Below, piece after piece: positions 1 to 64,000 of a stretch of DNA of 64,000 bases. The position numbers were made by a program, and so were the translations under genes. Every line of letters begins with the position of its first letter. Position 1 is the stretch's first letter. This DNA comes from Marinomonas colpomeniae (lineage in GTDB: Bacteria > Pseudomonadota > Gammaproteobacteria > Pseudomonadales > Marinomonadaceae): assembly GCF_014803385.1 (NCBI RefSeq), contig NZ_JACYFC010000002.1:793727-857726 (forward strand). The letters are read 5' to 3'. The notes under the pieces are model-generated. The model searched no databases and was not told the origin of the DNA. It worked only from the letters and a program-made list of their open reading frames with translations.

Positions 1-32
1 CCTCTGAATAAAATCTATTAGACTCAGTAAGT

Positions 33-66
33 AAAAGGGATGCCGTTTGTGCATCCCTTTTTTATT
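33..66 (+). terminator. Rho-independent terminator of an upstream gene
   Basis: An 11-bp perfect stem, AAAAGGGATGC at 33-43 and GCATCCCTTTT at 51-61, encloses a 7-base loop and runs into a T-rich tract. It would end a transcript entering from the left edge, whose gene is outside the window. Confidence 0.85.
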
Positions 67-187
67 TTTGCCTTTCGTTGTTGTGTTTTTTTAGGGTGAA
101 TCCATCTCGTTCTGTTCGTGCTAGCCGAATAAATGTCGGGTACACTTAGTTGTATTTTCTAATCCTCTTTTTATCCCGAGTCTTTTC

Positions 188-2236
188 ATGAGTGAACCGC
201 TTCCATCCATATCTCAACGTCTTCGTAGTTTGAACGAACGTCAATTAGACGCCGTTAAACAGATCGATGGACCTTTGCTTGTATTAGCCGGGGCAGGTTC
301 AGGAAAGACCAGTGTAATCACCACTAAAATCGCCTATTTGATTCAAACCTGCGGTTATAAAGCCAACAGTATTATTGCCGTAACCTTTACCAACAAAGCC
401 GCCCGAGAAATGAAAGAGCGGGTTGTGAGTATTTTGTCCAAGCAAGAAAGTAGAGGCCTGAGCATCTCGACCTTCCATAATTTGGGTTTACGTATTCTTC
501 GTAAAGAATACAGACTGGCTGGTTTAAAAGAAGGTTTTACTTTATTCGATTCTCAAGACTCGTTTAGCTTAATCAAAGAGATTTTAGATAAAGAATTTAA
601 CGGACAAACTGATTCCGCGGCTTATTGTCAAAATACGGTTTCGAATTGGAAGAATGACCTAACCACACCACAAGAAGCCATGACCAATGCGGACACAGAA
701 GAGTACTTATTGGCGGCGCAAGTCTATGCACAATATCAGCGTTATTTGCGCGCTTACAACGCGGTAGATTTTGATGACTTAATACTCTTGCCTGTTAGTT
801 TATTGATGGCCAATGAAAATTTGCGTGAACGCTGGCAGAAGAAGGTTCGTTATTTGCTGGTGGATGAGTGCCAAGACACCAATGGCAGCCAATACGAATT
901 GATCCGCTTGCTTGCAGGTTATCGTCGCTGCTTCACCTTGGTAGGAGATGATGACCAATCGATTTATGCATGGCGTGGTGCTCGACCTGAAAACCTTGAA
1001 CGCTTGTCTGTTGATTACCCGAATTTAAAACTTGTCAAACTAGAACAAAATTATCGTTCAACAAAAACCATTTTGAAAGCGGCTAATACCCTGATCGCTA
1101 ACAATCCCCACGTATACGACAAAGCCTTGTGGAGTGATCTTGGTATTGGTGACCCGATACGAGTCATGGTGACACGAAACGAAGATTCAGAATCAGAACG
1201 CGTTGCGGCTGAAATTCAATCTCGGCATTTGCGGCATGATATTCCATATCGTGATTTTGCTATCTTGTATCGAGGCAATCACCAAGCGCGCTTATTAGAG
1301 ATTAAGTTACAGGCTTATCGTATTCCTTATAAAATGAATGGCGGTACCTCGTTTTTCTCTCGAGCCGAAATTAAAGATTTAATGGGGTATCTTCGTCTTT
1401 TAGTGAATCCGTCAGACGATAACGCTTTCTTGCGAGTTGTGAACCTGCCGCGCCGAGAGATTGGTCCTGCGACATTAGAAAAAGTTGGTAACCTTGCCAC
1501 TGCACATGGCGTCAGCTTATTTGAAGCGTCAGGTTACAAAGAAATTGAAGAAGAGATCACAGGGCGCTCGTTGAAAAGCCTACAAGAATTCGAACGTTGG
1601 ATGTCTACTTTACGCAAACGTTTAGAAGGCGCTTCCCCCGTACCTGTGATTGAACAAATGATTCATGACATGGATTATTACGGCTGGATTCAGGAACAAA
1701 CCTCATCGACCAAGGCGGCTGAACGTCGAATAGAAAACGTACGTTTCTTATTAGATTCTATCCAACGCATGATGGAATCCGCGTGGGAAGAAGATGAAAC
1801 AGCAGGCTTAGATCAAGCCATTAGTAAGCTTCTATTGATTGATATGCTAGAGCGTCAAGAAGAAGATGAAGACGAAGATAAAGTACAGCTACTGACGCTC
1901 CATGCTTCAAAAGGTCTTGAATACCCTCACGTTTTTTTAATCGGTTGTGAAGAAGAACTTCTCCCTCACCGTAACAGTATTGAAAACGACGATATAGAAG
2001 AAGAGCGGCGACTGGCGTATGTTGGTATCACTCGCGCTAAGAAAACCTTATGCATTACCATGGCGGCTAAACGTCGACAATACGGTGAAGAAATCGACTG
2101 TCTACCGAGTCGATTCTTGGATGAATTACCAGAAGAAGATCTTATTTGGGAAGGGCGAGGTGATGAAGGAGAAACGGCTAAAAAAGAGCGAGGACAAGCT
2201 TCTTTGTCAGCGTTAAAAGCGATGTTAAATGACTAA
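188..2236 (+). CDS. rep: ATP-dependent DNA helicase Rep
   Basis: This is a superfamily 1A 3'-5' DNA helicase of the UvrD/Rep type, which moves on single-stranded DNA and helps replication forks pass obstacles. The 682-residue length is close to E. coli Rep. The Walker A motif GAGSGKT is at residues 35-41. The Walker B motif is DECQDT at 226-231, with Cys where Rep commonly has Tyr. Motif III is GDDDQSIYAWRGARP, and the C-terminal helicase motifs are TLHASKGLEYPHVF and ERRLAYVGITRAKK. Shared blocks such as VSNWKNDLTTP and YNAVDFDDLILLP favour Rep over UvrD or PcrA. The ATG at 188 is the first start and has only a weak ribosome binding site. The gene converges on the cytochrome gene to its right. 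Confidence 0.95.
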   Translation: MSEPLPSISQRLRSLNERQLDAVKQIDGPLLVLAGAGSGKTSVITTKIAYLIQTCGYKANSIIAVTFTNKAAREMKERVVSILSKQESRGLSISTFHNLGLRILRKEYRLAGLKEGFTLFDSQDSFSLIKEILDKEFNGQTDSAAYCQNTVSNWKNDLTTPQEAMTNADTEEYLLAAQVYAQYQRYLRAYNAVDFDDLILLPVSLLMANENLRERWQKKVRYLLVDECQDTNGSQYELIRLLAGYRRCFTLVGDDDQSIYAWRGARPENLERLSVDYPNLKLVKLEQNYRSTKTILKAANTLIANNPHVYDKALWSDLGIGDPIRVMVTRNEDSESERVAAEIQSRHLRHDIPYRDFAILYRGNHQARLLEIKLQAYRIPYKMNGGTSFFSRAEIKDLMGYLRLLVNPSDDNAFLRVVNLPRREIGPATLEKVGNLATAHGVSLFEASGYKEIEEEITGRSLKSLQEFERWMSTLRKRLEGASPVPVIEQMIHDMDYYGWIQEQTSSTKAAERRIENVRFLLDSIQRMMESAWEEDETAGLDQAISKLLLIDMLERQEEDEDEDKVQLLTLHASKGLEYPHVFLIGCEEELLPHRNSIENDDIEEERRLAYVGITRAKKTLCITMAAKRRQYGEEIDCLPSRFLDELPEEDLIWEGRGDEGETAKKERGQASLSALKAMLND

Positions 2237-2252
2237 CGAATGACCCAATAAA

Positions 2253-2275
2253 AGCCAAACGAATTAGTTTTGGCT
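2253..2275. terminator. Weak bidirectional hairpin between rep and cytochrome c5
   Basis: AGCCAAA at 2253-2259 pairs with TTTGGCT at 2269-2275. The minus-strand exit is followed by TTTTATT. The loop contains the stop codon of the cytochrome gene, so it could serve both convergent genes. Confidence 0.4.
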
Positions 2276-2596
2276 GTTGTCTATTATGTATTGGATAGCA
2301 CCTTGTATTTCGTCGTCATTACAATCAAAACACAAACCTTTTGGCGGCATGGCATTAATGCCGCTAGTCACATTAGCTAATAACGTTTCCATACCTTTTT
2401 CGATATGTGATTGCCAATCTGCTTTGTCACCAAACTTAGGCGCACCAGCAACACCGCTCATATGGCAGGCAATACAATAGGTATTAAACACCTTATCACC
2501 AGAACGTTCCGCTAATACAAAACTGCTGGAACCCATAGCGAAAAAAGCAAGAACACAAACTGCTATCTGACTGAAAATAACCTGTTGGAACTGCAT
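2264..2596 (-). CDS. Cytochrome c5 family monoheme protein
   Basis: This is a small periplasmic class I c-type cytochrome, an electron carrier. The preferred start at 2596 gives 110 residues. An AAGGAAT ribosome binding site precedes it, and the protein then opens directly with a signal peptide (hydrophobic stretch ending near FVLA). A longer reading adds 27 residues and would bury the signal peptide. The heme-binding CIACH lies about 45 residues in. The axial Met sits in AMPPKG, and the CFDC pair just after it is the disulfide typical of cytochrome c5. The gene is alone and convergent with rep. Its redox partner cannot be read from the sequence. Confidence 0.9.
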   Translation of the reverse strand: MQFQQVIFSQIAVCVLAFFAMGSSSFVLAERSGDKVFNTYCIACHMSGVAGAPKFGDKADWQSHIEKGMETLLANVTSGINAMPPKGLCFDCNDDEIQGAIQYIIDNSQN

Positions 2597-2821
2597 GTCT
2601 AAACATTCCTTATGGAAATAAAGGAGGAAAAAGTAAAAAAGAATTATCCTCGACTTCCTCAACAAGGTAAATGACATAAGCAGATATAAAAATACCGGTT
2701 ATCTGATACTTTCTGTGATTAATCACTGGAAACCTGCGTGTATTCCATTAGAATACGCACTCCAATTCCACTTGGCTTTGTAGCTCGTGAATCGAACTAC
2801 AACACATAAAGCCACAGTCAT

Positions 2822-2898
2822 GCGCCCGTAGCTCAGCTGGATAGAGCGTCGCCCTCCGGAGGCGAAGGCCGGAGGTTCGAATCCTCTCGGGCGTACCA
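2822..2898 (+). tRNA. tRNA-Arg (anticodon CCG)
   Basis: A 77-base cloverleaf can be folded by hand. The acceptor arm GCGCCCG pairs with CGGGCGT through one G-U end pair. The D arm is GCTC...GAGC, the anticodon loop is CTCCGGA with CCG as anticodon, and the T arm contains GGTTCGAATCC. The 3' CCA is encoded. It closely resembles E. coli tRNA-Arg(CCG). Confidence 0.96.
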
Positions 2899-3410
2899 TT
2901 TATTTTACTTTCTAAAAATGTAAAGTGCATATCTCGACACTTCATAGCTACTCACCATTTTCAATCACGTTACTCTCTTTTTTGTGTTTTTTTCTCTTTG
3001 TGATCAAGAAATGAAATGAATGATTTTCTGCAAAAGAAGGGGGCAATGAAGACTTGGAGAATTATAAAAAATAATAGAAGAGCGTAAAAAACATTCTGAA
3101 GTAAAAGAATGTCCCGAGAACCTTGGAAAATTCAGCACCATAAAATGGTGTAGTGATCGAGATACAATAACTATAGCCACTTAATAAAAATAAGAACACT
3201 ACGATTAATTCAGGCTGGATTTTTGTACTTTCTTAATGTACTCGGTGATGATTTTTCGACGCTTTTTGGCCGTGACCAACAACTCTTCTTTAATTTAGTC
3301 TTTTGTTGACTCATTTAAGTCATAACTTAGTTATAGAAAGATAATAGGAACAATCCCCTATGAGTAATCTAATAGGGGATTTTGATATCTGACGATCTTG
3401 CTTAATATTG
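2899..3410. other. Gene-free stretch after tRNA-Arg
   Basis: No convincing gene is seen in these roughly 500 bases. The stretch holds a small inverted repeat, CACCAT-AAA-ATGGTG (3136-3150), and the hairpin at 3352-3381. A short basic reading on the minus strand (3205-3314) would need a frameshift to be a protein. No integrase or tRNA-end duplication is visible, although tRNA 3' ends are common integration sites. Confidence 0.5.
3352..3381 (-). terminator. Hairpin downstream of the receptor operon
   Basis: A 10-bp perfect inverted repeat, AATCCCCTAT (3352-3361) and ATAGGGGATT (3372-3381), lies 30 bp beyond the last gene of the TonB-receptor operon. The minus-strand side lacks a good T tract, while the plus side runs into TTTTGAT, so its direction is uncertain. 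Confidence 0.5.
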
Positions 3411-3863
3411 TTATAGAGCTTCAATCATTTTTTTTACTGCGCTCTTCCAATCTCCTTTAATTCCAGATAAATCAATGTCATCGGGTGACTCACTAAGCCA
3501 TATAAATGCTTCTTCAAGTGAAGGGAAAATACCACCTGGAATTCCAAAGACCTTGGGTACATTCATTTTGCTCATACGATGATATTGATCAGGAGGAACA
3601 ATAATTGACATACTTTTCACTAGAGTATGAAACTTTATATCCGCCCCTTTTTTCATCCATTCTAGTGTCGCTTTACCGACACCAGAAGCTTGCTCAAGAG
3701 AGGCTTTATCTGCATAAAACCTAATGACATGGAAAGGTTCGTTTCTCTCAAACCAGGTATTCCAACCTTCTAAAGATTCGATGTGTTGTTCAAAGGTTAA
3801 CTTTTCTTGTGCGATTGTTAGTGCCAAAGGCCAATGAGTTTGATCGAGTGTTAAAGAGCCCAT
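3411..3863 (-). CDS. Small STAS/SEC14-like protein, downstream of TonB receptor
   Basis: This is a 150-residue soluble protein with no signal peptide or membrane segment. The pattern (an opening like DQTHWPLALTIAQ, a central WFERNEPFHVIRFYADKA strand-helix unit, and a C-terminal FPSLEEAFIWL) resembles the SpoIIAA-like STAS/SEC14 proteins of Proteobacteria, whose role is mostly unknown. The start at 3863 has AGGA seven bases upstream and sits 19 bp after the receptor stop. An earlier in-frame start would lie inside the receptor gene. The tight spacing implies co-transcription under the same Fur box. The family assignment rests on fold-like patterning, not on catalytic residues, and no function is claimed. 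Confidence 0.65.
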   Translation of the reverse strand: MGSLTLDQTHWPLALTIAQEKLTFEQHIESLEGWNTWFERNEPFHVIRFYADKASLEQASGVGKATLEWMKKGADIKFHTLVKSMSIIVPPDQYHRMSKMNVPKVFGIPGGIFPSLEEAFIWLSESPDDIDLSGIKGDWKSAVKKMIEAL

Positions 3864-3882
3864 TCTCGTTCCTATTACCGTG

Positions 3883-5967
3883 TTAAAACTGATACTGAAT
3901 ACCAACTAAGAAAGTTCTCGGCTGCAGTAGCACTGCTGAATCTGCATAAGCAGAATCTGAATCTGAGCGTTGATAGATCACTGCATCGTTATCAAATAGG
4001 TTATCTATACTGGCAAATAACATAGCGTTACCAATTGTGTAGGAAGCTTTAGCGTTAGCGACAACATAAGCGTCTGTTTCTGATTCAGATTCGTTTGATA
4101 GGTAAGTGAAATAACTGTCGGAGTAACGTAGATTCAAATTCGCTTGCCATGCATCTTTATGCCAATTCAAATTGAGACTAGATGTAATGGTCGGAGCAGT
4201 AACGAGTTCATTGCTTTCTAAGCTTGTGTCCTCCGAAAATTTAGCCACTTCCGTATTTAATAATGCTACGGTGCCTGAGATTGTGAATTGATCAGAAATA
4301 AATACGGTTAAGCCTTGCTCAAATCCCCAGGTATTTACTTTGTCAGCGTTCACAATGGAATACGCACTATCATTACCCCAGTCGCCAGTTGTGCTGTAGG
4401 CCAGTTGTAGATTATCGTAACGAGTATGAAACAGATTCTGTGTGCTACTAACACGTCCATCTAAAAGTGTTTGTCGTCCATAAATTTCATAAGTCCAAGA
4501 GGTTTCTTCTTCGAACTCATAGTCATTAACCGCATAGGTGCTGGAGTCAAGTGTCCAACCCGCTCCGCCGGCATTATAGCCTTTGGATATTTGGGCCCCC
4601 CAGCTGTTATTTTTTGATTGGTGCCAGTTGATGCCAATTTTAGGTAAAAATTCTGAATAATCTTCATTGTGGCTAAAGTCGTCAGCTGTTACGCCACTAC
4701 TGTAGGCACCACCATTACGTTTTCTGGATTCTTGCTCGTAACGTAAACCCAACGACAAGGCTATGTTTTCTGACAAGACGAAAGAGCCTTCGGTATAGGC
4801 GCTGAAAGTATCTGTATCGTCTTCATAATGCAGGTCTCCTACACTAAATAGTTCTGAAAATTGCTCTTCTCGTGCGTTGTAATAATAGAGCCCTGCCACG
4901 GCATTCAATTTTTCATCATCATAATAGATTTGAGGTTCTAAGACATATTCACGGGTATCAATAGTGGTATTTGTTTTGTCCACTTCGGTTGTACGAGTGA
5001 AGTCTACATCTGTTACTGATGCATTTAACTTGAATTGAAATGCAGATGTAAGGTCTTGAGAATAATCCACAGAAACTGAGTTGGTTATAGGATTATGTCG
5101 AGGCTGATTAACGGCGTTTGAAACCTTATCTTCATAGGGTTCAGAAATAACTTCGTTAGCTGGACCAGAGTAATCGGTATGCGATAAGCCTATTAGTAAT
5201 CTTGCATTATTGTCTGTTTCAGGAGCAACAAGAAGTTTGCCTCGGATATTAACACTTTCATAAAGACCAGGTTTGTCTACACCATCATAAGCCTCATACT
5301 CAACCGAAGAACTTTTTCTTGTCCAATCTGCGACAAGACGAAAAGCAATAGAGTCTTCCGTTATTGGTCTATTTACGACGGCAGATAATTGCTGAGTATC
5401 GTAGTTTCCAGCGGCTACTCGCAAAATAGTTTCATCTTTAAATAGCGGGTCATTTGTTTTTATATTTACGGTGCCAGCCATTGCGTTTCGACCAACTAGA
5501 GTGCTTTGTGGGCCGCGTAATACTTCTACTGTATCGATATCAAATAAATTGATATCACTATATGCCACTTCATTGAAAGACATGGGTCTATTGTCTACTT
5601 CGTAGCTTAATCTCGATCTACCTCCGGCATAAAGGGCAATTGCGTTTTGAGCAGCACCAGTACCGTCAATACCACGTACCGTAGCGACAGTGCCTGTTCC
5701 GTCTGTTACAGATACATTAGACGTTGCTTCTAATACATCTTTAACAGTCGTCAATCCAGCCTGATTTTCTAGTGTGTTCTCGTTGAATATTTCAACACTT
5801 TCAGCACTGTCTAATATTGATTGATCGAGTAAACCAGCGTTTACAACAATGGTATCCAAAGTAAAGGTTTTATCTGACAGAGTTACGCTATTTTCTTCTG
5901 CTCTTGCTGTTTCTGAGGTAAGGATGAGCGGTAAGCATAGCGTTATGAGTGCAGTATTTTTGAGCAT
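3883..5967 (-). CDS. TonB-dependent outer-membrane receptor (iron/siderophore or heme)
   Basis: This is a 694-residue outer-membrane receptor for energy-dependent uptake. It has a signal peptide (LITLCLPLILT, cleavage near TARA-EE), a plug domain of roughly residues 40-170 containing the typical VEVLRGPQSTLVGRNAMAG, and a beta barrel ending in the aromatic C-terminal residue (GIQYQF). The start at 5967 has GGAG nine bases upstream. A TTG at 5982 is a worse alternative. I find neither FRAP nor NPNL, the motifs of classical heme receptors. The barrel piece SKGYNAGG is more like siderophore receptors. It is divergent from hmuTUV, and a strong Fur box covers its promoter region. Iron uptake is secure in outline; the ligand is not. 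Confidence 0.88.
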   Translation of the reverse strand: MLKNTALITLCLPLILTSETARAEENSVTLSDKTFTLDTIVVNAGLLDQSILDSAESVEIFNENTLENQAGLTTVKDVLEATSNVSVTDGTGTVATVRGIDGTGAAQNAIALYAGGRSRLSYEVDNRPMSFNEVAYSDINLFDIDTVEVLRGPQSTLVGRNAMAGTVNIKTNDPLFKDETILRVAAGNYDTQQLSAVVNRPITEDSIAFRLVADWTRKSSSVEYEAYDGVDKPGLYESVNIRGKLLVAPETDNNARLLIGLSHTDYSGPANEVISEPYEDKVSNAVNQPRHNPITNSVSVDYSQDLTSAFQFKLNASVTDVDFTRTTEVDKTNTTIDTREYVLEPQIYYDDEKLNAVAGLYYYNAREEQFSELFSVGDLHYEDDTDTFSAYTEGSFVLSENIALSLGLRYEQESRKRNGGAYSSGVTADDFSHNEDYSEFLPKIGINWHQSKNNSWGAQISKGYNAGGAGWTLDSSTYAVNDYEFEEETSWTYEIYGRQTLLDGRVSSTQNLFHTRYDNLQLAYSTTGDWGNDSAYSIVNADKVNTWGFEQGLTVFISDQFTISGTVALLNTEVAKFSEDTSLESNELVTAPTITSSLNLNWHKDAWQANLNLRYSDSYFTYLSNESESETDAYVVANAKASYTIGNAMLFASIDNLFDNDAVIYQRSDSDSAYADSAVLLQPRTFLVGIQYQF

Positions 5968-5980
5968 TAATGGCATCTCC

Positions 5981-6011
5981 AATATTAATGATAATAATTA
6001 TCATTAATATT
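5981..6011 (-). promoter_or_regulatory. Fur box of the TonB receptor
   Basis: This 31-base element is a perfect 15-bp inverted repeat around a single central A (5996). Its inner core reads AATGATAATAATTATCATT, very close to the Fur consensus of overlapping GATAAT hexamers. It sits just upstream of the receptor start, so iron repression is expected. Confidence 0.85.
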
Positions 6012-6096
6012 AAATAGATAGTTAGTCTCAAGCTACTCCATAAGTGTTTAAAATACTCCATAAGCGGGACTGATATTGAGATATCGTTGACATACT

Positions 6097-6115
6097 AATA
6101 GTAATGGTTATCATT
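6097..6115 (+). promoter_or_regulatory. Fur box of hmuTUV
   Basis: AATAGTAATGGTTATCATT matches the receptor's Fur core at 15 of 19 positions and lies about 30 bp before hmuT. It is likely the iron-responsive operator for the ABC transporter. Confidence 0.75.
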
Positions 6116-6144
6116 TATTTTTTTGATTTACTGGATTAAATGTG

Positions 6145-7059
6145 ATGGTGCATCGGTTATTATTTATAAGCTGTTTTATTGCTTTGACTAGTTCTGCGGT
6201 TAATGCAGTTACTCCTGAGCGAATCGCCGTTGCTGGTGGCTCTATCACCGAAATCATTTATCGCCTTGGGGAGCAAAGTCGTATTGTTGGAGTGGACTCT
6301 ACGAGTAACTTTCCTGAAGAGACTAAAAAATTCCCTCAATTAGGTTATGTCCGAAACATTTCTGTAGAAGGTGCTCTTTCTTTAAACCCTGACTTGCTTC
6401 TAGGGGAGGAGGATGCAGGGCCTACTAAAGCACTTAAGCAAATAGGCTCGATCGGCGTAAAAATAGACATAATAGAAAAAGATAACACAATTAAAACGTT
6501 GCAAGAAAAAGTTATGTACATTGCGAAGTTACTGGGTGTTGAAGACAAAGGTGATGTGCTTTTAGAGGATATGCAAATTGACCTTGATGCCCTTGCTTAC
6601 GCTAAGCAACACCTTCCTGAATCGGCAAAAAACACACCACCTAGAGTGTTGTTTTTCCTCACACTTGAAAACGGCGCTCCCATTGCTTCTGGTCGTGCTA
6701 CACCTGCTCACACTGTGGTTGAAGAGGCGGGCGCAATAAATGTATTGGCCGATTATGAAGGGTGGATAAAGCTTTCTCCAGAGTCCGCATTGGAATTAAA
6801 TCCAGATGTAATTATTGTTATGAATCGGAGACAAGATACATTTAAGCAAATGGACAACCTTCCTCACTTCAAATATATGAAAGCAGTGAAGAATAAAGCT
6901 GTTTATATAATAGATGGTATTTATCTCCTTGGTTTTGGTCCCCGCACACCTCAAGCAATTGTTGAATTAGGTACTGTGATTCATAAGGATTTCCCTTTGC
7001 CAGAGGGCTATGAGTTTCGTTACCCGCGAGATGATCTGCCATCAATGGTAGAGCGCTAA
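6145..7059 (+). CDS. hmuT: Heme ABC transporter, periplasmic binding protein HmuT
   Basis: This is a 304-residue class III periplasmic binding protein with a signal peptide (LLFISCFIALTSSAVNA). The opening IAVAGGSITEIIYRLGEQ, then IVGVDSTS and the later GAINVL and GWIKLSPE segments are the HmuT pattern. In that family it binds heme and hands it to HmuUV. A GGA nine bases upstream supports the ATG at 6145; a GTG at 6142 is possible. Only 3 bp separate it from hmuU. No HmuS/HemS-type heme-degrading protein lies beside it, which is unusual for a heme operon, so a different iron ligand cannot be excluded. Confidence 0.85.
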   Translation: MVHRLLFISCFIALTSSAVNAVTPERIAVAGGSITEIIYRLGEQSRIVGVDSTSNFPEETKKFPQLGYVRNISVEGALSLNPDLLLGEEDAGPTKALKQIGSIGVKIDIIEKDNTIKTLQEKVMYIAKLLGVEDKGDVLLEDMQIDLDALAYAKQHLPESAKNTPPRVLFFLTLENGAPIASGRATPAHTVVEEAGAINVLADYEGWIKLSPESALELNPDVIIVMNRRQDTFKQMDNLPHFKYMKAVKNKAVYIIDGIYLLGFGPRTPQAIVELGTVIHKDFPLPEGYEFRYPRDDLPSMVER

Positions 7060-7062
7060 GTC

Positions 7063-8121
7063 ATGCAAGAAGTTTTAGCTTTGAATAAGCAAAGAAGAAA
7101 ACGACAGATTATGGCGATCCCTTTTACTTTGGGGTTACTGTTTTTTTCAGCATTATTAGCCATAACTATTGGTGCTGTCTCTATTTCAATGAGTGATGTC
7201 CTATCTTATTTTAGCCATGGTTTTTCACTTGAGCATAATTCATTAAGTACACGAATTTTATTTGAAATTCGGTTGCCCAGAACTTTATTGTCTCTTGGCG
7301 TCGGTGCTGCTCTTGGTATATGCGGTGCTGCCATGCAGGCGCTTTTTAGAAATCCATTAGCCGACCCTAGTTTAATTGGTGTCGCTGGTGGTGGTGCTTT
7401 AGGAGCCGTAACTGTGATTGTTATAGGCGACTCTATTTTTCCTCAAGTCATGGATCTAGTTGGTTCTTATGCTCTTCCACTGGGAGCCATGCTTGGTTGT
7501 CTTGGTGTTTGTACGATTATTTACAGAGTGAGTAATCGTCAAGGCCAATTCACCATTATTACTTTGTTGTTATCTGGCATCGCAGTAAATGCGATTGTTG
7601 GTTCTTTTATTGGTATTTTGACATTAGTCAGTAGTGACAGTGAACTTAGAGAGCTTACTTTTTGGACAATGGGAAATTTAGGAGGAAATGGTTGGTCATT
7701 AATATTACCTGTATTGTTTTTAATTTCTATCAGCCTTGTTGGTCTTAGTCGGCTGGCTAAGCCTCTTAATCTGTATTTACTTGGCGAAGCGCAAGCTCAG
7801 CACCTCGGTGTTTCTGTGTCAGGGCTCAAGAAACAAGTGTTTCTGTTTACTGCTATTGCTGTCGGTGCATCAGTATCTATTAGTGGAATGATTGGTTTCG
7901 TTGGTTTTATTGTTCCTCATTTAGTAAGAATTATTATTGGTCCAGATCATCGTTTTCTTTTTCCTGTCAGCATGTTGCTCGGAGCGAGCTTTTTAACTAT
8001 CACTGATGTGATTGCACGTGTTGTTATTATCCCTGCAGAGCTTCCTATTGGCTTGGTTACTAGTGCATTAGGTGGTCCTTTCTTTTTATTCGTTTTATAT
8101 AGACAAGCAAGTCGATATTAA
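7063..8121 (+). CDS. hmuU: Heme/iron ABC transporter permease HmuU (FecCD family)
   Basis: This 352-residue inner-membrane protein has about ten hydrophobic segments and belongs to the BtuC/FecCD permease family. Family landmarks are FEIRLPRTLLSLGVGAALGICGA near residue 65, FRNPLADPSLIGV near 97, and near the C-terminus GFIVPHLVRIIIGPDHR, the region that contacts the ATPase. It follows hmuT by 3 bp. It forms the translocation channel of the HmuTUV complex. Confidence 0.9.
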   Translation: MQEVLALNKQRRKRQIMAIPFTLGLLFFSALLAITIGAVSISMSDVLSYFSHGFSLEHNSLSTRILFEIRLPRTLLSLGVGAALGICGAAMQALFRNPLADPSLIGVAGGGALGAVTVIVIGDSIFPQVMDLVGSYALPLGAMLGCLGVCTIIYRVSNRQGQFTIITLLLSGIAVNAIVGSFIGILTLVSSDSELRELTFWTMGNLGGNGWSLILPVLFLISISLVGLSRLAKPLNLYLLGEAQAQHLGVSVSGLKKQVFLFTAIAVGASVSISGMIGFVGFIVPHLVRIIIGPDHRFLFPVSMLLGASFLTITDVIARVVIIPAELPIGLVTSALGGPFFLFVLYRQASRY

Positions 8122-8147
8122 TATTTTAGATTTAAAGGAAACTTGTT

Positions 8148-8942
8148 ATGAGTGTTGAAATACAATCATTGTCTGTCACTATTAATAATAAAAACCTGCT
8201 AAACAGCATTGATTTAACGATTAAGCCCGATGAGCTCACTGTGCTTATTGGCCCTAATGGAGCTGGAAAATCCACATTATTGAAATCCTGCTCTGGTGAC
8301 ATTCTCCCAACTAGTGGCAATATACTTATTAATAAAAAGCCTATTGGTTCGTTCACTCCTGTTCTATTAGGGAAAACCCGAGCCGTCATGACTCAGTCTT
8401 ATGAAATTGGGTTTGGTTTTACTGTGATGGAAATCGTTTCAATGGGCTGTTCCATATATGAAGAGCAAGTGTCTAAACTGAAAAAACAAAATATTATTTC
8501 TGAGGTGATGGATTTCATGGAAATAGGTCACCTGTCGGAGCGTACTTTCATTACTCTATCAGGTGGAGAGCAACAGCGTGCGCAACTTGCTAGAGTGCTA
8601 GCACAATTGTGGATGCCTTATGAACAAGAAGAAGCGCGCTATCTTTTCCTTGATGAACCGACTTCAAGTCTCGATGTGTTTCATCAATATCATGTGTTGT
8701 CCTTAGCCAAAGAACTTACAAAACGTAATATTGGTGTATTGGCAGTGATTCATGATCTGTCCTTAGCGGCTAGTTTTTCAGATCAATTAGTTTTAATAAA
8801 TAACGGAAGTATTGTAACGAAAGGCAAGCCTGAAAAGGTTCTACAACGCTCATACCTTGAAAATGTGTACGGTATAAAAGCAGAATATTTTCACCATTCA
8901 GCTGGAGTCAAGCCCTCTATTTTAATGGATCTGAATCAATAA
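8148..8942 (+). CDS. hmuV: Heme ABC transporter ATP-binding protein HmuV
   Basis: This is a 264-residue ABC ATPase. It has Walker A GPNGAGKST at residues 35-43, the signature LSGGEQQR at 137-144, Walker [13 protein letters not shown] at 165-176, and a switch His in VIHDLSLAA. The insert after the signature (QLWMPYEQEEARY) is typical of HmuV proteins, which read an extra loop before Walker B. AAAGGAAA lies well placed before the ATG. It is the third gene of hmuTUV and powers import. Confidence 0.9.
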   Translation: MSVEIQSLSVTINNKNLLNSIDLTIKPDELTVLIGPNGAGKSTLLKSCSGDILPTSGNILINKKPIGSFTPVLLGKTRAVMTQSYEIGFGFTVMEIVSMGCSIYEEQVSKLKKQNIISEVMDFMEIGHLSERTFITLSGGEQQRAQLARVLAQLWMPYEQEEARYLFLDEPTSSLDVFHQYHVLSLAKELTKRNIGVLAVIHDLSLAASFSDQLVLINNGSIVTKGKPEKVLQRSYLENVYGIKAEYFHHSAGVKPSILMDLNQ

Positions 8943-8978
8943 ACAGTAGAAATAGAATACATGTCATCTTATGTTGTC

Positions 8979-8997
8979 GATAATCATTCTCATTAAT
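8979..8997 (+). promoter_or_regulatory. Fur box of the AraC-family gene
   Basis: The stretch beginning GATAATCATTCTCATTAA matches the 19-bp Fur consensus at about 14 positions. It lies about 80 bp before the AraC-family start. This suggests the regulator is itself iron-repressed, as PchR-type activators are. Confidence 0.65.
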
Positions 8998-9078
8998 GGT
9001 ATTCTGTTATTCAACATTATTTATTCTAATAATAGACCGAAGTATTGTGCATAATCAGGATACTTCTAGGTGAGATGA

Positions 9079-9978
9079 ATGCTACATCAGTTAAAAAACA
9101 ATACATCAAAGACTGCATTAAATGACTTGAATAGTCGAATGTCTGATTTAGGAGGGGTTCCGTCACTTTCTATTTCAGATAAAAAAGGAAGTCTTTTATT
9201 AGCGCATGCTGATTTTGTTGCGTCTGAGGGTAACTTTTCAGTGAATCCTTCACCATTTCTAATGCTAAACCTTTGTACTGGACATATAGGACGTATGAAA
9301 AGAGAAGGGGATGGGCCGTCTTTGGAAGGTGTATTGCGACCAGGAACCGTTGCTTTAGCATTACCCAAAACGATTGCTTCGGGTTATTGGCCTACAACTC
9401 AAATGTTAGGCATTGCTATTAACCTTGATAAATTCATATTAGAAAATGAAGGCTCGATTAATGTAGATAACCTTATTCCTGCAGCATCCAAACTTCATAA
9501 TGATCCATTGTTAAGTGCGGTAATGACCGCATTATGGAGAGATGCAGAAGTACATGGATTATCAGGCGCATTTTTTGAACAAGGCATCAATACATTATTA
9601 AACAGACTGATAGATTTCAAACCTAAAAAAACACAGCAGCCAATAGTTTATCCATTAAATAGAAGAAAATTAGAGCGGGTTTTAGATTTAATAGAAAGCC
9701 GACTTAGCGATGATATAAGAGTAACGGAATTAGCTGATTTAGTAGGGCAAGATGTTCGTTCTTTTACTCGCTCATTTCAGGCATCAACAGGTTTTGCTCC
9801 ATATGCCTACTTTACTATTCGAAGAATAGAATATGCGAAACACCTTTTAACTAGCACATCCGTTTTTATCACAGAGATAGCATTACAAGTTGGCTACGCT
9901 AACCCTAGTAAATTCTCTGCAGCTTTTCGGCGGATTACAGGTTTCACACCTAATTTTTGGCGGAAAAAAAGTATGTAA
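9079..9978 (+). CDS. AraC-family transcriptional regulator of the iron island
   Basis: The protein has 299 residues. The C-terminal 100 form the double helix-turn-helix of AraC/XylS proteins (VTELADLVGQDVRSFTRSFQ, then ITEIALQVGYANPSKFSAAFRRITGFTP). The N-terminal 190 residues are a sensor domain without a recognisable motif. AGGTGAG before the ATG is a good ribosome binding site. Position after hmuTUV and behind its own Fur box suggests it activates the receptor or transport genes when the iron compound is present, in the manner of PchR or YbtA. That role is inferred from context only. Confidence 0.85.
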   Translation: MLHQLKNNTSKTALNDLNSRMSDLGGVPSLSISDKKGSLLLAHADFVASEGNFSVNPSPFLMLNLCTGHIGRMKREGDGPSLEGVLRPGTVALALPKTIASGYWPTTQMLGIAINLDKFILENEGSINVDNLIPAASKLHNDPLLSAVMTALWRDAEVHGLSGAFFEQGINTLLNRLIDFKPKKTQQPIVYPLNRRKLERVLDLIESRLSDDIRVTELADLVGQDVRSFTRSFQASTGFAPYAYFTIRRIEYAKHLLTSTSVFITEIALQVGYANPSKFSAAFRRITGFTPNFWRKKSM

Positions 9979-10127
9979 CTCTTTGTTTTTTTTAAGAAAT
10001 ACATCGCGGTTTCTTAGATATGATAATCTCATCTACTATATGTGGAATCGAGCGTATACCTGCCTCGTAATCTAACGCTATAGCAAGAAAAAATTGAACA
10101 ATACACTTTTCTCGATCGTTATTGCTC

Positions 10128-11036
10128 TTAACGTGATTTTAACCAATTTATAAAAGCCACTGCATTTGGGTTATTGAGCGTGCGTTTAGGGTAGGCAATA
10201 AAATAGGATTGTTTAAGGGGTAGGTTAATATCGTAGAGTTTCACTAATTGGCCACTTTTCAGTTCAGTGTTTATTAGCATTTTCTGGCCTAATAATAAGC
10301 CTCTACTTTGTAGAGCGGCTTCTATCGCCATACTTGAAAGGTTAAAGTGTGGTCCTCCATTGGGCGCTGTGATATTCAAATCAACGGCATCTAGCCAGTC
10401 ATTCCAATCAGGTAAGTTGTCATTGTGATCGCCCCAGTCGACATGAATCATAGGCAATTTTAAAATGGATTGAAGGTAGGCTTTTTCATCATCAGAATGC
10501 TCTACAGATTCTAATAACGTAGGGCTAATCACTAATGAAACCGAGTCAGTGAAAAGTCGCTCTTGTATGAATCCTAAATAATCTTGATCACCAAAACAGA
10601 TGCAGATATCGGATGCTGATTGGTTAAAATCGACTTTCTTATGACTAGCTTCAATTCGTATTTCTAAACCCGGGTTTAGATCCATCCACTGCAAAACATG
10701 AGGCATTAACCATTTTGTCGCTACAGAAGGCAGAGTGGTAATTGTTAAAACATCTGGGTTACTAAATTGCTTGATTTGCTGTTGCCCTAAACGGAGCTTT
10801 TCGAGGCCTTTTTGTACGAATACAAGATAGTTTTCTCCAACATGGGTTAACTTTACACCCATTTTAGAGCGATCAAACAGCACTACGCCTAGGTGTTGTT
10901 CGAGTACTTGAATTTTTTGACTAATCGCTGCGGGCGTTACAAAAAGTTTTTTAGCGGCACTCGCAAAACTACCATATTCAGCGGCGGCTTCAAATGCAAT
11001 TAATGTTCCTAAAGGAGGCAACTGAGTAGGCTTCAT
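10128..11036 (-). CDS. LysR-family regulator (GcvA-like)
   Basis: This 302-residue regulator has an N-terminal winged helix-turn-helix (LIAFEAAAEYGSFASAAKKLFVTPAAISQKIQ and on to LFDRSKMGVKLT). Its effector-binding domain has the GcvA-type ITTLPSVATKWLMPHVLQW. The ATG at 11036 is preferred; a TTG two codons upstream has no better ribosome site. It is divergently transcribed from the oxygenase/deacylase pair across a 135-bp gap, the classic arrangement of a LysR regulator and its target. The effector is unknown but presumably a substrate of that pair. Confidence 0.85.
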   Translation of the reverse strand: MKPTQLPPLGTLIAFEAAAEYGSFASAAKKLFVTPAAISQKIQVLEQHLGVVLFDRSKMGVKLTHVGENYLVFVQKGLEKLRLGQQQIKQFSNPDVLTITTLPSVATKWLMPHVLQWMDLNPGLEIRIEASHKKVDFNQSASDICICFGDQDYLGFIQERLFTDSVSLVISPTLLESVEHSDDEKAYLQSILKLPMIHVDWGDHNDNLPDWNDWLDAVDLNITAPNGGPHFNLSSMAIEAALQSRGLLLGQKMLINTELKSGQLVKLYDINLPLKQSYFIAYPKRTLNNPNAVAFINWLKSR

Positions 11037-11171
11037 AGTCAATAAGTCTTATTTGTGTGCGATATTTTATCAGTAAGTATAACTTAATGATGTGCTAAGA
11101 ATATATCGTTATTAATCGTGTCATCCATAACTTATTCTTTTCGAAGTCGTAAAATTATAAAGGAATTTGAA

Positions 11172-11948
11172 ATGGATCTAGAGCAAGTAATTCAACTGCA
11201 AAAGTACCCAATTAATGACGTCTCATTTCATCAAAAATGTAAGCAAACGTTGGATGAACACGGTGCTCTAGTGTTACCTGACTTTTTATCTGCAGCGGCC
11301 ATCAAACAGGTTATTGAAGAAGGTGAGGCCAAAAAAGAACAGGCTTATTACTCTAAAGACAGCCACAACGTTTTTCTTAAACCGTCAGATCCTGAATTCC
11401 CTGCAGATCATCCTCGTAATAGACAGGTTCAATCGTCTAAGGGTTGTATTACAGACGATCAAATTGCTGCTGATTCACCACTTAGAACACTTTATGACTC
11501 AGAGAACTTCCGTAAGTTTCTAGCGGCGGTGCTTGGAGAAGAGCAGCTTTATAACTACGCCGATCCGTTATCGTCGATCAATCTGCATTATGCGAGTGAA
11601 GGACAAGAGCTAGGTTGGCATTTTGATGAATCCTCTTTTGCGACCACTTTATTATTTCAGAGTCCAGAAGCGGGTGGCGTGTTTGAATACATAGAAAATA
11701 TGCGCGATGCGGATGCGGGTGAAATGAATTACGAAGGCGTAGCAGAAGTATTAGATGGCAAACGAGAAAGTAAAATATTGCACGCAGGCCCAGGCACATT
11801 AGTTATGTTTCGTGGACGCAATGCGATGCACAGAGTAACGCCAACAGAAGGTGCGATTACTCGTATGCTGGTGGTATTAGCGTATAATTCAAAACCAAAT
11901 ATCGAATTATCTGAATCCGCTCGAATGACGTTTTATGGACGTCTTTAA
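11172..11948 (+). CDS. 2-oxoglutarate/Fe(II)-dependent oxygenase, amino-acid hydroxylase-like
   Basis: This is a 258-residue cupin-fold oxygenase. The iron-binding triad can be read as His150-x-Asp152 (in GWHFDESSF) and His220 (in AMHRVTP), with Arg231 as the 2-oxoglutarate anchor. The intact Asp predicts hydroxylation. Related BesD-type halogenases have Gly there. AGGAATTTGAA before 11172 fixes the start; an ORF start 18 codons earlier has no ribosome site. The next gene is 23 bp downstream, so the two are co-transcribed. The family resembles uncharacterised oxygenases related to free-amino-acid hydroxylases. The substrate is not known. Confidence 0.8.
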   Translation: MDLEQVIQLQKYPINDVSFHQKCKQTLDEHGALVLPDFLSAAAIKQVIEEGEAKKEQAYYSKDSHNVFLKPSDPEFPADHPRNRQVQSSKGCITDDQIAADSPLRTLYDSENFRKFLAAVLGEEQLYNYADPLSSINLHYASEGQELGWHFDESSFATTLLFQSPEAGGVFEYIENMRDADAGEMNYEGVAEVLDGKRESKILHAGPGTLVMFRGRNAMHRVTPTEGAITRMLVVLAYNSKPNIELSESARMTFYGRL

Positions 11949-11971
11949 ATTGGCATAGGCAAGGTATTATT

Positions 11972-13084
11972 ATGGGCACCACCGTCACAAATTTGTCGTA
12001 CGGACCGTTAAACTGCAACATAGATTTAGACAGTCCGGGTAAAAGGTTTGGTAACATAAACCTTAATTATTCGAGCCATCAACATGCTTTTAGCGCAATC
12101 CCTATTCCTATTGCCATTATAAAAGGAACAAGAAAGCCAAAAGGAGAAAGAATGCAAAAAGGGGACGAAGGACCGACCGTATTGCTGACCGCAGGTAATC
12201 ATGGAGATGAATACGAAGGGCAATGTATTTTAAGAAGACTGATTCGAGAAATAGATCCATCATCTATTAATGGTCGGTTAATTATACTGCCAGCGTTAAA
12301 TAGCCCAGCCGTTAGAGCGGCCACACGTACGTCACCGTTAGACGGTGGAAACCTTAACCGTTCGTTTCCCGGCGATCCTGATTCTGGCCCTACCAAAGCC
12401 ATCGCGGGATTTATCGTTCAACATCTATTTCCTCTTACTGATCTTGCTGTTGATTTTCACTCAGGTGGTTCAACATCAACCTACGTAAATACAGGTTTTT
12501 TATGTGCAAATACAAATCCCGATTTGCATCGTCGTAATGTTGAATTAATGGAAGTATTTGGCGCGCCTTTTACCATGGTTCTTCCTCCAACAGAGGCTGG
12601 CACAGATATCGATTTCAGTGCTTATCAAGCGGGTGTTCCATTTATTTCATGTGAACTGGGCGGAGCTGGTACCGTCTGCCCAGCCGCATTTAATATCGGT
12701 TGGGCAGGGCTCATGAGAGTACTGGTGAAAAATGATGTGATTGCACATGATCATCCATTTTTATCTGACGTGCCAAATGACAGTTCTGGGACGTGTTTTG
12801 TCGATATAGCCTCAAATTGCACCATGATTACCGCAGCGCATGGCGGTTTATTTGAGCCTTTACACGAACTGGGTAGCTGGGTCGAAAAAGGCCAGAAAGC
12901 CGGATGTACTTATGGCCTTCAAAATTTCATCGAACCGCTTGAAAGTCATACCTTCGAAAGTGATGGCGTCATTGTGATCAAACGCAGAGACACTCTTGTT
13001 CAAAGTGGTGACCATCTTTATTGCGTCGCAGGCAAACTGAGTCGTGAGGAGGTGTTGGCTATGAGTACTAAAGCAGGAAGTTAA
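11972..13084 (+). CDS. Succinylglutamate desuccinylase/aspartoacylase-family deacylase (DoeB-like)
   Basis: This is a 370-residue zinc carboxypeptidase-fold deacylase. Likely zinc ligands are His77 and Glu80 (GNHGDEYEG) and His163 (DFHSGG). GGNLNRSFPG is the conserved Asn-Arg motif that binds the substrate carboxylate. The sequence follows DoeB, the N-acetyl-diaminobutyrate deacetylase of ectoine breakdown, more closely than aspartoacylase. However, no DoeA, DoeC or DoeD neighbour is present. Its partner is an oxygenase instead. The product probably releases an amino acid from an N-acylated form; which one is open. Confidence 0.8.
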   Translation: MGTTVTNLSYGPLNCNIDLDSPGKRFGNINLNYSSHQHAFSAIPIPIAIIKGTRKPKGERMQKGDEGPTVLLTAGNHGDEYEGQCILRRLIREIDPSSINGRLIILPALNSPAVRAATRTSPLDGGNLNRSFPGDPDSGPTKAIAGFIVQHLFPLTDLAVDFHSGGSTSTYVNTGFLCANTNPDLHRRNVELMEVFGAPFTMVLPPTEAGTDIDFSAYQAGVPFISCELGGAGTVCPAAFNIGWAGLMRVLVKNDVIAHDHPFLSDVPNDSSGTCFVDIASNCTMITAAHGGLFEPLHELGSWVEKGQKAGCTYGLQNFIEPLESHTFESDGVIVIKRRDTLVQSGDHLYCVAGKLSREEVLAMSTKAGS

Positions 13085-13110
13085 ATGCGCTGAAACGTTT
13101 TTACATCGTA

Positions 13111-13148
13111 AAAAAACTCTATTTACTGGAAGGAAATAGAGTTTTTTT
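13111..13148. terminator. Bidirectional terminator between convergent operons
   Basis: AAAAAACTCTATTT (13111-13124) pairs perfectly with AAATAGAGTTTTTT (13134-13147). A-rich and T-rich flanks give a U tract in both directions. It serves the deacylase gene on the plus strand and the amino-acid transporter operon on the minus strand. Confidence 0.9.
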
Positions 13149-13182
13149 GTGTACTTGTTATGAGAAAAATGACAAGCAAACA

Positions 13183-13983
13183 TCATTCCCAAAATGCATT
13201 TCTGTCCATGTAGTTTTTCAAGAATTGTTCTAGTCTTGGAGGCTTTTCACCTTGGAATATCTCTTTAGGCGAACCTTTCATAAGAATTTCCCCTTGATCT
13301 AAAAACACAACGGTATCGGCAACTTGTGCTGCAAACCCCATTTCATGGGTCACAACAATCATCGTCATGCCATCTTTCGCGAGATCTTTCATTACCTGAA
13401 GCACTTCACCGACGAGTTCTGGATCAAGAGCAGACGTTGGTTCATCAAACAACATGACCGAGGGTTCCATGGCGAGCGAACGGGCAATCGCAACACGTTG
13501 TTGCTGTCCGCCTGAAAGCTGTGCTGGATAATGTAATGCACGTTCCGCTAGACCTACTTTTTTAAGAATAGCATGGCCTTTTTCGTCGGCTTCGCGTCGA
13601 CTTAACTTCTTCACTCGGACCAATGCTTCCGTAACATTTCCCAATGCCGTCATATGAGGCCAAAGGTTAAATTGTTGGAAGACCATGCCCATATTACGCC
13701 TTACGTGATTAAGCTCGTTCGTGGAGGTTAGTTTTCTTATATCCGTGTCGTCGTTATACCCAAGCATTTCGCCTTCAATATAAATGTTGCCGCTAGAATA
13801 TTGCTCTAAGAAAGCTATGCAACGAAGTAAGGTACTTTTACCTGATCCAGAAGGGCCAATTAGACACATTACTTCAGAAGGTTGTACCTTCAGATCAACG
13901 TTTTTCAATACTTGAGTGGTGCCAAAGTTTTTACTCATTTTTTGAACTTCAACGATAGGAGAGTCTTGTGTTTGTTTATTCAT
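13183..13983 (-). CDS. Polar amino-acid ABC transporter ATP-binding protein (putative histidine importer)
   Basis: This is a 266-residue ABC ATPase of the HisP/GlnQ class. It has Walker [11 protein letters not shown]-loop [14 protein letters not shown], signature LSGGQQQR, Walker [15 protein letters not shown] and switch THEMGFA. The start at 13983 overlaps the permease stop as ATGA, so translation is coupled. A longer reading would run into the permease gene. It is the last gene of an SBP-permease-permease-ATPase operon. A HutC-type operator ahead of that operon points to histidine or a histidine derivative. Confidence 0.88.
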
Positions 13984-14651
13984 ATTGATCGTTCCATATA
14001 TTTGCTTAAACGTTTTTCTGTCCAACCGCCAAACCGTGATGTTAATTCAGCCAAAATGAGATAAGAGACTGCTAATACGGTTAGTGTTTCGGCGTAGGCG
14101 TAGGTTTCAGCACCGATACCGATTAGGACAAAAGCCAACTCAGGTACGGTAACGATGGAAAGAATCGCCGTTTCTTTACCTAGAATAATCGATACATTAA
14201 CCAGCCCAGGGATGATTAAGACCATCATCTGTGGAATTTGGATACGTACTATTATTTGCAGTCGTGATAAGCCAATAATTTTGGCGGCATCCAACTGACC
14301 TTTTGGAATCGCGTTAAAACCCGCTCGAAACAGCTCTGCGTAATAAGCGCTGCCATTACAAGCTAAGGCAAATATGCCTGCTTCAATCGGTTCTAAATAA
14401 AGGCCTATAGACGGGCCGCCGTAATAGAGTAAGAATAATTGGATGAGAAAAGGTGTACCTCGTATTATTTCTACATAAAGGCGAACAGGGTAACGAAGAA
14501 TTTTTGCCTTAGACATTAACCCCAAGGCGACGACTAAACCGAGTAGCATGGCGATAAAGCAGGCAATAAGAGTACATAAAATCGTGATGCCAAAACCGCT
14601 AGCGATATCGGGTAAATGGTTAAGGATGAGTTGAGCGTCAAATGTCATCAT
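13980..14651 (-). CDS. Polar amino-acid ABC transporter permease 2
   Basis: This is a 223-residue HisM-type permease with about five membrane helices. The EAA loop, which docks the ATPase, reads [16 protein letters not shown]. The early [17 protein letters not shown] is typical of the family. The start at 14651 overlaps the upstream permease stop (ATGA), and its own end overlaps the ATPase start, so all three are translationally coupled. Confidence 0.88.
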
Positions 14652-15307
14652 ACGATTGACCTACTGTTAATGCGTCTTTCTACCCACAGGCCTAACACAG
14701 AGATGGTGCTGTTTAGAATGAAATAAACCAAAGCAGCGGTAAGATAAAATTCAAAAGGCTGGAAATTACTCGCGGCTAAATTCTGCGTGACACGAGTCAG
14801 TTCAACAATACCAATGACGGATATTAATGATGAGGCCTTAACTAAGATGATAGCTTCATTAATGAGAGCCGGAATGGTTAACCGAATAACCTGAGGAAGC
14901 TCAATAAATGCAACTATTTGAAGACGGTTTAAGCCAACCATGATGGCGGATTCTTTTTGGCCCGGTGACAAACTTTGAAAGCCACCTCGTAAAATCTCCG
15001 TAATATAAGCACTGCTACATAAGCCGACACAAACGATTGCAGTCGGTAGCGCTGGCGTATTGATGCCGATTAAAGGCAGGCAATAATAACTTAGCATTAA
15101 CTGAACGAGTAAAGGTACGCCTCTAAAAAACGATACATACAATTTAGTCAAAATACGTAATGGCGTGCTGTTTGATAAACGAGCGGTACACATTATCGTA
15201 CCTATAATTAACCCCAACGTCAGAGCTGAGATGGAAAGGAGTACAGTCATCTGTACCCCTTCCCATAACACAGGTAAAGCTGGGAGGAGCGTAGAAAAAT
15301 CTAGCAT
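14648..15307 (-). CDS. Polar amino-acid ABC transporter permease 1
   Basis: This is a 219-residue HisQ-type permease with about five helices. FFRGVPLLVQLMLSYY lies near residue 60, and the EAA loop is GLNRLQIVAFIELPQV. The start is 18 bp after the binding-protein stop and the end overlaps permease 2. The two permeases would form a heterodimer, as in HisQM. Confidence 0.88.
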   Translation of the reverse strand: MLDFSTLLPALPVLWEGVQMTVLLSISALTLGLIIGTIMCTARLSNSTPLRILTKLYVSFFRGVPLLVQLMLSYYCLPLIGINTPALPTAIVCVGLCSSAYITEILRGGFQSLSPGQKESAIMVGLNRLQIVAFIELPQVIRLTIPALINEAIILVKASSLISVIGIVELTRVTQNLAASNFQPFEFYLTAALVYFILNSTISVLGLWVERRINSRSIV

Positions 15308-15325
15308 TTACAGCTCCGCGAACAA

Positions 15326-16156
15326 TTAAATTTTTGGCACGATTGGTGTTTGTGGTAACTCAATAGCGATTCCAAACCACTTTTTCTGGATCTCAGCCAT
15401 ACGACCATCTTTAGTCATTTTAGCCATGATTTTATTGATCGATTCTATTAGGCTTTTGCTTTCGTCATCGTTACGGAAAACATAACCTGAATAGGCTTCG
15501 GTGCCGAAAGGAGGCATAACCACTTCAAAGTTTTTATGTTGGCTTGCAATATACGCAATGTTTGGTAGTGAATTCGCTACAGCGTCAACGCGGCCAGTCA
15601 TGATTTCAGAGTAGGCTTGGTTGTTATCTACATAAAGTTTGATGTTTGCTGGTTTACTCAGTGTATTTGAAAATGCTTCTAGTTGAGCGGCTGGTGCAGA
15701 GCCTTGTCCTGCTCCAACGTTCATATCTGCAATATCTTCAGACTTCATTATCTTCGTATTACCTTTTCGCTTTAATAGCGCGACAGAGGCGTCTGAAATA
15801 GCGTTCGAGAAACTATAACGCTTCATTCTTGCTGCCGTAATAGACACGGGACCACCAACCATATCGTATTTGTTCGCTTCTAAACCCGGTAAAACGCTTG
15901 TCCAAGGTAAGTCGATATAAGTGACTTTTACGCCTAATTCTTTTCCAACTTCTGTGAAGAAGTCTTTGTTTAAACCTTCATGTTTACCATTAACTAAAAA
16001 GTCGAATGGAGCGAATTGAAGCTCAGTACCGATGACTAACTCACCTTTGGATTTCACATCAGATAAAACATCTGCATGAGCGGTAGTTGCTGCAAGGGTT
16101 GTAGCTAAACTAAATAACGCGATTTTTAACGGTGTCACTATTCTGTTGGCTTTCAT
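15326..16156 (-). CDS. Polar amino-acid ABC transporter substrate-binding protein
   Basis: This is a 276-residue periplasmic binding protein. The signal peptide runs from KIALFSLATTLAA to THA, with mature DVLSDVKSKGELVIG. LVIGTELQFAPFDF, the Asp/Arg amino-acid clamp region near ITAARMKRYSFS, and the C-terminal QKKWFG are hallmarks of the cystine/glutamine/histidine-binding family. GGAG about 10 bases upstream supports the ATG. It is the first gene of its operon, behind a TGTATATACA element. Substrate specificity is not readable from the motifs; histidine or urocanate is inferred from the shared operator. Confidence 0.86.
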   Translation of the reverse strand: MKANRIVTPLKIALFSLATTLAATTAHADVLSDVKSKGELVIGTELQFAPFDFLVNGKHEGLNKDFFTEVGKELGVKVTYIDLPWTSVLPGLEANKYDMVGGPVSITAARMKRYSFSNAISDASVALLKRKGNTKIMKSEDIADMNVGAGQGSAPAAQLEAFSNTLSKPANIKLYVDNNQAYSEIMTGRVDAVANSLPNIAYIASQHKNFEVVMPPFGTEAYSGYVFRNDDESKSLIESINKIMAKMTKDGRMAEIQKKWFGIAIELPQTPIVPKI

Positions 16157-16272
16157 TGTTGGAGATCTCCATTATTAATAATTTACACGAACGTTTGCTG
16201 TCGAATTAAAAGTATTTCTTTAACGCTTCATTTGAAAATAGCTTGTAAGTTATGGCTATTCAAACTCTAAGT

Positions 16273-16282
16273 TGTATATACA
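16273..16282 (-). promoter_or_regulatory. HutC operator, ABC transporter side
   Basis: A perfect TGTATATACA palindrome, the core known for HutC operators in other Proteobacteria, lies 117 bp upstream of the binding-protein start. The same 10-mer recurs before hutF and hutU. Confidence 0.75.
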
Positions 16283-16558
16283 TATATCGTGCCATGTATT
16301 TTAATATATAGCATATAAATTTATTTAATTACCATGATGTAGGTTTTTTGTTTTTTTTTAAAATAATCATAAATGACATGTGACATTAATGCCGCATATA
16401 TCTGGTGCGATATGATGGGTTGATTGATTCAATGCGCTATTTTGGTTCGCTTTTTATTAGCTTACGTTTTGTTGCTTCAATATTTTTTTAGTTATATTTT
16501 CTGTGCCCTACGAGTGTTTCTAGGTTTTTTTAAGATCCATTTTTTTATTAAAAAATAA

Positions 16559-16587
16559 TCGACAAATAGAGTAAATAAAGATATATC
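16559..16587 (+). promoter_or_regulatory. Sigma-70 promoter of the aminotransferase gene
   Basis: A -35 of TCGACA (16559-16564) and a -10 of TATATC (16582-16587) are separated by 17 bp, predicting a start near 16594. The HutC palindrome begins at that point, so a bound repressor would block initiation. Confidence 0.45.
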
Positions 16588-16594
16588 TTTAATA

Positions 16595-16604
16595 TGTATA
16601 TACA
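16595..16604 (+). promoter_or_regulatory. HutC operator, aminotransferase side
   Basis: This perfect TGTATATACA lies 51 bp before the aminotransferase start. The flank TGTATATACATCTAAT is shared with the hutU operator (TGTATATACATCTTAAT), so similarity extends beyond the palindrome. Confidence 0.8.
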
Positions 16605-16655
16605 TCTAATGAGAAAGTCTTACTTTCTTATTGACTACTTTATAGGTGGGGAAAA

Positions 16656-17786
16656 ATGAGCAGCGCATTGTCAGTTGATCATCTAGTGAATAAAAATGTT
16701 ATGGGGTTAGGAGCTTATAATTCAGGCTTATCAGTCGAGGAATTGAAAAAAAAGTATCAAGTTGAAAAAATCGCTAAGTTGGCCAGTAATGAAAATCCGT
16801 TTCCGACTTCTGCTGCCGTTTTGAAGGCATTACTGGGCGCTGATAACCTCAGTCATTACCCAGATCCATACTGCAAAGTCTTAAGTGCAGTGCTGGCACA
16901 GGACCTTGATGTGTCAGAAGACTCCATTGTGGTGGGGAATGGTTCAGAAGACTTGCTTAGTATTATTTCGCGGGTTTTTGTGGAAGTTGGCGATAAAGTT
17001 ATGACGGTTGTGCCTTCTTTCGGACTACATATTAGCTACCCAGTCGCCTGTGGTGCCAACATGCTAATTGCTCACCTAACGGATGATTTAGAGTTTGACC
17101 TCGACAAAATAACCACTATGTTGCGTACAGAAAATCCCAAGCTATTTTTTATCGCCAGCCCTTGTAACCCTGTTGGTTGTAGTCTTAATAGCATAGAAGT
17201 CCAGCTCATTATCGACAGTGTGAGTCATGAGACATTACTTATTTTTGATGAAGCTTATTATGAATATGCAAAAGATGACGAAGATTATCCAGATGTGTTG
17301 TCGTTATTAAAAGCATCAGGAAAGCCATTTGTACTATTAAGAACCTTCTCTAAGGCGTACTCTTTGGCAGGTTTACGAATCGGTTATGGGGTTTTTTATC
17401 CAACAGCATTAGCAGGTTACGTTCATAAATTAAGAACACCTTTCAATGTGAATCGATATGCTCAAAAAGCCGCTATTGCGGCTTTTCATGATCATGAAAA
17501 TTTAGAGAAAACCATTGCTTGGAATAATGTCGAGCGTGAAAAAATGGCATCTGAATTAATTCATTTAGGCTTGTCTCCTAAGTCGTCGAAAGGGAACTAC
17601 TTGTTTTTCGCCACTGATTGGAATGGCGTTGAGCTGGCTCAACGTTTGTTAAGTTATGGTGTGATTGTTAAACCTTGGTTAGAAGAAGGCTACGAAGAGT
17701 ATATTCGTGTTTCTATTGGCGCTAAGGAAGAAAATGAACAGTTTATTGATTGTCTTAGTAAAATTTTAAAAGCATCCGCTAAATAA
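16656..17786 (+). CDS. HisC-like PLP aminotransferase (hut-associated)
   Basis: This 376-residue fold-type I aminotransferase is of the histidinol-phosphate aminotransferase family. The PLP Schiff-base lysine is Lys233 in TFSKAYSLAGLRIGYG. ASNENPF near residue 42, the DEAYYEY Asp/Tyr block, and the C-terminal VSIGAKEENEQF with the carboxylate Arg before it are all present. Its neighbours are hut genes and an importer, not biosynthetic his genes. With a HutC operator in front, a catabolic role on histidine or a related imidazole amino acid is more likely than histidine biosynthesis. GGTGGGG before the ATG is a good ribosome site. Confidence 0.82.
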   Translation: MSSALSVDHLVNKNVMGLGAYNSGLSVEELKKKYQVEKIAKLASNENPFPTSAAVLKALLGADNLSHYPDPYCKVLSAVLAQDLDVSEDSIVVGNGSEDLLSIISRVFVEVGDKVMTVVPSFGLHISYPVACGANMLIAHLTDDLEFDLDKITTMLRTENPKLFFIASPCNPVGCSLNSIEVQLIIDSVSHETLLIFDEAYYEYAKDDEDYPDVLSLLKASGKPFVLLRTFSKAYSLAGLRIGYGVFYPTALAGYVHKLRTPFNVNRYAQKAAIAAFHDHENLEKTIAWNNVEREKMASELIHLGLSPKSSKGNYLFFATDWNGVELAQRLLSYGVIVKPWLEEGYEEYIRVSIGAKEENEQFIDCLSKILKASAK

Positions 17787-17854
17787 AAGGTTCTGAATTA
17801 ATGCCAGATTACACATATTATTCAAAAAAATAATCTCTAATGAATTACGCAGAA

Positions 17855-17898
17855 AGCCTTGAATACCATATCTATGGTAGGAAAGGCTCTCTCTTCTC
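17855..17898 (+). terminator. Hairpin after the aminotransferase gene
   Basis: AGCCTT (17855-17860) and TACCATA (17864-17870) pair across a two-base turn with TATGGTA (17873-17879) and AAGGCT (17883-17888). A pyrimidine-rich run follows. It is a probable terminator separating this gene from hutC. Confidence 0.6.
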
Positions 17899-18050
17899 TT
17901 AATAATCTAAACCCATCAAAGGTAGTATTAGTTGAGTTCTACGTGGTTTAGCTCAACGCATCAGAAGCAAATATTACCTAAGATAGTAAATGCGAGATAC
18001 AATGTAATTCTTAGCATGTACTTTCACTTAATGATTAAACGGAATTCACT

Positions 18051-18806
18051 TTGACTAATAAACCTTCGTCTTTGCTAGAAAATTTATTTTCTGATTTGCC
18101 AGATACGCCACTGCCTATCTATGCCAAATTAAAGCAAGCCATTTCGCTAAAGATATCCTCTGGTGAGTGGGAAGCAAATCAACGTGTTCCGTCAGAAGCG
18201 GAAGTGGTTAAAGCGCTTGGTATGAGTCGTATGACAGTCAATAGGGCGCTGCGTGAATTAACCGCTGAAGGTTTGTTGGTTAGGCACCAAGGGTTAGGGA
18301 CTTTTGTCGCGGAAAAAAAGGCGCACTCAGCCTTGTTTGAAGTACACAATATTGCTGAAGAAATCGCTATTCGTGGCAATAAACATCGTTCTGAATTATT
18401 GGTATTGGAAACATCACACGCGACTGTAGAAGAGGCAATGGCGTTGGGAGCTCGTACCAATCACAAAATTTTCCGCTCAATAATTTTGCATTTCGAAAAT
18501 GATCTGCCTATTCAAATTGAAGAAAGAATTGTGAATGAAAGCCTTGCTCCAGAATACGATAAACAAGATTTCTCGACCAATACTCCCTATGTTTATCTTA
18601 TGAAAGTAGCACCAATGACAGAAGGCGAGCATCTAGTCGAAGCGATTTTACCGAATAAATTAGAGTGTGAACGTTTGCAAATATCGGCCAATGAACCCTG
18701 CTTACAGATTAAGCGACGTACATGGGCGGGTGATGATATTGTCACTGTCGCAAGACTTTTGCACCCAGGCTCTCGCTTCCAGTTATTTGGTCATTTTGGA
18801 CGATAG
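18051..18806 (+). CDS. hutC: Histidine utilisation repressor HutC
   Basis: This is a 251-residue GntR-family repressor. The N-terminal winged helix-turn-helix spans about residues 20-90 (VPSEAEVVKALGMSRMTVNRALRELTAEGLLVRHQGLGTF). The C-terminal UTRA domain binds urocanate in characterised HutC proteins. The start is TTG: no ATG or GTG lies upstream in frame, the next Met is inside the DNA-binding helix, and GGAATTC sits at suitable distance. It stands between the transporter/aminotransferase block and the hut enzyme genes, all of which carry TGTATATACA elements. I see no such element before hutC itself. Confidence 0.93.
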   Translation: MTNKPSSLLENLFSDLPDTPLPIYAKLKQAISLKISSGEWEANQRVPSEAEVVKALGMSRMTVNRALRELTAEGLLVRHQGLGTFVAEKKAHSALFEVHNIAEEIAIRGNKHRSELLVLETSHATVEEAMALGARTNHKIFRSIILHFENDLPIQIEERIVNESLAPEYDKQDFSTNTPYVYLMKVAPMTEGEHLVEAILPNKLECERLQISANEPCLQIKRRTWAGDDIVTVARLLHPGSRFQLFGHFGR

Positions 18807-18862
18807 ATGTTCTTTTAGAGCTAAAGCTCTTTTAGATAGACTGTATTTTTTAGAAATAGTGA

Positions 18863-19495
18863 TTACTTAGATAGCGAAAGCACCTGAATAAAAACGCCAC
18901 TGCCTGACAGTAATGTCATGATGCTATTTGCTTTAAATTGAATAAAATCTTGAGCGTTTAAAGTAACTGAATCTGTCTCTGTGGCGTTTTCTTCGATAGA
19001 GAAAATACAATCCTGATTCGCATAAAACCCTTCGAATAAAATCTCTTCATGAGTAGTTGCTTCAATTGTATGAGGTGCGAAACAGGATATCACGTCTGCT
19101 TTTGTGTCCGCCTCTCGTACTATGATATTCAGATCTTCAATTGAACCCTTTTTCAGCGTGGCATGAGTCTCTACACCACCAGGAAATTGAGCGATATCGA
19201 GAATGTTTGTTAATATATTTTTAATGATTGAATCCTGCTGAATATCTTTCGAGGGGGCGTGTCTTAACGTCATACCATTGCCAGATAATAAGACTAGGGT
19301 TCGATACATGGTATTGAAGTCAGAGAACACACCGTCTGCAACAACAGCCGCTTGGCTAATACGAAAACGTACGCCATCAGCATCTTCCGCTAGATGAATT
19401 TCAAGTGTTTCACCAAGGCCGTTTTTCCATGGCATACGCTTGTAATCGCTTTGTTTAATAATCGATATGCTTGAATTTTTGTTTGCTTTAAGCAT
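18863..19495 (-). CDS. hutD: HutD family protein
   Basis: This 210-residue cupin-like protein is of the HutD family, conserved in hut operons. In Pseudomonas it is thought to limit the rate or toxicity of histidine breakdown rather than catalyse a step. The opening YKRMPWKNGLGETLEIHLAED and FRISQAAVVADGVFSDF are the family signature. It overlaps hutF by 8 bp and is the second gene of the hutFD operon. Confidence 0.9.
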   Translation of the reverse strand: MLKANKNSSISIIKQSDYKRMPWKNGLGETLEIHLAEDADGVRFRISQAAVVADGVFSDFNTMYRTLVLLSGNGMTLRHAPSKDIQQDSIIKNILTNILDIAQFPGGVETHATLKKGSIEDLNIIVREADTKADVISCFAPHTIEATTHEEILFEGFYANQDCIFSIEENATETDSVTLNAQDFIQFKANSIMTLLSGSGVFIQVLSLSK

Positions 19496-20915
19496 CGTAC
19501 ATCACCTTTTTAATCACTTGGATAAAGGCAAGGCGACTGCTTTCTTCTTGTGCATGATGGAAATCTTTAATGCGCTGCAGACCTGCCACAAAGACGTCTC
19601 TTACGAGGTTTTCATTTGAGGCAAACAGCCAACGATTTAGAATGCTGTTGTTTTCACCTGAGCTGATGCTGGCGGCAAGAAACGGATTGTTAGCGTCAAG
19701 TACAATAAAGTCCGCACGATTGCCTTCTGTTAATCCTAATGAAACATCACAAGCTTGATTCCCACCCAACAAGGCTTGTTTGAATAAATGGTCACCTACA
19801 CGATATTGTTCTGGATGATTGTTTGTTGAATTATACAAACGATTACGTTTTTGATCTCGTAGGCGTTGGCCATACTCTAATGTCCGTAGCTCTTCGACAA
19901 TCGACAAACTCACATGGCTGTCTGAGCCAATCCCCCAGCGACCGTTGGCTTGTTCAAACTCAACCGCTGGGAAAATACCGTCGCCTAGGTTGGCTTCTGT
20001 TGTTGGACACAATCCAGCCACAGCATTGCTGGTGGTGATGGCTTGCAGCTCTTTTTGATCAAGGTGAGTAGCATGAACCAAACACCATCTTTCGCTTAAA
20101 CCAATCTCATCTTGTAGCCACTGAACAGGGCGTCTTCCGCTCCAATCTAAACAGTCTTGGACTTCTTTTTGTTGTTCAGAAATATGAATGTGAATTGGCA
20201 TAGAAGTACTTAAATTGGCCAATACAGTTTCTATTTGCGGTTTAGTTACCGCGCGAAGTGAGTGAAAACAAATACCGAGTTTATGGGTTGCGTGGTTTGC
20301 TAGTTTGGTCTCGCAGGCCTGATGCAATTTTAGGTAATCTTCAGTGGAATGAATAAAGCGCGCCTGTCCAGCATTAGGTGTTTGTCCGCCAAATCCAGAG
20401 TGTGAATACAGAACAGGCAATAAAGTGAGCCCCATACCTGATTTATCTGCGGCTGAGATCATTTGGTTCGACATTTCACCTTGTTCGCCATAATGCTTGC
20501 CACCAATGTCATGGTGTAAGTAATGAAACTCGCCGACTTGTGTATAACCCGCTTTGAGCATATCGATGTAAAGCTGAGTCGCAATGATTCGAGTATCGTC
20601 TGGTGTCAGCTTTTGCACTATTTTGTACATCAAATCCCGCCAGCTCCAAAAACTGTCATTTGGATTTAAGCTTACTTCCGCTGCACCGGCCATGATTCGT
20701 TGAAAAGCATGCGAGTGAACATTGGCTAAACTGGGTAACACTGGGCCAGATAAAACAGTGGCATCTTGGCTAGGTTGTTGGCCTTGTTGAATGGATTCAA
20801 AGCAACCCTTGTTGACTGTAAAAAGCACGTTATTCGCCCAGCCGGAAGAAAGTAGAGCTTGCTTGGCAAAGTAGACTTGTTTGGCAGAATGAGTGCTGGT
20901 TATTGTTTGGGTCAT
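19488..20915 (-). CDS. hutF: Formimidoylglutamate deiminase HutF
   Basis: This is a 475-residue amidohydrolase that converts N-formimidoylglutamate to N-formylglutamate and ammonia, the fourth step of the five-step histidine route. Metal ligands are expected in NVHSHAFQRIMAG near residue 65, in the HIHISEQ block, and in GIGSDSHVSLS. The ATG at 20915 has AGGA ten bases upstream; a TTG three codons earlier is poorly placed. It begins the hutFD operon, divergent from hutU, with a HutC operator in between. Confidence 0.93.
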   Translation of the reverse strand: MTQTITSTHSAKQVYFAKQALLSSGWANNVLFTVNKGCFESIQQGQQPSQDATVLSGPVLPSLANVHSHAFQRIMAGAAEVSLNPNDSFWSWRDLMYKIVQKLTPDDTRIIATQLYIDMLKAGYTQVGEFHYLHHDIGGKHYGEQGEMSNQMISAADKSGMGLTLLPVLYSHSGFGGQTPNAGQARFIHSTEDYLKLHQACETKLANHATHKLGICFHSLRAVTKPQIETVLANLSTSMPIHIHISEQQKEVQDCLDWSGRRPVQWLQDEIGLSERWCLVHATHLDQKELQAITTSNAVAGLCPTTEANLGDGIFPAVEFEQANGRWGIGSDSHVSLSIVEELRTLEYGQRLRDQKRNRLYNSTNNHPEQYRVGDHLFKQALLGGNQACDVSLGLTEGNRADFIVLDANNPFLAASISSGENNSILNRWLFASNENLVRDVFVAGLQRIKDFHHAQEESSRLAFIQVIKKVMYDA

Positions 20916-20993
20916 CGCGGTCAAATCCTAAACGGTTTATTTCTGATGTGTTATCGGTAAAAAGTTGTTGGTTCAGTGTAATGCAAAAATAAA

Positions 20994-21003
20994 TGTATAT
21001 ACA
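20994..21003 (-). promoter_or_regulatory. HutC operator, hutFD side
   Basis: This perfect TGTATATACA lies 78 bp before the hutF start codon in a strongly AT-rich stretch. It is identical to the other three elements of the region. Confidence 0.8.
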
Positions 21004-21148
21004 AATATAATTTAAAGACGTTCTGTGTTTCATATTGCTGGATTTTATTGAATGGGTAGGCATAGATTTTAAGAGCCGTTAATTTGACTTTTTCTCCCAT
21101 TATTTCTTCATATATAGAAAAGAAATGTATTAAAAAATGGGAAAAAAC

Positions 21149-21177
21149 TTGCCTTAACAAGTTTTAGATTTTATCTT
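21149..21177 (+). promoter_or_regulatory. Sigma-70 promoter of hutU
   Basis: A -35 of TTGCCT (21149-21154) and a -10 of TATCTT (21172-21177) have 17-bp spacing and predict initiation near 21184. The HutC operator lies immediately after, in the same geometry as at the aminotransferase gene. Confidence 0.4.
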
Positions 21178-21186
21178 GTGTTTAAT

Positions 21187-21196
21187 TGTATATACA
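21187..21196 (+). promoter_or_regulatory. HutC operator, hutUHIG side
   Basis: This perfect TGTATATACA sits 33 bp before the hutU start. It is followed by TCTTAAT, matching the flank of the aminotransferase operator. Confidence 0.85.
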
Positions 21197-21229
21197 TCTT
21201 AATTGAATTTATATTTTCAGGAGATTGAA

Positions 21230-22942
21230 ATGGCGAAGCAAACACTGACTCAACAAGAAGTAAACCAAAAGCGTTTTCGTGCTGGTGAAGTAAGGGCCGC
21301 AACAGGCACTAAGCTGACAGCGAAATCTTGGTTTACAGAAGCGCCAATGCGTATGTTGATGAATAACCTTGATCCTGATGTAGCAGAAAACCCAGAAGAA
21401 TTGGTTGTTTATGGTGGCATCGGTCGCGCTGCTCGTGACTGGGAAAGCTACGACAAAATCGTTGAATCTCTAAAAGAACTAGAAGATGACGAAACACTAT
21501 TGGTTCAATCTGGTAAACCCGTTGGTGTTTTTAAAACCCACAGCAATGCACCACGCGTATTGATTGCTAACTCGAACCTAGTGCCACATTGGGCGAACTG
21601 GGAACACTTTAATGAGTTAGACGCAAAAGGCTTGGCAATGTATGGCCAAATGACTGCAGGCTCTTGGATCTACATCGGTAGCCAAGGCATAGTGCAAGGC
21701 ACTTACGAGACGTTCGTCGAAGCAGGTCGCCAACATTACGATGGAAACCTTACAGGCCGTTGGGTACTGACAGCAGGCTTAGGCGGAATGGGTGGCGCGC
21801 AACCATTGGCCGCAACCATGGCGGGTGCTTGTTCATTGAACATCGAATGTCAGCAAAGCCGCATAGATTTCCGTTTGCGTACTCGTTATGTGGATGAACA
21901 AGCAACGGATTTGGATGACGCTCTAGCGCGAATCAAAAAATACACAGAGGAAGGCAAAGCCGTATCCATTGCTTTATGCGGTAACGCAGCAGACATTTTG
22001 CCAGAAATGGTAAAGCGCGGTGTACGTCCAGATATGGTGACTGACCAAACATCAGCACATGATCCATTGAATGGTTACTTACCAACGGGAATGAGCTGGG
22101 AAGAGTATCGTGAAAAAGCAAAAACTCAACCTGCTGAAATCGTGATCGCAGCAAAGAAAACCATGGCGACTCATGTTCAAGCTATGTTGAATTTTCAAAA
22201 AATGGGTGTTCCAACCTTCGATTATGGTAACAACATTCGTCAAATGGCGATGGAAGAAGGCGTAGCAAACGCGTTTGATTTCCCGGGCTTTGTCCCTGCT
22301 TACATTCGTCCATTATTCTGCCGTGGTATTGGTCCATTCCGTTGGGCTGCATTATCTGGTGACCCAGAAGACATTTACAAAACCGATGCAAAAGTAAAAG
22401 AAGTGATCGCAGACGACGCGCATTTGCATCATTGGTTAGACATGGCACGCGAACGTATTCAATTTCAAGGTTTGCCAGCGCGTATTTGCTGGGTAGGTCT
22501 TGGGCAGCGCGCCAAGCTTGGTCTAGCGTTTAACGAAATGGTTCGCAGCGGTGAGTTGTCGGCTCCGATTGTTATCGGTCGAGATCATTTGGATTCTGGC
22601 TCTGTTGCCAGCCCAAACCGTGAAACGGAAGCCATGCAAGATGGCTCGGATGCGGTATCAGATTGGCCATTATTGAACGCATTATTAAACACAGCGTCTG
22701 GCGCAACCTGGGTGTCTTTACACCACGGCGGCGGTGTTGGTATGGGATTCTCTCAGCATTCAGGCATGGTGATTGTGTGTGATGGTAGTGATGATGCCGC
22801 AGAGCGTATTGCACGCGTACTTCATAATGACCCAGCGACAGGCGTTATGCGTCATGCGGACGCGGGTTATGAAACTGCCATCGAATGTGCGAAAGAGCAG
22901 GGCTTAAACTTACCAATGATCACTGGTGATCAAGCGAAATAA
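21230..22942 (+). CDS. hutU: Urocanate hydratase HutU
   Basis: This 570-residue enzyme hydrates urocanate to imidazolonepropionate using tightly bound NAD+. AGGAG before 21230 sets the start; nine extra upstream codons are not supported. Landmarks are the AEEL-type opening [25 protein letters not shown], the NAD-binding [15 protein letters not shown] near residue 190, [13 protein letters not shown] near 275 and the conserved [10 protein letters not shown] near 365. It is the first gene of hutUHIG and lies right behind a HutC operator. Confidence 0.96.
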
Positions 22943-22961
22943 GCTATTGCGACTCTTTTTT

Positions 22962-23047
22962 ACTTTGTTGCACGGTGCTCGAAATCCTCATGTATAACTA
23001 TACACTCCGGTTTCTGTGCTCCGTGCGCCTCGTAAAAAAAACTCTCA
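22962..23047. repeat. Intergenic repeat, copy A (hutU-hutH)
   Basis: This stretch is shared with the hutH-hutI gap. The core at 22978-23009 differs from copy B at only 2 of 32 positions. It contains the inverted repeat TGTATA-AC-TATACA followed by CTCCG. ACTTTGTT precedes it, and GCCTCGT and a CGTAAAAAAA end follow it, in both copies. Confidence 0.75.
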
Positions 23048-23131
23048 TAACGCTTATTACACAGATCATGTCTTAAACGAATATATACTTAAAAAATGAT
23101 TGCAGAGCATCGCATAGATACTGGAGAGAAC

Positions 23132-24664
23132 ATGTTTGAACTAATGATAAAACCGGGTCAATTGACTCTAAATGAATTACGTCAAATCAGCCGCCGTTCT
23201 GTGAAATTGAGCCTAGATCCAAGTGCGACACCAGGCATTCATGCTAGCACCCAAGTCGTGAATGATGTCATTGCTGAAAATCGTACAGTTTACGGCATCA
23301 ATACAGGTTTTGGTTTGTTAGCCAACACACGTATTGCACCAGAAGATTTAGATGAGTTGCAGCGCAGCATTGTTTTGTCGCATTCCGCTGGTATTGGCGC
23401 ATTAATGGAAGACAAAACCGTTAAATTGATTATGGCGCTTAAAGTGAACAGTTTAGCGCGTGGTTTCTCAGGTATACGCCTAACTGTTTTGGAAGCCTTG
23501 CTTACTTTGATCAACAAAGAAGTTTACCCCTGTATTCCGAAAAAAGGCTCAGTAGGTGCGTCGGGTGATTTAGCACCTTTGGCTCACATGAGTACGATTT
23601 TATTGGGTGAAGGTAAAGCGCGTTACCGTGGTGAAATTATCTCTGGTCAAGCGGCATTGTCTATTGCAGGTCTTGACCCTATTACCTTGGCACCAAAAGA
23701 AGGTTTAGCGTTATTGAACGGTACTCAAGCCTCTACCGCATTTGCGTTAGAAGGTTTGTTTGAAGCGGAAGATTTATTCGCGTCTGCTGTTGTGTGTGGC
23801 TCGCTTTCTGTTGAAGCTGCGCTTGGTAGTCGTAGTCCGTTTGATGATCGTATTCACCAAGTTCGTGGGCATCAAACGCAAATCGACGCGGCTGCGGCGT
23901 ATCGTCATTTATTAGGTGAGACCAGCGAACTAGGCGAATCACATCAGGGTTGTGAAAAAGTACAAGACCCTTATTCGTTACGTTGCCAGCCACAAGTAAT
24001 GGGTGCATGTTTGGAGCAAATTCGCAGCACATCAAAAGTGTTGTGTATTGAAGCGAATTCGGTGTCTGATAACCCATTGGTATTCGCAGAAAGTGGCGAC
24101 ATCATTTCTGGTGGTAACTTCCACGCAGAGCCTGTGGCAATGGCTGCAGATAACCTTGCTTTAGCGATTGCTGAAATCGGCAGTTTGTCAGAACGTCGTA
24201 TGGCATTGTTGATCGATACGAATCTAAGTAAATTGCCTCCTTTCCTCGTTGATAATGGCGGCGTAAATTCTGGCTTTATGATTGCGCAAGTAACGGCGGC
24301 GGCATTGGCAAGTGAAAACAAATCCTATGCACATCCAGCGTCAGTAGACAGCTTACCAACGTCAGCTAACCAAGAAGATCACGTGTCTATGGCAACCTTT
24401 GCGGCACGCCGCTTGAAAGACATGGCAGAAAATACCCGTGGTATTTTGGCGGTTGAAATTCTATCTGCGGTACAGGGACTGGATTTCCGTGCGCCACTTA
24501 AATCGACGCTACGTCTTGAAGAAGCCCGCGCCACGTTACGCGCTCGTGTTCCTTTCTACGACAAAGACCGTTATTTTGCGACTGATATTGAGCAAGCCAA
24601 TGAGCTTCTATTAGAAGCGGCTCACAACGACACTATGCCAGAAGGTTTGCTCCCAAGCTTATAA
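23132..24664 (+). CDS. hutH: Histidine ammonia-lyase HutH
   Basis: This 510-residue lyase deaminates histidine to urocanate. The MIO electrophile forms from Ala143-Ser144-Gly145 in [15 protein letters not shown]. The catalytic Tyr54 is in [19 protein letters not shown] before 23132 supports this start, which gives the usual HutH length. A longer ORF adds 12 unsupported residues. It is the second gene of hutUHIG, reached through the repeat-bearing gap. Confidence 0.97.
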
Positions 24665-24690
24665 TCAGAACGATTACTGCGCTTGCTAAT

Positions 24691-24797
24691 ACTTTGTTAA
24701 AAATAGACTCGAAATGCTCATGTATAACGATACACTCCGCTATCTCGTCTACTTTTGCCTCGTCTTAGCGTCGCGCAACACATCGTAAAAAAATCTA
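24691..24797. repeat. Intergenic repeat, copy B (hutH-hutI)
   Basis: The core at 24708-24739 matches copy A at 30 of 32 bases, with TGTATAACGATACA in place of the perfect palindrome. The outer parts are more diverged, and copy B carries about 20 extra bases before the closing CGTAAAAAAA. Confidence 0.75.
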
Positions 24798-24828
24798 TTA
24801 GTGAAAGGTATTAGAAAAGGTTTCTACA

Positions 24829-26058
24829 ATGACAAATGATACGCCACTTGTTTTAGACAGTGTATGGCTTGGCGCAAATGTCGCGACCATGAAAGATGGC
24901 CGCTACAGTGCGATTGAAAATGCGGCGATAGGCGTGGCTGGTGGTCGTATTGTTTGGCTAGGAAAAGCAGAAAACCTTCCCGCTTATCAAGCGCAAGAAG
25001 AACACAATCTCGATGGTGGATGGATTACGCCAGGATTAATTGATTGCCATACACATTTAGTCTTTGGTGGAAATCGAGCGGGTGAATTCGAGCAACGTTT
25101 GAACGGAGTAAGTTATCAAGATATCGCCAAGCAGGGTGGTGGTATTGCGTCTTCTGTAAAAGCAACACGAGAAGACAGTGAAGAAGAATTGGTTCGTAGC
25201 GCGACACGTCGTTTAAAAAGTTTGATGGCCGATGGTGTGACCACGGTAGAAATTAAATCTGGTTATGGTTTGTCTCTTGAGAGCGAACTAAAAATGCTGC
25301 GCGTGGCGACCACTTTAGGTAATGAAAACCCTGTCACGATTAAACGAACCTGTTTAGCAGCGCACGCTATGCCACCGGAATATGATGACAAAGACACCTA
25401 CATTGATTTCTTGTGTGACACCGTATTACCTGAAGTTGCAAGGCTTGGTATGGCCGACGCCGTAGACGCCTTTTGTGAAGGAATCGCTTTTAGTACAGAG
25501 CAAGTAGCGCGTTATTTCAAAACAGCAGCAAGTCTTGGTTTACCAGTGAAAATTCACGCAGAGCAGCTTTCGTCTTTGGGCGGCACGCGCATGGCGTCGT
25601 CATTCAAAGCCTTGTCAGCGGATCATATTGAATTCATTGAAGAAGAAGATGTGATCGCCATGGCAGAATCTGGCACGGTTGCTGTGTTGTTACCGGGTGC
25701 GTTTTTCACCTTGAAAGAAACGCAACGACCACCAATCGATTTATTACGTCAACATGGTGTTCCTATGGCCATTGCCACGGATGCAAATCCTGGCACATCG
25801 CCAGCCTTGTCTTTGCGGTTGATGATGAACATGGGTTGTACTTTATTCGGATTAACGCCAGAAGAGACATTAGCGGGTGCGACGATACATGCCGCAAAAG
25901 CATTGGGAATGAGCGATACTCACGGTACCTTAGAAATCGGTAAAGTCGCGGATTTTGTTTGTTGGGACGTTGAAAGCCCGGGCGAACTTAGTTATTGGTT
26001 AGGTGGCAACCTAGTTAAGAATCGTGTCCATTTAGGAAAAGAGCTGCAAGGAGAGTGA
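24829..26058 (+). CDS. hutI: Imidazolonepropionase HutI
   Basis: This 409-residue amidohydrolase opens imidazolonepropionate to N-formimidoylglutamate. Metal-binding motifs are [15 protein letters not shown] near residue 65, the KIHAEQLS His, the ALSADHIEF His and [10 protein letters not shown], the conserved metal Asp. The last bases carry the ribosome site of hutG, and the two genes are 1 bp apart, so translation is probably coupled. Confidence 0.96.
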
Positions 26059-26059
26059 T

Positions 26060-26869
26060 ATGAATCATCCATTAACCGTACCGGCGTTTGAGTTCACACA
26101 AGGCGATTCTCCCTTGCTTATCAGTATGCCGCATTCGGGTTTGAACTTAACGGCAGAAGTGGACGCTGGCTTATCCAAACAAGCTAAAATATTGCCAGAC
26201 ACGGATTGGTATATTCCTGAACTGTATGATTTTTTTACGTCATTAGGTGTCAGTTGTATAAAGGCGAATTACTCTCGTTATGTGATTGACCTTAATCGAC
26301 CTTATGACGACAAACCGCTTTATGAAAGTAAAACCACAGGATTGTTTCCTGATATTTTATTCGCAGACAGCCCTGTGTTCAATCAAGGGCAAGAACCTGG
26401 TGATGCACATAAATTGTTTTGTAAAGATCAAATCTGGAAGCCTTATCACGCGACGATAGAGCAAGAGCTGGCTCGACTAAAAGTCAAATTTGGTTACGCT
26501 ATTTTGTTTGATGCACACAGCATCGCCGCACAAGTGCCTATGCTATTTGAAGGGACTTTACCAGACTTCAACTGGGGAACCAACGAAGGCAAATCTTGCC
26601 ATGAATCCTTAGCAAATATCGCTACACAGATCATCCAACCCCACTATACACAAGTGGTAAATGGACGTTTTAAAGGCGGCTATATCACTCGTCAATTCGG
26701 TCAGCCAGAAAACAACATCCACGCGATTCAGTTAGAGCTGTCTCAAGCTACCTATCTAAACGAAGCTGTTTTGAAAGAAGGGCGTTATGAACTGGATGAG
26801 CAAAAACTCCCCGTTATTAAACAGCAACTCAAAGACATTATAGAGGCTGTGAGTTTGGTTAGGTTTTAG
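26060..26869 (+). CDS. hutG: N-formylglutamate deformylase HutG
   Basis: This is a 269-residue N-formylglutamate amidohydrolase that releases glutamate and formate. It belongs to the FGase family, not the arginase-like formiminoglutamase. Motifs are LLISMPHSGLN, DTDWYIPELYDF, VIDLNRPYDD and the LFDAHSI His. With HutF present, this completes the five-step route. Only 1 bp lies between it and hutI. It is the last gene of the operon, with a clear terminator behind it. Confidence 0.94.
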   Translation: MNHPLTVPAFEFTQGDSPLLISMPHSGLNLTAEVDAGLSKQAKILPDTDWYIPELYDFFTSLGVSCIKANYSRYVIDLNRPYDDKPLYESKTTGLFPDILFADSPVFNQGQEPGDAHKLFCKDQIWKPYHATIEQELARLKVKFGYAILFDAHSIAAQVPMLFEGTLPDFNWGTNEGKSCHESLANIATQIIQPHYTQVVNGRFKGGYITRQFGQPENNIHAIQLELSQATYLNEAVLKEGRYELDEQKLPVIKQQLKDIIEAVSLVRF

Positions 26870-26894
26870 TTGTCATTGTTTGTTAGAGCTTTAA

Positions 26895-26935
26895 AGGAAT
26901 CCCCATAACGTGAGAGCGCTATGGGGATTCTTTTA
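26895..26935 (+). terminator. Terminator of the hutUHIG operon
   Basis: GAATCCCCATA (26897-26907) pairs with TATGGGGATTC (26920-26930) as an 11-bp perfect stem, followed by TTTT. It lies 27 bp after hutG. Confidence 0.9.
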
Positions 26936-26982
26936 AATAATTAACATGTAAAGCTAAAATGTAAGCTATGTCTGAATCCTGC

Positions 26983-29900
26983 TTACTTGTGACGTTTGAA
27001 AATTTGAATTAGTCCATCTCCAATATCTTTAAATGAGCTTACAATTTGAAGCGCTTGCAAAGTGTTAATTAATTTTTGGTTTTCAGCAGTTTTAGGTATT
27101 TTAGGCTTATCTTTACCTGTAGAAATTAGTTGAGGGTAATTATTTTTTAATGCTCCTAATATTCTAAATAATTGTTCACTGTCCATAGTAGAATTTAGAT
27201 GAGGGCTTAACAAGAGAATGATATCTTTGTCTTTAATGTGACTGTTAGCCATTTTTTCTACGACATCGATAGATAAATTATGATTATGTTCAATAGAAAA
27301 TTTAGCCAATTCTACTAAGCAATTATTGCTGCATTCATTTATGAACTCATCCGCACGTTCAACAATAGATTGCTTCACGCTTAGTGAGATCTTTTTACTC
27401 TTCAGAAGAGGTCCTAAGTCACTTTTTAAAAGCTCAGGAGTAATGTAGGACACAAACTTTTTGGAAACATGGATGTAGGACTCTCTAGTCGACCAATCTG
27501 TTTCAAGTAAATGCGTATAAGATTTTTCTGAATCACTGATTAGGTTGTTGCCAAGGAGAAGAGCGTATAATTCTCCCTTCTCCACGGGTAGATCTATCGC
27601 AGGGATGTAATATTTGAATTTCTTCAAGCTATTGGAAAGCTTTACTCTTAGCTGATTTGTAAGTTTAGCTTTGTTCGCATTAAGTATTTTCTTTGCAAGT
27701 TCTACTCGATGCTCTTCTTCAATTTGTTCATTATGCGATATTTCCTTACTATTAATTAAAACTTGTTCTAGGTTTTCGTCAATGCTTCCGACACTATTAA
27801 TGTAGTTATTGATGTTGTTAAACGTAGCTGGAAAGCGATTTAGCTTTGCTAATGTCTGCCAAGTATTTTCTGTGTCAGCTTTAAGGTCTTCAACAATACA
27901 TGTATCCGACGCTTGATTTATTATGTCGTCTAAATAATCAGGGTCGAAATGATAAATATCTTTTATTATTTTTATGAAGTGTTTATTTGAGTTTACAGAT
28001 TTGGAAAATCCATTTATTGAATCCAAGTAACCTTTGATATCTGTTAGAAGGTAGTTGTAAATGTCTTCATTAATTTCTAAAGCAATATCTAGCGCGAGGA
28101 TTTCATTGTTTCTTAGTGCGATGATTAAGTTTTCTTTAGTGATGGTATAAAGATTCTTGCACACAAACGCTTGCTGCATAGTTTCGGATAACAGTTTTAA
28201 CTCAGGAATACGTATTGAAGCGTCGGCAAATATGTACGTAATATTCTCTGGGATTGTTTTATCTGATGGTCTTATAAGAGTTGATAGCATAGAGTAGTGC
28301 GTTTCTAAGTATTCTGAAACAGAATCGTCTATGTTGTAATGTGTTTCAGAGTCTAAATTTTCTAGTGACAAATCGATTAGATTAAGTCGTTTTTGATCAT
28401 CTAACTCTATTCCATTGATTAGGAAATGCAGTGTTTCTTCCGTTTCAGGTGTGAGCTTTTTGATTAGCTCAACGTATTCATTTTTTCCATTTAGGAATAA
28501 TTGCAAAAATTGCTTTTCTTTTTCTCCAAACTGCATCAAAGCTCTAATCATAATATCAGTGTCTGATGAATAGTTCCTTAATAGGTAATTCAGAATAGAA
28601 ATGTTATACAGGCAAGGCTCACTTAGAGACTGTTGACCACACTCTTTTATTATGGCTTTAATGTCTTCATCCGTGAGTAGAAAGTGTTCGTCCATGACAT
28701 TACGGTCAACATTATGAATGATAAAGTTTTGAGCAGCAGGGGATACGTTGTCATCATGAAATGTTGATGTATACAGAGTGAAATTACGGTTAATATAACC
28801 TGACTTGATAAGCTGGTAAGCTAGCTCTTTTGATAGATTTTCTTTAATTATTGTATCTAGAGATTTTGCGTCTAGCGTAAATGTTGACTGTTTTAAAATG
28901 TGATATATATCTGCACTACGAAGAAATTCCAATTCATTTTTCTTTTTATCAATTGAAATGCTGAACTCTTTTTTATCAGCTGCTTTCCAGTCACTAGGAG
29001 ACAAGCTAGTACCTAGGGCTTCTTCAATATCTATAAGCTCAAAGGTTAAAGTTTGATTATAGTTATGGGGAGTCCAATAAAGTTTAGCCTTATCTTTTTG
29101 ATTAGTGTAGTCAGACCAAAAATCAACTGATTTCAAGTCATCAATTGATAGTCTTTCATTATTTAACTTTAATTGACCACTACTTGTTGCTTGGTTGGAG
29201 CATTTTAAAACTCTGTTTATATAAGTTATTAGTAGAAGCCCTAGATGTTCACTTCGTTTCTGAATACTGCTACGAGATAGATTTTCAAGATCTATTTTAT
29301 GTTGCATTATTTCTTTTTCAATACGGTTTATATTTTCTGTTATTAGCTTTCGACTAGCATCGTAAATTTTATCAAGTTTACTTTCTCCTAAACGAATTAA
29401 TTCAAAGTCCGCTAAATGAGTGCTTTTATAAAGCATCATTGCGAAGAGGTCACTTTCGCTTAGATTTAGTTGTTTGCTGTCATCTGTAAAAATTTCCTCG
29501 CGAAAAATGATGAATTCGTTACGTACATTCTTCAGTAGTCTCATGTCTGGAACATAACGAGCCGCAATCTTGATAAGCTCTGGATTGATGTTTTTATAGA
29601 GTTCGTCTTCTAATATCTGTTTTATAAGGTCTCTTGCACTTCGATGAGTAATAAATGGTACAACAGGGATAATAAGGTCAAAGAATTTTGTACGAGCTGT
29701 TTGTTGTACTGCGTCTTGAGCAGCGTCTTCTATAGTTGTAATGGTCGAATGGAGTTTTTCTAAGACTTGAACTGCGTCTTTTATAGCCGAATGTGGCTTT
29801 TCTGCGGTTTGTTTCGAGTTCGACAAATCAAAAATACTGTCTTTGATTGCATAGATAAATCGAATCGTTTCTTTGATTTGAGGTGCGCTGTTTAAAAGCG

Positions 29901-30705
29901 TATTTAAAGACCGTAACGTTTCAAAAATATGTGAATCTTCAAACCTGTCTATATCTTCAAAAATTACGATGTTCTTTTTAGATACTTCGAAGAAATACAC
30001 TATCTCATCAAGATATTGATCGAAATAAGATCCGGATTTATCATCCAATGAAATAGTCGCCGCTCCTGCTGATACGTTGCTAATACGCATACGACCATGG
30101 GTTAACCATCGAATTCCGAATGCTATTAATATAGTGAATGCTAAAATAATTAAATGAGAGTACAGGCCTAAATCGACAACCGATAAGAAGGCCTTTGAAA
30201 TTTTATCCGTCCAACTCATCAATATGAAGATTGGTACTGCTGCGATACCAATTACAAGTGAAAGACAGAGCTCTCGTACTAAATTAAATCGCTCGATTCT
30301 TTGAAATCTAGAATGTGGTGCCTTCTGAGGCTCTAATCGATACAGGAGTTGTTTTACGATTTCCTGTTGAATTCTATTGGTAGTTGTTTCTTCTAGTTTT
30401 GTTTCATCAGTATTGCCCTCAGTCGTTTTCATGGGGGCTAATGTCGATAGAGATATTTCAACTATGTCATGTTTGTGTTGATTTGCTACCTCTTGAAGAA
30501 TACTACTTTTACCGACGCCATAATTTCCTGATAGCGCTATATTACGCACTTCTGAGATTTTAAAAGCAGCATTTATTCTGTCTACATAACTATTGTGATG
30601 ATTTTTGTCGTATTCAGGTGTGAGCGGTTTGAGGCTAAGGGAGCTAGAGCTTTCTTGATCGTTGGTATTTTCTTGTATTTTGGAGAAGCAATTCCAAAGT
30701 CCCAT
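26983..30705 (-). CDS. Giant membrane-inserted P-loop ATPase (YobI/KAP-like)
   Basis: This 1240-residue protein has Walker A GNYGVGKSS at residues 60-68 and Walker B IVIFEDIDRF at 246-255. Two hydrophobic helices (about 146-164 and 183-201) lie between them. This insertion of a membrane hairpin inside the ATPase core is the hallmark of KAP and YobI-type NTPases. About 800 residues of helical, repeat-like C-terminal region without a known motif follow. AAGGAATATGAA fixes the start at 30705. The gene stands alone, is visibly more AT-rich than the hut genes beside it, and sits between an operon terminator and an unrelated gene, as expected of acquired DNA. Relatives are linked to conflict systems; its function here is unknown. 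Confidence 0.75.
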   Translation of the reverse strand: MGLWNCFSKIQENTNDQESSSSLSLKPLTPEYDKNHHNSYVDRINAAFKISEVRNIALSGNYGVGKSSILQEVANQHKHDIVEISLSTLAPMKTTEGNTDETKLEETTTNRIQQEIVKQLLYRLEPQKAPHSRFQRIERFNLVRELCLSLVIGIAAVPIFILMSWTDKISKAFLSVVDLGLYSHLIILAFTILIAFGIRWLTHGRMRISNVSAGAATISLDDKSGSYFDQYLDEIVYFFEVSKKNIVIFEDIDRFEDSHIFETLRSLNTLLNSAPQIKETIRFIYAIKDSIFDLSNSKQTAEKPHSAIKDAVQVLEKLHSTITTIEDAAQDAVQQTARTKFFDLIIPVVPFITHRSARDLIKQILEDELYKNINPELIKIAARYVPDMRLLKNVRNEFIIFREEIFTDDSKQLNLSESDLFAMMLYKSTHLADFELIRLGESKLDKIYDASRKLITENINRIEKEIMQHKIDLENLSRSSIQKRSEHLGLLLITYINRVLKCSNQATSSGQLKLNNERLSIDDLKSVDFWSDYTNQKDKAKLYWTPHNYNQTLTFELIDIEEALGTSLSPSDWKAADKKEFSISIDKKKNELEFLRSADIYHILKQSTFTLDAKSLDTIIKENLSKELAYQLIKSGYINRNFTLYTSTFHDDNVSPAAQNFIIHNVDRNVMDEHFLLTDEDIKAIIKECGQQSLSEPCLYNISILNYLLRNYSSDTDIMIRALMQFGEKEKQFLQLFLNGKNEYVELIKKLTPETEETLHFLINGIELDDQKRLNLIDLSLENLDSETHYNIDDSVSEYLETHYSMLSTLIRPSDKTIPENITYIFADASIRIPELKLLSETMQQAFVCKNLYTITKENLIIALRNNEILALDIALEINEDIYNYLLTDIKGYLDSINGFSKSVNSNKHFIKIIKDIYHFDPDYLDDIINQASDTCIVEDLKADTENTWQTLAKLNRFPATFNNINNYINSVGSIDENLEQVLINSKEISHNEQIEEEHRVELAKKILNANKAKLTNQLRVKLSNSLKKFKYYIPAIDLPVEKGELYALLLGNNLISDSEKSYTHLLETDWSTRESYIHVSKKFVSYITPELLKSDLGPLLKSKKISLSVKQSIVERADEFINECSNNCLVELAKFSIEHNHNLSIDVVEKMANSHIKDKDIILLLSPHLNSTMDSEQLFRILGALKNNYPQLISTGKDKPKIPKTAENQKLINTLQALQIVSSFKDIGDGLIQIFKRHK

Positions 30706-30859
30706 TTCATATTCCTTTACGTGCAATGTGTATAAATCATTTATTTGATTTTCACTTTATCGTGTTCAAAACAAAAGACCAAATTCTTTATTTGAATATA
30801 AGCAGGTATGTTAAATTACCGTTCACTTGGACGCTGTTTACTTATACGAGAATATTCAA

Positions 30860-31678
30860 ATGAAACTTAACTTCCATAAATCTTTTTGGGAAGCACCCTG
30901 CAATAACGAGCATGACTTTAACGAGCTCATAAAACGCACTCATGCCGATGGTTATCAAGGTACCGAGTTGTTCTTACCATTTTTTGATATTGATACCGAT
31001 GTAGTGCGAGAAGCACATGCTGAACTTGGGCTGAGCATTATTACGGGTATTGGTACGGCTGGTGACACGGTTGAAGATCATCTAGAAAGTATGAATACTC
31101 AAATTGAACGTGCGGTTGAGTTTGAACCTGTGCTGATTAATTCCCATACTGGGCGCGATATTTTTAGCTTGAAAGACAATTTACGTCTATTTGAAAATGC
31201 TTTAAAACTCGAACAAAAGCACAACATAACCATCACCCATGAAACGCATCGATTTAGACCCACGTTCAGTACATTTGATACAGAAAGAATCATCGATGCA
31301 TTACCAGAATTAAAATTGAACTTGGATATTAGTCATTGGATGGTGGTCCATGAATCTGATTTGAATGATCAATTGGAACGTTTAGAAAAAATATTTTCTC
31401 ACGTACATCATATTCATGCGAGAGTCGGTTTCGAAGAAGGTCCACAGGTTACCAATCCACAGGATGAACTTTGGGCGGGGCATGTAGAGAACCATGTAAA
31501 ACTATGGCAAAAAGTGATCGACCTTGCAAAAAACAGAGGTCAATCCGGTTTTACCATCACCCCTGAGTTCGGTCCTTTTCCATACGCACATGTACAACCC
31601 AATACGCATGAGCCTATGGTTGATATTTGGGCAGCGAATAACTTCATGCAACAGCACCTCAGAAATAAGCTTGTTTAA
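30860..31678 (+). CDS. Sugar-phosphate isomerase/epimerase-like TIM barrel protein
   Basis: This is a 272-residue AP-endonuclease-2/xylose-isomerase-like TIM barrel. Metal-site candidates are ITHETHRFRPTF, LDISHWMVV, HIHARVGFEEG and ITPEFGPFPY, which bring in Glu, Asp, His and Glu ligands. The ATG at 30860 is preferred over a start 11 codons earlier because the sequence MKLNFHKSFWE begins the first beta strand. It is convergent with the LysR gene by 18 bp and may act with the TRAP system beyond it. The reaction cannot be named. Confidence 0.75.
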   Translation: MKLNFHKSFWEAPCNNEHDFNELIKRTHADGYQGTELFLPFFDIDTDVVREAHAELGLSIITGIGTAGDTVEDHLESMNTQIERAVEFEPVLINSHTGRDIFSLKDNLRLFENALKLEQKHNITITHETHRFRPTFSTFDTERIIDALPELKLNLDISHWMVVHESDLNDQLERLEKIFSHVHHIHARVGFEEGPQVTNPQDELWAGHVENHVKLWQKVIDLAKNRGQSGFTITPEFGPFPYAHVQPNTHEPMVDIWAANNFMQQHLRNKLV

Positions 31679-31696
31679 GAATGAAGTTGAGCTTTA

Positions 31697-32602
31697 TTAA
31701 ACCATAAATCGATGCTTTTCTTCTGCACATGCATTCAATATAAAGTCCCAAGTAAGCTTCAGATCTCTAAATTTGTGAAGATCCTTACTTGTTGATATCC
31801 AGAGCTCTCTATGAAGCAGTGTTTTGGGTAAAACTGGCGTGATATTGGGATCTCCGTATGCGACGAAGTGTGGAAGGATACCAATACCTAACCCTGTATT
31901 TACCGCTTTATGTTGAGTATGTATAGTTGTCGATTTATAGATGAAGTTTAGGTTTGGTGATATTTCACCTTGGTATTTCAATAAATCAGAAAAAACCTGA
32001 TCTTCAATGTAGCCAATAAAATGATGGTTTAACAGGTCGGACGTTTTTTCTATTGGATCATTATTCGACAAGTAGTCTTGTGTTGAAAATAAGCCGAGCG
32101 TGTAGTCAGTGAGTTTTTTCTGAATGATATTCGATCCTTTTTGCGGACCGATTGTGATACTGATATCGACTTCGCCGCTGGTAATAAAGGTACTACCCGC
32201 CAATGAAATAAGCTCTATGTCGATACCTTGATCTTTAATCCAAGCCGGTAAACGGCTGGAAAGGAAATAATTACTAAACCCTTCTGTAACACCGATGCGG
32301 ATTTTGGAACGAATTTCTTGTACGTTTCTGTAGTTTTCATTCGCCAAGCGCAGGGTTCTTTCACATTTCTCTGCATAAGGAATCAGATTCTCTCCCGCTG
32401 TGGTCAGGTGAAATCCTTTGCTGTTCTGAAAAAAAAGTTTTGTTCCAATCGCTTTTTCAAGTTGTTCGACTCGATTGGCAATGGTGACATGCGTACAGCC
32501 GATTTTAGTTGCTGCTAAAGAGAGCCTTTTGTAGCGCCAAAGTGCTAGAAAATACTTTAGGTCATTCCAATTAATAGCTAATAAATCTGTGTTGTCGCTC
32601 AC
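31697..32602 (-). CDS. LysR-family regulator of the TRAP cluster
   Basis: This 301-residue LysR-type regulator has an N-terminal helix-turn-helix (YKRLSLAATKIGCTHVTIANRVEQLEKAIG) and an effector-binding domain. The start codon is GTG, with AAGGA seven bases before it. It is divergent from the TRAP genes across a 394-bp region holding several inverted repeats, so it probably controls that operon. Confidence 0.85.
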   Translation of the reverse strand: MSDNTDLLAINWNDLKYFLALWRYKRLSLAATKIGCTHVTIANRVEQLEKAIGTKLFFQNSKGFHLTTAGENLIPYAEKCERTLRLANENYRNVQEIRSKIRIGVTEGFSNYFLSSRLPAWIKDQGIDIELISLAGSTFITSGEVDISITIGPQKGSNIIQKKLTDYTLGLFSTQDYLSNNDPIEKTSDLLNHHFIGYIEDQVFSDLLKYQGEISPNLNFIYKSTTIHTQHKAVNTGLGIGILPHFVAYGDPNITPVLPKTLLHRELWISTSKDLHKFRDLKLTWDFILNACAEEKHRFMV

Positions 32603-32996
32603 ACTTTTTTCCTTTTTTATGAGATCAAGGTAACGCTATTTTATTTCATGAAATCATGGTGTTAGTAGGTTTTTATTCATATAGTGTCTTGTTATGAAAT
32701 GCTCATTAATGTAAAAAAAATATCAGTGTTAGCAAGGTTCAGAATACGACGAAATACTATAAACCAACCAAAATAGGGCGTTAATAATTGTATTTGCACA
32801 GATTTGGTGCTCTTTTTGAGTTTCTTATTGCCACTATAAAAGAAGGAATCGAACAGTTATTGTAAAAATATTTACAGTTGTTGTAAATAAAATGCTATTG
32901 CCTTTACGGTGGCATAAGCCTACTTTTTATCTCGAAGTAGATGCACTGATTAACGCTCAGAATCTAGAAAAATCAACCCAACTCGGTAGGCATATC
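32603..32996. other. LysR/TRAP divergent control region
   Basis: This 394-bp region has no ORF of merit. It contains a perfect 12-bp palindrome, ATTTCATGAAAT (32643-32654), near the LysR gene and a run of alternating TGTAAA/TTTACA half-sites (32861-32887) before the TRAP genes. Confidence 0.6.
32861..32887 (+). promoter_or_regulatory. Triple TGTAAA/TTTACA half-site cluster
   Basis: TGTAAA (32861-32866), TTTACA (32871-32876) and TGTAAA (32882-32887) alternate with 4- and 5-bp spacers and form two overlapping inverted repeats. The cluster sits 110 bp before the TRAP binding-protein start. LysR binding is a guess from position. Confidence 0.4.
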
Positions 32997-33974
32997 ATGA
33001 TGAAAAAACCTTTAATCGCAGCGCTCGCATTATTAATGAGTACATCTGCATTGGCAGCTGAATTTAATTTTACCTTTGCACATGTATTAATCGATGAAAC
33101 GCCAAATGGACAGGCAGCCCTAGCTTTTGCTAAAGAAGTGAAAGAAAAATCTAATGGTCGCATTGACATAAACGTACTTTCAGCAGCTAAGCTTGGTGGA
33201 GACGTTGAAATTATTGAACAATTACAAATGAATATGGTTCAAATAGCGATGCCGCCTACTGCTACTTTGGGTAACTTTGAGCCTCGTGTCCAAATTCTTG
33301 ATCTTCCATTCTTGTTGCCATCAAAAGAAATCATGATGAAGGTATTGGATGGACCAGCAGGTCGTAAAATTCTAGACACATTAGAAAATCATGACATGCA
33401 TGCGGTGAATTTTTGGGGCGCTGGCTTCCGTCATATGACGAATAACGTTCGTCCTATCGAAGAGCCTACTGATCTTAAAGGTCTCAAAATGAGAACCATG
33501 CAGTCGCCTATCTTGTTAAGTACGTATCGTAACTTTGATGCCAATCCAACTGCGATGGCCTACACCGAAGTGTATAACGGTCTTCAGCAAGGTGTAATAG
33601 AAGGGCAAGAGAATCCTATTGCAAATATTACCAGTAAGAAGTTTTATGAAGTTCAAAAGTACATGACACTGACGTCTAACGCTTATCATGGTTATGCGAC
33701 TATTGTGAATAAACAAGCGTGGGAGTCTCTTCCAGAGGACCTACAAGTCGTGATGACGGATGCGTTTGATTATGCTCGTGGCGTGTCTCGTACATTGACG
33801 GATGAGTTAGAGGCTTCTGCGTTGGATAATATTAAGAAATACACACAAGTAACTACCTTGTCTAAAGCTCAAATGGAGGCATTCATTGAAGCAAGTAAGC
33901 CTGTTCATGAAGAATTTCGTAAAACCGTTACTTCTGATTTGTTAGACCTTGTTTATCAAGAAATTAAGAACTAG
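32997..33974 (+). CDS. TRAP transporter substrate-binding protein (DctP family)
   Basis: This 325-residue periplasmic binding protein has a signal peptide (PLIAALALLMSTSALAA, mature EFNFTFAHV). Family marks are ETPNGQAALAF, the carboxylate-binding Arg in LKGLKMRTMQSP, and the later GVIEGQENPIANI with its conserved Gln-Glu-Asn-Pro. The start at 32997 (ATGATG) puts the signal peptide at the front; a reading 35 codons longer does not. It is first in a P-Q-M order. The substrate is a carboxylate of unknown identity; the linked dehydrogenase hints at an amino or keto dicarboxylate. Confidence 0.9.
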   Translation: MMKKPLIAALALLMSTSALAAEFNFTFAHVLIDETPNGQAALAFAKEVKEKSNGRIDINVLSAAKLGGDVEIIEQLQMNMVQIAMPPTATLGNFEPRVQILDLPFLLPSKEIMMKVLDGPAGRKILDTLENHDMHAVNFWGAGFRHMTNNVRPIEEPTDLKGLKMRTMQSPILLSTYRNFDANPTAMAYTEVYNGLQQGVIEGQENPIANITSKKFYEVQKYMTLTSNAYHGYATIVNKQAWESLPEDLQVVMTDAFDYARGVSRTLTDELEASALDNIKKYTQVTTLSKAQMEAFIEASKPVHEEFRKTVTSDLLDLVYQEIKN

Positions 33975-33982
33975 TGATTGCT

Positions 33983-34013
33983 AAGAGACTCTATTTTTAA
34001 AATAGAGTCTCTT
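33983..34013 (+). terminator. Strong intercistronic hairpin between TRAP P and Q genes
   Basis: AAGAGACTCTATTTT (33983-33997) and AAAATAGAGTCTCTT (33999-34013) form a perfect 15-bp inverted repeat around one base, 8 bp past the binding-protein stop. No uninterrupted T tract follows, so partial termination or 3'-end protection of the binding-protein mRNA is more likely than full termination. Confidence 0.7.
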
Positions 34014-34035
34014 AATGTCTTAATGTCTTAATGTC
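34012..34035. repeat. Three tandem TTAATGTC octamers
   Basis: TTAATGTC is repeated three times without interruption directly after the hairpin and before the ribosome site of the Q gene. It has the look of slippage-prone DNA. Confidence 0.8.
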
Positions 34036-34067
34036 ACTCCCAGAAAAACCATTAAAAAGAGACGTTA

Positions 34068-34580
34068 ATGTTCGAAAAAATCAATAAGCATTTAGATAAA
34101 ATAGAAGGCTTCCTCATTGCCAGTATTTTGGCCGTTGCGTCGCTTCTTACCTTTACTCAAGTGTTTTTTCGCTATGCGCTAAACGATTCTATTTTTTGGG
34201 CAGAAGAAGCAATTTTATATCTTATTATTTCTATGAGTTTTCTTTCGACCAGCTTAGGAATAAGAAAGGGAAGTCACATTACGGTCGATATTTTAAAGTC
34301 TTCTATTCCAAAATCTTGTATTAAGTTCTTTGTTTTTATTGCAGCCGTTATTGGTGCACTCTTCGCTCTTACTTTGCTTTATTACGGTGGTGTTCTGTTT
34401 TTAGGTACATTGGCTCGTGGTCAATTATCCCCAGCGTTAAGAATCCCTGTTGCTTTTATCTATGCATTCATTCCCATTACGGCGTTTTTTCAAGTAATTC
34501 GATACGCAGGCATTATGTGTTCTGTATTTGGTGAATCCAATGAAACAACGATAGCAATCAATAACGACCATATTAATTAA
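34068..34580 (+). CDS. TRAP transporter small membrane subunit (DctQ family)
   Basis: This 170-residue protein has four predicted membrane helices, as usual for DctQ. FTQVFFRYALNDSIFWAEEAILYL and SLGIRKGSHITVDIL are the family signature. AAAAGAGACG precedes the ATG. It couples the binding protein to the large subunit encoded 25 bp downstream. Confidence 0.9.
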   Translation: MFEKINKHLDKIEGFLIASILAVASLLTFTQVFFRYALNDSIFWAEEAILYLIISMSFLSTSLGIRKGSHITVDILKSSIPKSCIKFFVFIAAVIGALFALTLLYYGGVLFLGTLARGQLSPALRIPVAFIYAFIPITAFFQVIRYAGIMCSVFGESNETTIAINNDHIN

Positions 34581-34605
34581 CCACTTTTAATACAGAGAAT
34601 TTTAC

Positions 34606-35880
34606 ATGGCAACGCTCCTTTTTCCGCTGTTTTTATTATTGCTGCTATTAGGCTTACCCATTTATGGATCACTGGCGTTTTCCGTTATCGGTGCCATGGA
34701 ATTAACAGGAACAATGAACCCAACCATTGTTCCGATGAGAATGTTTTCCGGTATAAATAATTTCTCATTGATGGCTATTCCGTTTTTTATCTTGGCTGCT
34801 GAATTAATGCGAGTAGGTGGTTTATCTACTCGACTTATTAAGCTTGCTCAAGTCCTTATTGGCTGGGCGCCGGGAGGCTTAGCGTCTGCAGCTGTACTAT
34901 CTTGTTTGTTTTTTGGTTCTATTTCTGGCTCCAGTCCTGCCACAGTAGTTGCCATTGGTAGCATCATGTTTCCTGCGCTAGTTGAGGCGGGCTACAGCAA
35001 GCGATTTGCAATTGGATTACTGACAACGGCCGGAACATTAGGACCCATTGTTCCTCCAAGTATCGCGCTGATTATTTATGGTTCTGTCACCTCGACAAGT
35101 ATCGGTCAATTGTTCGCCGCAGGTATTCTTCCTGCCTTGTTATTGGGCGGTTTGTTGATCGCGTATTGCACTGTGTACTCAAAAAGAAAAGACTTCCCTA
35201 GAGCGCCATTTCCGACATTAGCGGAAGTTACCGAGGCGTTTAAAGGCTCCGCTTGGGGTTTAGGGCTTCCGGTTATTTTATTGGGTGGCATTTATAGCGG
35301 TATTTTTACGGCGACAGAATCGGCTGCGGTGGCGTGTGTTTATGGCTTATTTGTTGGCATGGTGATTTATAAACAAGTGAGCGCGAAAGATTTATGGGAA
35401 ATCCTACAAAATACAGGATTAACCTCAGGTGCTTTGTTATTGATCACCGCAGGTGCTTCTGCCTTTGCGTGGCTATTAACGATTATTGGTATGCCTTCAT
35501 TACTTGCGAACTCTGTTTTATCTTTGAGTGACTCGTCTTTTGTTATTACCGCATTACTTAATGTGATTATGTTGGTGGCTGGCTTTTTTCTGGATAGTGC
35601 GTCCGCGATTATTGTATTGGCGCCTTTGATGACGCCAATCGCTTCAGAAGTCGGCATCGATCCTGTGCATTTCGGGATTATCAATCTAGTGAATTACTCG
35701 GTTGGCATGATAACACCACCTGTTGGCCTTAACCTTTTTGTCGCGGTCACTATTTCAAAAATGGGTTTGTTTGAGGTTTTCAGAGGCTGCATACCATTTC
35801 TCATCATCATGCTGATCGGTCTCATGATTATTACCTATGTTCCATGGTTAAGTCTGGCGCTTCCTAGTGCGATGTTTTAA
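34606..35880 (+). CDS. TRAP transporter large membrane subunit (DctM family)
   Basis: This 424-residue integral membrane protein has about twelve helices and is the ion-coupled transport channel. Marks include FSLMAIPFFILAAELM, FFGSISGSSPATVVAIGSIM near residue 105, TLGPIVPPSIALIIYG near 145 and the late SVGMITPPVGLNLFVA, all typical of DctM. The start codon follows the Q gene by 25 bp, so the two are co-transcribed. Confidence 0.93.
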   Translation: MATLLFPLFLLLLLLGLPIYGSLAFSVIGAMELTGTMNPTIVPMRMFSGINNFSLMAIPFFILAAELMRVGGLSTRLIKLAQVLIGWAPGGLASAAVLSCLFFGSISGSSPATVVAIGSIMFPALVEAGYSKRFAIGLLTTAGTLGPIVPPSIALIIYGSVTSTSIGQLFAAGILPALLLGGLLIAYCTVYSKRKDFPRAPFPTLAEVTEAFKGSAWGLGLPVILLGGIYSGIFTATESAAVACVYGLFVGMVIYKQVSAKDLWEILQNTGLTSGALLLITAGASAFAWLLTIIGMPSLLANSVLSLSDSSFVITALLNVIMLVAGFFLDSASAIIVLAPLMTPIASEVGIDPVHFGIINLVNYSVGMITPPVGLNLFVAVTISKMGLFEVFRGCIPFLIIMLIGLMIITYVPWLSLALPSAMF

Positions 35881-35959
35881 CCGTAAATCTAATACCTCTG
35901 TAATGGTAAGTACTCAATGTTATGTCGCGCTTGTTATTATTGCGCAGTAAAGGATTAAA

Positions 35960-36796
35960 ATGAAATCGAACACTAAATTGAAAGTCGGAATTATTGGCTT
36001 GGGTGCTATTGGTCAACATGTAGCAAACAGCATAGAAAATGGAGAGGTTGGAAAGGCTGAATTGGTTTCTCTTTTATGTAGAAATAAAGAAAAATATTTA
36101 ACAATTAATGCAGATAAATCAGAATATTTTAAATTATTAATCACAGACAGTAGTGACGTATTTTTCGCCACAAAACCTGACATTATTATTGAAGCTGCTG
36201 GTCAAGAAACACTTTCACAATATGGTGTCGAAATACTAGAAAAAGGGATAGATCTATTAGTCTCAAGTATTGGGCTTTTTACAGATGATCGTGTGTTGAA
36301 TGCATTTATTCAGGCAGCAGAAAAATCAGGCTCTAAGCTCTTGCTTTCATCCGGTGCTTTACCTGCCGTTGATTGGATGTCGGCGGCGTCTTTGTCTAAA
36401 GTAAATGATGTTTCGATCACGCAAACGAAGCCTGTGAACTCTTGGAAGGGCACGCCAGCGGAAAACTTTGTTGATCTTGATGCTATCAAAGTGCCTACTT
36501 GTTTCTTTGAAGGCACTGCACGAGAATCCGCAAGCCTATTTCCTAAAAGTAGTAATATTAGCGCTATGTTGGCACTCGCTACAGTGGGATTAGACTCCAC
36601 TAAAGTGAAATTAATTGCAGACCCTATGGAGTCTGTAATGTACACAGATATTGCGTTTGATAGTGAAGTAGGAAAACTACAAACTCGTTGGCAAGGTGTA
36701 CCTTCTGAGGTCACACCAAGTACCAGTGCTGATGTGCCTCTGACCATAGTTAAAGCGCTTAAAAATCTGACTTCATCGGTTTGTTATGGGGTTTAA
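35960..36796 (+). CDS. Aspartate dehydrogenase-like oxidoreductase (DUF108 family)
   Basis: This 278-residue NAD(P)-binding protein has GLGAIG at residues 13-18. The family middle segment LLSSGALPAVDWM (usually SGAI/LxGLD) and the late VKLIADP are recognisable. In characterised L-aspartate dehydrogenases a catalytic His lies in an N-x-H-x-I block after that. Here the matching stretch reads SVMYTDIAF, with no His. The protein may therefore act on another substrate or be altered in mechanism. It follows the TRAP genes by 79 bp and is probably their catabolic partner. Confidence 0.75.
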   Translation: MKSNTKLKVGIIGLGAIGQHVANSIENGEVGKAELVSLLCRNKEKYLTINADKSEYFKLLITDSSDVFFATKPDIIIEAAGQETLSQYGVEILEKGIDLLVSSIGLFTDDRVLNAFIQAAEKSGSKLLLSSGALPAVDWMSAASLSKVNDVSITQTKPVNSWKGTPAENFVDLDAIKVPTCFFEGTARESASLFPKSSNISAMLALATVGLDSTKVKLIADPMESVMYTDIAFDSEVGKLQTRWQGVPSEVTPSTSADVPLTIVKALKNLTSSVCYGV

Positions 36797-36869
36797 AGTG
36801 GAGTCTTTATGTCACCTATAAGATCACTTTATGGATGGCATAAATCTAGATTGCTAGAGCCCCACCTTC

Positions 36870-38582
36870 TTAAGAATTTTTAACAAGATCATTAAATGCC
36901 TGATATTGTGTTAAATACACTTTTCCACTGAGATGTTGTAAAAATCCACTGCATTCCAAATGATCCATTACTGGGCCTTTTACCTCGGAAAACGATAGTT
37001 TGATATGCAGTGTTTTGAGTTGATTATTGAGCGCTTCAAGCATTTCTAATGCACTGAAATCAATTTCGTTGACGGCACTGCATTGGATAACAACATCGGC
37101 TATATCTGGACGATGATTAATGCTGTCGAGAATACTGTCTTCAAGGAAGGCGGCATTCACAAAAAACAAGCTTTCATCAGGGCGTAAACAAAGTAGATTG
37201 GGTGATGTCTTCACCTCATAGCGTTTTACGTTACGGAAATGCTCTGTTCCTTCAATCAAGCCTATTTCTGCTACATGAGGCCGAGAGGTGCGAGATAAGT
37301 GCAATAGGATAGATAAGCCCACACCAGATGCGACCCCTACTTCTACCCCCATTAATAGTGTTATCACAATAGTCGCTAAAACCGCATAAAAATCACTGCG
37401 AGAAAAAGCCCATGTTTTTTTCAAAATAGAGAAATCGATTAACGTTGTTACAGCGACAATAATAGTTGCAGCTAAGGTTGCTTTAGGTAAGAAGTACAAA
37501 ATAGGTGTTAAAACGAGTGAGGCGATCATGATGCCGATGGCCGTCATAATCCCGGCAAGTTGCGTTACTGCGCCCGCATCAAAGTTCACTACGGAACGAG
37601 AAAAACCACCCGTAACAGGGAAGCCGCCAGAGATGCCGGACGCTATATTTGCTGTGCCTAAACCGATTAACTCTTGGTTTGGTTTAACTTTTTCTTGGCG
37701 TTTTGCCCCTAATGTTTTCCCTACAGAAATTGACTCAACATAACCTATGATGGAAATCATTAAGGCAGGTAAAGCCAAGCTTTTTATTAGTTCAAACGAA
37801 GGCAAAGATAAGCTCAAATGGGGTAGTCCAGCTGGAATAGTTCCTGTAATAGCAACACCTTGAGCTTGCAAGTCATAAACGTAAACTAACGCTAAACTGG
37901 ATAATACACCCAGAATAGGCGCTGTTTTTGCCAAAGATGCGGCGTAAGTTTCAGGTACTTTAAGCATAATGAAAAACGACTTGGCATAGCGGCGTGCCAA
38001 TAATAGGAACGTGACAACAGATAACCCTACAACAAATGTCATTGGATTAAATTGGCTAATATTTTCTAGCATGCTGAGAGATTGTGTTACGACATTGTCG
38101 CCATGAGCTTGAATGCCAAAAATGTGCTTTAGCTGACTTAAAGCGATGATGATGCCAGAAGCAGAAATAAAGCCAGAGATCACCGAATGAGACAGTAAAT
38201 TGGTGATCATTCCTAGCTTCATTACTCCCATGGTGACCAACATAGCGCCAGATAATAATGCGAGTGTAATCGCTCCCGTTAAATAACTTGCACTGCCTTG
38301 TTCTGCAATGACCGCCAATGACGTGGCTGTCATTAATGACGCCACGGCAACAGGGCCAACTGATAATGATGAACTGGTACCAAATATGGCGTAAAGCACT
38401 AATGGCAGAATGCTAGAATACAAACCAACTTCTGGTGGTACCCCAGCCAGCATTGCGTAAGCCAATGACTGAGGAATCAGTAGCATGGTGACTATGAACG
38501 CCGCTGTGGCATCTTGACCAAATTGCACTCGGTTATAGCTTTTTAACCAAGATAGAGCAGGAAAAAAACGTTCAACAATCAT
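36870..38582 (-). CDS. SulP-family anion transporter with STAS domain
   Basis: This 570-residue inner-membrane protein has an N-terminal sulfate-transporter domain (VTMLLIPQSLAYAMLAGVPPEVGLYSS, then LSVGPVAVASLM) and about eleven or more helices. The C-terminal STAS domain, about residues 450-560, includes VVIQCSAVNEIDFSALEMLE. The start at 38582 is 10 bp after the SQR stop; a longer reading would overlap SQR. As last gene of a sulfide-oxidation operon it probably moves sulfite, sulfate or thiosulfate, the end products. The direction is not known. Confidence 0.88.
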   Translation of the reverse strand: MIVERFFPALSWLKSYNRVQFGQDATAAFIVTMLLIPQSLAYAMLAGVPPEVGLYSSILPLVLYAIFGTSSSLSVGPVAVASLMTATSLAVIAEQGSASYLTGAITLALLSGAMLVTMGVMKLGMITNLLSHSVISGFISASGIIIALSQLKHIFGIQAHGDNVVTQSLSMLENISQFNPMTFVVGLSVVTFLLLARRYAKSFFIMLKVPETYAASLAKTAPILGVLSSLALVYVYDLQAQGVAITGTIPAGLPHLSLSLPSFELIKSLALPALMISIIGYVESISVGKTLGAKRQEKVKPNQELIGLGTANIASGISGGFPVTGGFSRSVVNFDAGAVTQLAGIMTAIGIMIASLVLTPILYFLPKATLAATIIVAVTTLIDFSILKKTWAFSRSDFYAVLATIVITLLMGVEVGVASGVGLSILLHLSRTSRPHVAEIGLIEGTEHFRNVKRYEVKTSPNLLCLRPDESLFFVNAAFLEDSILDSINHRPDIADVVIQCSAVNEIDFSALEMLEALNNQLKTLHIKLSFSEVKGPVMDHLECSGFLQHLSGKVYLTQYQAFNDLVKNS

Positions 38583-38592
38583 TTTGATATTC

Positions 38593-40182
38593 TCACTCTT
38601 TTCGCATGATTGGTTTAACAAACCACTCATGCCCTTTCAACATGCCGTGCCAGTAAAAAGGAGGTAAAATGTCTTTTTTCAAGATCCAAGCTAAGGTGGT
38701 TGCTTTAGAGCCATCGTTAAGCCACTTTGGAAACGTTGGCATCACGACTCCTCCGTAAGCGAATTCTGCCAAGACAATTTTTCCGACTTCAACCGTCAGT
38801 GGGCAAGAGCCATAACCATCATAAATCGCTCTGATTTTATGATTATCTAAGACATCAGAAATATTCTGTGCAACCACTGGAGCCTGTTTACGAACGGCTG
38901 CCATAGTCTTTGCATTTGGTGTATTGGATACATCACCCAGCGACCAGATATTGTCAAAAGAGGTATGTTGTAAGGTTTCTTTATCCACATCAACCCAACC
39001 CGCATCATCTACTAAAGGACTGTTGCGAATAAAATCTGGTGCGGTTTGTGGTGGGCAAACGTGCAACATATCAAATTTTGTTTCAATTATGATTGGTTGG
39101 TCGTTTTCATCTTTCGAAGCAAAATAAGCTCGTTTATTTGGACCGTCCACTTTAACTAGATTGTGGCTGAAATTGGTATCAATTTGATATTTTTCGATAT
39201 AGCTTTCAAGAGCTGGCACATATTCAGATACACCAAATATCACACCACCTGCATTGTAAAATGAGACATCAATATTTTTAAGCGAGTCTTGTTTAAACCA
39301 ATGGTCACAAGATAAATACATCGCTTTTTGAGGTGCGCCAGCACATTTAATCGGCATTGGAGGTTGTGTGAAAATCGCTTTTCCGCTTTTAAGGTTCTTT
39401 GAAAGCTCCCATGTATAAGGTGCTAGATCATAACGGTAGTTAGAAGTGACACCATTACGGCCTAATGTTTCTGATAATCCTTCGATGGCTTCCCAATCGA
39501 GTTTTATTCCTGCAGCAACGACTAAAAAGCGATAAGTGATTTCTTGGTCATTCTCAAGAATGACTTTATTGTCATTTGGTACAAAAGTTTTGACCGCTTT
39601 TTTTAGCCACGTCGTTTTATTTGGAATCACGTCCCCCATATTGCGACGAGTTTCCCCAGCTTTAAATACGCCACCACCAACTAGTGTCCAGCCAGGTTGA
39701 TAAAAGTGGCTTTCAGCAGGATCGATCAAGCAGATTTGTAAGTTTGGTTTGCGCTTCAATAAACTGGCGGCTGTAGAAATACCTGCTGTACCCGCACCGA
39801 CAATAACGACATCATATTCTGGCTTCTTTGTTTCTATTTTTGGTGTTTCTGCCTGTTCTGGATAAGCCGCTTGCCAAATTAAGCTTGAGCGATTACCAGT
39901 TCGGCAGTACGCATGAGTGTTATGGGCTCCAACGAGAGTTTGCTTGAACAACTCAGCATCCGCTGCTTGCATTTTCCCACCTGCAAAAGGAATGTGAACG
40001 GCACCGATGTTTAACTCTTTTGCGCGAGAGGCAATATCTGCAAATGCCAGTTGACCATCTTCTTCGTTGTCTGGACGATTACATATAATCAGCGTCACAC
40101 CAGACTTTGCTAAAGTATTTACATCAACTAAGGTGATCTGCTCAGACACTGAATATTTATCTGTAATTTGTTTGCGTATCAT
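38593..40182 (-). CDS. sqr: DUF442 (rhodanese-like)-sulfide:quinone oxidoreductase fusion
   Basis: This 529-residue two-domain protein starts with a DUF442 domain, residues 1-105. Its active loop is CRTGNR at 93-98, a six-residue rhodanese-style loop with Cys93 as the likely sulfur carrier. A type II SQR flavoprotein follows: GAGTAG at 129-134 binds FAD, and the redox cysteines lie in MPIKCAGAPQKAM and LHVCPPQTAP. SQR oxidises sulfide and passes electrons to quinone. The fused domain could accept the sulfane sulfur and pass it to glutathione. The gene lies between the dioxygenase and SulP genes in one operon. Confidence 0.9.
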   Translation of the reverse strand: MIRKQITDKYSVSEQITLVDVNTLAKSGVTLIICNRPDNEEDGQLAFADIASRAKELNIGAVHIPFAGGKMQAADAELFKQTLVGAHNTHAYCRTGNRSSLIWQAAYPEQAETPKIETKKPEYDVVIVGAGTAGISTAASLLKRKPNLQICLIDPAESHFYQPGWTLVGGGVFKAGETRRNMGDVIPNKTTWLKKAVKTFVPNDNKVILENDQEITYRFLVVAAGIKLDWEAIEGLSETLGRNGVTSNYRYDLAPYTWELSKNLKSGKAIFTQPPMPIKCAGAPQKAMYLSCDHWFKQDSLKNIDVSFYNAGGVIFGVSEYVPALESYIEKYQIDTNFSHNLVKVDGPNKRAYFASKDENDQPIIIETKFDMLHVCPPQTAPDFIRNSPLVDDAGWVDVDKETLQHTSFDNIWSLGDVSNTPNAKTMAAVRKQAPVVAQNISDVLDNHKIRAIYDGYGSCPLTVEVGKIVLAEFAYGGVVMPTFPKWLNDGSKATTLAWILKKDILPPFYWHGMLKGHEWFVKPIMRKE

Positions 40183-40242
40183 GGCTATTCTCTCATTATT
40201 TTTTTTAGTTTTTTATAATGGGTAGGCTTTTACCTGCATGAT

Positions 40243-41121
40243 TTACTTAAAAGCATTTAGTGGAATCTTGAAGTAAGACAAGCCATTATCCTCAGGTTCT
40301 GGCATGTGTCCTGCTCTCATGTTGACCTGAAGAGAAGGTAAAATAAGGCGAGGCATAGCCAATGTTTTGTCTCTTGCTTCACGTAAATCAACAAACACAG
40401 ATTTACTAATATCACTTTTAACATGAATGTTTTGTTCGCGTTGTGCTTTTACTGTTGTTTCATATTCTAATTCACGGCCATTTGGGCAATAGTCATGGCA
40501 CATGAAAATACGATTATCTTCAGGTAAGGCTAAGATTTTTTGAATGGAATCAAACAAAATTCCAGCATCCCCTCCTGGGAAATCAGCGCGAGCTGTCCCT
40601 GCATCTGGCATGAATAAGGTATCGCCAACGAACACGGCGTCTCCTAATGTGTGAGTGAAGCAGGCAGGTGTGTGTCCTGGAGTGTGTATTGCTACACAAT
40701 CCATTGAACCTACTTTATATTGTTCACCATCACTGAATAAGTGATCGAACTGGGAGCCATCACGTTTAAAATCAGCGCTTTCATTAAAGACGGTGCTAAA
40801 GGTGTCTTGTACTGCTGTAATCTGTTTTCCAATACCAATTTGACCGCCTAGTTTTGCTTGTAAATAGGGCGCAGCGGAAAGGTGATCCGCATGAACGTGA
40901 GTTTCAATTAGCCATTCGACATTTAGCTTTTGGGTCGTCACATAATCTATTATTTCATCGGCACCCTTATAAGAAGTGCCACCTGATGCATAGTCGAAAT
41001 CTAAAACGCTGTCTATGATGGCGCAACTAAATGAATCTGGATCCTTAACCACGTAAGAGAATGTATTAGAGTCTTTATCAAAAAAAGCAGCGACATTAGG
41101 TTTTGTTATCTTGTTAGTCAT
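40243..41121 (-). CDS. pdo: Persulfide dioxygenase (metallo-beta-lactamase fold)
   Basis: This is a 292-residue ETHE1/Blh-type iron dioxygenase that oxidises glutathione persulfide to sulfite. Metal ligands are in THVHADH at residues 74-80, in HTPGHTPACFTH and in VGDTLFMPDAGTARADFPGG. FMCHDYCPNGRE near residue 205 is the family's C-terminal mark. It is the first gene of the pdo-sqr-sulP operon. The -24/-12 promoter and FisR-type activator upstream fit sulfide induction. Confidence 0.92.
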   Translation of the reverse strand: MTNKITKPNVAAFFDKDSNTFSYVVKDPDSFSCAIIDSVLDFDYASGGTSYKGADEIIDYVTTQKLNVEWLIETHVHADHLSAAPYLQAKLGGQIGIGKQITAVQDTFSTVFNESADFKRDGSQFDHLFSDGEQYKVGSMDCVAIHTPGHTPACFTHTLGDAVFVGDTLFMPDAGTARADFPGGDAGILFDSIQKILALPEDNRIFMCHDYCPNGRELEYETTVKAQREQNIHVKSDISKSVFVDLREARDKTLAMPRLILPSLQVNMRAGHMPEPEDNGLSYFKIPLNAFK

Positions 41122-41184
41122 TATTTGAAACCCCTTTTTAAGTTGTTAATTAGTAACCGTAAATCGGTTTATTAACTTAGATAG

Positions 41185-41201
41185 AGCAGAAAATATGCCA
41201 A
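41185..41201 (-). promoter_or_regulatory. Sigma-54 promoter of pdo-sqr-sulP
   Basis: Read on the minus strand the site is TTGGCATATTTTCTGCT: GG at -24 and GC at -12 with exactly 10 bases between, close to TGGCAC-N5-TTGCA. It lies about 65 bp before pdo, and the divergent gene encodes a sigma-54 activator. Confidence 0.75.
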
Positions 41202-41299
41202 GATAAAAAAATAATTCTAAGCTATTGAATTTATTGATTTATATATTTCTAATCGATCGTTTTCTCTAGATTAGTTTTGACTAATGTTAGGTGTTTTGT

Positions 41300-41329
41300 C
41301 ATATTTGACTTAATTTTTTGACAAATATG
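41300..41329. promoter_or_regulatory. Candidate FisR upstream activating site
   Basis: CATATTTGAC (41300-41309) and GACAAATATG (41320-41329) form an inverted repeat matching at 9 of 10 positions with a 10-bp spacer. It is about 100-145 bp upstream of the sigma-54 promoter, a normal enhancer distance. It also lies just before fisR, so autoregulation is possible. Confidence 0.5.
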
Positions 41330-41337
41330 GCATTTCT

Positions 41338-42693
41338 ATGGATGTGATTGTATCTGATGGACCTTCTTATGAGGTTTTAGCAAGTATGCTTGAGGGTTAC
41401 GACTGTCCGGCGATTCTGGTGTCTATTGATTATCAGATACTTGCAATTAATCAACGCTATCGTGAGGCCTTTGGTGAAGTTTCATTGCAAAAAAAACCAC
41501 GTTGCTTTGAAGTTTCTCATGGTTATACCGTTCCTTGTGATGAAGCTGGTGAGGACTGTCCCTTGTCTGCTGTCCTTCATACAGGACATAAAGAACGCGT
41601 TTTACATATACATCAAACCCCAAGAGGCAAAGAGCATGTTGATGTAGAAATGTTGCCTATCCATGACAATCAAGGCAACTTGTTATTCTTCGTTGAGTTA
41701 TTACGTGCAGTATCCGCAGCTAGTGCTGAGGATGTGAGTAATAAGCTTGTTGGCTATGGAAAAGCGTTTAATCAAATGCTGGAGAAAATAACCCGAGTCT
41801 GCAGTCGTAATGCATCGGTACTATTGTTGGGAGAATCAGGCAGTGGTAAAGAGTTGGTGGCAAACGCAGTGCATCAGGGCAGTACTAGGGCTAAAAATGC
41901 GTTGGTGACATTAGAATGTGCGGGACTGACGGACTCTTTGTTTGAGAGTGAGTTATTTGGCCATACAAAAGGCTCTTTTACTGGCGCGAATAACAATCGT
42001 ACCGGCTTGGTTGAGTTAGCCAATGGCGGAACTTTGTTTTTGGATGAGATTGGTGATGTGCCGCTTTCTATGCAGGTGAAACTATTGCGTCTTATTGAAA
42101 CAGGATCTTTTCGACCTATAGGCTCTTCAACTATTAAGCACAGCAACTTTCGTTTAGTTTGTGCAACACATAAAAACCTTTCTCAAATGGTAAAAGAAGG
42201 TACTTTTCGTCAAGATCTCTATTATAGAATTAACGTTTTTCCTATTTATGTTCCTTCATTAAGGGAGCGAAAAGATGATCTGTCTTTATTAATCAATACC
42301 TTGCTCAAACGCATAAGCGAACGCAAAGAATATCACCTGACTGATTCCGCATTACAGGTATTAAGGCGATACAATTTCCCTGGCAATATTAGGGAGTTAA
42401 GTAATATCCTAAATCGAGCTGTTATTCTGACAGACACTAACCTTATTGAACGTAGCACTATTCAAGAGTGTTTGTATATTGATAATGAACTAAGTCAACA
42501 AGGTGATTTTTCCGCACCACAACAATCAGGCTTGAAAGGCATCCATAACATCGACAAGGAATGGGTTGATTTGAAAACAGCAGAAAGTCGTTATTTATCA
42601 GATTTAATGACCTTCCATAATAGTGATAAAGAAGCTGTCGCCAAAATAGCAGGAATAAGCCTCCGTTCCTTATATCGTAAGTTAGAAAGCTAA
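41338..42693 (+). CDS. fisR: Sulfide-responsive sigma-54 activator FisR
   Basis: This 451-residue bacterial enhancer-binding protein has a PAS-like sensor domain at residues 1-120 with Cys56, Cys67 and Cys74. The spacing 11 and 7 is that of the three cysteines of characterised FisR (C53, C64, C71), which react with persulfide. The AAA+ domain has Walker A GESGSGKE at 165-172. Its sigma-54 contact loop is GSFTGA at 212-217, where GAFTGA is usual. The C-terminal Fis-type helix-turn-helix ends in GISLRSLYRKLES. It is divergent from the operon it should control. Confidence 0.93.
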   Translation: MDVIVSDGPSYEVLASMLEGYDCPAILVSIDYQILAINQRYREAFGEVSLQKKPRCFEVSHGYTVPCDEAGEDCPLSAVLHTGHKERVLHIHQTPRGKEHVDVEMLPIHDNQGNLLFFVELLRAVSAASAEDVSNKLVGYGKAFNQMLEKITRVCSRNASVLLLGESGSGKELVANAVHQGSTRAKNALVTLECAGLTDSLFESELFGHTKGSFTGANNNRTGLVELANGGTLFLDEIGDVPLSMQVKLLRLIETGSFRPIGSSTIKHSNFRLVCATHKNLSQMVKEGTFRQDLYYRINVFPIYVPSLRERKDDLSLLINTLLKRISERKEYHLTDSALQVLRRYNFPGNIRELSNILNRAVILTDTNLIERSTIQECLYIDNELSQQGDFSAPQQSGLKGIHNIDKEWVDLKTAESRYLSDLMTFHNSDKEAVAKIAGISLRSLYRKLES

Positions 42694-42745
42694 TTAAAGT
42701 TGTTAACTGAGCACATAGCGCATAACCTATTATTTATAATATTGA

Positions 42746-43513
42746 TCAAGTTATCAATGAATTAGCTAATTCCACAAAACCCAAACCGCCGTTCTTAGAG
42801 GTGATATAAGTCGGTTTATACATCAAAGTCGGGAGGAATTTTTCGACATTGGCGACACCAACAGATAGCGGAATGGTTTGAAACATGGCTTCGTCATTGG
42901 TTGAATCGCCGATGAATATGGTGTCCTCAACCTGAATGTTTTGACCTTTGAGCCAAGCCATCGCTCCGGTGGCTTTATTGTGTTCGCCAATCCAAGTGTT
43001 GATATGAATAGAGCTCAATTTGGCGTTTACGCCTTTTTCTTTTAACCATTCGGTTGCGGCTTTAGCATGTGAAAAATCCACTTTGACCGCTTGTCCGATA
43101 TCTAATGCCACATCGGTCATGCGAAAGTTTTGGTCTTGGGTAAAGCTGATATCTGGGTAAAGAGTATTTAGTTCCTTGGTCAGTGTTTTTAACGTTTCAA
43201 GGTCTTCTTGTACTTGGTGAGGTGCTTTTAAGTAAGTGAGCAACGTATGACCGCGGTCTCCTTGTTCCATAAAGAAAGCGCCATTTTCTCCTATTATGTA
43301 TTTGATCGGTAAGGTTTTTAGCAGGCAATCACACCATCCTGCGCTGGCACCAGTAACAGGTACAACAAGAATGTTGGCTTGCTTTAAATTATGTAAGGCC
43401 TGAATCGTCTCTAAAGGAATTTCTCCATTTAACGTCAGTGTGTCATCGACATCGGTAAAGACGACTTTGATTGTGTTGGTAAGGTTTGCTGGTAACTGTG
43501 TAGGGTTATTCAT
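42746..43513 (-). CDS. HAD-superfamily (type IIB) sugar phosphatase-like hydrolase
   Basis: This 255-residue HAD hydrolase has the DxDxT motif in FTDVDDTLTLNG at residues 20-26. VPVTGASAGWC is motif II, and FIGDSTNDEAMF is the late Asp-Asp motif. A cap of about 100 residues sits between them, as in Cof/sucrose-phosphatase/mannosyl-3-phosphoglycerate phosphatase types. It is the last gene of a DeoR-controlled importer operon, 7 bp after the phosphodiesterase-fold gene. It probably dephosphorylates what that operon imports or cleaves; the substrate is not identified. Confidence 0.82.
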   Translation of the reverse strand: MNNPTQLPANLTNTIKVVFTDVDDTLTLNGEIPLETIQALHNLKQANILVVPVTGASAGWCDCLLKTLPIKYIIGENGAFFMEQGDRGHTLLTYLKAPHQVQEDLETLKTLTKELNTLYPDISFTQDQNFRMTDVALDIGQAVKVDFSHAKAATEWLKEKGVNAKLSSIHINTWIGEHNKATGAMAWLKGQNIQVEDTIFIGDSTNDEAMFQTIPLSVGVANVEKFLPTLMYKPTYITSKNGGLGFVELANSLIT

Positions 43514-43520
43514 CAGTATT

Positions 43521-44366
43521 TTAATCTTCTAGAGTGAGGCAAATAGGTTGGTGATCAGAAGCCATTGTTGAGGTGTTTACTTCCATGTTTTTGATCTTGT
43601 CGTCTAATCCTGAAGAACAAAGAAAGTAGTCACGCACATGAGCGCCTTCTGGCCATAAGCTTGTATCGAAAATGCCACAAGTTGGTTGTCGAACTAAATG
43701 ATTTGCATCTTTTATTGCGACATTAGCGCAGTCTAACCAAGCCATATCATTCGTCATTGTTAGGTACTTGGGACTGTTTAAAGCGATGTTAAGGTCTCCA
43801 CATAATAAGACGTGTTGGCCCTTTTGAGCAGAATGATAGGCGTCGTTATCGGATGAACTTAAAGTCGTTGTTGATAATTTATGGCTGAGTACTTGGTCAC
43901 GTAGTTGAGTTAAATAGTCAATTTGTTGTGTCGATTCTAGTTCTGAGTGATAGGCAAGGTGTGTATTCAATAAGGTGATACTTGTGCTCTTATAACGGAT
44001 CACAGTTTCCGCTACGCTTCTCGGTATTTGTATGGCGGGAGAAACACATGGATTGGGTAGCTGATGAATGCGCTTATCTAAAAGAGTTCCTTGTTTTACT
44101 AAGGTTAAGTTACCAAACTCTTGATTTTTACCATTGGCGAGAGGACGACTAAACCCCGCTGCCCAAGTACTGTGATAACCCGAAAAACCTTCTTCAATCA
44201 GACTTTTTTGATCGTCATTATTATACGGCACCATATACCGAGCAACTTCTTGTAAACAAATCACATCTAAGTCACCAAAGTCTTGAATGTCTTTGATGAT
44301 TCGGCCGTTATCAAACACATTGTCACAGCCTTTGGTCGATTGAATATTCCAGCTTAATAGACGCAT
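43521..44366 (-). CDS. Endonuclease/exonuclease/phosphatase-family hydrolase
   Basis: This 281-residue protein is of the DNase I-like metal-dependent hydrolase fold. Motifs in order are LLSWNIQ, DVICLQEV, LLNTHLAYH, LLCGDLNIAL and MASDHQPI. The start at 44366 overlaps the upstream permease stop by one base (TAATG), so translation is coupled. The much longer ORF reading is inside the permease gene. Its place in a sugar-phosphate-type importer operon makes a small phosphodiester or glycerophosphodiester substrate more likely than DNA. The protein has no signal peptide, so cleavage would be cytoplasmic. Confidence 0.82.
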   Translation of the reverse strand: MRLLSWNIQSTKGCDNVFDNGRIIKDIQDFGDLDVICLQEVARYMVPYNNDDQKSLIEEGFSGYHSTWAAGFSRPLANGKNQEFGNLTLVKQGTLLDKRIHQLPNPCVSPAIQIPRSVAETVIRYKSTSITLLNTHLAYHSELESTQQIDYLTQLRDQVLSHKLSTTTLSSSDNDAYHSAQKGQHVLLCGDLNIALNSPKYLTMTNDMAWLDCANVAIKDANHLVRQPTCGIFDTSLWPEGAHVRDYFLCSSGLDDKIKNMEVNTSTMASDHQPICLTLED

Positions 44367-45175
44367 TATTTGATTCCTGCATGCATAAATGACTGAATGA
44401 ACTGACGTTGGAAAATAATAAAAATCAGTAAGAGTGGCGCAATAGAAATCAGTGTGCCGGCACAAATAATAGCCCAATCAACACCTGATTCAGGCGCACC
44501 GAAAATAGACAAACCGACAGTGAGCGGACGACTGTTTTCCGTATTGGTGACGATTAATGGCCATAAGAAATTATTCCAATGTGTACTGATAGAAACTAAT
44601 GCATAAGCCACGTAAGTCGGTTTCGCCAGCGGCACATAGACTTTCCAAATGATTTGTAAAAGGCTACATCCTTCTAGTTTTGCGGCGTTTTCTAGGTCCA
44701 TTGGCACGGATTTAAAACTTTGGCGCAATAAAAAAATACCAAAGGCGCTGGCAATATAGGGAATCGCCACGGCCAAATACGTATCAATGGCATGGAGCTG
44801 AGCTAGCGTTTGATAGTTCTCTACAATGAGTATTTCTGGTGTCACCATCAGCTGCATAATGATCAAGCTGAAGACAAATGCGCGACCGCGAAACTTAATA
44901 CGAGCTAAGGCATAAGCCGCCAAGGTACAGACGATTAACTGACCTGCCAATGTCAAAATACTGATGGCAAAGGTGTTAAACATGTAGCGCATAAAAGGTG
45001 CTTGAGACCAGGCTTTTTCAAAATTGCTTAACTCCAAGGGAGCAAACAAGACAAAATTTGTGGTGTATTCCGCACTATGGAAAGCGGCCCAAAAAGCGTA
45101 AAGCAAAGGAAAAATCCAAAGTAATGCCAATACCCAAGCGATACTAGAAGATAAAAGTGTCAGTGTTTTATTCAT
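44366..45175 (-). CDS. UgpE/MalG-type ABC transporter permease
   Basis: This 269-residue permease has six predicted helices. The EAA loop reads EGCSLLQIIWKVYVPLAKP near residue 185. GAG seven bases before 45175 supports the ATG over a TTG two codons earlier. The end overlaps the hydrolase start by one base. It pairs with the upstream UgpA-type permease. Confidence 0.88.
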   Translation of the reverse strand: MNKTLTLLSSSIAWVLALLWIFPLLYAFWAAFHSAEYTTNFVLFAPLELSNFEKAWSQAPFMRYMFNTFAISILTLAGQLIVCTLAAYALARIKFRGRAFVFSLIIMQLMVTPEILIVENYQTLAQLHAIDTYLAVAIPYIASAFGIFLLRQSFKSVPMDLENAAKLEGCSLLQIIWKVYVPLAKPTYVAYALVSISTHWNNFLWPLIVTNTENSRPLTVGLSIFGAPESGVDWAIICAGTLISIAPLLLIFIIFQRQFIQSFMHAGIK

Positions 45176-45199
45176 TATCAATCTCTATAGTCTGGCAAT

Positions 45200-46063
45200 T
45201 TAGTAATGCACGCGACGTTCAATCACGCCAAATTGTATGAGCGCCATAACAATTAATATGAGCAGTAAAATCACCGTTAATGCTGATGCGTAAGCGGTAT
45301 CGAAAAAAGAAAATGAGTTTTCGTAAATGTAATACAACAAGAGATTTGTCGCATTATTTGGGCCACCCTTGGTGAGAATGAATAGATGGTCAATGAGCTT
45401 AAATGAATTCAGCAAAGCGTTAACAAAGACAAATAAAGTGGTGGGCATAAGCAAAGGAAAAGTAATGCGTCTAAAGATATAAAGACTGGATGCGTTTTCC
45501 GTTTTTGCGGCCTTGTATAAATCGGGTGAAATGGTTTGCAGAGCGGCAAGATAGAAAATCATAAAGAATCCTGCTTCTTTCCAAATAGTCATGGTCATTA
45601 AGCTGTATAACGCGGTATCAGGGTTGCCTAACCAGTTGACGCCAGAGACACCAAACCATCCTAAAACGGCATTAAATAAGCCAATTTCCGAGCTGTAAAA
45701 TAATAGCCAAATGTTCGCTACAGAAATCATCGGCAACATAGTTGGTGTGAAAAAGGAAAGACGCATAAAACCTGTGCCAGCGATTTTTCCATTGACCCAA
45801 AGAGCCATGCTTAACGCGAAGAAAATGGAAGCGGGTACTGTGATCAAAGCGTATAAAGCGCTGTTTTTCAAAACTTGCCAAAAAACTGGATCATCGAGTA
45901 AACGAGCATAATTTTCTGGGCTGGCTTGATTTCCCATTTGTACGCCAAAACCAAAAACACTGCGCCAAATGGTGTTGCCTATGGGTAAATAGGTAAAGGC
46001 AACTAAGAGTATAAGTGCTGGTGCCAAGAGCAGCCAAGCTTGGGCTTTATAGGTTTTAAACAT
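45200..46063 (-). CDS. UgpA/MalF-type ABC transporter permease
   Basis: This 287-residue permease has six helices. The EAA loop contains TENASSLYIFRRITFPLLMP near residue 210. Local AWLLLAPALILLVAFTYLPIGNTIW marks the N-terminus. GAGA before 46063 supports this start; the longer reading has no ribosome site. It lies 24 bp upstream of its partner. Confidence 0.88.
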   Translation of the reverse strand: MFKTYKAQAWLLLAPALILLVAFTYLPIGNTIWRSVFGFGVQMGNQASPENYARLLDDPVFWQVLKNSALYALITVPASIFFALSMALWVNGKIAGTGFMRLSFFTPTMLPMISVANIWLLFYSSEIGLFNAVLGWFGVSGVNWLGNPDTALYSLMTMTIWKEAGFFMIFYLAALQTISPDLYKAAKTENASSLYIFRRITFPLLMPTTLFVFVNALLNSFKLIDHLFILTKGGPNNATNLLLYYIYENSFSFFDTAYASALTVILLLILIVMALIQFGVIERRVHY

Positions 46064-46132
46064 AAATGATCTCAATAGCGGTGCTATTGCTAGCCCCGCT
46101 GTATTCAGAGTGGTATTCAACGCTAGCGAGAC

Positions 46133-47416
46133 TTAACGGTAGCGTGACAAGATTCGATCGGCTTGTTTTTGGGCAGAGGTTAACGCTTGTTTTGCGTCTT
46201 GCTGACCATTTAATACAGATTGAATCGCATCATCTAATAGCTTTCTGACACGACCAGATTGGTGTGTAGATAACTCTGCTGTTGCGTATTTCAATTGATC
46301 GCGAGCGATCGCAGCAGGTGGGAAGGATTCTACATAGTTAGCCAGTTCCTTGGTTTGATACGCAGCAGGGCTGACACCCATGTAACCTGTTTCTATACTC
46401 CACTTAGCGGCTTGCTTTGGTGAGGTCATAAATTTCACTAACTTAAGCGCGGCTTGTTTTTCTTCCGTAGTCGCATTTTTAAATAAGTAAAAGTTACCGC
46501 CGCCCGTTGGTGAGCCGCGTTCTTCATCCGCTGGTAACATTGCAACGCCAAAGTCGAAGTTTGCTGCTTTTTTAACTGCGGTTAAGTTACCGGTTGAATG
46601 CCACATGATGGCAGTTTTTTCTTCTAAGAAATTCTGACGTAAGGTTCCCCATTCAATCATTCCTTTCGGCATGACTTGATGTTTGTTGCCTAAGTCTTTC
46701 CAGAACTCAAGAGCGGCAATGGCTTTAGGGTCATCGAAATAGGTTTTGTTACCCGCCTGGTTCATTAGTTTATGACCTTTTTCTTTCGTCAAAGCGCCAA
46801 ACATCCAATATGGGTAACCGGTAGAAGGGATCATCGCGCCCCACTGAGTAACATTGCCATTGCTGTCTTTCTTGGTCAGTTTTTTGCCCATTTCAACAAG
46901 CTCTTGCCAGTTACTAGGCGCTTTTTCTGGATCAAGACCAGCGGCACGGAATAGGTCTTTGTTGTAATACATAACAATTGTGGAGCGCTGGAAAGGAATG
47001 CCGTAGGTCTTGTCATTCACAATGCCGTTTTCCATAAGAGCAGGGTGGAAGCTTTTTAACCACTGACGATCAGCCGACGTAGAGATTACATCGTCAAAAG
47101 GAACAATCGCGTCTAGGTCCATCAGTTCATGGACGTCGATAGAAAACATCACTGACAATTGAGCAGGTTGACCACTGTTTAAGGCGGCTAACGCTTTTAC
47201 TCGAGCATCGTTGTAATTGCCTGCATAAATGGCTTTTACATCAATATCAGGATTTTCTTGCTCAAAATCATCGACAATAGAGTCAACGACTTTCGTTAGC
47301 GCGCCACCAACGGACACAGGGTAATACATGGTTAACTCTGTTTTAGCTTGCACTAAGGCTGAAAAACTCAGGCCTATTGCTCCTAAAGTAAGAAGTTTTT
47401 TAATGTTTGTACGCAT
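46133..47416 (-). CDS. UgpB-like ABC transporter substrate-binding protein
   Basis: This is a 427-residue periplasmic binding protein of cluster D (family 1), with a signal peptide ending near ALVQA-KTELTMYYP. The early KTELTMYYPVSVGGALTKVVDSIV and the middle GIPFQRSTIVMYYNKDLFRAAGLDP resemble UgpB (glycerol-3-phosphate binding). AAAGGAG before 47416 fixes the start. The substrate is probably a phosphorylated or glycerol-like solute, inferred from similarity to UgpB and from the hydrolases in the operon. Confidence 0.85.
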   Translation of the reverse strand: MRTNIKKLLTLGAIGLSFSALVQAKTELTMYYPVSVGGALTKVVDSIVDDFEQENPDIDVKAIYAGNYNDARVKALAALNSGQPAQLSVMFSIDVHELMDLDAIVPFDDVISTSADRQWLKSFHPALMENGIVNDKTYGIPFQRSTIVMYYNKDLFRAAGLDPEKAPSNWQELVEMGKKLTKKDSNGNVTQWGAMIPSTGYPYWMFGALTKEKGHKLMNQAGNKTYFDDPKAIAALEFWKDLGNKHQVMPKGMIEWGTLRQNFLEEKTAIMWHSTGNLTAVKKAANFDFGVAMLPADEERGSPTGGGNFYLFKNATTEEKQAALKLVKFMTSPKQAAKWSIETGYMGVSPAAYQTKELANYVESFPPAAIARDQLKYATAELSTHQSGRVRKLLDDAIQSVLNGQQDAKQALTSAQKQADRILSRYR

Positions 47417-47450
47417 TGCAGTAGCTCCTTTCTGGTTGGTTTTGATAATG

Positions 47451-48452
47451 CTATATACCGGCAATACGCTTGCCAGTTGATTTGGAAAATAGATGTTGCT
47501 CTTGTTCAGACCAGTTGATGGTTAAGTCACTTCCTTCGGTTAGTTGGTGTTTACCCATAAGGGACAATTGGATGTTTTTTGATCCGTGAAAAGGGCCGTC
47601 AATAATGTCGACATTAATAACAGTGGCTGCGCCTTGGTAATCACTGTTTTTGATCTTGGCTTTATGACCTACATTCTGTACTTCGATGTGTTCAGGTCTT
47701 ACACCAATAATGTGCTCATGACTGGTAATAAGATTCATTGGAGGGTGACCAATAAAGCGAGCGACGAAAGTAGATTCAGGGGTTTGATAAAAGCTCTCAG
47801 GTGAACCTTGTTGTTCCACTTTTCCTTGATTAAGTAAGATGATTTTGTCTGCCATGCTCATGGCTTCAATTTGATCATGGGTGACATACACAACCGTCAA
47901 ACCTAAGGACTTTTGTAGATGGCGTAATTCATTGCGCATTTCATTACGAAGCTTGGTATCAAGGTTCGAAAGCGGCTCATCCATTAGGCAAAGTGGCGCT
48001 TGTGAGGCAATGCTTCTTGCTAATGCGACGCGCTGACATTGACCACCTGATAGCTGACTTGGCTTTTTATTAATATGTTCTTCCAGACCGACAAGCTCAA
48101 TGGCATGTTTCAGTCGCTTTAATTGTTCTTGCTTGTCGACTCGGCGGGCTTTTAAACCAAATAAAATATTCTCTTTTACCGACAGGTGTGGAAAAAGGGC
48201 ATAAGACTGAAACACCATAGACAAGCCTCGCTTCCCTGGAGGAAGGTGGGTAATGTCATTTTGCCCGAGATGAATCTGACCTCTAGAAGGCACTTCAAGG
48301 CCTGCAATCATATTGAGGGTGGTGGATTTACCGCAACCACTTGGACCAAGCAAAGAAATGAATTCCCCTTGCTCAATGGAGAAACTGATATCGTTCACCA
48401 CACAATGCTGAGCATAGTCTTTGCTCAAATTAGAAATACTTAAAAAACTCAT
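47451..48452 (-). CDS. UgpC/MalK-type ABC transporter ATP-binding protein
   Basis: This is a 333-residue ATPase with Walker A GPSGCGKST, Q-loop MVFQSYALFPHLSV, signature LSGGQCQR (Cys in place of the usual Gln), Walker B LCLMDEPLSNLD and switch THDQIEA. The C-terminal 100 residues form the TOBE/MalK regulatory domain (IGVRPEHIEV). The start overlaps the DeoR stop as ATGA. It precedes the binding-protein gene in the operon. Confidence 0.9.
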   Translation of the reverse strand: MSFLSISNLSKDYAQHCVVNDISFSIEQGEFISLLGPSGCGKSTTLNMIAGLEVPSRGQIHLGQNDITHLPPGKRGLSMVFQSYALFPHLSVKENILFGLKARRVDKQEQLKRLKHAIELVGLEEHINKKPSQLSGGQCQRVALARSIASQAPLCLMDEPLSNLDTKLRNEMRNELRHLQKSLGLTVVYVTHDQIEAMSMADKIILLNQGKVEQQGSPESFYQTPESTFVARFIGHPPMNLITSHEHIIGVRPEHIEVQNVGHKAKIKNSDYQGAATVINVDIIDGPFHGSKNIQLSLMGKHQLTEGSDLTINWSEQEQHLFSKSTGKRIAGI

Positions 48453-49237
48453 AGTTGCCTCAAAGATTGATTACTGCTCGACTCAACTTTCACTTCCAGT
48501 TGCTGACAAAGCTGGGCTAATTCAGTGGAAATCTGGTCGGTAAAGAACATGTCGATATTTCTAAGGTGACTGCTTTTGACGGGTGCGCTACGTTGGAATT
48601 TATGGTGGTCAGCCACTAAAATCCGTTGTTCGCAATTTTCTAAAATTGCTTGAGATAGATGAGATTCTTCCGGTGAAAAATCGAGTAAGTCGCCAGCACT
48701 AGACATTCCGCCGACACCACATATTCCATAGTTGACCTGGAATTTTCTGAAATAGTGTGTTGCATCTTCTCCAACAACATCTTGATCAGTAGCGCGGATG
48801 CGTCCACCTACCATGTGGGTTTGAATGTTAGGGTTTTCACATAGAGCAATGGCGGCATTTAAGTTATTGGTTATCACTGTCAGCCCTGGATGATGAATAA
48901 GATGTCTGGCAATTTGTTCCGGTGTTGTTCCTATGCCTAAAAATATGCTGCAACCTTCCGGTAAGAATTGAATCAGCATTCTTGCGATGTCTTTTTTCTC
49001 TTCTAAATGGATAATCTGCCGATTGGAAAAAGACAAATTATTGCTCTGTACCGGTAAGCAAATACCACCATGAACTCGTTTCACTAAAGCCAATTCACTG
49101 AGTCGGTTTAGCTCTTTACGGATAGTTTGAACAGACACATCAAAGTGCTCGGTTAGTTCAGCACTTGAGACCTTACCTCCATGATTTTTTAGTAAATCAA
49201 GAATGTCTTTTTGTCTTTTTGATATCTGATTTATCAT
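48449..49237 (-). CDS. DeoR/GlpR-family transcriptional repressor
   Basis: This 262-residue protein has an N-terminal DeoR helix-turn-helix (RQKDILDLLKNHGGKVSSAELTEHFDVSVQTIRKEL and VKRVHGGI). The C-terminal sugar-phosphate sensing domain has FLGIGTTPEQIARHL and ITNNLNAA. It is the first gene of the importer operon, overlapping the ATPase gene by four bases. DeoR proteins commonly sense a phosphorylated intermediate, in keeping with the operon's HAD and phosphodiesterase-fold enzymes. Confidence 0.88.
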   Translation of the reverse strand: MINQISKRQKDILDLLKNHGGKVSSAELTEHFDVSVQTIRKELNRLSELALVKRVHGGICLPVQSNNLSFSNRQIIHLEEKKDIARMLIQFLPEGCSIFLGIGTTPEQIARHLIHHPGLTVITNNLNAAIALCENPNIQTHMVGGRIRATDQDVVGEDATHYFRKFQVNYGICGVGGMSSAGDLLDFSPEESHLSQAILENCEQRILVADHHKFQRSAPVKSSHLRNIDMFFTDQISTELAQLCQQLEVKVESSSNQSLRQL

Positions 49238-49365
49238 CCGAAACCCTAAAGTGTTTAATTTCTGTCGATCGAAATACTATTTGTTTCGTGTGAAGCTTTG
49301 TTTAACGATTTTTGACAGTTTTATGTCTGTGTAGGGTTTTTAGGTATGTAGTTTGTGAGTTAAAT

Positions 49366-49390
49366 AGCTTAGAGCTTAGAGCTTAGAGCT
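49366..49390. repeat. Tandem 7-bp repeat AGCTTAG, 3.6 copies
   Basis: Three full AGCTTAG units and a partial AGCT lie in the non-coding gap between the deoR start and the galM end. It looks like a slippage tract; no function is seen. Confidence 0.8.
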
Positions 49391-49495
49391 GAGTGTGAGT
49401 GCGGAAATAAAGTTGTCGGAGGTGTCTAATATTGAGGAATAGGATGCTTACTTAAATGATTATTGTGTAGCTAAGAAGGGAACCTTTGTAACGCT

Positions 49496-49530
49496 AAATA
49501 AAACGAACCGTGATAAGTCGGTTCGATTTT
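49496..49530 (-). terminator. Terminator after galM
   Basis: CGAACCG (49504-49510) and CGGTTCG (49519-49525) form a 7-bp stem. On the minus strand it is followed by TTTTATTT, and on the plus strand by ATTTTATT, so it can work both ways. It is just beyond the galM stop. Confidence 0.75.
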
Positions 49531-49531
49531 A

Positions 49532-50512
49532 TTAGTTAAAAGCATATCGTGTTATTTGTTGATAAGTATTTTCTGGAGCGAGCAAAATAGATGGAAAGTG
49601 TGGCTGGTTGATAGCGTCCGGCCAATGTTGTGCTTCTAAGGCAAGACCGGCGTAAGCGTTTAATTCACCTGAGTTGATATTAGATTCTGCCGATAAGTGA
49701 ATATGGCGACCATCGTATACCTGTAATCCAGGTGCTGTGGTTTGGTAATTTAAGGTGATACCCGTCAATGGTGCTTTTAGTGTCGCAACCGTTCGTATTG
49801 GACGACTGGCTAAAGATAGGCAAAAATTGGTGTCTAATTCCGGGTAATCATCACGACCTATTGTTCGTAGCTGTTTAAAGTCGAAGGCACTGTTTGCTGT
49901 AGGAGTAACTTCTCCTGTTGGAATCACTTCTTTGTCTGTTGGTAAATAATGATCGGCTTTGATACTAAGTTGATGATCAAGAATAGAGCCAACACCATCA
50001 AGGTTAATGTAGCTGTGACCCGCAAAATTACAAATCGTTAGTTGGTCTGTTGAGGCTTGGATTTCCATTTCTAAGGTGCTGTCGAGTAACCGATAAAACA
50101 CATTCACCATCATATTCCCTGGATAACCCATTTCACCATGTGCGAGTTTTGTCTGTAGCTGAACCGTGTCTTCTGTTTGCTGAATGATTGACCAAACTTT
50201 AGTGCCCGTCCCATTTACACCGCCATGTAAATGGTGTTTCTCTGGTAACGTCGGCGGTAAATTGTAGCTTTTTCCGTCAATCAGAGCGTGACCATGGGCA
50301 ACGCGATTTGCCACTCGCCCAACGACAGCACCAAAGTATTTGGTTGCGTTAAGGTAATCATCAATTTTAGAAGACCCGAGTACTAATGAGTGTTCATAAC
50401 CTTTTAAATAGACCGATTGAATACTGGCACCTAAGGTCAGGATGTTTACTGTCAGCTGTGCATTATTGAGTGTGATGCGTTGCACTTTTCTTAGATCAAG
50501 TGTTGGGTTCAA
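49532..50512 (-). CDS. galM: Aldose 1-epimerase
   Basis: This 326-residue mutarotase has GALM family motifs: YFGAVVGRVANRVAHG near residue 60, HLHGGVNGTGTKVW with the catalytic His near 95, NFAGHSYINLDG with the second His, and LALEAQHWPDAINQPHFPS with the catalytic Glu near the end. The start codon is TTG with AAAGGA about nine bases upstream. No ATG is available. It lies 42 bp after the LacI gene and is probably read with it. Confidence 0.93.
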   Translation of the reverse strand: MNPTLDLRKVQRITLNNAQLTVNILTLGASIQSVYLKGYEHSLVLGSSKIDDYLNATKYFGAVVGRVANRVAHGHALIDGKSYNLPPTLPEKHHLHGGVNGTGTKVWSIIQQTEDTVQLQTKLAHGEMGYPGNMMVNVFYRLLDSTLEMEIQASTDQLTICNFAGHSYINLDGVGSILDHQLSIKADHYLPTDKEVIPTGEVTPTANSAFDFKQLRTIGRDDYPELDTNFCLSLASRPIRTVATLKAPLTGITLNYQTTAPGLQVYDGRHIHLSAESNINSGELNAYAGLALEAQHWPDAINQPHFPSILLAPENTYQQITRYAFN

Positions 50513-50554
50513 AGCAAATATCCTTTTATAAAGACGTTAACGTACCATTTATCA

Positions 50555-51583
50555 TTACAGGTCGATTTGTAATCTCTGTTCTATAGGTGGTGGGCAAGAG
50601 CTTTTTCGTACTATTAGTTGAGTAGGTAAGGTCATTTCTGGGTTCGGTTTTTTTCCAGATAATATATCGAGTAACAGCTTCATGGATGTTTCACCGATCA
50701 GCTCCCTTGGCTGATTAATAGTGGTTAATTCTGGCTCGCAATATTCACTTAATGCAAGATTATCGAACCCTATTACGGATAGTTCTTCGGGGACGTTAAT
50801 GTTCATTTCTCTTGCTATTTTTAGTACACCAATCGCCGCTTCATCACTATGACAAACGATGGCTGAGGGACTATTTTTTAAGGACAATAATTGTTTTCCT
50901 AAGTTGTATCCGGCAATGAAAGTAAGGTCACCTTCTAATATATAGTCATCAATAATAGGCAGTTTCCACTTTTTCATTATTTCGTTATGACCATTTACCC
51001 GAGCGTTATAAATCAGCTTGTCTCTTTTCCCCGTAATACAGGCTATTTTGTAATGACCCATCATAATAAGATATTCGACGCCTTTTTTTGCGCTGTAATG
51101 GTTGTCGATATGTACTGTAGGAACCGGAATGTCAGAAAAATATTCGCCAGCAATAACTATAGGCAATTTCACTTCACCAGCGCTATTTAGAATCAAAGAC
51201 TCCGGCACATCTGACGATAACGACAATACGCCATCTACCTGTTTACTTTCGAACAGTTCAAAGTAGCTACGTAGGCGTGAAGATTCATTGCCGGCGTCGC
51301 CAATGAGTAATTTGTAGCCATTTTTGTGTGCAAGCGCTTCGATACCATGAATGACGTCAGAGAAGAAGGTGCTTTCCATATTTGGTAGCACGACAACAAT
51401 GGTTTTGGATTCACTTTTGCGCAGACTGCGAGCAAGACCGTTAGGGGAATAACCGACATTCGCAGCGGCTTTTTCTACTTTTAAACGAGTAACGGGTGAG
51501 ACCATTTCTGGATTGGCCAAAGCCCGTGAAACCGTTGCAGTAGAGACTCCTGCTAGCTTTGCGACATCTTTAACAGTAGCCAT
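50555..51583 (-). CDS. LacI-family transcriptional regulator
   Basis: This 342-residue repressor has the N-terminal helix-turn-helix MATVKDVAKLAGVSTATVSRAL and hinge SPNGLARSLR. A periplasmic-binding-like sensor domain follows (TIVVVLPNMESTFFSDVIHG onward). The only clear LacI-type operator in this block is the palindrome at 57750-57763 upstream of the isomerase gene. This regulator is the natural candidate to bind it. The gene follows the importer's binding-protein gene but is separated by a terminator-like hairpin. Confidence 0.9.
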   Translation of the reverse strand: MATVKDVAKLAGVSTATVSRALANPEMVSPVTRLKVEKAAANVGYSPNGLARSLRKSESKTIVVVLPNMESTFFSDVIHGIEALAHKNGYKLLIGDAGNESSRLRSYFELFESKQVDGVLSLSSDVPESLILNSAGEVKLPIVIAGEYFSDIPVPTVHIDNHYSAKKGVEYLIMMGHYKIACITGKRDKLIYNARVNGHNEIMKKWKLPIIDDYILEGDLTFIAGYNLGKQLLSLKNSPSAIVCHSDEAAIGVLKIAREMNINVPEELSVIGFDNLALSEYCEPELTTINQPRELIGETSMKLLLDILSGKKPNPEMTLPTQLIVRKSSCPPPIEQRLQIDL

Positions 51584-51730
51584 AAATGTCCAATCGCAGA
51601 GAGAGAAAATGTATAACGAAGCCCAAATTCATTGCCTTTTTAAAGAGGGTTATTAATAAACGATATATTAACAAAAAGTCCTATTTAGCGCAGTGGCTAA
51701 TAGTCAGAATATTTATATGATTAAAGTAAC

Positions 51731-51759
51731 AACCATTAGGGCGGTAAGCCCTAATGGTT
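51731..51759 (-). terminator. Terminator of the ribose-type importer operon
   Basis: AACCATTAGGGC (51731-51742) pairs with GCCCTAATGGTT (51748-51759), a 12-bp perfect stem with a 5-base loop. It is 15 bp past the binding-protein stop. The minus-strand T tract is only moderate. Confidence 0.7.
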
Positions 51760-51773
51760 TTATTTATGCTTTC

Positions 51774-52742
51774 TTAATAAGCAGCATCTTTAAAGTAGTA
51801 ATCAGCCGAATTTTCTTTTGTAACAAGATCAGCACCTAAAATAACGCGAGATGGAGAGTTAAATAAGTAACCTGGTTTTTCATGTTTCACACCATGTACG
51901 GCAAGCGCAATACCTGAGGCAATCATTGATGGACTATAGGTTACGGTCGCACGCACCATTTTGTTTTCATGCATGATCATTTCGATGATGTCTTTAGAGC
52001 CAGCACCGCCTAATACAGTTTTGATATCGGTACGGCCAGATTCTTCAATGGCCTTTAAAACACCTTTTAGCATATCGTCATCTTGGCACCAAACAGCATC
52101 AATTTTAGGGTGTTTCTGTAAGAAGTTTTCCATTACCGCCAATGCTTTTTGAGTTGACCAATCACCGGGTTGAGAATCTAGGATCTTGATCTTTGGATAG
52201 GCTGACATGACTTCATTAAAGGCGTCTACGCGTTGAGTATTGATAGGAATTTGCATACCCTCAATAACAACAACATTGCCTTTACCAGACATTTCTTCAG
52301 CTAACCATTGAGCACCAACACGACCAAGGCCGGAGTTATCGCCAGCAATGAAGGCATCTTGAGCGGGTGTTGCCAATTCACGGTCAACAACCACAGTGTA
52401 AATACCTTCAGAATAAGCTTCTTCAATGACTTTTTGTAATGTCGCTGGGTTATGAGGAAGAATGACCAAAGCATTAATACCCTTGATCATTAAATCTTCT
52501 ACATCACCGACTTGTTTGGAACCTGAACTAGAGGCAACAACAAAAAACTCAATGTCTTTTTCTTTTGCTTCTAAGTCTTTCACTGCTTTATTCGCCCACC
52601 AAAGTAAGCCTGCTGTCCAACCGTGATCGGCAGATGGCACACTGACACCGACTTTGTATTTGGCCGCATAGCTTGTGCCAGTAAAGGCAAAAAGCATCGT
52701 AAACACTGCGACTACTCTCATGATTTTATTTTTATATTTCAT
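51774..52742 (-). CDS. Ribose-type (RbsB-like) sugar ABC transporter binding protein
   Basis: This 322-residue periplasmic binding protein of the RbsB family has a signal peptide ending near GTSYA-AKYKVGVSVPSADHGW. VEDLMIKGINALVILPHNP, VVVDRELAT and DAVWCQDDDML are family marks. It is last in the operon, unusual since the binding protein often comes first. It probably serves the permease and ATPase upstream. The sugar is not known. Confidence 0.88.
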   Translation of the reverse strand: MKYKNKIMRVVAVFTMLFAFTGTSYAAKYKVGVSVPSADHGWTAGLLWWANKAVKDLEAKEKDIEFFVVASSSGSKQVGDVEDLMIKGINALVILPHNPATLQKVIEEAYSEGIYTVVVDRELATPAQDAFIAGDNSGLGRVGAQWLAEEMSGKGNVVVIEGMQIPINTQRVDAFNEVMSAYPKIKILDSQPGDWSTQKALAVMENFLQKHPKIDAVWCQDDDMLKGVLKAIEESGRTDIKTVLGGAGSKDIIEMIMHENKMVRATVTYSPSMIASGIALAVHGVKHEKPGYLFNSPSRVILGADLVTKENSADYYFKDAAY

Positions 52743-52857
52743 GGATACTCTCCGTTTTACATTGATTTAATAATGAGGAAAACAACTGCTTTCCTCAGAT
52801 TCTTGTTTTACTTCTTATGAACTTCATCAAAGGGTCATAGGAAGAAAAACGAAGCTG

Positions 52858-53817
52858 TTAGCGATCGCCTTTAAACTGGACAAGCACCGCTGTTAAAATA
52901 ACCATACCCTTCACCATGCCTTGTAAATAAGGTGATATGCCCATCAAATTCAGCATGTTGTTAATGATGCCGAGGATAATGGCGCCAATGACTGTTCCCC
53001 ATATGGTTCCTTTGCCACCAGACAATGCGGTACCGCCAATGACTACCGCAGCAATGGCATCTAATTCATAAAAAAGTCCCGCATCACCAGGGCTGACTGA
53101 GTTTAGACGTGAGGCTAAAAGTACGGCGGCAATACCTACTGATAAGCCAGCAATTAGGAAGGTAAGAAAATAGACCCAGCGGACTTTAATAGCCGAATAA
53201 GAAGCGACTTTTGAATTAGAACCCACTGCACAAACATGACGTCCAAAGGCACTGTGTTTTAGTACAATATGATAAGCAATGGCGAGTAATAGGAAGATCC
53301 AAACAGGGTAAGGAATAGCCCAAAGATAACCACCCCCGATCTCTGCGAACTTGTTATTTTCAGAAACCACTTCACCAGCATCACTGATATATAGCGTCAT
53401 GGATCGGAAAATTGACATGGTAGCTAATGTCGCAATAAAAGAGGCGACCCGACCGCGTGTGATGATTAGTCCATTAATGGCACCAAATACACCGCCGAGT
53501 GCGATAGCAGAAGACACAGCCATGGCAACTGCCCACCAACCGTCGCCAACACCATTAATAATCATGATGGACAAGACACCGACCAAAGCCACCATAGACC
53601 CAACGGACAAATCAATGCCGCCAGCAATGATGACAAAAGTCATGCCTAACGCAATGATACCGGTATAAGACACCTGTCTTAACACATTGGTAATGTTGCG
53701 AGGCATTAAGAAATGCTCACTGGCAATGGAAGAAAATACGATCAATATTAACAAAGCAATAAAGGGCGCGTAAGTCGCAATATCAAGTCGTTTTAGGCGC
53801 GTTATTATAGGCGACAT
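52858..53817 (-). CDS. Ribose-type (RbsC-like) ABC transporter permease
   Basis: This 319-residue permease has about eight to ten helices. [37 protein letters not shown] and the late LDAIAAVVIGGTALSGGKGTIWGTVIGAIILG are the RbsC/XylH signature. GAGG before 53817 supports the start. A longer reading lacks a ribosome site. Confidence 0.92.
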   Translation of the reverse strand: MSPIITRLKRLDIATYAPFIALLILIVFSSIASEHFLMPRNITNVLRQVSYTGIIALGMTFVIIAGGIDLSVGSMVALVGVLSIMIINGVGDGWWAVAMAVSSAIALGGVFGAINGLIITRGRVASFIATLATMSIFRSMTLYISDAGEVVSENNKFAEIGGGYLWAIPYPVWIFLLLAIAYHIVLKHSAFGRHVCAVGSNSKVASYSAIKVRWVYFLTFLIAGLSVGIAAVLLASRLNSVSPGDAGLFYELDAIAAVVIGGTALSGGKGTIWGTVIGAIILGIINNMLNLMGISPYLQGMVKGMVILTAVLVQFKGDR

Positions 53818-53914
53818 AATGGAACCTCGTGTTCTTATTGTTATGGGCACCTGAGTTTTGAATAAAAATACAGGTGTCGTTTATAGCGTCAACTCAGTTT
53901 TATTGGCGGTGGGA

Positions 53915-55414
53915 TTAAGCTTGAGCCATAGTTTTTAAGCCCGCAGCGTAATACATGATTTCTTTTTCATTGATGGCATCACCAGAGAGTTCTCCCATGA
54001 TTTGCCCTGACCTCATTACCATTACTCGATGGGATAAGCCCATTACTTCTTCGAGTTCTGAAGAGATCACAATGACCGACACACCTTGTTCAGTTAAAGA
54101 GTGAATGAAATGGTAAATTTCTTTTTTAGTATTTACATCGATTCCCCGAGTCGGTTCATCAAGAATGAGAATGTCTGGTTGAGTGTCCATCCATTTTGAG
54201 AGATAGACCTTTTGTTGATTGCCACCACTTAAGTTAGCCAGATTGGAGTGTAAGGATGCTGCTTTGATGTCAAAGCGTTTAACGTAATCACGAGCCACAC
54301 TGTTTTCTTTTTTGTGTTGGATAAGACCTTTTACATAAGACGCCAAAGAAATCAGTGTGATATTTTTAGGAATATCAAAGTTCATGATTAGGCCTTTGCC
54401 TTGGCGGTCTTCAGACAAATAAGCCAAGTTGCAAGCGACCGCATCAGCGATGGCGTTGATGGTGACTACCTTGCCATTGATTTCAACGACACCACTGTCC
54501 TTTTTACGTAATCCCATCACCGCTTCGGCGGTTTCGGTACGTCCCGCTCCAATCAAGCCGGCAAAACCTAAGACTTCGCCTTTTTTAAGGTCAAAATTAA
54601 TGTCTTGTAAAATCCCTTTGATGGATAAATTACTGACTTTAAGTACGACTTCATCCGAATATTCTGTGCGCTGTGGATAAATTTGGTTTAGCTCACGCCC
54701 CACCATTTTGCGGGCCATGTCTTCTTCGTTTATTTGCGTCACATCATCCACACTGACCAGATGACCATCGCGCAAGATCGCTAATCGATCGCAAAGATGC
54801 TTCACTTCTTTGAGTTTGTGAGAGATGAAAATGATGGTCACGCCACGCTTTTTCAGTTTCTCAACAAGAGCGAAAAAAATGTCTACTTCATGATCCGTTA
54901 AGACGGTTGTTGGCTCATCCATGATTAAAATGCGCGAGTCATTTACTAGCGCTTTAGCGATTTCTACCATCTGCTTTTCTGCCACACTGAGGTTTTCGAT
55001 CAGGGCGTCAGGGCTTAAGTCGGTTTCTAAATCCTTTAATAATTCATAAGCTCGGTTGCGCATAGCGGATTTGTTGAGTAAGAAGCCGTTTTTGATTTCA
55101 TTACCCAGAAAAATATTTTCGAACACGTTAAGGCTGCTGATTAGGTTAAATTCCTGTGGAATCATCGCTATGCCTAAACGCTTTGCATCAGAAGCCGATT
55201 GGATAGAAACCTCCGTACCATCAACTTTAATGCTGCCTGTGGTTTTGGTGTAAATACCGCTGATAATTTTTAATAGTGTGGATTTCCCTGCACCATTCTC
55301 ACCTAGCACGCCAAGTACTTCACCAGCAAAAATATCGAGGGTAATCTTGTGTAATACACGCACCCCAGAGAACTCTTTGACGATACTGCGAATTTGCATA
55401 ACCGGTTCGTTCAT
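53915..55414 (-). CDS. Ribose-type (RbsA-like) ABC transporter ATPase, tandem domains
   Basis: This 499-residue protein has two ABC domains. The first has Walker A GENGAGKST and Walker B ILIMDEPTTVLTDHE. The second has the degenerate Walker A GLIGAGRTE that is normal for this class, followed by LSGGNQQK and [21 protein letters not shown] eight bases before 55414 supports this start; earlier ATGs at 55420 and 55456 are less well placed. It is the third gene of the operon. Confidence 0.92.
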   Translation of the reverse strand: MNEPVMQIRSIVKEFSGVRVLHKITLDIFAGEVLGVLGENGAGKSTLLKIISGIYTKTTGSIKVDGTEVSIQSASDAKRLGIAMIPQEFNLISSLNVFENIFLGNEIKNGFLLNKSAMRNRAYELLKDLETDLSPDALIENLSVAEKQMVEIAKALVNDSRILIMDEPTTVLTDHEVDIFFALVEKLKKRGVTIIFISHKLKEVKHLCDRLAILRDGHLVSVDDVTQINEEDMARKMVGRELNQIYPQRTEYSDEVVLKVSNLSIKGILQDINFDLKKGEVLGFAGLIGAGRTETAEAVMGLRKKDSGVVEINGKVVTINAIADAVACNLAYLSEDRQGKGLIMNFDIPKNITLISLASYVKGLIQHKKENSVARDYVKRFDIKAASLHSNLANLSGGNQQKVYLSKWMDTQPDILILDEPTRGIDVNTKKEIYHFIHSLTEQGVSVIVISSELEEVMGLSHRVMVMRSGQIMGELSGDAINEKEIMYYAAGLKTMAQA

Positions 55415-55473
55415 AGTCATGGCCTCTTTATCACTGGTTATTGGGATAGCAGACATCTAGTTAGCACCGCCAT

Positions 55474-56637
55474 TTAATTCACACCGTCATTTAGTTCACA
55501 CCAAACGCTGTTTTGAGCCGATGATTCAAGTACCGCCGTGATGAACTTCATGCCCTCTATGCCATCATCAATACTAGGAATTAAACCTTGTACAGAATCA
55601 ACAGACGCACCGTCTTCAATCGCTCGAATGGCAATGCCAATATCCAAATACAAGTTAGCGAAACCTTCCAAATAACCTTCTGGATGGCCAGCGGGAACCC
55701 GAGATAAGCGATTGGCTTCCTCTCCAGCACCGTGACCAGCACGAGTGATTTTTTGCGTCGGTTCACCAAATACGGATAGCCATAATTCGTTAGGGGATTC
55801 CTGTGACCATTCAATGCCAGCCTTTTCACCATAAAGGCGAATTTTCAATCCGTTTTCATTACCGGGTGCCACTTGGCTAGACCACAACATTCCTTTAGCT
55901 CCACCATCAAAGCGCAACATGGTGTGCACGTTATCATCCAAACGACGGCCGCTAACAAAGGCGGTTAGATCTGCGCAGACACTTTGTACTTTTTGACCTG
56001 AAATAAAACACGCCAAATTAAAGACGTGGGTGCCGATATCACCTAAGCATCCAGCCATGCCAGATTTCTCAGGATCAGTACGCCATTGAGCTTGTTTGTT
56101 ATCGGTGCTCTCGGCTTTATCGGTTAACCAGTCTTGGGCGTATTCCGCTTGAATAACGCGTAATTTTCCTAATATACCTGTATCGACAAGGTGCTTGGCA
56201 TGACGAATCAGCGGATACCCTGTGTAGTTGTGGGTGAGTGCGAAAAAAGCGCCAGACTTAGTAACTAGTTCTTTTAGTGTCAAGGCTTCGTCGAGGGTTT
56301 TTGTGACTGGTTTATCGCAAATTACATGGATACCTTGTTCTAAAAATGCTTTTGCAACAGGGTAATGCATGTGGTTCGGAGTGACGATTAAGACAGCTTG
56401 AATGCCATCTTCTCGTTGTTTTTCTTGTTCCGCCATAGTGGTAAAAGAAGCATAGCTGCGTTCAGCGTTAATGCCTAAGCGCAGCGCTGAGGCGAGCGCT
56501 CGTTCTGGGTCAGAAGATAAGGCACCAGCTACCAATTCATAACCATCATCGATACGAGTCGCGATGCGATGCACCGCACCAATAAACGCGCCATCACCGC
56601 CGCCAACCATACCAATACGAATACGTTTGTGAGTCAT
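55474..56637 (-). CDS. Gfo/Idh/MocA-family NAD-dependent oxidoreductase
   Basis: This 387-residue sugar dehydrogenase-like protein has an N-terminal Rossmann fold with GMVGGGDGAFIG near residue 8. The catalytic motif is CDKPVTKTLDEA near 100 (usually EKP). The C-terminal sheet includes GDIGTHVFNLACFISG, which supplies the catalytic Asp/His pair. AAGGAG before the ATG is a good ribosome site. It follows the TIM-barrel gene by 10 bp. Such pairs act on inositols or 3-keto sugars and glycosides; no choice can be made here. Confidence 0.86.
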   Translation of the reverse strand: MTHKRIRIGMVGGGDGAFIGAVHRIATRIDDGYELVAGALSSDPERALASALRLGINAERSYASFTTMAEQEKQREDGIQAVLIVTPNHMHYPVAKAFLEQGIHVICDKPVTKTLDEALTLKELVTKSGAFFALTHNYTGYPLIRHAKHLVDTGILGKLRVIQAEYAQDWLTDKAESTDNKQAQWRTDPEKSGMAGCLGDIGTHVFNLACFISGQKVQSVCADLTAFVSGRRLDDNVHTMLRFDGGAKGMLWSSQVAPGNENGLKIRLYGEKAGIEWSQESPNELWLSVFGEPTQKITRAGHGAGEEANRLSRVPAGHPEGYLEGFANLYLDIGIAIRAIEDGASVDSVQGLIPSIDDGIEGMKFITAVLESSAQNSVWCELNDGVN

Positions 56638-56647
56638 GATCTTCTCC

Positions 56648-57703
56648 TTAACTTAACCCTAAAATACGACGGTTCATGGCATCATCAACACCACTGCTGG
56701 CAAAGTCATCAAAGGCACGTTCGGTCACTCGAATTAAGTGATCATTAACGAATTTCACGCCTTCTTCCGCACCGGCTTCAGGATGCTTCATACAGCATTC
56801 CCATTCTATGACAGCCCAGCCGCCAAAATCGTATTGGGTGAGTTTGGAAAAGATGGCTTTGAAGTCTACTTGTCCATCGCCTAAAGAACGGAAGCGTCCG
56901 GCTCGATCTATCCAACTTTGATAACCGCCATAAACACCTTGTCTACCCGTAGAATTAAATTCCGCATCTTTCACATGGAACATCTTGATACGTTCATGGT
57001 AAATGTCGATAAACTGCAAATAATCGAGTTGCTGCAGTACAAAATGAGAAGGATCAAACAGAATATTGGCGCGTGGATGATGATCAGTAGCTTCAAGGAA
57101 TAAATCGAAGGTGACCCCATCGTGTAAATCCTCACCGGGATGGATTTCGTAGCAGACGTTTACACCGCAGCGATCAAACTCATCTAGAATTGGCAGCCAG
57201 CGTTTTGCGAGCTCCTTAAACCCCGCTTCAACTAAACCAGCAGGGCGTTGTGGCCAAGGGTATAAGAAGGGCCAAAGTAGCGCGCCAGAAAAAGTAACGT
57301 GATTGATAAGACCAAGATTTTTAGATGCTTGTGCGGATTTTAGAAGTTGATCAACGGCCCATTTTTGACGAGCATCTGGATTGCCTTTTACGTGGTCAGG
57401 AGCAAAGCCATCAAACATATCGTCATAAGCTGAGTGAACAGCAACCAGTTGACCTTGTAAATGTGTGGAGAGTTCAGTGACTTCCATACCGTGTTTAGCA
57501 AGTGTGTCCTGAATGTATTTGCAATAGTCGAGATCGCTTGCTGCGCGGTCTAGATCAAATAAACGTTGATCCCAAGTCGGAATCTGTACGCCTTTAAAAC
57601 CTATGCTAGCGGCCCATTCTATAATGTTTTCAAAACTGTTGAATGGTGCTTCATCACCTGCAAATTGCGCAAGAAAAAGAGCTGGACCTTTTAAAGCCTG
57701 CAT
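56648..57703 (-). CDS. Sugar-phosphate isomerase/epimerase-like TIM barrel protein
   Basis: This 351-residue xylose-isomerase-like TIM barrel has metal-ligand candidates in VCYEIHPGEDLHDG (Glu), ILFDPSHFVLQQ (Asp), MFHVKDAEF (His/Asp) and AVIEWECCM (Glu). At 351 residues it is longer than the common 270-290 class, as are isomerase-like proteins that pair with Gfo/Idh/MocA enzymes. It is first in the operon, about 47 bp downstream of a perfect LacI-type operator. Confidence 0.84.
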   Translation of the reverse strand: MQALKGPALFLAQFAGDEAPFNSFENIIEWAASIGFKGVQIPTWDQRLFDLDRAASDLDYCKYIQDTLAKHGMEVTELSTHLQGQLVAVHSAYDDMFDGFAPDHVKGNPDARQKWAVDQLLKSAQASKNLGLINHVTFSGALLWPFLYPWPQRPAGLVEAGFKELAKRWLPILDEFDRCGVNVCYEIHPGEDLHDGVTFDLFLEATDHHPRANILFDPSHFVLQQLDYLQFIDIYHERIKMFHVKDAEFNSTGRQGVYGGYQSWIDRAGRFRSLGDGQVDFKAIFSKLTQYDFGGWAVIEWECCMKHPEAGAEEGVKFVNDHLIRVTERAFDDFASSGVDDAMNRRILGLS

Positions 57704-57749
57704 AATATTACCCCCATATTTATTTTTATTTGAGTGGCTTAATATATTT

Positions 57750-57763
57750 TGTAATCGATTACA
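57750..57763 (-). promoter_or_regulatory. LacI-family operator
   Basis: TGTAATCGATTACA is a perfect 14-bp palindrome with the CG centre expected of LacI/GalR-family operators. It lies 47 bp before the isomerase gene. The LacI gene in the same block is the likely binder. Confidence 0.75.
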
Positions 57764-58100
57764 TTAGATTCTATAAAAAAAGACTTCTTCAAAAAGCCTT
57801 ATTTAGGAATGTTGTTGGAGTATAGTGATTTTACTTACCAAGTAAATGTGCTTGCCCTATGAAATGTGATATTTCAAATGTAATAAAATGATTTTCTGTA
57901 CATTTTATAAGGAATTTTTATGATTTTTGGTTTTACTAAATTATTTTATAAATGATTTATTTATCATTAAGTTAAGTAAAAATAGTTCTCTTTTTCATAG
58001 CGGTTGAAAGAGGTATTTATTATTATTTTTTGTTTTCTTAATAAATCATAGTGATAGTGTTTTTAACGGTCACCAACATGGTTAGCTTCTGCTTATCTAG

Positions 58101-58218
58101 CTGGAGTTATTCACTTTATAAAAAACGCCACACATAAACAAAAAAAGATAATACTTCTTTTTAGTTTATCGATTTAAATTATTCTTACTCCATCTGGAGA
58201 TCGTTCACTTAATAAAAA
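58101..58218 (+). promoter_or_regulatory. Direct repeats before xylF, probable XylR sites
   Basis: CTGGAG-TTAT-TCACTT-TATAAAAA (58101-58124) recurs as CTGGAG-ATCGT-TCACTT-AATAAAAA (58194-58218), 93 bp apart. Two such direct repeats before a xylose operon fit an AraC-type activator such as XylR. The second lies only 18 bp before the xylF start, so it is close for a simple activator site. Confidence 0.5.
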
Positions 58219-58236
58219 TAACAAGGAATGAAAAAG

Positions 58237-59238
58237 ATGAAAAAAATTGTTTCTATGAGTTTACTAGCCACTCTTTGTGCAACTGTTTCTTTACCTGCGT
58301 TAGCAGACGGTGAAAAAATTGGTTTATTGATGTCTGATTTACGTTTAGAACGCTGGCAGAAAGACCGAGACTTATTTACCTCTGCAGCGGAAGCGATGGG
58401 AGCAAAGGTTTATACCCAATCTGCAAATGGTAATGTTACTACGCAAATTTCCCAAATCGAAAACATGATTTCCCGTGGCGTTGATGTCTTGGTGATTGTG
58501 CCAGAAAACGGTGAGGTACTAGGTAATGTTTTGGCCGAAGCGAAAGCGGAAGGTATCAAAGTATTGGCTTATGACCGATTAATCAAATTCGCAGACATTG
58601 ATCTATATGTTTCTTTTGACAATATTCGCGTGGGTGAGATGCAAGCTGAGGCCTTACTTAAACGCAAGCCGAAAGGTAACTACTTCTTAATGGGTGGCTC
58701 CCCAACCGACAACAACGCAAAAATGTTCCGTCAGGGTCAGATGAATGTGCTTCAACCAGCTATTAATGCGAAACAGATTAATATCGTTGGTGATCAATGG
58801 GCGATGGGTTGGTCTGCGGAAGCTGCACTGAACATTATGGAAAATGGCCTAACGGCGAATGCCAATAAAGTAGATGCTGTCGTTGCTTCAAATGATTCTA
58901 CGGCAGGTGGTGCGATTCAAGCGCTTGCTGCTCAAGGGCTGAGTGGAAAAGTAGTTATTTCCGGACAAGATGCAGACCTTGCGGCGATGCGTCGTATCGT
59001 GGCTGGTACACAAACCATGACAGTGTATAAACCTATTTCTACGTTGGCAAAAACCAGTGCTGAAATGGCCGTTAAGTTAGCTCGTGGTGAAAAAATCAAA
59101 GTGGATGGTTATGTTAACAACGGTAAAAAAGACGTTGATGCTGTTTTGCTTACGCCGATTTCTGTCAATAAAGATAACCTAGATTCAACCGTTATTGCTG
59201 ACGGTTATCACACGCGTGATTCTGTATACAATCCTTAG
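58237..59238 (+). CDS. xylF: D-xylose ABC transporter substrate-binding protein XylF
   Basis: This 333-residue periplasmic protein has a signal peptide (SMSLLATLCATVSLPALA). DLRLERWQKDRD, GVDVLVIVPENG, KVLAYDRLIK, GNYFLMGGSPTDNNAK and SGQDADLAAMRRI are nearly the E. coli XylF sequence. AAGGA is nine bases before the ATG at 58237 but only one base from an ATG at 58228, so 58237 is preferred. It begins xylFGH-xylB. Confidence 0.94.
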   Translation: MKKIVSMSLLATLCATVSLPALADGEKIGLLMSDLRLERWQKDRDLFTSAAEAMGAKVYTQSANGNVTTQISQIENMISRGVDVLVIVPENGEVLGNVLAEAKAEGIKVLAYDRLIKFADIDLYVSFDNIRVGEMQAEALLKRKPKGNYFLMGGSPTDNNAKMFRQGQMNVLQPAINAKQINIVGDQWAMGWSAEAALNIMENGLTANANKVDAVVASNDSTAGGAIQALAAQGLSGKVVISGQDADLAAMRRIVAGTQTMTVYKPISTLAKTSAEMAVKLARGEKIKVDGYVNNGKKDVDAVLLTPISVNKDNLDSTVIADGYHTRDSVYNP

Positions 59239-59250
59239 TTCATTCCTATG

Positions 59251-59280
59251 AATGGCACTCGCAAGAGTGCCATTTGCTTT
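59251..59280 (+). terminator. Intercistronic hairpin between xylF and xylG
   Basis: AATGGCACTC (59251-59260) pairs perfectly with GAGTGCCATT (59265-59274) around a GCAA tetraloop, followed by TGCTTTT. It probably stops part of the transcripts or protects xylF mRNA, raising binding-protein output over the membrane parts. Confidence 0.75.
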
Positions 59281-59296
59281 TCATAGAGGTGTAAAT

Positions 59297-60826
59297 ATGA
59301 AGCAACCATTATTGGATATGCGTGGGATTGTAAAAAGTTTCTCCGGCGTCCGTGCACTAAATGGCGTTAGTATCCAGCTTGATCCAGGTGAAGCCTTATC
59401 CATTTGCGGCGAAAATGGATCTGGTAAATCTACATTAATGAAGGTACTTAGTGGTGTTTGGCCTTTTGGCTCTTATGAAGGTGAAATTTACTTTGAGGGA
59501 AACCTAGTTAAAGCATCAAGTATTCGAGATACCGAAGCGCTTGGGATTGTCATCATTCATCAGGAGTTGGCTCTCGTTAAAGAGATGACAGTCTTAGAAA
59601 ATATCTTTCTTGGTAATGAACTTGGTTCTTTTGCAAGGTTAAATGACGAAGAAATGCACCGTCGCACTTCGAAACTGTTAGCACGAGTTAAGTTGGATGT
59701 TTTACCTGATACACCGATTAGAGACCTTGGTGTGGGTCAGCAACAGTTGGTTGAAATTGCTAAAGCTTTGAACAAGAACGTTAAGCTATTGATATTAGAT
59801 GAACCAACATCTTCTTTAACGACCACAGAGATCGAAATTCTATTGAATATTGTCAGCGAGCTGAAGCAGCAGGGCATCGCTTGTATTTATATTTCTCATA
59901 AATTAGAAGAGGTATTAGCCTTATCTAATTGGGTCACTGTGATTCGTGACGGCGATCATATAGATACTAAATCGGCAGAAAATCTGACGCAAAATGACAT
60001 CATCAGTATGATGGTTGGACGTGAGCTGGATGAACTGTTTCCACGTGAAGAGCATGACATCGGTAATGTTGTATTAAAAGTAAATCATGCAACCGCTTCG
60101 CAACCTGGCGCTACAAGAGCTCAAGTGGAAGATGTAAGTTTCGAATTACGTCAGGGTGAGATTCTCGGTATTGCAGGACTCATCGGTTCTGGACGAACAG
60201 AGTTAATGCAGTGTCTTTACGGATCCTATGACGGCAATTACGAAGCGGAGATCGAGTTGCAAGGTCAGCCTTTAACGGTTCGCTCTCAGCGCACAGCGCT
60301 AGAATCTGGTATAGCTATGGTGCCAGAGGACCGAAAACGTCATGGCATTGTGCCAATTATGAGCGTCGGGCGAAACATTACCTTGTCTGTATTGAATCAA
60401 TATTCGTCTTGGTTCGGTGCGATTAATGAAGATAAAGAAAGTCAGGATATTGATCATTATATTGCGCAACTGAAAGTCAAAACGGCCTCTTCTGAGCTGT
60501 CGATTAAAAACTTAAGTGGTGGTAATCAACAAAAAGCCATCATCGCCAAATGTTTATTAACTCACCCCAAAATTTTGATATTAGACGAGCCAACTCGAGG
60601 CATTGATGTGGGCGCTAAATACGAAATTTATAAGCTAATGTTTGCGCTCGTCAAACAAGGTATGTCGATCATCATGGTGTCGTCTGAATTATCCGAAGTC
60701 ATTGGTATCAGTGACCGAGTTTTAGTTATGCATGAAGGGCGTCTAAAAGGTCAATTTGACCATCAAGGTTTGACCCAAGAAATGATTATGAATTGCGCGA
60801 TCAAAGAGGATACAGCGAATGTTTAA
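59297..60826 (+). CDS. xylG: D-xylose ABC transporter ATP-binding protein XylG
   Basis: This is a 509-residue tandem ABC ATPase. Walker A of the first half is GENGSGKST and Walker B is [15 protein letters not shown]. The second half has [22 protein letters not shown] and [23 protein letters not shown] before 59297 sets the start. An earlier ORF start is inside the hairpin. It overlaps xylH by 8 bp. Confidence 0.93.
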
Positions 60827-61949
60827 AACAATAAAAACCAGTCAATTACAACTGTTTGCCATGTTGGCAGCCATGTTGTTAATCATTGTCTTCTTTTCTT
60901 TTGCGACGGACGGTGCCTTTGTGTCACCGCGAAATATTTCCAATCTGATTCGTCAAACGGCCATTGTCGGCGTGTTAGCGATAGGTATGGTGTTTGTCAT
61001 TATCAGTGCTGAAATCGATTTATCTGTTGGTTCTATGATGGGTTTATTGGGAGGTATCGCGGCGATTTTGGATGTTTGGTTTCACTTTCCTATTTTGTTA
61101 ACTGTCTTGGTAACCGTTGTTACAGGCCTAATTCTCGGTTTGTTTAACGGCTGGTGGGTAGCGTATCAAAAAGTACCGTCGTTTATTGTTACCTTGGCTG
61201 GCATGTTGGCGTTTCGTGGCATCTTGGTTGGTTTGACTGACGGCGCGACCGTTGCACCAACCTCTAGCTCGCTTGCCATTGTAGGACAAAGTTATATTCC
61301 TTCTGGTTGGGGAATCAGTATCGTGGCTTTGCTGTGTCTTGGTTTAGTGGCACGTGTTTATACTCGTCGTCAAGCAAGACAAAAGCACGGAGTGGAAAAC
61401 CAAACCGCTAAGTTTGAATACGCTAAAGCGACGATTGCGGTCTCTGTGTTGATGGGCTTGCTGTTTATCTTGGAAAGCTATCGAGGTATTCCAACGCCAA
61501 TCATGATTATGGGTGGATTGATTTTAGTCGCGACATACGTAGCGAAAAGAACCTCATTTGGCCGTCGCGTATATGCGATTGGTGGTAACATTGAAGCGAC
61601 TCGGATGTCGGGTGTAAATGTTGAACGTACTAAAATGTTGGTGTTTGGCTTTAATGGCATGATGGTCGCCGTTGCTGCATTGATTCTGACGTCTCGTCTT
61701 GGCGCAGGTTCACCTGCTGCGGGTAATATGGCTGAGCTGGACGCTATTGCCGCCTGTGTTATTGGTGGAACCAGTTTAGCAGGCGGTGTTGGCGCAGTGT
61801 TTGGTGCTATTATGGGCGCATTAATCATGGCGAGTTTGGACAATGGCATGAGTATGTTGGACGTGCCTACATTTTGGCAATTGATCGTCAAAGGGATGAT
61901 TTTATTACTTGCAGTTTGGTTAGATGTGAAAACCAAAAGAGCACAGTGA
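60819..61949 (+). CDS. xylH: D-xylose ABC transporter permease XylH
   Basis: This 376-residue permease has about ten helices. [38 protein letters not shown] and [31 protein letters not shown] are the family blocks. A hydrophilic insert, [16 protein letters not shown], near residue 185 is typical of XylH. It starts 8 bp inside xylG. Confidence 0.92.
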
Positions 61950-61988
61950 AACGATATTTCTTCATGAAAGTATTTTAAAGGTTGTTTT

Positions 61989-63437
61989 ATGTATATCGGA
62001 ATAGATCTTGGTACATCGGGTGTAAAAGTTATCCTCATGGCAGAAGATGGACAAGTCGTGGCTAGCTGTTCGTCGCCTTTGTCTGTGTCGCGTCCTTTTG
62101 ATCTTTGGTCCGAGCAAAATCCTGAAGACTGGTGGGAAGCGACCGATTTAGCCATGTTACAACTGGCTGCCGAAAATAGCCTAAAAGATGTTAAAGCTAT
62201 TGGTTTATCAGGGCAAATGCATGGCGCGACTTTACTAGACAAACAAGGTCAAATATTACGTCCTGCCATTCTTTGGAATGATGGTCGCTCCCATGAAGAA
62301 TGTTTATTGCTGCAAAGGCGCTGTCCAGAAGTGCAATCCATAACGGGAAATTTGGTCATGCCAGGTTTTACTGCCCCGAAATTATTATGGGTTAAAGAGC
62401 ACGAGCCAGATATATTTGCACAAATCGATAAAGTATTACTGCCAAAAGATTATCTGCGTTTTCGAATGACGGGTGAGTTTGCGACAGATGTTTCCGATGC
62501 TTCAGGCACGCTTTGGTTGAATATGGAACAACGAGCTTGGAGTGATACTATGCTGCAAGCAACAGGGCTGAATGAACAGCAAATGCCAAAGGTTTACGAA
62601 GGGTCAGAAATTACTGGAGTGATCAACGATGCTTTGGCAAAACACTGGTCTATGGCGGCAGTTTCCGTAGTTGCTGGTGGTGGAGATAACGCTGCTGGCG
62701 CTGTTGGGATGGGGGTTATTAAACCAGAAGAAACTATGTTATCCCTTGGAACTTCTGGTGTGATATTTTCTGTGAGTGATGGTTTTACCGCCAATCCTTC
62801 TGTTGCTTTACACAGTTTTGGCCATGCTATTCCCAATACATGGCACACCATGTCGGTGATGTTAAGTGCTGCGAGCTGTATCAATTGGGCAACTAAACTG
62901 ACGCAATTTAGCAGTGTAGAGGCCGCTATGTTAGCCGCAGAAAATAGAATAGACCATGCTAGTGACGTGATATTCTTACCTTATCTAAGCGGTGAAAGAA
63001 CACCTCATAATGATGCCAATGCAAAGGGTGTATTTTGGGGGATGACCCATGAAACCACACCAGCAGATCTTATTCATGCGGTATTGGAAGGTGTAAGCTT
63101 TGCCTTGCTCGATGGTTTGGATGCGGTTCGCTCAGCTCAAAATATCAATGACAGTATCGATGTTATTGGTGGAGGTGCTAAAAGTACTTACTGGTTACAA
63201 TTATTGGCTGACGTGTTTGCTATTCCGATGGATTATCGTGAAGGCGGAGAAGTCGGTCCGGCATTAGGTGCCGCGCGCTTAGCTGCGATTGGCGACCTAG
63301 GTCAGCACACGGTGAACGACATTTGTGTGAAGCCTGAGTTGATTAAACGCTACCAACCTAACTTGGAGAAATCGGCTCTCTATGCAAAAAAACGAGAGCG
63401 CTTCCATGATTTATATCAAAGGCTAAAAGGTCTTTAA
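61989..63437 (+). CDS. xylB: Xylulokinase XylB
   Basis: This 482-residue FGGY kinase phosphorylates D-xylulose. The opening YIGIDLGTSGVKVILM, GLSGQMHGATLLD near residue 75, and the FGGY C-terminal block VIGGGAKSTYWLQLLADVF are diagnostic. AAAGG precedes the ATG. The isomerase gene xylA is not between it and xylR, nor elsewhere in the window. Confidence 0.94.
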   Translation: MYIGIDLGTSGVKVILMAEDGQVVASCSSPLSVSRPFDLWSEQNPEDWWEATDLAMLQLAAENSLKDVKAIGLSGQMHGATLLDKQGQILRPAILWNDGRSHEECLLLQRRCPEVQSITGNLVMPGFTAPKLLWVKEHEPDIFAQIDKVLLPKDYLRFRMTGEFATDVSDASGTLWLNMEQRAWSDTMLQATGLNEQQMPKVYEGSEITGVINDALAKHWSMAAVSVVAGGGDNAAGAVGMGVIKPEETMLSLGTSGVIFSVSDGFTANPSVALHSFGHAIPNTWHTMSVMLSAASCINWATKLTQFSSVEAAMLAAENRIDHASDVIFLPYLSGERTPHNDANAKGVFWGMTHETTPADLIHAVLEGVSFALLDGLDAVRSAQNINDSIDVIGGGAKSTYWLQLLADVFAIPMDYREGGEVGPALGAARLAAIGDLGQHTVNDICVKPELIKRYQPNLEKSALYAKKRERFHDLYQRLKGL

Positions 63438-63442
63438 CCACG

Positions 63443-63471
63443 AAAGGCGGTACTCTTTAGTATCGCCTTTT
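63443..63471 (+). terminator. Terminator of the xylFGHB operon
   Basis: AAAGGCGGTACT (63443-63454) pairs with AGTATCGCCTTT (63459-63470) with one G-U pair, then TTTC. It lies 6 bp after the xylB stop. Confidence 0.85.
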
Positions 63472-63649
63472 CACAACGCTTCTATTTTTTCTTTTCTCTT
63501 TCTTTCCCTCCCTTTTTCTTTGTTGGTCAGCGTTTGCTAAAATTACGTTTTTTACTATTTCGTTTCTAATTTTTGCGATTCATTAGGACGCTTGAACGTT
63601 CAAAGGTTATGATCTTAAAAGCAATAATAAAAATTAGAGACGCCTTTGT

Positions 63650-64000
63650 ATGTTTGAAAAACGCTACCGACTTAACCTAGTCTTCAATGCCAACAAAGTT
63701 TATGACCGACAAGTGATTGAAGGCATTGGTGAATATCTTCAAGCCGCACAATGTGATTGGGATGTCTATTTTGAAGATGATTTTCGCCATCGATTAGATG
63801 GCCTTAATCATTGGAAAGGTGACGGTATTATTGCCGATTGTGATAATCCTGAAGTGGAAGCACTGTTAAGAAACACCGATATTCCAACCGTTGCGGTCGG
63901 AGGTTCTTATCATCATAAAACGGATTATCCTCGTTTACCTTATGTTGCCACAGACAACGCTGCGTTAGTAAAATGCGCCTATGAACATTTAAAGCGAAAG
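63650..64000 (+). CDS. xylR: Xylose operon regulator XylR (5' part)
   Basis: The first 117 codons are present before the window edge. The sequence RYRLNLVFNANKVYDRQVIEG, QCDWDVYFEDDFRHRLD, GDGIIADCDNPE, VGGSYHH and YVATDNAALV follows E. coli XylR closely. XylR has an N-terminal LacI-like xylose-sensing domain and a C-terminal AraC helix-turn-helix, the latter beyond the window. It would activate xylFGH through the direct repeats upstream. Confidence 0.9.
   Translation, partial: MFEKRYRLNLVFNANKVYDRQVIEGIGEYLQAAQCDWDVYFEDDFRHRLDGLNHWKGDGIIADCDNPEVEALLRNTDIPTVAVGGSYHHKTDYPRLPYVATDNAALVKCAYEHLKRK

Follow-up and report, generated by a model that had tools for sequence, protein, structure and literature searches.

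P0001, the 1240-aa ATPase of Marinomonas colpomeniae encoded at 26983-30705 on the minus strand, very probably belongs to an already known general type of immune gene. It probably works as a self-contained, one-protein anti-phage receptor-effector of the Tmn kind. The defence role is well supported, owing to homology with Tmn and to a genomic slot that is also used by the defence systems Dsr1 and IetAS. Both lines of evidence strengthen the suggestion of an earlier note that the ATPase is a self-contained defence, since Tmn is a tested one-gene system (PMC11846954). Judged by its sequence, P0001 is a distant relative of Tmn and not a classical Tmn. We infer the trigger and the killing step.

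The P0001 Gene and Its Surroundings

The window, the whole stretch of 64,000 nucleotides that was analysed, contains P0001 as a Tmn-like, YobI-family membrane ATPase gene. The reading frame starts with ATG at 30705, encodes 1240 aa plus a stop codon (included in the coordinates 26983-30705), and is uninterrupted by stops, confirming that the 1240-residue ATPase described earlier is intact. The mechanical start of the frame is an in-frame TTG, 21 bases upstream of the ATG. The gene has been called AT-rich, and its GC content of 34.2% is indeed below that of every one of 48 window genes (42.0 ± 2.4%, lowest 35.9%). Its codon-use score of −0.048 is within the range of the window genes (−0.006 ± 0.033, lowest −0.072).

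The gene lies alone and has no visible partner, as had been proposed. On the left is hutG (26060-26869, plus strand), 113 bases away and, from its sequence and a comparison of hutG loci, the anchor of a variable site; on the other side is a gene at 30827-31678. The names hutG, TIM-barrel, LysR, and TRAP were assigned to window genes by eye. Between hutG and the P0001 gene is a palindrome with a T-rich tail (26890-26937, plus strand), presumably the hut terminator, and similar palindromes are found 3′ of hutG in several of 14 sites printed. The palindrome is absent from the output of a terminator scan, and the promoter and terminator scan of the window gave numbers near chance. PADLOC searches of the 52 other window ORFs returned no plausible defence gene among the best 25 of 53 matching families, which comprise generic helicases, ATPases, and regulators, such as GajB and RTasHel on a Rep-type helicase, mad3, mad8, AriA, and RtcR. 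The names mad3, mad8, AriA, GajB, WYL, and Csa3 denote generic ATPases, helicases, and regulators here and were discounted as defence because they also occur among ordinary window genes or in the 5′ control. The lack of a visible partner is expected rather than odd because Tmn is a one-gene system.

Domain Architecture

The N-terminal portion of P0001 is a YobI-ATPase domain (PF20693; residues 40-445, 29371-30588, minus strand). The match spans model positions 1-363 of 363 with an E of 1.2e-113 and 380.9 bits against a curated cut-off of 27, and this full-length domain is what P0001 shares with the Pfam YobI family. The earlier label of YobI/KAP-like therefore holds for YobI and fails for the Pfam KAP model (PF07693), which gave nothing for P0001 at E ≤ 1 and has a weak match in the M. 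rhizomae copy (E 1.3e-5). Walker A is GNYGVGKS (residues 60-67, 30505-30528, minus strand), where G60, G65, K66, and S/T67 are kept in 52 of 53 aligned rows, P0001 counted. Walker B is NIVIFEDIDRF (residues 245-255, 29941-29973, minus strand), and its E250, D251, D253, and R254 are kept in all 53.

Between the Walker motifs, where a two-helix insertion had been noticed, are two hydrophobic stretches at residues ~139-169 and ~169-204 (30094-30291, minus strand), with 19-residue hydropathy windows up to 2.6. By hydropathy, the pair is predicted to form transmembrane helices that insert in the membrane. Two such peaks are present in 38 of the 40 scorable rows of alignment A2, P0001 counted (2 of its 42 rows were not scorable).

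The C-terminal part, described earlier as long and helical, is indeed mostly helical in the structure model. It is predicted to form an alpha-solenoid of ~530 residues (residues about 656-1185, 27151-28740, minus strand; mean pLDDT 89.6), the proposed sensor. A helix and beta-hairpin then form a wing-like tip at the C-terminus (residues 1202-1237, 26995-27102, minus strand; structure model and alignment). An N-terminal motif, the Walker motifs, and the pattern of the tip can be aligned as far as E. coli Tmn.

Fold Comparisons

In its N-terminal part, the structure model is similar to ORC5/Cdc6, RdrA, and STAND NTPases. The ATPase matches ORC5 (Z 12.6, 163 residues, rmsd 3.3) and RdrA (Z 10.5, 310 residues, rmsd 11.5, model residues 1-628), with weaker matches to Avs4 (Z 8.8), Apaf-1, and NOD2, all middling scores of a level that, as the tool warns, may mean a common arrangement only. 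The Avs3 match has a Z of 9.4 but an rmsd of 60 and hence carries little weight. For the solenoid, resemblances are only of the generic ARM/HEAT type (best Z 5.9) and Foldseek returned nothing at E ≤ 0.001, so no binding partner is suggested. Foldseek with the P0001 model likewise returned nothing at E ≤ 0.001, and sequence relatives in the PDB are not significant (best E 0.031).

The likeness to RADAR RdrA and to Avs4 is one of predicted fold, covering the ATPase and the segment that follows. RdrA and Avs are anti-phage proteins too, but their C-terminal parts differ from that of P0001. We know of no membrane hairpin inside the ATPase of RdrA, Avs3/Avs4, or STAND-type NTPases, unlike the arrangement predicted for P0001.

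Relation to Tmn and YobI

Tmn, a transmembrane NTPase that defends E. coli and other bacteria against phage with one gene, is the closest known system and was not named in the earlier note. The discovery of Tmn is said to be that of Gao et al. 2020, and synergy between Tmn and Gabija was reportedly found by Wu et al. 2024. PMC11846954 places Tmn in the KAP family of NTPases and gives it two transmembrane domains, which it calls unusual; there, a single cloned Tmn protein blocks phages in E. coli DH10B, and the way in which phage is stopped is said to be unexplored. The PADLOC Tmn model (PDLC02220) matches P0001 with an E of 1.3e-45 and 153.7 bits, mainly over positions 12-329 of the 1273-position model and also over a second stretch; in the genome search the stretches are 11-329 and 327-489. 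No PADLOC family other than Tmn matches P0001 at E ≤ 1. With the same model, the E. coli plasmid Tmn scores 2221 bits and an Alteromonas protein 265. A 1223-position profile of the P0001 family, searched against 53 sequences only, scores 279.6 bits with the E. coli plasmid Tmn, where profile positions 10-715 are aligned, and has nearly full-length matches to proteins of Sutcliffiella, Agrobacterium, Roseovarius, Sinorhizobium, and Alteromonas.

P0001 and Tmn each consist of one gene with a YobI-type ATPase, are of similar length (1240 aa, against 1264 aa in the copy on the E. coli plasmid), and have two membrane helices within the P-loop domain, in P0001 as judged by hydropathy. They differ in that their solenoids have diverged and in that the PADLOC match is mainly within the N-terminal quarter of the Tmn model. 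P0001 and the E. coli plasmid Tmn have a low identity, 24.6% in the N-terminal 60% of the protein and 13.6% in the C-terminal rest. A 100/100 split separates the P0001 clade, whose members here are from Pseudomonadota and Actinomycetota, from Tmn, although the branch of E. coli Tmn is very long; the 53-row tree and alignment A2 omit L017 as well as L031 and L042, two copies that are broken or partial. The P0001 clade is a deep, separate branch of the Tmn architecture with a divergent solenoid, which makes the conserved parts (Walker motifs, membrane hairpin, and C-terminal tip) separable from the variable sensor. This matters as Tmn itself is a tested defence system with an unexplained mechanism.

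Both PF20693 and the Tmn model also match B. subtilis, one of the control genomes. For YobI as an NTPase, the literature search found only a GlnR paper, and the matches listed for YobI are mostly unrelated (plant and other subjects), apparently through the author name Yobi. A KAP P-loop NTPase has been linked to anti-phage immunity in PMC10853773, which contains no mention of YobI; PMC7159879 also belongs to the KAP/STAND conflict literature.

Proposed Mechanism

If P0001 works as an immune receptor-effector, the cytoplasmic solenoid and tip would recognise a phage cue, either a phage protein or a nucleic-acid feature. Recognition would release the ATPase, which may then assemble in an ATP-dependent manner like related STAND/RdrA-type NTPases. 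The membrane hairpin within the ATPase core would alter membrane permeability or block infection at the membrane, with the result that phage production fails.

The foremost alternative, though an unlikely one, is that P0001 acts in the membrane as an exclusion factor, stopping DNA entry or a late step of infection while the cell survives; PifA-type exclusion is the comparison. Such a factor would agree with the conserved hydrophobic hairpin inside the ATPase and with the plasmid homologues, for which 480 of 634 matched records are predicted to be conjugative; exclusion genes are often plasmid-borne. However, the large solenoid and the STAND/RdrA-like fold of the model suggest sensing and assembly over passive exclusion.

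Neighbours of Homologues Elsewhere

For each homologue, as many as four of the closest ORFs with a length of 80 aa or more were scanned, a set of 126 of 181 listed neighbour ORFs at 35 loci that omits Marinomonas L002, L031, and L042, Tmn-group L061 and L064, and the distant L035-L041 and L043-L046. The best 25 of 197 matching families include REase_I (nine matches), MTase_I (two), and GajA (two), and 9 of the 35 loci adjoin type I restriction genes. Unless a family is named in the scan, neighbours called HsdM, HsdS, M48-type peptidase, AbiE, OLD, or RloC-like were identified by eye. At nine actinobacterial loci a large ORF (one BLAST cluster, 1026-1228 aa), which we take to be HsdR, is upstream on the same strand. 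In Methylobacillus (L009), ORFs that by eye are HsdM- and HsdS-like lie directly upstream of the homologue.

These associations could mean that P0001 is an accessory subunit of type I restriction-modification or its backup, acting as a guard when restriction is inhibited and stranded alone here, but we consider this improbable. REase_I is missing among the scanned neighbours at 26 of the 35 loci. In addition, no restriction family occurs among the best 25 of 53 families in the M. colpomeniae window or among 19 families at the hutG 3′ sites of relatives, and Tmn functions as one gene (PMC11846954).

One plasmid copy has NACHT and HEPN annotated next to it, and one Tmn-side plasmid copy has AbiH and AbiV. 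A phage origin of P0001 was rejected, since tblastn at E ≤ 1e-5 gave no match among 50,697 phage records, and PHROGs gave weak matches only (best E 3.2e-4). NCBIfam names, one beginning with Aminoglycoside and one an ABC exporter, were far under their cut-offs and were set aside.

Distribution in Marinomonas and the hutG Slot

A comparison across strains, which the earlier note had called for, reveals patchy occurrence. Homologues are present in 5 of 48 Marinomonas genomes, M. colpomeniae counted, all downstream of hutG, and two of the five are remnants; the other 43 have no match at E ≤ 0.001. The sister genomes G043 and G044 differ in presence and absence of the homologue. In a sample of the class, 1 of 274 genomes (M. 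colpomeniae) is above the cut-off, with two more matches below it. The earlier note had counted against a defence role that every related genome should keep the gene at this site and that its codon use should be host-like; codon use is within the host range, and conservation at the site is not found.

Among 44 hutG loci, Dsr1 is in the same slot at two and IetAS at one, and at 35, the majority, none of the counted kinds of defence gene was recognised. Dsr1, a SIR2 giant of 1241 aa that is likewise convergent with hutG, is an enzyme unrelated to P0001, without significant similarity (best BLAST E 0.026). The IetAS enzyme is also unrelated. The ORF set for these sites had one representative per cluster (at least 75 aa, start ≤ 4.5 kb from hutG) and comprised 106 ORFs at 35 loci, excluding the window. 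PDC-S47, CARF_2OG, mad3, and AbiEi, with one member each at the 3′ site, were not counted as defence and were not tied to single ORFs (ten candidates, E ≤ 1e-8, 0 matched). The close spacing after an antitoxin-like gene is unremarkable: at the six sites of this kind that lack a recognised defence gene, the next frame lies 13-78 bases away.

It is very unlikely that P0001 is a chromosomal housekeeping or stress gene, such as a membrane-surveillance ATPase unrelated to phage: its host-like codon use and the single clade (98/95 support) formed at one locus by four Marinomonas sequences (N-terminal; tree of 23 of 53 family rows plus the N-terminal parts of L031 and L042) are consistent with long residence, but most of the genus lacks the gene, some copies are fragments, the slot is common to Dsr1 and IetAS, and homologues occur on plasmids and adjoin restriction genes.

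Returning to the immune reading, a more speculative extension is that the P0001 clade is a distinct lineage of immune receptors with an NLR-like sensor and an ATPase switch carrying its own membrane pore-former. Its members might act alone or, in type I restriction operons, as guards that fire upon defeat of restriction, and might exchange as cassettes with Dsr1 and IetAS at one slot. The hutG slot, where unrelated one-gene and two-gene defences replace each other, is a natural place to search for more Marinomonas systems. The 5′ side of the hut operon has one IetA-type match, and defence-like genes around hut therefore occur outside the 3′ slot as well.

Kinship of P0001 with Tmn

The gene at 26983–30705 on the minus strand of the window encodes P0001 in one uninterrupted frame of 1240 residues from its ATG. 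Walker A (residues 60–67) and Walker B (residues 245–255) are intact, and the ~180 residues between them contain two hydrophobic stretches, as the earlier note had observed in describing a lone ATPase with a two-helix insertion. Two hydrophobic peaks are present in 38 of the 40 scorable rows of the 42-row family alignment (A2), P0001 included, and rows L027 and L028 have a single peak. The proposed YobI-family identity is borne out by an HMM search, in which the Pfam YobI-ATPase model is matched over its whole length with an E value of 1.2e-113.

At E ≤ 1 PADLOC matches P0001 to one model alone, that of Tmn, a one-gene transmembrane-NTPase anti-phage system (E 1.3e-45, mostly over model positions 12–329 of 1273). 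The E. coli plasmid protein WP_001505097.1 (L061) scores 2221 bits on this model and is taken as Tmn proper. A profile of the P0001 family reaches this protein with 279.6 bits over profile positions 10–715 of 1223 and covers proteins of Sutcliffiella, Agrobacterium, Roseovarius, Sinorhizobium, and Alteromonas almost end to end; the Alteromonas homologue scores 265 bits on the PADLOC Tmn model. The Walker motifs, the motif that precedes Walker A, and the helix-hairpin tip at the C terminus can be aligned from P0001 down to E. coli Tmn, so both proteins have the same architecture, although their solenoids, 13.6% identical, have diverged past simple recognition. In a maximum-likelihood tree of 53 sequences, a 47-row P0001 clade is split from a six-row Tmn-side set with 100/100 support, but E. 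coli Tmn forms a very long branch that was flagged by the program. P0001 represents a divergent clade of the Tmn architecture, a one-gene system already known. The remark in the earlier note that the ATPase has no visible partner stands insofar as the gene appears alone in the window, where the 25 of 53 PADLOC families listed for the 52 other ORFs are generic ATPase, helicase, and regulator kinds, but the known one-gene system of the same architecture had been missed.

The first report of Tmn is reportedly that of Gao et al. in 2020, and synergy with Gabija is said to have been reported later. PMC11846954 presents Tmn as an NTPase of the KAP family carrying two unusual transmembrane domains. 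Its expression in E. coli DH10B blocks several phages, and the paper calls its precise mechanism unexplored. Phages are described there as escaping through a missense change in the DNA-modification gene nmad5; deletion of nmad5 gives no escape, and one phage has an anti-Tmn protein that blocks the system. The P0001 clade offers a comparison for working out how Tmn acts.

Predicted Structure and Proposed Function

AlphaFold2 models residues 41–1240 (42 sequences) with a mean pLDDT of 83.9 and a pTM of 0.52, with segments 55–62, 166–175, and 257–295 below a pLDDT of 50. The ATPase part of the model resembles ORC5 (Z 12.6, 163 residues, rmsd 3.3). A likeness to RdrA of RADAR extends over model residues 1–628 (Z 10.5, 310 residues, rmsd 11.5). 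Weaker fold matches are Avs4, Apaf-1, NOD2, and NLRC4, and Z-scores in the whole comparison are middling. Foldseek returns nothing for the model at E ≤ 0.001. The C-terminal region, for which the earlier note had suggested structure prediction, is predicted to be an alpha-solenoid when residues 600–1240 are folded alone (mean pLDDT 89.6), with a generic ARM/HEAT likeness (best Z 5.9).

By analogy with STAND, RdrA, and Avs proteins, the solenoid may sense a phage cue, ATP would drive assembly, and the membrane hairpin within the ATPase core could deliver the effect. The outcome would be either cell death or blocked entry.

The Slot Downstream of hutG

The two sides of hut were compared in 40 genomes over 7 kb under equal rules, using frames of at least 75 aa (two 5′ stretches being shorter). 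On the 3′ side 298 ORFs fall into 155 clusters, against 58 clusters for the 245 ORFs of the 5′ side, which marks the 3′ side as variable. Among 106 cluster representatives from this side, PADLOC (E ≤ 1e-10) detects Dsr1, IetA, and IetS, along with PDC-S47, CARF_2OG, mad3, TRIP13, and AbiEi. The 56 representatives of the 5′ side yield one IetA-type protein, along with TRIP13, DolB, mad3, WYL, and Csa3, and this IetA-type match counts against defence genes near hut being confined to the 3′ slot.

The left anchor hutG, named by eye, was located in 43 of the 48 Marinomonas genomes, which with the M. rhodophyticola locus L031 gives 44 sites. Six hold the P0001 gene or a remnant, and two hold Dsr1, a SIR2-domain giant of 1241 residues. 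One Dsr1 lies at L073:1927–5649 on the minus strand in genome G034 (PADLOC E 3.6e-75); the other, at L077 in G018, is a 1241-aa frame 547–4269 bases downstream of hutG and is 76.6% identical to the L073 protein. A further site (L083, genome G036) carries IetA and IetS at L083:5981–6967 and L083:3425–5965, both on the minus strand (PADLOC E 6.7e-70 and 7.6e-46), after a toxin-antitoxin-like pair, and the remaining 35 are without the P0001 gene type, Dsr1, or IetAS. All five genus matches and the L031 copy lie downstream of hutG and are oriented towards it, and Dsr1 is likewise convergent to hutG. The firm point, and one source of interest here, is an interchangeable slot after hutG, held by three unrelated defence types, each a recognised one, in different Marinomonas genomes.

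No gene separates hutG from the P0001 gene in the window. A DUF924-type gene intervenes in G044, and in G031, G030, G027, and L031 there is an antitoxin-like HTH gene, accompanied in some of them by a RelE-like gene. Across the 44 sites, an antitoxin-like HTH gene precedes the slot in 13 and a RelE-like gene is present in seven; at L068, toxin (7496–7810) and antitoxin (7209–7505), both on the minus strand, directly follow hutG and so mark the slot, likewise in relatives. DUF4160 and DUF2442 genes occur near this pair. A recognised defence gene, present or former, is found at seven of the 13 antitoxin-preceded sites. At the two Dsr1 sites the next frame starts 20 bases after the antitoxin-like gene; the distance is 26 in M. 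rhizomae (a P0001 homologue), 68 at the IetAS site, 12 and 135 at the two remnant sites, and 203 in L031, with another frame in between. At the six antitoxin-like sites without a recognised defence gene the next frame begins at 13–78 bases, so a short gap alone is no more than any next gene would show.

The sister genomes G043 and G044 share 95.0% identity over 595 bases in the left flank and 88.8% over 1183 bases in the right flank. The stretch enclosed by the flanks is ~376 bases in G043, and in G044 it holds the two ends of a P0001 homologue with the middle in a contig gap. In a nucleotide search with window positions 25500–32600, the right flank (30827–36796) adjoins hutG in no other genus genome, and the slot therefore looks strain-specific on its right side too; in G046 hutG and the sequence matching the LysR-type gene are on separate contigs. 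At L087 (genome G040), minus-strand frames of 398, 762, and 1076 residues fill the slot 854–7943 bases downstream of hutG. PADLOC at E ≤ 0.001 gives nothing for the 762-residue frame, and these genes are possibly another system.

Occurrence and Divergence

P0001 has matches in five of the 48 genus genomes: its own, two long ones in G031 (M. rhizomae) and G044 (split across two contig ends), and two short remnants, of ~196 C-terminal residues in two frames (G030) and of 63 residues (G027). The sixth copy, at L031:7992–11669, can be aligned over its length in one frame and looks interrupted because its open frame is split into parts of 531 and 594 aa. Among 274 genomes sampled across the class, none but its own passes the Pfam YobI-ATPase cut-off. 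The gene is AT-rich (GC 34.2% against 42.0 ± 2.4% for 48 window genes) with a codon choice inside the range of those genes, which fits the expectation for an older resident. The earlier note had named conservation at this site in all related genomes and host-like codon use, together with a lack of effect on phage, as signs against a defence role; the first is absent, but the second is present. Kinship with Tmn and patchy presence at a defence slot make its guess of a self-contained defence gene well supported.

The N-terminal parts of four Marinomonas copies form one clade (98/95) and are pairwise 54–87% identical, against 93–94% for the flanking HutU and 77–78% for HutG between the window and L002 or L031. 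These values fit a resident lineage with quick divergence and frequent loss or decay; repeated exchange of the gene within the genus could also have taken place.

Neighbours of Homologues Elsewhere

A scan of the genome collection gave 45 loci, by their titles all Pseudomonadota or Actinomycetota. The 126 ORFs nearest to the gene were taken from 31 of these and four plasmid loci (35 loci). Among the 25 of 197 PADLOC families listed for them, type I restriction enzyme (REase_I) occurs nine times and type I methyltransferase (MTase_I) and GajA twice each; all three are absent among the 25 of 53 families listed for the 52 window ORFs. At nine actinobacterial loci (L005, L011, L012, L014, L016, L017, L019, L021, and L033), large frames that form one BLAST cluster lie upstream of the homologue on the same strand and are taken as the type I restriction enzymes. 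This link of the P0001 clade with type I restriction in actinobacteria is another point of interest. At four of the nine loci the large frame and the homologue are separated by a gene read by eye as an apparent M48-type metallopeptidase.

P0001 matches none of 50,697 phage records and 634 of 72,556 plasmid records, 463 of the latter from Escherichia; seven of the 634 cover at least 80% of P0001. Among the 40 rows listed, the Escherichia matches are ~24% identical over 58% of P0001, and WP_001505097.1 is one of them. Annotated neighbours of plasmid copies include NACHT, HEPN, and HNH in the P0001 clade and AbiH, AbiV, and a DNA cytosine methyltransferase on the Tmn side.
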